This document shows positions 1-24,904 of a stretch of DNA of 24,904 nucleotides, one piece after another; the first letter of the stretch is position 1, and the number at the start of each line of letters is the position of its first letter. The notes under the pieces were generated by a model, which ran no database searches, was not told where the DNA came from, and saw only the letters and a list, made by a program, of their open reading frames with translations. The translations under genes were made by a program, and so were the position numbers. The DNA is taken from positions 1 through 24,904 of IMG/VR virus record IMGVR_UViG_3300017971_000733. One strand, 5' to 3'. The stretch comes from a virus.

Positions 1-1
1 A

Positions 2-160
2 TTAATAGTTTCGGGTCTGGTATGTTTTGGCTTTGGGGTAGTCGGTGCTATCTACGAGCTAAAAATCCTTTTAGACCTGTGCTATTCGTTTGGTGGTGTG
101 TTTGGTGCGTTAATCGGATTTCCAATAGTTGCCAAAGGCATACAGAAATTAGCTAAATGA
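2..160 (+). CDS. Small membrane protein, C-terminal part only
   Basis: An open frame enters from the left edge and stops at the TGA at 158-160, giving 52 visible residues. It has two hydrophobic stretches (roughly visible residues 1-17 and 30-45) separated by a short polar piece, and a basic C-terminus ending QKLAK. The stop overlaps the next start as ATGA, so the two genes are translationally coupled. A two-helix protein of this kind beside a peptidase gene could be a holin or a holin-like helper. The family is not recognised and the start lies outside the window. Confidence 0.55.
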   Translation, partial: LIVSGLVCFGFGVVGAIYELKILLDLCYSFGGVFGALIGFPIVAKGIQKLAK

Positions 161-438
161 TTGAGAAGCTAAGTATCTGGCTCGAGTTAAGAAAGCATAC
201 TACACCTATACACTGGATTTATGGAGGACTCTGTGCCTTCGTAATGTTGCCGTTTGGGATACTGGCTGGCTGGGGCATGATGGGAATTTTTGCAGGCATG
301 GAGTATTGGAATGATTACTGTGATGGCACAAAACAAGGCTGTGACGATTGGTGGGAATCATTTGTTGCGTTCTGTATTGGGTTTGGTGTTCTGGGCGTGC
401 TGCATTATCTTGGGATTATCGCTATAGGATGGTGTTAA
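157..438 (+). CDS. Two-helix membrane protein, holin candidate
   Basis: A 93-residue protein with a polar N-terminus (about residues 1-19) and two long hydrophobic segments, about residues 20-47 and 68-92. They are joined by an acidic and Trp-rich linker containing EYWND and DDWWES. It starts in an ATGA overlap with the gene upstream, and its stop directly abuts the start of the C1 peptidase at 439, so the three form one translational unit. Size, topology and position beside a leaderless peptidase fit a holin that releases the enzyme through the membrane. No holin family signature is recognised, so the role is inferred from context. It could equally be a membrane protein of unrelated function. 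Confidence 0.6.
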   Translation: MIEKLSIWLELRKHTTPIHWIYGGLCAFVMLPFGILAGWGMMGIFAGMEYWNDYCDGTKQGCDDWWESFVAFCIGFGVLGVLHYLGIIAIGWC

Positions 439-1311
439 ATGGAACTATTCGGCTGGCATAAGGACAAATTCGATTCAAGAGATTACCTTCACAGACGGAG
501 ATTTATTACCCTACCCGATAAGATTTCCCTTGCCCATCTCTTAACGCCTATACGAGACCAAGGGAATGTAGGTTCATGCGTTGGGCATGGTATAGGAATT
601 AACCTCAACTCAATTAAGAAACGATTGGGTATTTACGAGGAATGGTGTTCACCAACTTATATCTACAATGGTGCGCGGTATCTCGAAGGCACGTTGCCGT
701 TTGACTTGGGTTGTTATCCTAAAGATGCCCTAGACTGGACAGTAGATTATGGGATTCTTTTAGAGCATTTATGGCCTTATGACCAAACGAAGGTTGATAC
801 CTCAGCTCCTTCTTCAGAACGAATCGAGCAAGCCGATAGGTATAAAGACTTTGCCTATTTCCGTTGTGTTGACGGCATAGACGGTATATGTGATGCGATG
901 GCCTCAGGGTTCTTTGTCTCTATCGGGTCTCCCTGGTTTGACGAATGGCGAAGTACGGATAACGAAGGTAAGCTGGCTATTCCCACCAATGATAGTTCCG
1001 AAGCAGGCGGACACGAGACCTGTTTCTACGAATACGACAGGCAAACGGGCTTTTTCAAAGGTGCTAATAGCTGGAGTATTAAATGGGGAAATGAAGGCTC
1101 TTACTTTATGCCTTTCGAGAGCATAGATGAATTTAAGAGAAGAGGTGGGTATGATGCTCACTATATCACGTTCACGGAAGATATTGACGATGACCCTGTT
1201 GACCCTCCATCCCCTTCACCATGCCGTGTGGGTAAGGCACTGGCGAAACTCGCTAATACTCTCCCGATATTGCTCAACAGAAAAGGGAGATTTTATTACA
1301 GGAATCCGTGA
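439..1311 (+). CDS. Papain-like (C1 family) cysteine peptidase, lysis enzyme candidate
   Basis: A 290-residue protein with the C1 peptidase layout. The oxyanion Gln41 and nucleophile Cys47 lie in RDQGNVGSCVGHG, the catalytic His192 in AGGHE, and Asn210 in GANSWSIKWGNEGSYF, which matches the NSW...WG.GY block of papain. The N-terminus (GWHKDKFDSRDY) resembles the start of bacterial C1A enzymes. There is no signal peptide and no propeptide of eukaryotic type. A Pro-rich acidic linker (about 248-262) leads to a basic tail ending GRFYYRNP, possibly a surface-binding tail. It lies between small membrane proteins, so its likely job is degrading a protein layer during lysis. Phage endolysins normally cut peptidoglycan, so a protease here is unusual. 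The family assignment is secure; the lysis role is inference. Confidence 0.85.
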   Translation: MELFGWHKDKFDSRDYLHRRRFITLPDKISLAHLLTPIRDQGNVGSCVGHGIGINLNSIKKRLGIYEEWCSPTYIYNGARYLEGTLPFDLGCYPKDALDWTVDYGILLEHLWPYDQTKVDTSAPSSERIEQADRYKDFAYFRCVDGIDGICDAMASGFFVSIGSPWFDEWRSTDNEGKLAIPTNDSSEAGGHETCFYEYDRQTGFFKGANSWSIKWGNEGSYFMPFESIDEFKRRGGYDAHYITFTEDIDDDPVDPPSPSPCRVGKALAKLANTLPILLNRKGRFYYRNP

Positions 1312-1319
1312 GAACTAGA

Positions 1320-1424
1320 ATGAACACTATGGAATTTGAGGATGATGCCTGGAGCTGGATGGAGGAGAGCACAACATTAGAGGAGCAAGACATATATTTA
1401 GGAGAACAAGATGGGTTATATTGA
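1320..1424 (+). CDS. Possible 34-residue acidic peptide
   Basis: A short frame from ATG 1320 to TGA 1422-1424 encodes 34 residues, strongly acidic with three Trp/Tyr-rich spots (DDAWSWMEE, QDIYLGEQDGLY). It fills the gap between the peptidase and the next gene and overlaps that gene by 14 bases, which suggests coupling. The ribosome site before it is weak. I do not recognise a family. It could be chance, but the tight packing on both sides favours translation. Confidence 0.4.
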   Translation: MNTMEFEDDAWSWMEESTTLEEQDIYLGEQDGLY

Positions 1425-1680
1425 TTTGGAGCCAAAAACTGATAGGGAGATACTGATGGTGATTGCAACGACATGCAATGGCATGAAGGATGATTTGGTT
1501 CGAATCAATGGTACGCTTATAAACCATGAAAGGCGGATAAAGGCTTTGGAGGCTAATCCCCATTGTGAGGTTACAAGATCGGGTTGGAAGGCAGTATTAA
1601 GAGACAAATGGCAAACTTTATCGCTCGTAGTCTCCATAGTAACCTTGATTATTCTGGAATTATGTCATGTGTCCCCATAA
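1411..1680 (+). CDS. XhlA-like protein with one C-terminal membrane helix
   Basis: An 89-residue protein. The N-terminal half is charged and helical (a likely coiled coil, about residues 10-48, with INGTLINHERRIKALE), followed by a basic segment and one hydrophobic segment at about 70-85. This matches the architecture of XhlA/haemolysin-type phage lysis proteins, which carry an amphipathic N-terminus and a C-terminal anchor and work together with a holin. AGGAGAA lies 5 bases before the ATG. It ends 14 bases into the HNH gene. Placement beside the peptidase and another small membrane protein supports a lysis role. The assignment rests on architecture, not on a definite sequence motif. Confidence 0.55.
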   Translation: MGYIDLEPKTDREILMVIATTCNGMKDDLVRINGTLINHERRIKALEANPHCEVTRSGWKAVLRDKWQTLSLVVSIVTLIILELCHVSP

Positions 1681-2050
1681 ACCTATGATACCCTGCAAAA
1701 AACAGGGGTGTTTTGATTTGACAAATGACCCTGGTGGTTATTGTCCCCAGCATAAAAGAGAATTACAAAGGGGGCAGGATAAGGCCAGGGGTTCCTCTAC
1801 TCAAAGGGGATATGATAGAAGATGGAGAAAAGCCCGAACTAGATATCTAAAAGAACATCCCTTGTGTGCGGAGTGCGTGAAGGAAGGGTGGGTTACAGTG
1901 GCCACCGTTGTTGACCACATAATACCGGCTAAAGGGAGCGCTAATCTATTTTGGGATGAAAATAATTGGCAGCCCCTCTGTAAGTTTCACCATGACAGGA
2001 AGACTGCTAGGGAAGATGGAGCCTTTGGTAATGAAGAAAAGATAAGATAG
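1667..2050 (+). CDS. HNH endonuclease of the packaging module
   Basis: A 127-residue HNH nuclease. The N-terminus has a possible zinc knuckle (Cys10, Cys15, Cys26, His29). The central RGYDRRWRKAR stretch is typical of phage HNH proteins next to terminase. The HNH core follows: Cys67/Cys70, Asp83-His84 in VVDHIIP, Asn100 in NNWQPLC, Cys105, and His108-His109 in KFHHDRKT. In HK97-like and many Gram-positive phages such a protein sits directly before the terminase genes and is needed with them for specific DNA cleavage at cos. The start at 1667 overlaps the previous gene by 14 bases. ATG 1685 (MIPCKK) is an alternative that keeps all metal ligands. Confidence 0.9.
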   Translation: MCPHKPMIPCKKQGCFDLTNDPGGYCPQHKRELQRGQDKARGSSTQRGYDRRWRKARTRYLKEHPLCAECVKEGWVTVATVVDHIIPAKGSANLFWDENNWQPLCKFHHDRKTAREDGAFGNEEKIR

Positions 2051-2150
2051 GGAGGGGGATATTAAATCTCTACAACTTTAGGTTCCGTAAACCGAGTGGG
2101 CAGTGAGACGCGAGTTTTCGCATTTGAGACCATAGGGGTTAAAGATAAAA
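2051..2150 (+). other. Gene-free gap before terminase, cos candidate
   Basis: These 100 bases between the HNH and terminase small subunit genes hold no convincing reading frame. They contain two small hairpins: GGTT-CCGTA-AACC at 2081-2093 and GCGA-GTTT-TCGC at 2110-2121. There are also two GAGAC repeats (2105-2109, 2126-2130). In phages with an HNH-TerS-TerL cassette the cohesive end site often lies in or near such a gap. The cut position cannot be read from the sequence alone, and a leader RNA with a structural role is the alternative. Confidence 0.35.
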
Positions 2151-2645
2151 ATGAATAGAACAAAACCAACAAAACTGAAAATATTAGAGGGAAATCCAGG
2201 TAAAAGGCCATTAAATAAACATGAACCACGGCCTGATGTGGAAAAACCGTCATGTCCCTCCTTTCTTTGTTATGAAGCAAGAGTGGAATGGAAACGGATA
2301 GTCCCTAAGCTCATGGCATTAGGCTTGATTAGTCGGATTGATAGAGCCGCTTTAGCTGCATATTGTCAGGCTTATGGGCGCTGGGCGAAGGCTGAAAAGG
2401 CATTAAAAGCTATTGAGGATAAGTTTAAAAACATTAATGCTGGGGGCGGATTGTGTTATCAGACACCTAAAGGCTATTGGATGACGCAACCCCTAGTAAG
2501 CATAGCTAATAAGGCACTAGAGCAGATGCACAAGTTCTTGACGGAATTCGGAATGACACCAGCATCGAGGACAAGGATAAGTATGAAACCATCTAAGAGC
2601 GATGACCCGATGGATAAGTTATTGGGTACTAGCAGAAAGAACTAA
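2151..2645 (+). CDS. Terminase small subunit, P27 family
   Basis: A 164-residue protein of the P27 type. It opens with the typical RTKPTKLKILEGNPGKRPLN block, followed by a PxCPSFL segment and a helical domain (ARVEWKRIVPKL...LISRIDRAALAAYCQAYGRW), and ends with a fold holding FGMTPASRTRI. The small subunit recognises the packaging start on the DNA concatemer and hands it to the large subunit. It follows the cos-candidate gap and ends two bases before the large subunit gene. The ribosome site (AGGGG, 12 bases before the ATG) is weak. Length and motif order are normal for the family. Confidence 0.93.
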   Translation: MNRTKPTKLKILEGNPGKRPLNKHEPRPDVEKPSCPSFLCYEARVEWKRIVPKLMALGLISRIDRAALAAYCQAYGRWAKAEKALKAIEDKFKNINAGGGLCYQTPKGYWMTQPLVSIANKALEQMHKFLTEFGMTPASRTRISMKPSKSDDPMDKLLGTSRKN

Positions 2646-2647
2646 TT

Positions 2648-4237
2648 ATGGTTTGTGCAACGAAGGTCAAAGCAGAGGCCGCCGAAAGGGCGGTTCTTTT
2701 TATTGAGAACCTAAAACACACTAAAGGCGAATGGGCAGGCAAGCCATTCTACTTAATGCCTTGGCAGCGGGATATTGTCGAGACATTGTTCGGCACACTT
2801 AACCCTGACGGAACGAGGCAATACCGGACTTGCTATATTGAACTTCCTCGGAAGAATGGGAAGTCCACTTTAGCGGCAGGGATAGGTCTTTATCTTTTAT
2901 TTGCCGATGATGAACCTGGGGCTCAAATCTATTCAGCAGCCAATGAACGTGGCCAAGCAGCCTTAGTATTCAATGATGCGGCTGCAATGGCAAGGCAGGC
3001 ACCGGCATTAGTTAAGCGGTCAAAGATAATAGATTCGCAAAAGCGGATTGTTTATTATGCCCAGAATTCCTTTTACTCTGCTATATCGGCCGAGGCTTAT
3101 TCCAAGTTTGGGTATGACTCGCATGGCGTGATTTATGACGAACTCCATGCGGCGCCCAATCGGGAATTGTGGGATGTGTTGACGACTTCCTTCGGAGCGC
3201 GGAGACAACCGCTTCTTCTATGTATAACGACTGCGGGCTATGATAGGAATTCAATTTGCTGGGAGCAGCATAATTATGCCTGCAAGGTCAGGGACGGGAT
3301 TATAGACGATCCTACTTTCCTACCGATAATCTATGCAGCTCCCGATGATGCTGATTGGACAGATGAGAATGTCTGGTATGAATGCAACCCAGCACTAGGG
3401 GTTTTCCGGTCACTAGATGAGATGAGGACACTATGTGCGAAAGCCCAGGAAACGCCAGCACTAGAGATGACTTTCAGGAGGTTATATCTAAACCAGTGGA
3501 CATCTTCAGTAGAGCGCTGGATGCCAATGGATAAGTGGGACGAATGCAATAGTCCAGTTGATTTATGGGCATTGAGGGGGAAGCCCTGTTATGCCGGGCT
3601 TGACCTGGCGGCGACAACAGACTTGACGGCCCTCAGTTTAGTATTCCCGGATGGAGACACTTATGACATCATGATGCAGTTCTGGATACCGGGAGACACG
3701 GCAAGAAAGAAAGAAAGAAAGGACAGAGTGCCTTATTCGTTGTGGGCGAAGCAGGGGTTTATCAAGCTCACGCCGGGGAATGTTATTGATTATGGCTATA
3801 TCAAACAGGAATTACTTAGCTTATTGGAGGCGGGATATAATATTCGGGAATTAGCCTTTGACCGATGGGGGGCGACTAAACTAGTTCAGGATTTGATTAA
3901 CAGCGAGAGATTTACCGCTGATTCTGAGAAGGAGCCTGACAAGATTCCAATTATACCCTTCGGACAAGGCTATGCCTCGATGTCTCCGCCGACAAAGGAA
4001 CTTATGACGCTTGTACTGGGCGGGAAGATTAGGCATGGTGGGCATCCCGTACTGAGGTGGAATGCCGATAACATGGTGGTAAGCCAGGACCCGGCGGGGA
4101 ACTTAAAACCTGACAAGGCAAAGGCGACGCAGAAAATAGATGGCATGGTGAGTCTGATTATGGGACTCGATAGAGCGACGAGACATAGCGATGATGAAGG
4201 TTCAATCTATGATGAGCGAGGGATTATAAGCCTATGA
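2648..4237 (+). CDS. Terminase large subunit, HK97-type packaging ATPase and nuclease
   Basis: A 529-residue protein. The ATPase half has an adenine-binding PWQ at 38-40, Walker A in PRKNGKST (67-74) and Walker B with Asp164-Glu165 in VIYDELHAA. A coupling TTAGYD block follows. The C-terminal RNase-H-like nuclease begins at GLDLAATTDLTAL with metal-binding Asp319 and continues past AFDRWGA. The enzyme docks on the portal, cuts concatemeric DNA and pumps it into the prohead. Length is normal for the Terminase_1 group. The stop overlaps the portal start as ATGA. The start MVCATKV at 2648 lacks a strong ribosome site, so coupling to the small subunit gene two bases upstream is likely. Confidence 0.96.
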   Translation: MVCATKVKAEAAERAVLFIENLKHTKGEWAGKPFYLMPWQRDIVETLFGTLNPDGTRQYRTCYIELPRKNGKSTLAAGIGLYLLFADDEPGAQIYSAANERGQAALVFNDAAAMARQAPALVKRSKIIDSQKRIVYYAQNSFYSAISAEAYSKFGYDSHGVIYDELHAAPNRELWDVLTTSFGARRQPLLLCITTAGYDRNSICWEQHNYACKVRDGIIDDPTFLPIIYAAPDDADWTDENVWYECNPALGVFRSLDEMRTLCAKAQETPALEMTFRRLYLNQWTSSVERWMPMDKWDECNSPVDLWALRGKPCYAGLDLAATTDLTALSLVFPDGDTYDIMMQFWIPGDTARKKERKDRVPYSLWAKQGFIKLTPGNVIDYGYIKQELLSLLEAGYNIRELAFDRWGATKLVQDLINSERFTADSEKEPDKIPIIPFGQGYASMSPPTKELMTLVLGGKIRHGGHPVLRWNADNMVVSQDPAGNLKPDKAKATQKIDGMVSLIMGLDRATRHSDDEGSIYDERGIISL

Positions 4238-6207
4238 AAATACCTATATTAAGTAGATTACTGGAAAAACGGTATTCCTTAGCGGACATGGATAGGGATA
4301 TGGACTTAGCGATAGCGGGGCGGAGTACCGCAACCGGCACGAAAGTAACCGAGAAGACGGCTCTGGAAAGCGTGGCTGTCTTTGCCTGTGTGAGAATATT
4401 ATCCGAGACACTGGCTTCGGTTCCGTTGCCTTTGTATAAGAGAGTAACAGCCCGAAGCAAGCGGCGGGCTCATGAGCATCCATTGTATTCACTGCTTCAT
4501 GATGCACCAAATCCTGAAATGTCCTCGTTTAACTTCCGTGAGGCATTGATGGCTCACCTTGTATTGTGGGGTAATGCCTATTCTGAGATTGACTGGAATA
4601 TGAATACAGGACGGCCACGGGCCATCTGGCCTTTATTGCCAAATAAAATGCAACCGAAGCGTGAGAATGGTAGTATATATTATCATTACTATTTACCTAA
4701 TGGGCAAGAAATTGCCCTTCCTGCTATAAAGGTATTCCACGTTCCTGGTCTCGGCTTTGATGGCCGCATTGGTTATTCACCGATTCACATGGCAAAGGAA
4801 GCCATCGGATTGTCTCTGGCGACGGAGGAATTCGGGGCAAGGTTTTTTGGCAATGGGGCTAGGCCAGGTGGCGTCCTGGAACATCCGGGAACATTAAAGG
4901 ATGCAGCACAAGATAATTTGCGCAAGTCATGGAACGAGATGCACCAGGGCTTATCGAATCAACACCGGATAGCGATTCTCGAGGAAGGGATGAAATATCA
5001 TCAAGTAGGCATACCGCCAGAGGATGCGCAGTTTTTGGAGACGCGGAAGTTCCAGAGATCAGAGATTGCCTCTTTTTTCCATATACCGCCGCACATGATA
5101 GGCGATCTTGAACATGCCACATTCTCAAATATAGAGCATCAGGGTATCGAATTTGTCGTCTATACGATGCGTCCCTGGTTTGTGCGATGGGAGCAGGTGA
5201 TTAACAGAAAGCTGCTGTGGCCAGACGAGAGGAAAGACTATTTTGCCGAGTTTCTGGTAGAGGGCCTGCTGCGAGGCGATGTGCAAAGCAGGTATAGCGC
5301 ATACGCTACCGGCAGGCAGTGGGGCTGGCTGAGTGCCAATGACATCAGGGAATTGGAGAACATGGACCCGCTGGCGCCGGAGCAGGGGGATATCTATTAC
5401 GTGCCCATGAATATGTTACCAGCGGGAACGGCACAGGAGACAAAGAGCTTAATAGCTAGTTATCGGACTGAAGATAGATCACAGGCGGCAGTTCACAGGC
5501 ACAAGACAGCACAATCATATCAGCGAGTATTTAAGGATGCTGCGCAGCGAGTAGTCAAAAGAGAAACTGACAATATACTGCGGGCTGCCAAAAAATACTT
5601 AGGTGAACGTTCGAGTGCCGATTTCGATGCCTGGGTAGAGGACTTTTATAGAGACTTCCCTGAGTTTATTTCAAAACAGGTCGAGCCGGCGATTTATGCA
5701 CTGGGTGAGGCGATACAGGCAATAGCCGCCGATGAGGTAAACGCCGAGGCAGCTATGACGCCAGAGTTGGAAAGTTTCTTGAAGCAATATGCCTCGGTAT
5801 TCAATGGCAGATATACGAAATCATCGAAGGGACAACTCCAAGCTCTTATCAAGGAAGCGACGGAAAAAAATGAAGAGCCTATTGAAGCGATAACGACACG
5901 GCTTAACGAATGGGAAGAGAAACGAGCAGACAAAACGGCAATGAATGAGACGGTGCAATTAAGCAATGCGGTGGCAAAGGTAGTGTTCGGTGGAGCGGGA
6001 ATTATTAGACTACGTTGGGTAGCACTGGGAAGTAAGAGCTGTCCGTTATGTCAGGAATTGAACGGGAAAGTCGTGGGCATAGATAAACCATTCTTAGCGG
6101 AAGGGGATAAATTAGAATCGGAGGGCGGAGCAGAGATCCAATTATATAGACCGACAACGCATCCGCCACTACATCAAGGGTGCGTGTGTCAAATAGTGCC
6201 AGGATAA
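4234..6207 (+). CDS. Portal protein fused to a MuF-type minor head domain
   Basis: A 657-residue protein. Residues 1 to about 410 are an HK97-family portal: SVAVFACVRILSETLASVPL near the start, GNAYSEI, the GYSPIHMAKEAIGL stem region and a clip region with EIASFFHIPPHMIGD. The portal forms the dodecameric ring through which DNA enters and leaves. About 410-560 is helical and charged. The C-terminus resembles the MuF/minor capsid domain, with CPLC (Cys603, Cys606) and PPLHQGCVC (His647, Cys650, Cys652), which could bind metal. In many phages the two functions are separate genes, so this is a fusion. It starts by ATGA overlap with the terminase gene. Confidence 0.92.
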   Translation: MKIPILSRLLEKRYSLADMDRDMDLAIAGRSTATGTKVTEKTALESVAVFACVRILSETLASVPLPLYKRVTARSKRRAHEHPLYSLLHDAPNPEMSSFNFREALMAHLVLWGNAYSEIDWNMNTGRPRAIWPLLPNKMQPKRENGSIYYHYYLPNGQEIALPAIKVFHVPGLGFDGRIGYSPIHMAKEAIGLSLATEEFGARFFGNGARPGGVLEHPGTLKDAAQDNLRKSWNEMHQGLSNQHRIAILEEGMKYHQVGIPPEDAQFLETRKFQRSEIASFFHIPPHMIGDLEHATFSNIEHQGIEFVVYTMRPWFVRWEQVINRKLLWPDERKDYFAEFLVEGLLRGDVQSRYSAYATGRQWGWLSANDIRELENMDPLAPEQGDIYYVPMNMLPAGTAQETKSLIASYRTEDRSQAAVHRHKTAQSYQRVFKDAAQRVVKRETDNILRAAKKYLGERSSADFDAWVEDFYRDFPEFISKQVEPAIYALGEAIQAIAADEVNAEAAMTPELESFLKQYASVFNGRYTKSSKGQLQALIKEATEKNEEPIEAITTRLNEWEEKRADKTAMNETVQLSNAVAKVVFGGAGIIRLRWVALGSKSCPLCQELNGKVVGIDKPFLAEGDKLESEGGAEIQLYRPTTHPPLHQGCVCQIVPG

Positions 6208-6218
6208 AGAGGGAACCT

Positions 6219-6416
6219 ATGGCTATATTAAGTAATGATATAAGAAAACAAGTAGCAGAAGCATTGGGATTGAAGAAAGCGACCAAAATAGAAATAGTTT
6301 TGGCTTTGGGTGATATAGCAAGAGTAAATGTTACTTATTATCCTGATGAAGAATCAATCAAACGTATCATACCAATATTCCAAGAATATGAGTTAGTAAA
6401 GAAAACAGGAAAATAA
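6219..6416 (+). CDS. Small phage protein of unknown function (65 aa)
   Basis: I place the start at ATG 6219, preceded by GAGGGAA at 5-base spacing. A start at 6180 would run into the portal gene and lacks a ribosome site. The 65-residue product begins MAILSNDIRKQVAEALGLKK and has an alternating hydrophobic middle (IEIVLALGDIARVNVTYY) that suggests a small alpha/beta fold. It sits between portal and protease, a position where phages often carry small accessory genes. No family is recognised and there is no signal or membrane segment. Confidence 0.65.
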   Translation: MAILSNDIRKQVAEALGLKKATKIEIVLALGDIARVNVTYYPDEESIKRIIPIFQEYELVKKTGK

Positions 6417-6418
6417 TT

Positions 6419-6538
6419 ATGAAATTTACACTATCACCAACAAAGATAGTCCGCTTCGTTGATAAAGATGGGAATGTCATCAAGGAAGTGCCTATGAACA
6501 GGGCACGAAGGCGGAAGCTGGGGATAAAAGCTAAATAG
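6419..6538 (+). CDS. Small basic protein of unknown function (39 aa)
   Basis: A 39-residue frame starts two bases after the previous stop and ends 10 bases before the protease gene. The N-terminal half reads as two beta strands around a turn (KIVRFVDKDGNVIKEV) and the C-terminus is strongly basic (NRARRRKLGIKAK). AGGA lies about 9 bases upstream. Tight packing in the operon supports it as a real gene. The function is unknown; the basic tail would suit nucleic acid or capsid contact. Confidence 0.55.
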   Translation: MKFTLSPTKIVRFVDKDGNVIKEVPMNRARRRKLGIKAK

Positions 6539-6548
6539 GAGGTCAATC

Positions 6549-7535
6549 ATGCCAGAGGAAACAGATAAATACATAAGAATACCAGTAACTGAGTGCGACA
6601 TCACCGCCACGATAGTTATTTCCAAAGATGAAGGGATAAAGGCTTTGTACTGTGGCAAGGACAAGAAGATAGCCACTTACTTATTCGAGAAGGATAAGGG
6701 GTGGACTATGACGAAAGCTAAGAAATGGGTTAAAGACCACAAAGAGGAGAAATCCCTTGTCAATATAGAAATTATCGATTCAATGGAGGAAAAAATTATG
6801 GGAAAAGATAGAGAGGAACGAGCATATCAAGTAGAGATGCGAGTTGAGGATGGGGATGAGCCTAAGATTACAGGGCATGCGGCTGTGTTCGATAAGCTAT
6901 CCGTGGACATCATGGGTTTCAGGGAGAAGGTGGCTCCAGGAGCTTTTGTTAAAAGTATCAAGAAGAGCGATATCCGGGCATTGTGGAACCATAACCCAGA
7001 TTATGTGCTGGGGCGGAATAAGAGTGGGACATTGAAACTGGAGGAGGACGACAAGGGATTGGCGATTGAAATATCACCACCCGATACGCAGTGGGCAAGA
7101 GATTTAATGGAGACTATTGGGAGGGGCGATGTAGACCAGATGTCATTTGCCTTTCAAGTAGTCAAGGACTCATGGGACAAATCGAATGAAAATAATATTG
7201 TCAGGACATTGGAAGAGGTTGAATTATTCGATGTGTCTCCCGTCACATATCCAGCCTATCCGCAGACCGATGTAAAGGTAAGGTCATTCTTAGAAAAAGC
7301 TGGATTAGATGTGGAACGATTGGCCGTAGTCATGGAGAGACGCATGGCGGCAAACGATGAAGATATAGCGATAGTCAAACAGGCTATCGATGTATTGAAT
7401 AGCTACCTTCCCAAAGATTTGGACGGCCAGGGTACTCCCGACGAGGGGTATGTTGAGCGCCTGAATATGATACAAGCGCGATTGGAAGTTAGTGATAAAA
7501 GAAACAAGGAGGTCATAAATGGAAAAATATCTTGA
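6549..7535 (+). CDS. Prohead maturation protease, HK97 family, with N-terminal extension
   Basis: A 328-residue protein. The protease core runs from about residue 88 to 245, with the GHAAVFD start, catalytic His148 in LWNHNPDY, GRNKSGTLKL, and catalytic Ser199 in DQMSFAF, then the VSPVTYPAYP segment. It cleaves scaffold and capsid protein during head maturation. The first 80 or so residues form an added domain with KGWTMTKAKKWVKDH, a motif seen in XkdF-like phage proteins. TAGGAGG before 6549 is a strong ribosome site. An internal ATG at 6798, also preceded by GGAGGA, would give a protease of ordinary length. The C-terminal part overlaps the capsid gene by 17 bases. Confidence 0.92.
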   Translation: MPEETDKYIRIPVTECDITATIVISKDEGIKALYCGKDKKIATYLFEKDKGWTMTKAKKWVKDHKEEKSLVNIEIIDSMEEKIMGKDREERAYQVEMRVEDGDEPKITGHAAVFDKLSVDIMGFREKVAPGAFVKSIKKSDIRALWNHNPDYVLGRNKSGTLKLEEDDKGLAIEISPPDTQWARDLMETIGRGDVDQMSFAFQVVKDSWDKSNENNIVRTLEEVELFDVSPVTYPAYPQTDVKVRSFLEKAGLDVERLAVVMERRMAANDEDIAIVKQAIDVLNSYLPKDLDGQGTPDEGYVERLNMIQARLEVSDKRNKEVINGKIS

Positions 7536-8817
7536 ATATCAAGCCAAGATAGAAGGGGTAAGAGCTGAAGGGCTTGCGATTATTGATAAAGCCAGAGATG
7601 AAAAGAGGGATGCCACTGAGGAAGAAAATACAAAGCTGGAAGAGTTGATAGGGCGCAAGAGTAAACTGGAACGAGAGCGTGACCAGTATGTGCAGCTTAA
7701 AGGGTTACAGCCGGAGATTGAGGCTATGAAAAAGGAGCCCACCAAGGTTGACCCGGAGGAATCTCATGAGACAACGGGATTCAGGAGCTTCGGTGAGCAG
7801 TTGATGGCAGTGATTGATGCTGCAAAGGCTGGCGGAAAGGTTGACCCAAGGCTTACCCAGCGAGCAACTGGGCTGAATGAGGCGATAGGCTCCGAGGGTG
7901 GCTTTTTGGTACAGACCGATTTCGCAACCGAGCTATTAAAGCGAGCCTATGAGACCGGGGTTCTGGCTAACCGCTGCCGGAGAATTCCTATCAGCGCCAA
8001 TGCCAATGGCATTAAGATTAACGGTATTGATGAGAGTTCGCGGGCAACAGGGTCTCGCTGGGGCGGAGTACAGGCATATTGGCTGGCAGAAGCAGGAAGC
8101 AAAACTGAAAGCAAGCCGAAGTTCCGCAAGATTGAATTAGAACTCAACAAGCTGATAGGACTTTGCTATGCCACCGATGAACTTTTACAGGACACGGCAG
8201 CATTGGAGTCAATAATCGGTCAGGCTTTCAGCGAAGAGTTCGGGTTCATGATTGACGATGCTATTATCAATGGCACAGGTGCAGGACAGCCCTTGGGCGT
8301 TCTGAGTTCAGGTTGTCTGGTGACTGTTTCCAAGGAAGCAGGACAGCCAGCAGCCACCATTCTGGCTGAGAATGTTATAAAGATGTGGGCGAGAATGTGG
8401 AGCAGGAGCCGTCCGAATGGAGTTTGGTTCATCAACCAGAATATAGAGCCCCAGCTTCACACCATGAGCCTATCGGTAGGAACCGGTGGAATACCAGTCT
8501 ATATGCCAGCCAACGGATTGTCCGATTCGCCTTATGCCCGGTTGATGGGCAGGCCAGTTATCCCCATCGAGCAGTGCCAGACTTTAGGCACTCTGGGCGA
8601 TATAATTCTGGCTGATCTGAGTCAGTATGTGCTGGCAGACAAGGGCGGAATACAGACAGCTTCATCTATTCATGTCAACTTCAAATATGATGAGAGCGTG
8701 TTCCGTTTCGTCTATCGAGTGGATGGGCAACCGATATGGAATTCAGCATTGACCCCATACAAGGGCGGTGCTGGTAGCACCCTGAGTCCATTCGTAGTCC
8801 TGGAATCCAGGAGCTGA
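7519..8817 (+). CDS. Major capsid protein, HK97 fold
   Basis: A 432-residue protein. The first 60 or so residues are a charged coiled coil (EENTKLEELIGRKSKLERER), the delta-domain scaffold removed by the protease. The HK97 core follows: GSEGGFLVQTDFATELL, the DDAIINGTGAGQPLGVL block, an MWSRSRPNGVWFINQ helix, PYARLMGRPVIP, and the closing YVLADKGG...YDESVFRFVYRVDGQPIW. Several hundred copies form the icosahedral head. AAGGAGG precedes ATG 7519 even though this lies inside the protease gene, which fits high expression. A strong hairpin follows directly after the stop. Length and motif order are normal. Confidence 0.96.
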   Translation: MEKYLEYQAKIEGVRAEGLAIIDKARDEKRDATEEENTKLEELIGRKSKLERERDQYVQLKGLQPEIEAMKKEPTKVDPEESHETTGFRSFGEQLMAVIDAAKAGGKVDPRLTQRATGLNEAIGSEGGFLVQTDFATELLKRAYETGVLANRCRRIPISANANGIKINGIDESSRATGSRWGGVQAYWLAEAGSKTESKPKFRKIELELNKLIGLCYATDELLQDTAALESIIGQAFSEEFGFMIDDAIINGTGAGQPLGVLSSGCLVTVSKEAGQPAATILAENVIKMWARMWSRSRPNGVWFINQNIEPQLHTMSLSVGTGGIPVYMPANGLSDSPYARLMGRPVIPIEQCQTLGTLGDIILADLSQYVLADKGGIQTASSIHVNFKYDESVFRFVYRVDGQPIWNSALTPYKGGAGSTLSPFVVLESRS

Positions 8818-8844
8818 GTTTAAGGGGGGCAACCCCCTTTACTC
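8816..8844 (+). terminator. Strong hairpin after the capsid gene
   Basis: AAGGGGG (8822-8828) pairs with CCCCCTT (8833-8839) around a GCAA tetraloop. GAGT (8816-8819) and ACTC (8841-8844) extend the stem past a small internal loop, with the capsid stop codon at the base. No T run follows, so it is more likely an mRNA 3' stabiliser or partial terminator than a full stop. Confidence 0.55.
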
Positions 8845-8868
8845 AAAAATAAATCAAGGAGGTAAAAA

Positions 8869-9345
8869 GTGGATATTTGTTTACCAGAAGTAACAAAAAT
8901 AGTGGAGGCTATCGCACCGCAGGCGGGAGGTGCTATTACGGGTGATTATGTGTCGCTGAAGAATGCACATAAAGCTTACGTGGTTGTGCATATCACTCAG
9001 GGAAATGCTGCGACAGTAGCAATAACCATTGAGCAGGCGACAGCCGTTGCCCCAACTGGCAGCAAGGCAATTACTGTCAGCGTCCCAATCTGGGCAAATG
9101 AGGATTGTGCTGCATCTGATGCCTTGGTGCGTCAAACCGATGCTGTATCCTTCACGACTTCGGCAGCAGTCAAGCACAAGATAATCGTATTCCAGATTGA
9201 CCCATCGACCTTTGACCTGGCCAATGGGTTTGACTGCCTAACGGTCAAAACTGGTGCTTCGGATGTCGCTAATATCACCGAGGCAGCTTACTATTTATGT
9301 GAGCGATACCAGCAGGCCACACCGCCATCAGCCATAATTGACTGA
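8869..9345 (+). CDS. Small beta-rich structural protein, decoration candidate 1
   Basis: A 158-residue protein started by GTG at 8869, behind AGGAGGTAAAAA. It is rich in Ala, Val, Thr and Ile in alternating patterns (AYVVVHITQ, ATVAITIEQ, KAITVSVPIW, HKIIVFQID) that predict a beta sandwich. It ends with a YYLCERYQQ segment and has no signal or membrane segment. The position directly after the capsid gene, with a strong ribosome site and a hairpin on both sides, points to an abundant virion component such as a head decoration or cement protein. No named family is recognised, and a head-fibre or tail role remains possible. Confidence 0.7.
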   Translation: MDICLPEVTKIVEAIAPQAGGAITGDYVSLKNAHKAYVVVHITQGNAATVAITIEQATAVAPTGSKAITVSVPIWANEDCAASDALVRQTDAVSFTTSAAVKHKIIVFQIDPSTFDLANGFDCLTVKTGASDVANITEAAYYLCERYQQATPPSAIID

Positions 9346-9356
9346 TAAAAAGCCTA

Positions 9357-9378
9357 TGGGGGCGGGCTAAAGCCCCCA
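9357..9378 (+). terminator. Hairpin between decoration candidates 1 and 2
   Basis: TGGGGGC (9357-9363) pairs with GCCCCCA (9372-9378), seven base pairs around an eight-base loop. An alternative GGGC/GCCC pairing exists inside. AAATAATTT follows, not a clean T run, and the next ribosome site comes directly after. It resembles the hairpins at 8816 and 9870. Confidence 0.5.
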
Positions 9379-9401
9379 AAATAATTTCAGGAGGTAAAAG
9401 T

Positions 9402-9860
9402 ATGAGCGACTATATCGCAGGAAAGGCATTAAGGAAGCTTCTTTTAGGAAAGAAGGTTGAACGAGCCACCGCTACTTTGCCACAGGGAACGGCTGCTGCC
9501 ATATTCAATATTCTGGGAGGTCGAGTGGCTATTACGAAAATTGTGGGCGAGGTTACCACAATCTTGGGAGCCGTAGGCAATATGAAGTTGACTGGCAATC
9601 CTACTACGGGTACATCTGTTGACCTTTGTGCCGTTGTAGCTGCCGGCACCAAGGAGGCTGGTACTTTACTCGGCATAACAGGGACATTCGCTGATGCTAT
9701 GCTTGCTGCAAATGCGGGAGCATTAGAAGCACAAATTAAGGATGTGATTTTACCAGTAGGCACCCTTGACCTGGATTTAAGCGGTAGTAGCACAGGTTCC
9801 GTTAAATGGACGTTATTCTACATCCCTATTGATGACGGAGCTTATGTAGAGGCGGCATAA
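9402..9860 (+). CDS. Small Ala/Gly-rich structural protein, decoration candidate 2
   Basis: A 152-residue protein behind CAGGAGGTAAAAGT. A basic N-terminus (GKALRKLLLGKKVER) is followed by a low-complexity Ala/Gly/Thr-rich body with many short hydrophobic strands, ending in a strand pair SVKWTLFYIPIDD. It contains no catalytic motif. It is flanked by hairpins on both sides and has a strong ribosome site, as do its neighbours, so it should be made in quantity as a virion protein. The most likely role is head decoration or stabilisation. The family is not recognised; function is inferred from position and composition. Confidence 0.68.
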   Translation: MSDYIAGKALRKLLLGKKVERATATLPQGTAAAIFNILGGRVAITKIVGEVTTILGAVGNMKLTGNPTTGTSVDLCAVVAAGTKEAGTLLGITGTFADAMLAANAGALEAQIKDVILPVGTLDLDLSGSSTGSVKWTLFYIPIDDGAYVEAA

Positions 9861-9869
9861 TAAATTTAG

Positions 9870-9892
9870 AGGGGTGGGATTATCCCACCCCT
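9870..9892 (+). terminator. Ten-base-pair hairpin between decoration candidates 2 and 3
   Basis: AGGGGTGGGA (9870-9879) pairs perfectly with TCCCACCCCT (9883-9892) around a TTA loop. TTCTCC follows rather than a T run, and the next AGGAGG begins within 10 bases. It is too stable to be chance in this composition. A partial terminator or an RNA-protecting stem are both possible. Confidence 0.55.
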
Positions 9893-9908
9893 TCTCCAGG
9901 AGGTAAAT

Positions 9909-10277
9909 ATGGCAGGATCAGCAATGGTCTTTACAGAAATACGACATTCCAGTGTCAAGAAAATCAAGGCTGCCTGGACAAGCGATAATGGTACTGGTGC
10001 TGTTAGCGGCACAACGACCTATCCTTATAATGGGAGATTGATTGGTGCGATTACCGTGCCTGATGGCGTGGCAGCCCCTAGCCCCAATTACGACATTGCC
10101 GTGAACGATGATGATTCGGTAGATGTGGCTTTGGGGGCATTGGCAAATAGGAGCGATGCGAATACGGAATACGTGGCTGAAGCATCAATGGCGGGCGTGG
10201 CTAATAGTAAATTAACCATTGCCATCACTGCTGCGGGAAATAGCAAGCAGGGCACGGTTTATCTGTATATAAGATGA
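9909..10277 (+). CDS. Small beta-rich structural protein, decoration candidate 3
   Basis: A 122-residue protein behind CAGGAGGTAAAT. It has short predicted strands (VKKIKAAWTSD, RLIGAITVPDG, SVDVALGAL, SKLTIAITAAG, GTVYLYIR) and loops rich in Asn and Asp, like a compact beta barrel or sandwich. Segments such as IKAAWTSD...GRLIGAITVPDG resemble small phage structural proteins encoded between capsid and connector genes. It has no catalytic motif. Its stop overlaps the next small gene as ATGA. It is a likely virion protein, attached to the head or at the neck; the family is not recognised. Confidence 0.68.
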   Translation: MAGSAMVFTEIRHSSVKKIKAAWTSDNGTGAVSGTTTYPYNGRLIGAITVPDGVAAPSPNYDIAVNDDDSVDVALGALANRSDANTEYVAEASMAGVANSKLTIAITAAGNSKQGTVYLYIR

Positions 10278-10420
10278 GTGAAGTCGAAATAGAAATGGCT
10301 ATCAGGGAAGCACCTGAGAATGCCATGATTAAGAGGAAAAGGAAACATGTTAAAGCTAAAGACAGCGCCAAGCGTAGAACCCGTAAGTCTGGCCGAGGCA
10401 AAGGCACATCTGAGGATTGA
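10274..10420 (+). CDS. Possible 48-residue highly basic protein
   Basis: ATG 10274 overlaps the upstream stop as ATGA and the frame runs to TGA 10418-10420. The product has an acidic start (SEVEIEMAIREAPENAMI), then a run of Lys and Arg (KRKRKHVKAK, KRRTRKSGRGKG). It overlaps the connector gene by 74 bases in another frame, which is long for this genome. In favour are the coupling and the clear charge segregation. Against is that the same bases encode the well-conserved connector N-terminus. If real, it may bind DNA or the capsid inner surface. Confidence 0.4.
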   Translation: MSEVEIEMAIREAPENAMIKRKRKHVKAKDSAKRRTRKSGRGKGTSED

Positions 10421-11279
10421 TTCAGTTAGCTTTGCTGAGGATATAACGACGGAGCAAAGCATTGTGCCTGGCAGTCATGGTGTTGCCGCTGACTATTCAC
10501 TAGAAGGGGCATCTATTGACGTACTCGGCTATTCTGTTTTAGTAAACTTGGATGCTGGGGCGTGTGGGGCTGATGCAACTATAGATGTGAAAATCCAGGA
10601 TAGCGATGACGAAATCACCTGGGCAGATGTGGAATCCTTCACTCAAGTAACCGAGGCGAATGATAATGCCATCCATGAGAAGGAATATACCGGGGTAAAG
10701 CATTATTTAAGAGTCGTGGTGACTGTGGCTACCGCTGCATGTGAATTTGGGGTTTCAATAATAAAAGATGCCTCGACAGCGGTGGAAGATGATCTACTGG
10801 AATCGCTTATTACTGCCGCACGGCAATACGCTGAGGACTTTCAGAGGCGAGCATATATAACGCAGACGTGGGAGTTATGGCTGGATAAATGGCCCGACAA
10901 GGATTATATTCAGATACCGCTGCCGCCATTACAGTCAACCGATTTTTCTATCAAATATTACGATACAGACGATACAGAGCATACCTTTAGCTCGGATGAC
11001 TATTTTATTGATTCAGATAGCGAGCCAGGCAGGGTAGTTCTTAATTATGGAGAGGTATGGCCATCCATGACTCTGAGGCCAGCAAACGGTATATGCGTGA
11101 CATTCAAGGCTGGCTATGGCGACGCAGCCCCAGATGTTCCCAAGAAGGTTAAACAGGCGATGCTTCTGCTTATTGCCGGGTGGTATGAAAACAGGGAATC
11201 ATATCATGCTGCTGGGGGAATACCCAAAGAGGCTCCATTCGCTGTTAATGCTTTACTCTGGCAGGATAGGTGTTTCTAA
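10347..11279 (+). CDS. Head-tail connector (gp6-like) with an inserted beta domain
   Basis: A 310-residue protein. Residues 1-25 (KLKTAPSVEPVSLAEAKAHL) and 147-310 (DDLLESLITAARQYAEDF..., TQTWELWLDKWP, a gp6-type C-terminus with KQAMLLLIAGWYENRE) together match the gp6-like connector that forms a ring under the portal. Residues about 27-143 are extra: a beta-rich block with VKIQDSDDEITWADV, FTQVTEANDNA and HYLRVVVTVATAA. This resembles a stand-alone phage structural domain often found near capsid genes. The connector is normally one helical unit of 100-200 residues, so this looks like a domain insertion. GGAAA precedes ATG 10347. Confidence 0.85.
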   Translation: MLKLKTAPSVEPVSLAEAKAHLRIDSVSFAEDITTEQSIVPGSHGVAADYSLEGASIDVLGYSVLVNLDAGACGADATIDVKIQDSDDEITWADVESFTQVTEANDNAIHEKEYTGVKHYLRVVVTVATAACEFGVSIIKDASTAVEDDLLESLITAARQYAEDFQRRAYITQTWELWLDKWPDKDYIQIPLPPLQSTDFSIKYYDTDDTEHTFSSDDYFIDSDSEPGRVVLNYGEVWPSMTLRPANGICVTFKAGYGDAAPDVPKKVKQAMLLLIAGWYENRESYHAAGGIPKEAPFAVNALLWQDRCF

Positions 11280-11599
11280 TGAGGTCTGGACTTTTGCGGC
11301 ACAGGTTGACAATACAAATACCGAGCAAGTCCAAAAATGACTTTGGCGAATGGGTGGAATCATGGAATGATTGGGCTACTATCTGGGGAAGCATAGAGCC
11401 TAATCTTGGTAAACGATACTTTGAGGCAAAGCAGGCTAATAGTGAAGTCCAGGGATTGATACGGATTCGATACAGAACGGGTGTAAAGCCCACTATGCGG
11501 GTGAAATTTGGAGACCGGATATTCAAGGTTATCTCCATAGTCCACCCATTTGAGAAGAGGCAAGAATTGCATATTCTATACAAAGAGGCATTGGATTAA
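11279..11599 (+). CDS. Head closure / head-tail adaptor protein
   Basis: I place the start at ATG 11279, in a TAATG overlap with the connector gene. GTG 11270 would add only three residues. The 106-residue product has the family opening MRSGLLRHRLTIQ and the block WATIWGSIEPNLGKRYFEA, then strands ending in FGDRIFKVISIVHPFEK and LHILYKEAL. Proteins of this SPP1 gp16 / head-closure type bind below the connector ring and plug the DNA channel. Its stop overlaps the next start as TAATG. Length and motifs are typical. Confidence 0.88.
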   Translation: MRSGLLRHRLTIQIPSKSKNDFGEWVESWNDWATIWGSIEPNLGKRYFEAKQANSEVQGLIRIRYRTGVKPTMRVKFGDRIFKVISIVHPFEKRQELHILYKEALD

Positions 11600-11997
11600 T
11601 GGGCAACATAACTTTCAAGATAGAGGGTATCATGGAGACAGTTAAAGTCTTAGATGAGATATCAAATTCCCTGAAGGGCAAGGCAATGGACAAGACTTTG
11701 TTAAAAGAGGCAGAGATAATCGCCGAGGATGCCAGAGATAGAGCCCCTTTAGGTCCCACAGGAAACTTGAAACGGTCACTCCATGCAAAGATGCTGGATG
11801 AAAAGACAAGGTTTCCACATGTAGCAATAGCGGCAGTGGATAGGAAGATAGCTCCACATGCTTGGATAATTGAATTTGGTTCAAGTAGGGCGCCAGCTCA
11901 CCCATATCTTCGGCCAGCTATCGACGCTCACGCCAATAAGGTTATAGGTAATATCAAAAATGAGACTAAGAAATTAGTTGAAGGAGCTGCAAAGTAA
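11599..11997 (+). CDS. HK97 gp10-like neck / tail completion protein
   Basis: A 132-residue protein with the HK97-gp10 family signature: an N-terminal helical stretch (VKVLDEISNSL), then EDARDRAPLGPTGNLKRSLHAK and a closing HAWIIEFGSSRAPAHPYLRPAIDA block. Members of this family act at the head-tail neck or in tail completion. It is coupled by TAATG to the gene before it. After it the operon is interrupted by the HNH moron at 12048, and the tail terminator gene follows only after that insertion. In related phages gp10-like and tail terminator genes are normally adjacent. Confidence 0.9.
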   Translation: MGNITFKIEGIMETVKVLDEISNSLKGKAMDKTLLKEAEIIAEDARDRAPLGPTGNLKRSLHAKMLDEKTRFPHVAIAAVDRKIAPHAWIIEFGSSRAPAHPYLRPAIDAHANKVIGNIKNETKKLVEGAAK

Positions 11998-12012
11998 AGT
12001 TAACCAATGCTA

Positions 12013-12041
12013 TTGTAAGTCGAGGTTGGAACTGATATAAT
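12013..12041 (+). promoter_or_regulatory. Sigma-70 promoter of the HNH moron
   Basis: TTGTAA (12013-12018), 17 bases, then TATAAT (12036-12041), which is preceded by TGA and so forms an extended -10 element. The ATG of the HNH gene lies 6 bases after the -10 box, so the transcript should start at or next to the start codon. Confidence 0.75.
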
Positions 12042-12047
12042 AAAGCT

Positions 12048-12665
12048 ATGTTAAATGATTTGACAGGCAGAATATTTGGAAGACTTACAGTTACTGAAAT
12101 GGCTCCCAGGACACAGAAAAAGACCTTTTGGGTTTGCCAATGTGATTGTGGGCAAATAGCAATAGTAAGGAGTGATGCATTGCTTGAAGGTAAAACTACC
12201 TCTTGCGGATGTCTAAAAAGGGAGCAGGATAGAATTAATCTTATTAAAGCTCATAAACATAAGATGGCAGGCACTCGTTTGTATCATATATGGCAGGACA
12301 TGAAGAAGCGGTGTTGCAATCCTCATGTTCATCGTTATGAGCGATATGGTGGTAGGGGTATTCAAATTTGCAAAGCTTGGCTTGAAGATTTTAGACCGTT
12401 TATGCAATGGGCATTGGCAAATGGATATACTGATAGCCTGATGATTGATAGAATTGATAACGATGGAGATTATAAACCTGATAATTGCCGATGGATAATA
12501 AATAAAGCCCAATGTAATAACCGAATATCATGTATAATGATTACAGCAAAGGGGAAAACACAAAGCCTTATGGCATGGTGTGAAGAATTGGGTCTAAGTT
12601 ATTCAATGATGAAATCGAGGTATCAAAGAGGACAGCCTTATCTCCATCTACTTGAAGCTAGTTAA
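12048..12665 (+). CDS. HNH-type homing-endonuclease-like moron protein
   Basis: A 205-residue protein in three parts. Residues 1-60 hold a Cys cluster (Cys30, Cys32, Cys34, Cys53, Cys55) that could bind zinc. The nuclease block contains RLYHIWQDMKKRCCNP, YGGRGIQIC, and DRIDNDGDYKPDNCRW (Asp134 to Trp149), typical of phage free-standing HNH proteins. The C-terminus (MAWCEELGLSYSMMKSRYQRG) reads as a helix-turn-helix. It is more AT-rich than its neighbours, has its own promoter and is followed by a strong terminator, so it is a self-contained insert. No Shine-Dalgarno site precedes ATG 12048, and with the promoter this close the mRNA is probably leaderless. It interrupts no gene and lies in no visible intron. 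Confidence 0.85.
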   Translation: MLNDLTGRIFGRLTVTEMAPRTQKKTFWVCQCDCGQIAIVRSDALLEGKTTSCGCLKREQDRINLIKAHKHKMAGTRLYHIWQDMKKRCCNPHVHRYERYGGRGIQICKAWLEDFRPFMQWALANGYTDSLMIDRIDNDGDYKPDNCRWIINKAQCNNRISCIMITAKGKTQSLMAWCEELGLSYSMMKSRYQRGQPYLHLLEAS

Positions 12666-12689
12666 AATCATAGTCAAGTTTAGCAATGA

Positions 12690-12719
12690 AACCTCTCAGG
12701 AATGGGAGGTTTTTTATTG
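12690..12719 (+). terminator. Intrinsic terminator after the HNH moron
   Basis: AACCTCTC (12690-12697) pairs with GGGAGGTT (12704-12711), eight pairs including one wobble, around a six-base loop, followed by a T run and ATT. It closes the HNH transcription unit. It lies 10-40 bases before the tail terminator gene, so late transcription has to read through it. Confidence 0.8.
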
Positions 12720-12728
12720 GAGAGAAAG

Positions 12729-13127
12729 ATGCAGATAGAACAGGCAATTTTGAAAGAGCTATTGGCGGATAGCGGAGTAACCGATTTAATCGGAGAAAGA
12801 ATATATTATGTCAAAGCTCCACAAGATGTGGGGAAACCCTATATAGTCTTTTTCAAGGCTTCAGCACCGCGGGAATACTCTCATGACGGGGCTTCAGAAC
12901 TGGCACGGCCAAGATTTCAATTTTCCTGTTTTGCCACAACCTATTATGAGGCAAAGCAGATAGCGGAGGCAATAAGGGCAGCGATAGAAGCCTTCAGTGG
13001 AACGATGGGGGGGGATGGTGGAGTCGAAGTAGGTTCATGCTTTTGCCTGAACGAGAGCGACATATATGAGGACGATACACGGCTATTCCATATTGCGGTC
13101 GATTATTTAATTTGGCACAAAGAATAG
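12729..13127 (+). CDS. Tail terminator / completion protein, DUF3168 type
   Basis: I set the start at ATG 12729 (MQIEQAILKEL), preceded by GGAGAG. The longer frame from 12702 would start inside the terminator stem. The 132-residue protein has the DUF3168 / gp17-like pattern: AILKELLADSGVTDLIGERIYYV, PQDVGKPYIVFFKAS, RPRFQFSCFATTYYEAKQIAEAIRAAIEAF, and a C-terminal strand FHIAVDYLIW. Such proteins form the ring that ends tail tube growth and joins tail to head. It lies between connector genes and the major tail protein, as expected. Confidence 0.9.
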   Translation: MQIEQAILKELLADSGVTDLIGERIYYVKAPQDVGKPYIVFFKASAPREYSHDGASELARPRFQFSCFATTYYEAKQIAEAIRAAIEAFSGTMGGDGGVEVGSCFCLNESDIYEDDTRLFHIAVDYLIWHKE

Positions 13128-13147
13128 CAGTTTATAACCATATTTGC

Positions 13148-13175
13148 AGGGGGCTTGAAGGCTCCCTTTTTTATT
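13148..13175 (+). terminator. Intrinsic terminator just before the major tail protein gene
   Basis: AGGGGGC (13148-13154) pairs with GCTCCCT (13161-13167), with one wobble, around a six-base loop, followed by TTTTTTATT. The major tail protein ribosome site (AGGAGG) starts about 10 bases later with no room for a new promoter. The gene must be expressed by read-through or antitermination, or after RNA processing. Confidence 0.75.
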
Positions 13176-13191
13176 AAATAAGGAGGTAAAA

Positions 13192-13905
13192 ATGACAACA
13201 GAAGCGAAATCAGCATTTGGAACAACCCTAAAGAAAGGGGCGACAGCTATCGCCGAGCTTACAAATATCGGCGGGCCGACATTATCGGCAGACACGATTG
13301 AGGCGACGAGCCACGATTCAGCAGACGGTTATCGTGAGTTCCTCCAAGGACTGAGAGATGGAGGCGAGATAAGCATCGAGGGGAACTTTATCCCTGGTAA
13401 TGCCGGGCAGGCGGCTCTGGTGACCGACATTAATGACGGCTCATTGGATGAGTATACGATAACTTTCCCGGCAGCTATGGCGACCACATGGACATTTGAT
13501 GCTATCGTGACGGCTTTTGAGAGCAGCTCACCGTTTGATGACAAAGCCAGTTTTACTGCTACCCTGAAGGTAAGCGGGAAACCTGTTCTGGGCGTAACTT
13601 ATGCTACCGGACCAACCGATATTGTGGTAACCGGTGATGTATCTGGTGCATTGACAGAAGTTCCCACTTATGCTGCTGGGGTTTATACCTACACTATTGA
13701 TGGCTCTGCGGATAATACTGTCACGGTAACGGTTACTGCTGCTGGTGCTGATGAAATCACGGTGAATGGAAGTGCTGTAGAATCGGGCGTGCCTTCAAGT
13801 GCCATCAGCCTGACGTCGGGCGAGATCACCACGCTGACGATAGTGGTCAAAGAGGACAACAAGGTTTCCAAGACTTACACCATCTATGTAAGCGATGGTC
13901 TGTGA
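13192..13905 (+). CDS. Major tail protein with C-terminal Ig/cadherin-like domain
   Basis: A 237-residue protein behind TAAGGAGGTAAAA. Residues 1 to about 135 are the tail-tube domain: GTTLKKG, LTNIGGPTLSADTIEATSHDS, YREFLQGLRDGGEISIEGNF, then DEYTITFPAAMATTWTFDAIVTAFE and FTATLKVSGKP. This polymerises as hexameric rings into the tail tube. Residues about 140-237 form a second domain with cadherin-like beta-sandwich features (TYTIDGSADNTVTVTVTAAG, LTSGEITTLTIVVKEDNK, TYTIYVSDG), which would project from the tube surface and may help weak adhesion to host or glycans. A hairpin follows the stop. Confidence 0.92.
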   Translation: MTTEAKSAFGTTLKKGATAIAELTNIGGPTLSADTIEATSHDSADGYREFLQGLRDGGEISIEGNFIPGNAGQAALVTDINDGSLDEYTITFPAAMATTWTFDAIVTAFESSSPFDDKASFTATLKVSGKPVLGVTYATGPTDIVVTGDVSGALTEVPTYAAGVYTYTIDGSADNTVTVTVTAAGADEITVNGSAVESGVPSSAISLTSGEITTLTIVVKEDNKVSKTYTIYVSDGL

Positions 13906-13919
13906 GAATAAAAGAAAGG

Positions 13920-13941
13920 GCGGATGGGGAAACCTATCCGC
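13920..13941 (+). terminator. Hairpin after the major tail protein gene
   Basis: GCGGAT (13920-13925) pairs with ATCCGC (13936-13941), with two further G-C pairs possible inside past a bulged T. No T run follows. It is weaker than the other intergenic hairpins of this operon but placed in the same way, between a stop codon and an AGGAGG site. Confidence 0.4.
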
Positions 13942-13962
13942 TCATTCTATTAGGAGGGCTTT

Positions 13963-14301
13963 ATGCCAGATAAGGTAAGACCAGGAATCCCGATAAAACT
14001 AGACAAAGAGCGTCATCTTTTGATGGACCTCAATGCCATGGTGGCATTCGAGGAAGCAACCGGCAAAAACATCATGCAGGGTATAGACGAAAAGAGTATG
14101 ACCGCTAAGGACTTCAGGGCTTTGCTGTGGTCTTGTTTGCTGCATGAAGACGAATCCCTGAAGCTCGACGATGTGGGCAAGATGATTCATGCCGGGAACA
14201 TGGGCGAGCTGTCCCAGAAAATCGCCAAGGCATGGGAAGTGGCGATTCCTGAAAGTGAAGGTGAAAGCCGCCCTTTAGCGCAAAACCCCTCAAATGGCTA
14301 G
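13963..14301 (+). CDS. Tail assembly chaperone, short form (G-like)
   Basis: A 112-residue protein behind AGGAGGGCTTT. It has the fold pattern of phage tail assembly chaperones: HLLMDLNAMVAFEEATGKNI, then KSMTAKDFRALLWSCLLHEDE and an acidic C-terminus. It coats the tape measure protein while the tail tube assembles and is absent from the virion. The gene follows the major tail protein, the standard place. Its last codons overlap a second frame, and a slippery heptamer at 14283-14289 lets some ribosomes continue into the T part. The zero-frame stop is the TAG at 14299-14301. Confidence 0.9.
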   Translation: MPDKVRPGIPIKLDKERHLLMDLNAMVAFEEATGKNIMQGIDEKSMTAKDFRALLWSCLLHEDESLKLDDVGKMIHAGNMGELSQKIAKAWEVAIPESEGESRPLAQNPSNG

Positions 14302-14612
14302 ATTTATGGTCATTCGGGATTTATAGCCTGCATTTAACCAGTGAAGAATTCTGGCATCTGACGCTGGCGCAATTCGATGCTCTGTCACATAAGTACATTG
14401 AGGAGCAGAAAAGGCTGGATGCCCGCACAGCTTTAATATGTGCCATGCTGGCAAATATCAATCGCAATCCTAAAAAGAAGAACAAAGCATTTACTGTTGA
14501 TGATTTTATGCCGAAGTACAGGAAAGAGCATAAGGTGCAATCGGCAGAGGAGATGCTGGAGACGGTTAGGCTATGGAATAAGGCACTTAAAGGGAACGAG
14601 ATTGAAAAGTAA
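13963..14612 (+). CDS. Tail assembly chaperone, frameshifted long form (GT-like)
   Basis: The -1 frame is open from 14265 to the TAA at 14610-14612 and has no start codon at its head. It reads KWLDLWSFGIYSLHL, SEEFWHLTLAQFDALSHKY, DARTALICAMLANINRNPKKK and FTVDDFMPKY. The last pieces are the usual signature of the second frame of GT chaperones (RTAL...A.LAN..R and F...DFMP). Slipping at 14283-14289 joins 109 residues of G to 107 of T, 216 in all. The long form links the chaperone to tube subunits, and its ratio to G is important in lambda. After its stop an inserted minus-strand gene lies between it and the tape measure. Confidence 0.88.
14283..14289 (+). promoter_or_regulatory. Slippery site for -1 frameshifting (A AAC CCC)
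   Basis: In the zero frame this reads A AAC CCC, which fits the X XXY YYZ pattern. After slipping, the two tRNAs would pair with AAA and CCC. The window in which a shift must happen is bounded by a -1 frame stop at 14262-14264 and the zero-frame stop at 14299-14301. No obvious stimulatory stem is seen downstream. Confidence 0.75.
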
Positions 14613-14620
14613 CATTATGG

Positions 14621-15112
14621 CTATTTATGACTTGCCATGAAGGCTTCCATTAAGGTTGTTACTTCATTGATATATTGTGTTCCCTCATCCATCTTATTAG
14701 TTGCCTCTTCTAGCAAGGTAGAATCCAAGTTATCAATGCCAGATGTTATCAAATAAGTAGCATCGTTAAATTCACTCATGGCTTGGATATATTTGGAATG
14801 AATGTGAACCATTGAAGCAGGTGGATTCATTTGAATAGCTTCATCATGAGCAAGCCGTATAATGGTTAATTGAGTTGCAACCTTGAGTGTCCATTCATCA
14901 ACTCCTATCTGTGGATTACTCATTAGAATTGATAATTCCTCAAAGGCATTGCCAACGGTGGCGCCATTATCCTGAAAGGCAGAAATGTAATTTTGCTCCT
15001 CGTTTGTAATTGATGGCAATTCTGTTGGCTCGGGACTACAAATGACAACTAAAGCTATTATAAAGATGATTAAGGTACTAACTAATATGATTCCAACCTT
15101 TTTCCTGCTCAT
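14621..15112 (-). CDS. Membrane-anchored moron protein of unknown function
   Basis: I set the start at ATG 15112, behind AGGAGG at 5-base spacing. GTG 15118 would overlap the ribosome site. The 163-residue product has a positive N-terminus (MSRKKVG), one strong hydrophobic helix (about residues 7-25), a Cys directly after it, then a Pro-rich spacer and a helical outer domain. VVIC is a poor lipobox, so a membrane anchor is more likely than a lipoprotein. The domain lacks recognisable motifs. The gene lies on the opposite strand between the tail chaperone and tape measure genes and has its own promoter, so it can be expressed in the lysogen. Superinfection exclusion or change of the host surface are plausible roles, but unproven. 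Confidence 0.75.
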   Translation of the reverse strand: MSRKKVGIILVSTLIIFIIALVVICSPEPTELPSITNEEQNYISAFQDNGATVGNAFEELSILMSNPQIGVDEWTLKVATQLTIIRLAHDEAIQMNPPASMVHIHSKYIQAMSEFNDATYLITSGIDNLDSTLLEEATNKMDEGTQYINEVTTLMEAFMASHK

Positions 15113-15129
15113 TCTCACCTCCTTTAATC

Positions 15130-15158
15130 ATATTAGGGGGTTAATTTAATTATGTCAA
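15130..15158 (-). promoter_or_regulatory. Sigma-70 promoter of the minus-strand moron
   Basis: On the minus strand TTGACA (15158-15153), 17 bases, then TAATAT (15135-15130). The -35 box is a perfect consensus, and the -10 box matches at four of six positions. The ribosome site and ATG follow immediately. The promoter shares its bases with the leader of the tape measure gene on the other strand. Confidence 0.7.
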
Positions 15159-15174
15159 TATGGGAGGTTAAATA

Positions 15175-17190
15175 ATGGCAACTGAATTAAGTCGTTTATT
15201 TGTGGCTATTGGTGCTAAAACCGACGAATTTCATAAGGGCATCGACGGCGTGAGCAACAAACTTAATAATGTCAGCCGGCAGATGAAGATTGCCGGCGGA
15301 ATCATGGTAGGTGCGGTTGCCGCCATCGGTACGGCCTCTCTCAAAATGGCAGGAGATTTTGACGGCGCCATGAGAGAGGTTAATACCATGATGCTCTTGA
15401 GCGAAAATGAGTTTAAGGACTTCTCAAAGGAAGTGCAAAACTTAGCTAAAGACATGGGTATTAACGCAGTGGAAGCGGCTAATGCTCTTTATCAGGCTAT
15501 ATCGGCAGGAGTACCTAAAGAGAATGCCATTGAGTTCTTGGAGATAGCCTCTAAAGCCGCTATTGGAGGTGTCACAGATACTAAGACGGCTGTTGATGGG
15601 TTAACCACAGTGATAAACGCCTTCAAGTTGCCGATGTCGGATGCCCAAAAAGTAGCCGACATCATGTTCACCACAGTTAAGGGTGGTAAGACAACATTCG
15701 ATGAACTGGCAGCCTCGATGTTTAATGTGGCTCCAATGGCAGCATCGGCAGGGGTCAAATTTGAAGATGTATCGGCAGCTCTGGCAACGATGACCAAACA
15801 AGGTGTGCCGACTACGCAGGCTACTACTCAACTAAGACAGGCAATCCAGGCGATGATTAAGCCTACCGGGGAAATGAAAAGCGCCCTGGAAGGCCTTGGT
15901 TATGAATCGGGTGAGGCTCTTATAGCCGAAAAGGGATTAACAGGCGCTCTGGATGCTCTAACTGAGGCTTCAGGCGGTTCTAATGAAGTCTTGGGAAAGA
16001 TGTTTGGCTCTGTGGAAGGGCTACAGGCTGTCTTGTCTCTGACTGGCGAGAATGCAGAGATGGCAGCCAGGGATATAGATGCTATGACAAACTCCGCTGG
16101 TGCTGCTACGGATGCCTATAACCAGATGGAGCAGAGCACAGGGAGGCAATTAGAGAAGCTCAAGGTTCAATTCCAGGATATAGCGATAACTATAGGCACG
16201 GCTTTGATGCCTGTCTTAAAAACATTGCTTGATACGATAATGCCGATTGTTACCAAGGTAGGGGAGTGGATTTCAGAACACCCGAAACTGACGGCAGCAA
16301 TCTTGGGTGCTGTCGGCGCGCTAGGTGCTTTATTATTGCTTGCCGGGCCACTCTTAAAGACCATTCAATTGATGTCACTCGCTCTACACTCGCAGACTAT
16401 AGCCTTTATAGCTCATAAGGTTGCTCTTATAGCTGCTTCCGTAGTCACGAAGATAGCGGCTGCTGCACAATGGTTATTGAACGCAGCCATGAGTGCCAAT
16501 CCCATCGGATTGATTATTTTGGCTATTGCCGGGTTGGTAGCAGCTATTGTTTGGATGATTCAAAACTGGGATACAGTTGTTGAACATTTGAAGAAAATCT
16601 GGGAATGGATGAAGACGGCATTCTGGGCAGTAGTGAACTTCTTCAAAGAGGCGCTTGGGGCAATAGCTGATTTCTTCACGAATATTTTTGAGGGGATAGC
16701 TAATTTCCTGAAGGGGATATGGGATAAGATTACAGGTGTTTTCAAGGCTGCCTGGGATGGGCTTGTGAATATTGTCAAGTCGGCAGTCAATTTTGTGCTG
16801 GGGATAATCAATAGCCTGATTACTGGATTTGAAGGGGCAATCAATTTCGTCATTAAGGGGGTGAATGCTTTTATTGGCCTGATGAATAAGCCGATTGAAC
16901 TCCTGAATAAAATCCCAGGAGTCAACCTTCCCCTTATCCCAACGATAGGTAAAATAACGCTTCCTAGGATTCCTCTATTGGATGTCGGTGGGCTTATTGA
17001 AGGTCCCGGCTTGTTTGCCGTTGGCCGTGGGGTAAAGGAAGTTATAAGAGAGCCTGGGGTTGGTGGTACAGGAGACAATAACTTCTATATTTCCGAGATG
17101 GTGGTAAGGGAAGAAGCTGATATACAGAAAATAGCCAGAGAGTTGTATAGGTTACAGCAGAGCAAACAAGCAGCAAAGGGGATAGCATGA
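15175..17190 (+). CDS. Tail tape measure protein
   Basis: A 671-residue protein behind GGGAGG. The first 330 or so residues are the TP901-type tape measure region: LFVAIGAKTDEFHKGIDGV, MKIAGGIMVGAVAAIGTASL, FDGAMREVNTMMLLSENEF, LYQAISAGVPKENAIEFLE and MTKQGVPTTQATTQLRQ. Hydrophobic segments lie at about 39-56, 373-393 and 444-463, and the rest is helical with repeated aromatic helices (WEWMKTAFWAVVNFFKEAL). It sets tail length and is ejected into the host membrane during DNA entry. At about 0.15 nm per residue, 671 residues suggest a tail near 100 nm. The stop overlaps the next start as ATGA. Confidence 0.95.
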   Translation: MATELSRLFVAIGAKTDEFHKGIDGVSNKLNNVSRQMKIAGGIMVGAVAAIGTASLKMAGDFDGAMREVNTMMLLSENEFKDFSKEVQNLAKDMGINAVEAANALYQAISAGVPKENAIEFLEIASKAAIGGVTDTKTAVDGLTTVINAFKLPMSDAQKVADIMFTTVKGGKTTFDELAASMFNVAPMAASAGVKFEDVSAALATMTKQGVPTTQATTQLRQAIQAMIKPTGEMKSALEGLGYESGEALIAEKGLTGALDALTEASGGSNEVLGKMFGSVEGLQAVLSLTGENAEMAARDIDAMTNSAGAATDAYNQMEQSTGRQLEKLKVQFQDIAITIGTALMPVLKTLLDTIMPIVTKVGEWISEHPKLTAAILGAVGALGALLLLAGPLLKTIQLMSLALHSQTIAFIAHKVALIAASVVTKIAAAAQWLLNAAMSANPIGLIILAIAGLVAAIVWMIQNWDTVVEHLKKIWEWMKTAFWAVVNFFKEALGAIADFFTNIFEGIANFLKGIWDKITGVFKAAWDGLVNIVKSAVNFVLGIINSLITGFEGAINFVIKGVNAFIGLMNKPIELLNKIPGVNLPLIPTIGKITLPRIPLLDVGGLIEGPGLFAVGRGVKEVIREPGVGGTGDNNFYISEMVVREEADIQKIARELYRLQQSKQAAKGIA

Positions 17191-17936
17191 TTTTCGACGG
17201 AACGGATTTAAGCGATTATGGGCTCACTGTGAAAAAAAGCAGCCTTTCTTCTTTCATGCCACCCATAAGGACAAGCCATGTGGAGATTGCCGATAAGGCC
17301 TATGACTTCAGGGCGTACTTGAATCCCCGAACTATCAGGCTTGATGTGGTGGTTACAGGAACTGGTGAAGATAACCTGATAAGCAACCTTGATAATATCT
17401 CAAAATTATTGAATCCCGTTGCGGGCGTCAAGCACCTGACGTTAGACTTTCCCGATGACAGGTTCTATAAGGCTAAGATTGACAGCCCGATTGATTGGGA
17501 AATCATAACCCATAAGCTGGCAAAGGCTGAATTGAGTTTTATTTGCCCTGATCCTTTAGGATATGACAATTCAGAGACATCACATGACCACAATATAAAT
17601 GCCGACCCTAAGACTGTGACGGAGACTCCAGGAGGTACGGCATACATTGAGCCTGTTTATACACTGACGGCAGGTGAGGCATTAAATGATGTGACTATCA
17701 AGCTCGAAAACATAGATACGGGAGAGGAAATACAATGGCAGGGTTCGCTGGCAAATACAGAGGAACTGGAAATTGATGTGGGTTTGTGGATAGTCAAGAA
17801 AGAGGGGACAGTAGACATGGCGGATGTAAGTGGGCAATTTCCGAGATTACTATCGGGACAAAGTAATTCAATAAAGGTTACAGGATTTTCAACTACGGGG
17901 AGCCTGAATATTAAATACAGAGACACGTATCTATGA
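17187..17936 (+). CDS. Distal tail protein, Dit-like
   Basis: A 249-residue protein with the siphovirus Dit pattern. The N-terminal half has MIFDGTDLSDYGLTVKK, RTIRLDVVVTGTGEDNL, SKLLNPVAGVKHLTLDFPDD and LAKAELSFICPDPLGYD. The C-terminal half is a beta domain with GTAYIEPVYTLTA and IKVTGFSTTGSLNIKYRDTY. Dit forms the ring between tail tube and tip hub and is normally encoded right after the tape measure, as here. ATGA coupling joins it to the tape measure gene. Length is typical. Confidence 0.9.
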   Translation: MIFDGTDLSDYGLTVKKSSLSSFMPPIRTSHVEIADKAYDFRAYLNPRTIRLDVVVTGTGEDNLISNLDNISKLLNPVAGVKHLTLDFPDDRFYKAKIDSPIDWEIITHKLAKAELSFICPDPLGYDNSETSHDHNINADPKTVTETPGGTAYIEPVYTLTAGEALNDVTIKLENIDTGEEIQWQGSLANTEELEIDVGLWIVKKEGTVDMADVSGQFPRLLSGQSNSIKVTGFSTTGSLNIKYRDTYL

Positions 17937-17954
17937 CTAGGGAGGCAGAAACTA

Positions 17955-18215
17955 ATGGCGAAGTGTATATCTATAACGGGGACTGAGGCGGAAGGCTATA
18001 CGGAAATCAAAGATAAAGACGGCAATTTGCTTGTTGCCTTCAATTCTAAAGATGCCGAAAGCTACTGGGGGAACGAATACCAGAAGGAAAGAATCAAATA
18101 TGCGATGAGGCATAGACGAGACAACATACCTGAATATCTCAGGACGGGTGAACCCCCACCAAATATAAAAAAAGAGGCAATCAAACTAAAGATTAAAAAT
18201 CTATTAAGGAGGTAA
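17955..18215 (+). CDS. Small protein of unknown function (86 aa)
   Basis: ATG 17955 is preceded by GGGAGG at 9-base spacing. The 86-residue product has an N-terminal beta section (CISITGTEAEGYTEIKDKDG), then a charged helical part (YQKERIKYAMRHRRDN, KKEAIKLKIKNLLRR) and a Pro-rich joint. Its net charge is positive. It lies between the distal tail protein and the tail-tip proteins, so a role in tail-tip assembly is possible. No family is recognised and no membrane or export signal is seen. Confidence 0.65.
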   Translation: MAKCISITGTEAEGYTEIKDKDGNLLVAFNSKDAESYWGNEYQKERIKYAMRHRRDNIPEYLRTGEPPPNIKKEAIKLKIKNLLRR

Positions 18216-18221
18216 ACGAAA

Positions 18222-18608
18222 ATGGCAGAGAGAGCGATCCCAACAGCACTTTTATTCCAAAGCGTGAGCAAGCTACTTAAAGGCGATGCTCCGGCTACGC
18301 TGGGCTACCTGAGCCTGTGTGGTGAAAGCATGGCTGGTTTCGACGTGGACACTACTGATTTCACGGACGAGCTCACCAGGGAGGCAGTGTCACCCACACT
18401 CGAAACGACCACCAAGACCGATGATACTGTCGTCTGTGCGAAGACTGCATGGGAGCCGGGTGCAGACACCATCTATGGTGCCGGCGCTTTCACTGGCTTG
18501 TCAGATGCGACACTGCAAGCCTTCCATGAATGGGCTACTTCAATAGCGTTCGAGAGCGGGGACACTGTAGACGAGACCATCAAGATACAGAGCAAGCAGG
18601 GGAGTTAA
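18222..18608 (+). CDS. Tail-region protein of unknown function (128 aa)
   Basis: A 128-residue acidic protein behind AGGAGGTAAACGAAA. It has a short helical start (PTALLFQSVSKLLKGD), a middle rich in Asp, Thr and Glu (FDVDTTDFTDELTREAVSPT) and a C-terminal part with GAGAFTGLSDATLQAFHEW. Its stop overlaps the next start as TAATG, so it is coupled to the large repeat protein and may assemble with it at the tail tip. Base use is richer in G and C, with more C-ending codons, than in the genes before it, which suggests a recombined segment. The family is not recognised. Confidence 0.65.
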   Translation: MAERAIPTALLFQSVSKLLKGDAPATLGYLSLCGESMAGFDVDTTDFTDELTREAVSPTLETTTKTDDTVVCAKTAWEPGADTIYGAGAFTGLSDATLQAFHEWATSIAFESGDTVDETIKIQSKQGS

Positions 18609-20338
18609 TGGCCTATACTGCTAGAACAGAGACCTACTTCTATACAGACGATGGCTCGATGTCGTACCCCTACGCAATCCCAGTTGACAAGCCATCGGGA
18701 ACGGCTGAAGGCGACATCCTGTTCTGCTGTATTGCGTGGTTTTCATCTGGAAAGCCTGACATTGACTATGTCCCTGCTGGCTGGACTCTGATTGCCCATC
18801 ACAGGGGAAACTTTGAAGCACAGTCGCTGTACTACAAGGTAGCTGGTGCTAGTGAACCGTCAGACTACACATGGAGCCTTGATGGGCCTGCTAAAACTCG
18901 TATGGTTTGCTCTTGCTACATAGGTGGAGACTTCGACGCTGAAGACCCGATAGACGTTTACTCCAATACTGAATACAAAGTCTCAAATACGACTGTCAGG
19001 GCGGCGTCAATGTCCGTCTCGGCGACGGATTCCCCTCTAGTGTTTTGGGCGATAGGTTACTACTACGATAGCATAGCTACCTTTACCAAGCCCTCATCGC
19101 CTGGAACATGGATTGAAGACGATGACGTTGGTGATAACGACTCTGATTGGTCTATAGAAGTCTGCTCTCAGATATGGTCTAGTTCAGGCGCGACTGGCGA
19201 CATGGACGCTACTGCCAGTCTTTCAATGACGCTAAAGCATGGATTTGCCGTAGCGTTGAATCCGTCAGCTGGCGGGCAACATTATGAACGCTCAGGCACA
19301 GCCTTACTAGGCTTAGTAGGAGTTAGCAGCAGAGGTTTAGCTTTAACCAGGAGCGGTATATCCTCGTTGGGCTTGCTTCCCACTGGTAGTCGTAGCATTG
19401 CTTTAAGCAGAGGCTATACCACCCTATTGGGGCTGAAAGCAACTGCAAGCAGGACTATTGCTCTTACCCGCTCCAAGACAGCTTTACTCGGCTTGTTGAC
19501 CACAGCTTCAAAGGGTTTATCTTTGAGTCGTGCCAAGACGGCTCTACTCGGACTAACTACCACTGGCTCAAGGACAATCGCCTTGACTCGCTCTAAGGTT
19601 GCATTACTAGGCTTGAAGGCAACGGCTACCAGAACTGTTGCCGTCGTCCGAGTTAAGACAGCACTCCTGGGCTTAAAGGCCACAGGGGTAATGACCACCG
19701 CTGAGCATTACGTAAGGACTGGTATTGCTTATCTTGGGCTCGTGGCTACTGGCACTCGGACAACTTCTATCACCAGGGTTAAAACAGCCTTGTTGGGATT
19801 GAAGGCTACTGGCAGCAGAACAATCGCAATCACACGCAGTGGCACGGCACTGCTAGGGCTGAAAGCCATCGGTCTATATTCCACTGCTAAACACTACATT
19901 AGAACAGGTATAGCTTATCTCGGACTGGTGGCTACGGGGACACGAAGCATGGCAATGGCGAGGAGTAAAACAGCCTTGCTAGGACTCAAGGGTACGGGCA
20001 GCAGGACGATTGCTATTACGCGGAGCGGAGTTGCCTTACTGGGCTTGAAAGTAACAGGATTATTCGATTTACTGGGCAGGCTCATAGCAGCCCGCCGACC
20101 TTATACGATAGAAGTCCGAAATGCTGACGGAGACCTTATAGCCATACTTGAGAATGCACATGATATATCATACTCTCAGGTAATCAACAGCCCACATTCC
20201 TTGAGTTTGAAAATACCCTCCAATGATTCCAAAGCCAGTAATATCCTTCTGGCCAATGAATATTGGCTACGGGACAATCGTACGAACACAGTCATTAAGA
20301 AATTTAAACTGTATCGCAAGGTGGATAGTAGATCATGA
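18608..20338 (+). CDS. Tail-tip protein: beta domain, 13-unit LLGL repeat, hub N-terminus
   Basis: I set the start at ATG 18608, in a TAATG overlap; the frame runs upstream only inside the previous gene. The 576-residue protein has three parts. Residues 1 to about 225 are a beta domain with GDILFCCIAWFSSG, VPAGWTLIAHH and YYKVAGASEPSDYTW, a pattern of phage tail appendage proteins. Residues 228-484 are 13 tandem units of about 20 residues, consensus RSKTALLGLKATGSRTIAIT. Residues about 495-576 (RPYTIEVRNADGDLIAILEN, then NEYWLRDNRT) look like the N-terminal domain of a siphovirus tail hub whose remainder is in the next gene. The two overlap as ATGA. It should sit at the tail tip. Confidence 0.8.
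   Translation: MAYTARTETYFYTDDGSMSYPYAIPVDKPSGTAEGDILFCCIAWFSSGKPDIDYVPAGWTLIAHHRGNFEAQSLYYKVAGASEPSDYTWSLDGPAKTRMVCSCYIGGDFDAEDPIDVYSNTEYKVSNTTVRAASMSVSATDSPLVFWAIGYYYDSIATFTKPSSPGTWIEDDDVGDNDSDWSIEVCSQIWSSSGATGDMDATASLSMTLKHGFAVALNPSAGGQHYERSGTALLGLVGVSSRGLALTRSGISSLGLLPTGSRSIALSRGYTTLLGLKATASRTIALTRSKTALLGLLTTASKGLSLSRAKTALLGLTTTGSRTIALTRSKVALLGLKATATRTVAVVRVKTALLGLKATGVMTTAEHYVRTGIAYLGLVATGTRTTSITRVKTALLGLKATGSRTIAITRSGTALLGLKAIGLYSTAKHYIRTGIAYLGLVATGTRSMAMARSKTALLGLKGTGSRTIAITRSGVALLGLKVTGLFDLLGRLIAARRPYTIEVRNADGDLIAILENAHDISYSQVINSPHSLSLKIPSNDSKASNILLANEYWLRDNRTNTVIKKFKLYRKVDSRS
19289..20059 (+). repeat. 13 tandem 60-66 base coding repeats
   Basis: This stretch encodes 257 residues as ten 20-residue units, two of 22 and a final partial one of 13. 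Each unit holds an (A)LLGL core and an S/T-R-T-I-A-type strand. Units 8-10 (from 19715) and 11-13 (from 19901) form a 186-base higher-order duplication carrying HY(V/I)RTGIAYLGLVATGTR. Synonymous codons differ widely between units, so most copies are old and kept by protein selection. Confidence 0.9.
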
Positions 20339-22074
20339 TTATATCTGAAATCGAAACCCTCGACTTAATATCCCAACTGGGAAAAGAACTCGTTACGTCT
20401 TATGAGGCTGAGGATGCCACCATTTCTACAATAGTTAGTGCCCTGCTTGACTTCCAAGTATTGACGCCCGAAATAACGGTAGGTACGATTGATGAATCTT
20501 ATTCTGGCCTTACACGCTCAATTAAAGTTGATGGCGATTCCATACTGAGAGCCTTATACCGGCTCCGCGATACTGTTGGTGGATATATCTATGTTGACAA
20601 TGACCGGCAATTGCAGTGGGCTTCTTCTATTGGAGAAAATAAAGGTCAGCAGATTCGATACAGGAAGAATCTCCAAGGCATTGAGCGTGAGATAGACTAT
20701 TCCAAGCTGTTTAATAGGATTTATGCCTATGGTGAAGGGGAGGGTGATGCCAGGATAAAATTAAGCGATGCTGAAGGGCAGACTGAGGACTATGTTGAAG
20801 ATACGGATAGTCAGACGGAATGGGGGGGCATATATCCCGGCGTCTTTGTGGACAGAACGATTACTCATCCCGATACTCTATTAGCATGGGCTAATTTGCT
20901 CCTCGGTGATTACAAGGACCCACCGATTTATTATCGTATTGATACGGTGGATCTGAGCCATTCTGAGGAGCTTGTTTTTTCATTTGAGGCTTTGCAATTG
21001 GGTTCTATTGTCAATGTCATTGATGAGGACTTAGGTATTGATGTTGATACCATCGTTGTCAAGATTGAGCATCCCGACCTGTTGCACCCTGAGCAAATGA
21101 CTTTAGAACTTGCCAACCGCACAAAGGATATAACGGATGTACTTACTGGAGTCTATGATGTACAGCAACTGCATGAACACCTGGCAACCAAGATTGGAGC
21201 CGGTCAGGTCATTGTCTTAGGCGAATTCACAGTCATTGACTGGGTTTCAGAGGGGACGACCAATATCAGAGGCGATTATCTCCGTACCGGGGTAATACAG
21301 TCTAATAACTGGGGCGAGGATGCAGGTTCGGAGTTTAACCTTGACGATGGGACTTTCAGACTGGGTGGAAGTGCAGCGCCTGCTTTGTCATGGAACGGAG
21401 TAGAACTAAGTTTGGAGGGTTTATATGAAGGCGAGTGGTATGACAAATCTGGAGTTGCGATTGATGCCACAAAGGGAATCTGCATCTATGGAACAGACCA
21501 GGCTCTTATTACCAGTAACGAGAAATGGGGAGACCCAGTATGTTATGTGGGGACTGATGGTTCCATTAAGGCAGCAGGCGGACAAATCAAACTTGATGCT
21601 GATTCAATTCACATCTATGGAACTGCTGAAGGCGATTATTTTTTCAGGTTTTACGATAAAGATAGTGTTCAAGTAGGGAGATTGGGAGTTGAAGGGGATG
21701 TAGCAGGCGAAGATGCTGTATTCTTTGTTTGTGCCTATCCTGACACCTATCGTAATATGTGGGTAGGGGCAGAAAACGGATGGCTTTATCTTCGAGGCGG
21801 CATTGAAATTACATTGGATGGCAACCTGATTCCATTGGGTGATGATGCCTATGATTTAGGCTCAGCAAGCAAACAATTCGCAGAGCTCTATTGTGCATCT
21901 ATTGAAGCATCTGCCATACTGGCATTGAAAGCTGGCACTGCTATTGAACCACAGGCGGACATCATTCCCAATACAGATGATGCCCATGATTTGGGCTCCT
22001 TAAGCAATCAATTCTATGGCGGCTACTTCAAGTCCAGGCTCAAAATACCAGGTGGGAGCGATATGTATGATTAA
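20335..22074 (+). CDS. Tail hub main part with fibre-like C-terminus
   Basis: A 579-residue protein. Residues 1 to about 280 match the body of siphovirus tail hub proteins: VTSYEAEDATISTIVSALL, SILRALYRLRDTVGGYIYVD, GQQIRYRKNLQGIEREIDY and LFNRIYAYGEGEGDARIKL. It lacks the usual N-terminal strand domain, which is found at the end of the gene upstream. The rest is Asp/Gly-rich beta structure and carries two fibre motifs, DAYDLGSASKQFAELY and DAHDLGSLSNQFYGGY. The hub closes the tube and holds the fibres. ATG 20335 overlaps the upstream stop as ATGA and lies in the -1 frame relative to it. Confidence 0.85.
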   Translation: MIISEIETLDLISQLGKELVTSYEAEDATISTIVSALLDFQVLTPEITVGTIDESYSGLTRSIKVDGDSILRALYRLRDTVGGYIYVDNDRQLQWASSIGENKGQQIRYRKNLQGIEREIDYSKLFNRIYAYGEGEGDARIKLSDAEGQTEDYVEDTDSQTEWGGIYPGVFVDRTITHPDTLLAWANLLLGDYKDPPIYYRIDTVDLSHSEELVFSFEALQLGSIVNVIDEDLGIDVDTIVVKIEHPDLLHPEQMTLELANRTKDITDVLTGVYDVQQLHEHLATKIGAGQVIVLGEFTVIDWVSEGTTNIRGDYLRTGVIQSNNWGEDAGSEFNLDDGTFRLGGSAAPALSWNGVELSLEGLYEGEWYDKSGVAIDATKGICIYGTDQALITSNEKWGDPVCYVGTDGSIKAAGGQIKLDADSIHIYGTAEGDYFFRFYDKDSVQVGRLGVEGDVAGEDAVFFVCAYPDTYRNMWVGAENGWLYLRGGIEITLDGNLIPLGDDAYDLGSASKQFAELYCASIEASAILALKAGTAIEPQADIIPNTDDAHDLGSLSNQFYGGYFKSRLKIPGGSDMYD

Positions 22075-22076
22075 AA

Positions 22077-23453
22077 ATGGCTGAATGTTCAACACAACCT
22101 AGTGGCTCCGGCACAGAACAAGACCCTTATATCATAACCGATGTCTGTGAACTGAATTGGGTTAGAAATGACCTAGATGCTTACTACAAATTAGCAAACG
22201 ACATAGACGCATCGGATACTATAACTTGGAATTCAGGTTCTGGATTTCTTCCTATTGGCACTTTCATAGGAGATTTCGACGGGCAAGGCTACGCAATTAC
22301 TGACTTATATGTTGACTGGACTTATACGGGGCAGTCATCTCCAAAAGCTGTTGGGCTTTTCTCATTTTTAGGTAATGGCGGATATGTGCATAACCTCTCC
22401 GTTTTGCATGCCTATGTCGAGATAAATTATTCCGGAGATGGTTCATCAGCGCACGCAAGCGCAGGTATTTTAGTGGGATGGATGAACACAGGAAGCGATG
22501 TTGAAGGGTGCTTTACATCTGGAACTGTCGTTGCTAAATCGGACGCTGAAAGGATAGGGACAGCACATCCTCAAGTTCATGCAGGTGGGCTTTCTGGATA
22601 TATGACAGGAACTGCTGAGATTCGAGGATGTGCTTCAATAGCAAGCGTTTCGGTCTATTCGCTCAGCAGTGATGACCCATTTGGTCATGCAGGTGGGTTA
22701 GTTGGCAGGATGTATGACGGCGGGCACATATATGATAGCTACGCTAGGGGAACAGTCTATATTAGCGGTGGTGCTGCCGTAGCTTCACTTAATGCCGGAG
22801 GATTGGTTGGAGATAGAAACACGATAACTGTAGGGGGCACTATTGATAATTGCTACTCAACGGGAGCAGTATCAGGTTCAGGAGGATTGTATGGACCATC
22901 ATTGGGTGGGCTTGTTGGACATATAAGTGGAACTCCAAATGCCCCTACTGATTGTTTTTGGGATGTGGAGACGAGTGGTCAATCCACCTCAGAAGGTGGC
23001 ACAGGTAAAACCACCGCAGAAATGAAAACAGAGTCTACCTTCACTGATGCTGGTTGGGATTTCGACACAATTTGGGATATAGATGCGGAGCAGAATAATG
23101 GTTACCCTATTCTCCGCAACCTTCCATTTCAACCTAGCTTATTCGGTAATTACATCTGGATAGAGGGAACAGAGTTTGCATATCTTGATACTAATAGGAT
23201 AAAGCGATTAAAAGAAGGCACTCTCACTGGCGACCCTGACGGAGACCCTTATCAGGCATGGATATATGGAAATTACCAATACTACACTGATTATCTGGGG
23301 AAGGTTCGCAGGATACTAGGAACACTGACAGGACTCACTGGTAAAATCCCATATCAAATATCTATAAATACGCAATCACCCATGCTCGGAACGCATTACT
23401 GCTACATAGATTCATCTGGTGCAGAGCGATGCTTTGAAGGAACGGCAGCATAG
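22077..23453 (+). CDS. GLUG-repeat tail fibre, likely receptor-binding protein
   Basis: A 458-residue protein. After an N-terminal section (YIITDVCELNWVRNDLDAYYKLANDID...FDGQGYAITDL), typical of GLUG-type adhesins, come about six GLUG-like repeats: AVGLFSFLGNGGYV, AGILVGWMNTG, AGGLSGYMTGTAEI, AGGLVGRMYDGGHI, AGGLVGDRN and LGGLVGHISG. They are closed by an AGWDFDTIWDI...NNGYPIL block. The repeats should form a right-handed beta helix. The last 100 residues (from about 355) are a separate beta domain ending GTHYCYIDSSGAERCFEG. The position after the hub and the adhesin fold suggest host recognition. No good ribosome site is seen two bases after the upstream stop, so coupling is likely. Confidence 0.8.
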   Translation: MAECSTQPSGSGTEQDPYIITDVCELNWVRNDLDAYYKLANDIDASDTITWNSGSGFLPIGTFIGDFDGQGYAITDLYVDWTYTGQSSPKAVGLFSFLGNGGYVHNLSVLHAYVEINYSGDGSSAHASAGILVGWMNTGSDVEGCFTSGTVVAKSDAERIGTAHPQVHAGGLSGYMTGTAEIRGCASIASVSVYSLSSDDPFGHAGGLVGRMYDGGHIYDSYARGTVYISGGAAVASLNAGGLVGDRNTITVGGTIDNCYSTGAVSGSGGLYGPSLGGLVGHISGTPNAPTDCFWDVETSGQSTSEGGTGKTTAEMKTESTFTDAGWDFDTIWDIDAEQNNGYPILRNLPFQPSLFGNYIWIEGTEFAYLDTNRIKRLKEGTLTGDPDGDPYQAWIYGNYQYYTDYLGKVRRILGTLTGLTGKIPYQISINTQSPMLGTHYCYIDSSGAERCFEGTAA

Positions 23454-23461
23454 GAGGACTC

Positions 23462-23635
23462 ATGGACATCACAAAGGAACTGAACGAGGCGAAACAACGG
23501 CGAGAGGAGGTAGTTGCCCAAATCAACCGGTTAGAGCAGCAAAAGCAGGCACTATTACAAGAGGCTCTACGGACAGATGGCGAGGTGAGGATGCTTGAGC
23601 GACTATCTAAAGACGGCGACAAGCCGAAGGGATAA
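23462..23635 (+). CDS. Small coiled-coil protein (57 aa)
   Basis: ATG 23462 follows AGGAGG at 5-base spacing, a strong site that marks a real gene too short for most gene finders. The 57-residue product is almost wholly helical with a heptad pattern (KELNEAKQRREEVVAQINRL, then EQQKQALLQEALR) and a charged tail. Such small coiled-coil proteins are frequent after phage tail fibre genes. It may be a fibre chaperone or assembly factor. No family is recognised. The next reading frame begins two bases after its stop. Confidence 0.7.
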   Translation: MDITKELNEAKQRREEVVAQINRLEQQKQALLQEALRTDGEVRMLERLSKDGDKPKG

Positions 23636-23636
23636 A

Positions 23637-23813
23637 GTGGTTTTTGTAGAAAACGTTTCTGAGTTCCAGCGCTGGCTGGACAAGATGCTGAAGGATGCCA
23701 GAGAAAAGCTCAACATGACCGATGAAACTATCACCTGGATTTTACTGAGAGAGGCAACTGCCTCTTATTTTAGGACTTTAGGAAAACAGGAAATCAATCT
23801 AAACAAGCGCTGA
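23637..23813 (+). CDS. Small helical protein (58 aa)
   Basis: The most likely start is GTG 23637, behind AAGGG at 5-base spacing and directly after the coiled-coil gene. A TTG at 23595 in the same frame would overlap that gene by 41 bases without a ribosome site. The 58-residue product (FVENVSEFQRWLDKMLKDAR, NMTDETITWILLREATASYF) is helical and amphipathic with a basic end. It is the last gene of the late operon before the terminator. The function is unknown. Confidence 0.6.
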   Translation: MVFVENVSEFQRWLDKMLKDAREKLNMTDETITWILLREATASYFRTLGKQEINLNKR

Positions 23814-23875
23814 GAGGCTCAAGAAAGGGCATTGAACATAGTCGCCTGTCCCTTTATACTCAAGAGAGATTTTAA

Positions 23876-23908
23876 CCCCACTTTTTAGTGGGGATATTTT
23901 TTTATTTT
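23876..23908 (+). terminator. Intrinsic terminator of the late operon
   Basis: CCCCACT (23876-23882) pairs perfectly with AGTGGGG (23887-23893) around a TTTT loop, followed by ATATTTTTTTATTTT. It stops plus-strand late transcription before it runs into the converging integrase gene, whose stop codon (23902-23904) lies in the T run. On the minus strand no long T run follows the stem, so it is mainly one-directional. Confidence 0.88.
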
Positions 23909-24864
23909 AGAAGCCTGTCCACTGGGCTGAAGCGGGCATGGGCTTTTAATGCTCTTCTTTCTTGATGGGCTTTGACATAATTCTCTACCATTTTAAGGGA
24001 TGAATGACCTAATAGATATTTCAAATCCAGGGGGTCACCACCGGCATCAAGAAAGTTATTGGCGAAGGTGTGTCTGAATGTATGAGGGCCGAGCTTCTTC
24101 CCTTCTATGCCTGCCCTCTTTGAGATTCGTCTAATAATCTGCTTTAAGCCCGATTCTGTTAATGGTCTTCTCTCCTCACTTAGCCAGAGTATATCATTAG
24201 GATTCCCCCGAAATTTAATGTATTGCCAGATGGCTTTTAGTGTTTTGGCACTCACTTGTAAAGTTCTAGTTTTATTTCCCTTGCCCAATACGGTTATATG
24301 TCTCCCCTCTATTTCAATGTCGCTCAACTTTATACCTAGTAATTCTCCTAATCTCATGCCTGTATCATATAGCGTGAGAACGATAGCTTTATCGCGGTAG
24401 CCGTTATTATCGTTGCAGGCCTTAATCATAGCAAGAACATCCTCATCTGTGAATACTGGCATAGATTTAATAGGCAGCTTTGGAGCACTGATAGTCAATG
24501 GAGTTTTCGCCAAATAGTTCTGCTTGATAGACCAATTAAGGAAAGCCCTGAGTGCTCTATATTTAGCATGGTAGGCATAAATATATTGCTGGTCTTGGAT
24601 GCTGAAATATTGCTTCATGTCCTGGGGGGTAATGTTCGGTAACTTGGTATCAATACCAATGAATTTGACAAATGGTTCTAGCCTCTCACGATAGAAGACA
24701 ATCGTTCGCTTCGACTTATTTTCTATCTTCAAGTCTAACAGAAATTCGGTTAAGGCTTCAGCTATAGTCTTGGTAATCAGGGACTCTAAAACCATCTCTT
24801 TAACGATTAAATGCAGGAAATCAGAGACTTTATAGGCTTCCTTATCATTAAAGTTTGTATTCAT
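23902..24864 (-). CDS. int: Tyrosine integrase
   Basis: A 320-residue tyrosine recombinase. A SAM-like core-binding domain (about 30-118, with FLLDLKIENKSKRTIVFYRE) precedes the catalytic domain with all active residues: Arg171 in DTGMRLGELLG, Lys195 in VLGKGNKTR, His261 and Arg264 in GPHTFRHTF, His287 in LLGHSS and nucleophile Tyr296 in ENYV. It integrates and excises the element at the tRNA 3' end next to it. ATG 24864 lies three bases after the tRNA discriminator base, leaving no room for a promoter and no clear ribosome site. An internal ATG at 24795 (residue 24) keeps both domains. Transcription from the tRNA promoter is plausible. Confidence 0.95.
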   Translation of the reverse strand: MNTNFNDKEAYKVSDFLHLIVKEMVLESLITKTIAEALTEFLLDLKIENKSKRTIVFYRERLEPFVKFIGIDTKLPNITPQDMKQYFSIQDQQYIYAYHAKYRALRAFLNWSIKQNYLAKTPLTISAPKLPIKSMPVFTDEDVLAMIKACNDNNGYRDKAIVLTLYDTGMRLGELLGIKLSDIEIEGRHITVLGKGNKTRTLQVSAKTLKAIWQYIKFRGNPNDILWLSEERRPLTESGLKQIIRRISKRAGIEGKKLGPHTFRHTFANNFLDAGGDPLDLKYLLGHSSLKMVENYVKAHQERRALKAHARFSPVDRLLK

Positions 24865-24866
24865 TT

Positions 24867-24904
24867 TGAGCCGTGGGAGACTCGAACTCCCGACACCCTG
24901 ATTA
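24867..24904 (-). tRNA. Partial tRNA gene (probably tRNA-Lys), 3' part, attachment site
   Basis: On the minus strand the bases read TAATCAG at the 3' side of the anticodon arm, then a variable loop, then the T arm GGGAG-TTCGAGT-CTCCC (a perfect five-pair stem), the acceptor strand ACGGCTC and discriminator A. The first base would be anticodon position 36, so the codon starts with A. The TAATCAG context is most like tRNA-Lys, but Met or others are not excluded. CCA is not encoded; AAATG of the integrase follows. This 3' segment is the probable att core. Confidence 0.8.

Follow-up and report, generated by a model that had tools for sequence, protein, structure and literature searches.

Holin-linked or endolysin-fused peptidase domains of family C1 (papain family) are already known from described phages. 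The cultured Arthrobacter phage Mufasa8 has the gene order holin, metallo-endopeptidase, hypothetical protein, holin and C1, and the second annotated holin (gp25) overlaps the C1 peptidase gene (gp26) by four bases. The ‘endolysin’ of Alicyclobacillus phage MMB025 (XXN61434) carries an N-terminal C1 domain fused to two further domains, PG_binding_1 and an Rv2525c-like glycoside hydrolase. A papain-superfamily peptidase, the C39-like N5 domain, is found within the LysA lysis proteins of mycobacteriophages, which are multidomain murein hydrolases (PMC3314691). The pseudomurein endoisopeptidases PeiW and PeiP of methanogen viruses are lysis proteases for hosts without ordinary murein (cited in PMC12596118). 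Holins have not been identified in the methanogen viruses with PeiW/PeiP, and the review that states this lists S-layer-degrading viral enzymes as unknown and gives tailor-made proteases acting with holins as one hypothesis (PMC4456609).

We analyzed a 24,904-nucleotide stretch of viral DNA (the window), a linear IMG/VR fragment of an HK97-type phage by Pfam with an integrase at its far end, in which a C1 gene (439-1311, plus strand) lies among small membrane genes. Its product resembles xylellain of Xylella fastidiosa (PDB 3ois), the best match in both sequence and structure, in fold, catalytic tetrad and chain start; however, xylellain is a cellular and not a phage protein, and the two are 24% identical over the structural match. 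The Mufasa8 gp26 peptidase is encoded in a lysis cassette and has the catalytic residues conserved, but Mufasa8 has an extra metallo-endopeptidase and a second holin, infects Arthrobacter, and its C1 is only 25% identical to ours. Neither of the domains fused to C1 in MMB025 is present in the window protein, which, unlike N5, is a stand-alone C1 enzyme. PeiW and PeiP belong to a different family and have a different target.

The 290-aa window protease contains Gln41, Cys47, His192 and Asn210, a Pro-rich linker and a C-terminal GRFYYRNP tail. The Pfam model PF00112 (Peptidase_C1) scored 20.5 bits against a curated cut-off of 20.7, which was exceeded by the homologues from L338, L341, L342 and G019. 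The protein also matched the ‘peptidase’ family PHROG 16701 (E 1.9e-12) and, by sequence, xylellain (E 1.4e-18). An AlphaFold2 model built from 32 sequences reached a mean pLDDT of 86.5, and its best structural match was again 3ois (E 5e-19, TM 0.75/0.81), with cathepsins and papain next, so that the papain fold expected of family C1 was found. The order and spacing of the active site (Gln-Cys-His-Asn) were also those of C1 peptidases, and the four residues were unvarying across the 32-sequence alignment of homologues. The dN/dS ratio of the closest homologue pair (L257 and L338) was 0.08; the window gene differed from these two by 0.23 at non-synonymous positions, with synonymous sites saturated. 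Judged from these comparisons, the C1 homologues are under purifying selection. A chance open reading frame at 439-1311 was ruled out by the 3ois match and the dN/dS of 0.08. The first-pass annotation, made from the letters alone, had given the coordinates, catalytic residues and neighbours of this gene correctly, and its complete C1 catalytic set was borne out by the alignment. It had also reported a missing signal peptide, and we agree, because the N-terminus held no hydrophobic stretch when checked by hydropathy. The GRFYYRNP tail is common to the C1 proteins of the window, L257, L338 and L337 and is therefore probably functional. No known peptidoglycan hydrolase catalytic family was recognized in the protease, whose matches were PF00112 and phrog_16701 only.

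The membrane genes around the protease define what we regard as a lysis slot. A small protein with two transmembrane segments, tm1 (2-160, plus strand; 5’ end cut by the contig), is holin-like by topology and weakly matched the tm1 of L338 (34 residues, 35%, E 0.007). Directly 5’ of the protease gene is tm2 (157-438, plus strand), a 93-aa protein with two transmembrane segments that is 76% identical in L257 and 42% identical in L337, directly upstream of C1 in both. Downstream, the product of 1411-1680 (plus strand) has an XhlA-like layout, charged in its N-terminal part and with a single transmembrane segment towards the C-terminus, and is 36% identical to a counterpart in L180 at the same position ahead of an HNH gene. 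These topologies were assigned by hydropathy and agree with the earlier description of the neighbours as holin and XhlA types. Family membership did not follow: searches of the three proteins against holin and XhlA families (Pfam, PHROG) gave zero matches, the Pfam XhlA model (PF10779) did not match the 1411-1680 protein, and its L009 counterpart reached only E 3.1. The right border of the slot is an HNH endonuclease gene of the packaging module (1667-2050, plus strand; PF01844, E 1.1e-5), conserved in relatives, and the genes for the small and large terminase subunits follow (2151-4237, plus strand; PF05119, PF20441, PF03354).

The closest terminase relatives of the window, 68-84% identical, were all metagenomic virus contigs. 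The two contig ends of one sister phage, G002 (L007; 40,128 bp), abut at window positions 2093-2102, a probable cos site of 10 bases (CGAGTGGGCA) that are exactly those absent between the G002 ends. G002 would thus be a whole genome opened at the cos site that separates the HNH gene from terS. The window runs across this site and would therefore derive from phage DNA in circular, concatemeric or integrated form, and we infer that about 15 kb of early genes are missing from it. Elsewhere in the window, a tail protein (18530-20338) contains numerous divergent protein repeats (ALLGLKATGSRTIAITRSKT...), which have drifted too far apart at the DNA level for TRF, and it matched no Pfam family. Between the genes for the tail chaperone and the tape measure, an antisense gene (14621-15118, minus strand) encodes a protein with an N-terminal hydrophobic segment and a weak DUF7018 match and is possibly a moron. 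An HNH endonuclease gene among the structural genes (12048-12665; phrog_374, E 1.4e-69) is a candidate homing endonuclease, and the tail tube protein (13192-13905) carries a C-terminal cadherin-like domain.

A single-protein search with the window protease found no close relatives; these were recovered only by profile searches of virus contigs. In an 80-sequence tree, the close C1 clade comprised ten sequences (100/100 support), and five of them formed a subclade around the window: the window itself, L257, L338, L337 (from G019) and L339. The C1 proteins of the subclade are 64-74% identical among themselves (96% for L257 and L338). Each of the five has a tm2 or tmX membrane gene as the immediate upstream neighbour of C1, of the tm2 type in the window, L257 and L337, and of the tmX type in L338 and, by a 36% match, in L339. 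In the four cases open to measurement (window, L257, L337 and L338), 0-1 base separated membrane gene and protease. The window, L257 and L338 also have tm1-like genes, which overlap or precede tm2/tmX. The pair occurred with the terminase type of the window, with another type of terS/terL (L257, L338 and L339), and in G019, where it is placed after the fibre gene; the linkage thus spans at least three unrelated phage backbones. C1 genes do not have membrane genes as neighbours by default: a transmembrane segment was present in only 20 of 141 small same-strand open reading frames of these phages, and of 60 distant C1 genes only 3 had a small membrane gene upstream. The association of the protease with small membrane proteins, first noted in the window, is supported by these five genomes and by the holin overlap in the distant Mufasa8, the only case with an annotated holin. 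C1 proteases recur in the lysis cassettes of some phages, this cultured one among them.

We also looked for another enzyme that could fill the role of an endolysin. None of eight murein-hydrolase families searched was present in the window, which agrees with the first-pass annotation and covers only part of the phage, the sister genome being 40.1 kb. Family-by-family absence is weak evidence, since related control phages shared it: 12 of them also lacked Amidase_3, M15_3 and CHAP, and Amidase_2 occurred in only 9 of 37. In the near-complete G019 (44 kb, C1 67% identical), a Pfam scan of open reading frames of at least 75 aa, other than some structural and polymerase genes, frames on the minus strand and one truncated frame, found no murein hydrolase; only Peptidase_C1 among its 16 families looked able to attack an envelope, and a separate Pfam scan of the fibre gene gave no match. 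The same held for G022 (58 kb, C1 48%): among the 25 families listed, of 27 in total, only Peptidase_C1 looked able to attack an envelope, and none was a peptidoglycan hydrolase. Three scans of the apparently complete G002, which has no C1, likewise found no peptidoglycan hydrolase among frames of at least 75 aa other than terL, portal, prohead protease, capsid and a few antisense frames. The lack of a recognized murein hydrolase in these best-sampled relatives fits an enzyme acting without a muralytic endolysin.

A murein hydrolase elsewhere in the phage, one of the objections named with the first reading, was not recognized in G019, G022 or G002, but other C1 phages do have one. In G026 (L269), a GH108 muramidase gene (E 5.6e-21) ends 12 bases before C1 and small membrane proteins come after it, and Mufasa8 has its metallo-endopeptidase. 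These two cassettes speak for C1 as a papain-fold peptidoglycan endopeptidase, cutting the stem or cross-bridge of ordinary murein as part of a normal holin/endolysin set. The fusion to a PG-binding domain in MMB025 is in line with such a role, as are the frequency of papain-like folds among endolysins (CHAP, NlpC/P60; PMC10318531) and the presence of one, N5, in mycobacteriophage LysA (PMC3314691). The fold of the window enzyme is, however, that of a true C1 peptidase with xylellain as its closest structure, and the enzyme has no PG-binding domain. Moreover, peptidases of family C1 are known for acting on ordinary proteins, and both Mufasa8 and G026 have another hydrolase. On this evidence we consider a murein-cutting role unlikely.

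The protease is apparently optional in the phage group, because G002, L388, L389 and L392, which have early marker genes in common with the C1 phages, keep tmX-type membrane genes together with a second membrane protein of 70-96 aa and have no C1 in the slot. Other occupants were also seen. In L009 (4790-5413) and L006 (1-594), a 207-aa protein whose gene overlaps tmX stands where C1 would be; its motif DCENFA...KHSYD...EPQSDG is like that of Agglutinin_C cysteine proteases. With a weak Pfam match (E 0.09) and a single-sequence model of pLDDT 35, it is a lead only, a candidate Agglutinin_C-like (papain-fold) protein. A cohesin and dockerin protein of L011 (1564-2235) occupies the slot just before HNH. 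The small membrane proteins of the slot are therefore constant and the soluble partner varies, as the C1-less, 207-aa and cohesin-dockerin variants indicate. The GH108 enzyme in G026, the metallo-endopeptidase in Mufasa8 and the C1-less G002 led us to reject the proposal that C1 replaces the endolysin in every case. The earlier statement that this protease takes the place of an endolysin agrees with the lack of a recognized hydrolase in the window, G019, G022 and G002, but is too strong.

A protein without a signal peptide, optional in the group and of a family encoded in many unrelated contexts of large phages, might instead act inside the cell, in host takeover or counter-defence, and merely lie near membrane genes. 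The tight linkage to tm2/tmX, seen again in each of five genomes, argues against this, as do the tails of some relatives: C1 proteins of L258 and L340 end in Big_2 and InlB-type repeats, respectively. Such repeats are typical of extracellular proteins, which suggests action outside the cell. We regard an intracellular role as unlikely. The neighbours of the wider phage C1 family (~30% identity) were mostly unknown or virion and tail genes; of 115 neighbours of distant C1 genes, only two matched the endolysin family phrog_669, nine matched a virion structural family and three a tail fibre. The structural and fibre matches, the collagen or laminin-G fusions of C1 in L305 and L292, and the position of the L258 gene between portal and capsid genes speak for a virion-associated (tail or head) protease acting in entry or maturation, a role that is still less likely for the window protein, whose gene lies outside the structural operon with its S78 prohead protease (Pfam) and is tied to membrane genes within its own subclade. 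The first-pass annotation had held that homologues found always in unrelated contexts would count against a lysis role; the subclade, linked in five of five, shows otherwise, and the distant homologues do vary in context, often a structural one.

Host assignment by tRNA and flanking genes, the route suggested at the outset, failed: a search of the window found no tRNA, and the terminase, searched in cellular genome contigs, had only Bacillota prophages as nearest matches (50-56%). These distant matches place the terminase lineage without naming a host, and the close clade is represented by metagenomes alone. A search with a marker gene common to these phages returned only further metagenomic phages. 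A fibre tip common to the window, G002 and G019 (55-66%) suggests that the three infect similar hosts. The DnaA and DNA polymerase III beta domains encoded by G022 and the LuxR-type regulator of G002 point to a bacterial rather than an archaeal host. A Cys-rich protein of ~145 aa (CRKCKxWKGCPGKEWYHYGEIRWC) was seen in L387-L392, L257, L086 and L009, otherwise unrelated metagenomic phages that possibly share one host group. Dehalococcoidia are candidate hosts that fit these facts; some have no peptidoglycan and an S-layer-like wall (PMC10608941), and one gene of Dehalococcoides, DET1070, carries the annotation of a putative endolysin (PMC5102406).

Taken with the linkage to membrane genes, a role as a lysis-module protease is likely, which retains that part of the first proposal and leaves aside its simple replacement of an endolysin. 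That C1 is specifically an envelope protease released via a holin-like cassette has, in our judgment, about an even chance; the C1-less relatives, the mostly different contexts of the wider family and the lack of a holin family match for tm1 and tm2 count against it. The soluble protease would be made in the cytoplasm within the late lysis module. At the end of infection, tm1 and tm2 would permeabilize the cytoplasmic membrane, acting as a putative pore or holin, and the folded enzyme would leave through the opened membrane, with release timed accordingly. Outside, it would cut envelope proteins, of the S-layer or another wall protein, and progeny would escape once these were cut. In the phage group of the window, C1 would work without a recognizable peptidoglycan hydrolase, and elsewhere a relative would work beside one.

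A lysis-module protease of this kind may help to break open a host that has scarcely any ordinary wall, or none. Only tentatively, and with a small but real chance of being right, we suggest the fuller scenario of a tailed phage that lyses a murein-less bacterium with holin-like proteins and a papain-family protease, the latter digesting a protein surface layer, while related phages of the same hosts use the membrane proteins alone or another enzyme in the slot. How tailed viruses leave cells in which a protein surface layer stands in for murein has yet to be explained. A dedicated S-layer-degrading lysis enzyme has been proposed for wall-less hosts but so far not found; if our reading is true, this protease would be one, and the C1 family, with its constant membrane partners and no recognized murein hydrolase in the best-sampled relatives, offers a concrete, cloneable candidate.
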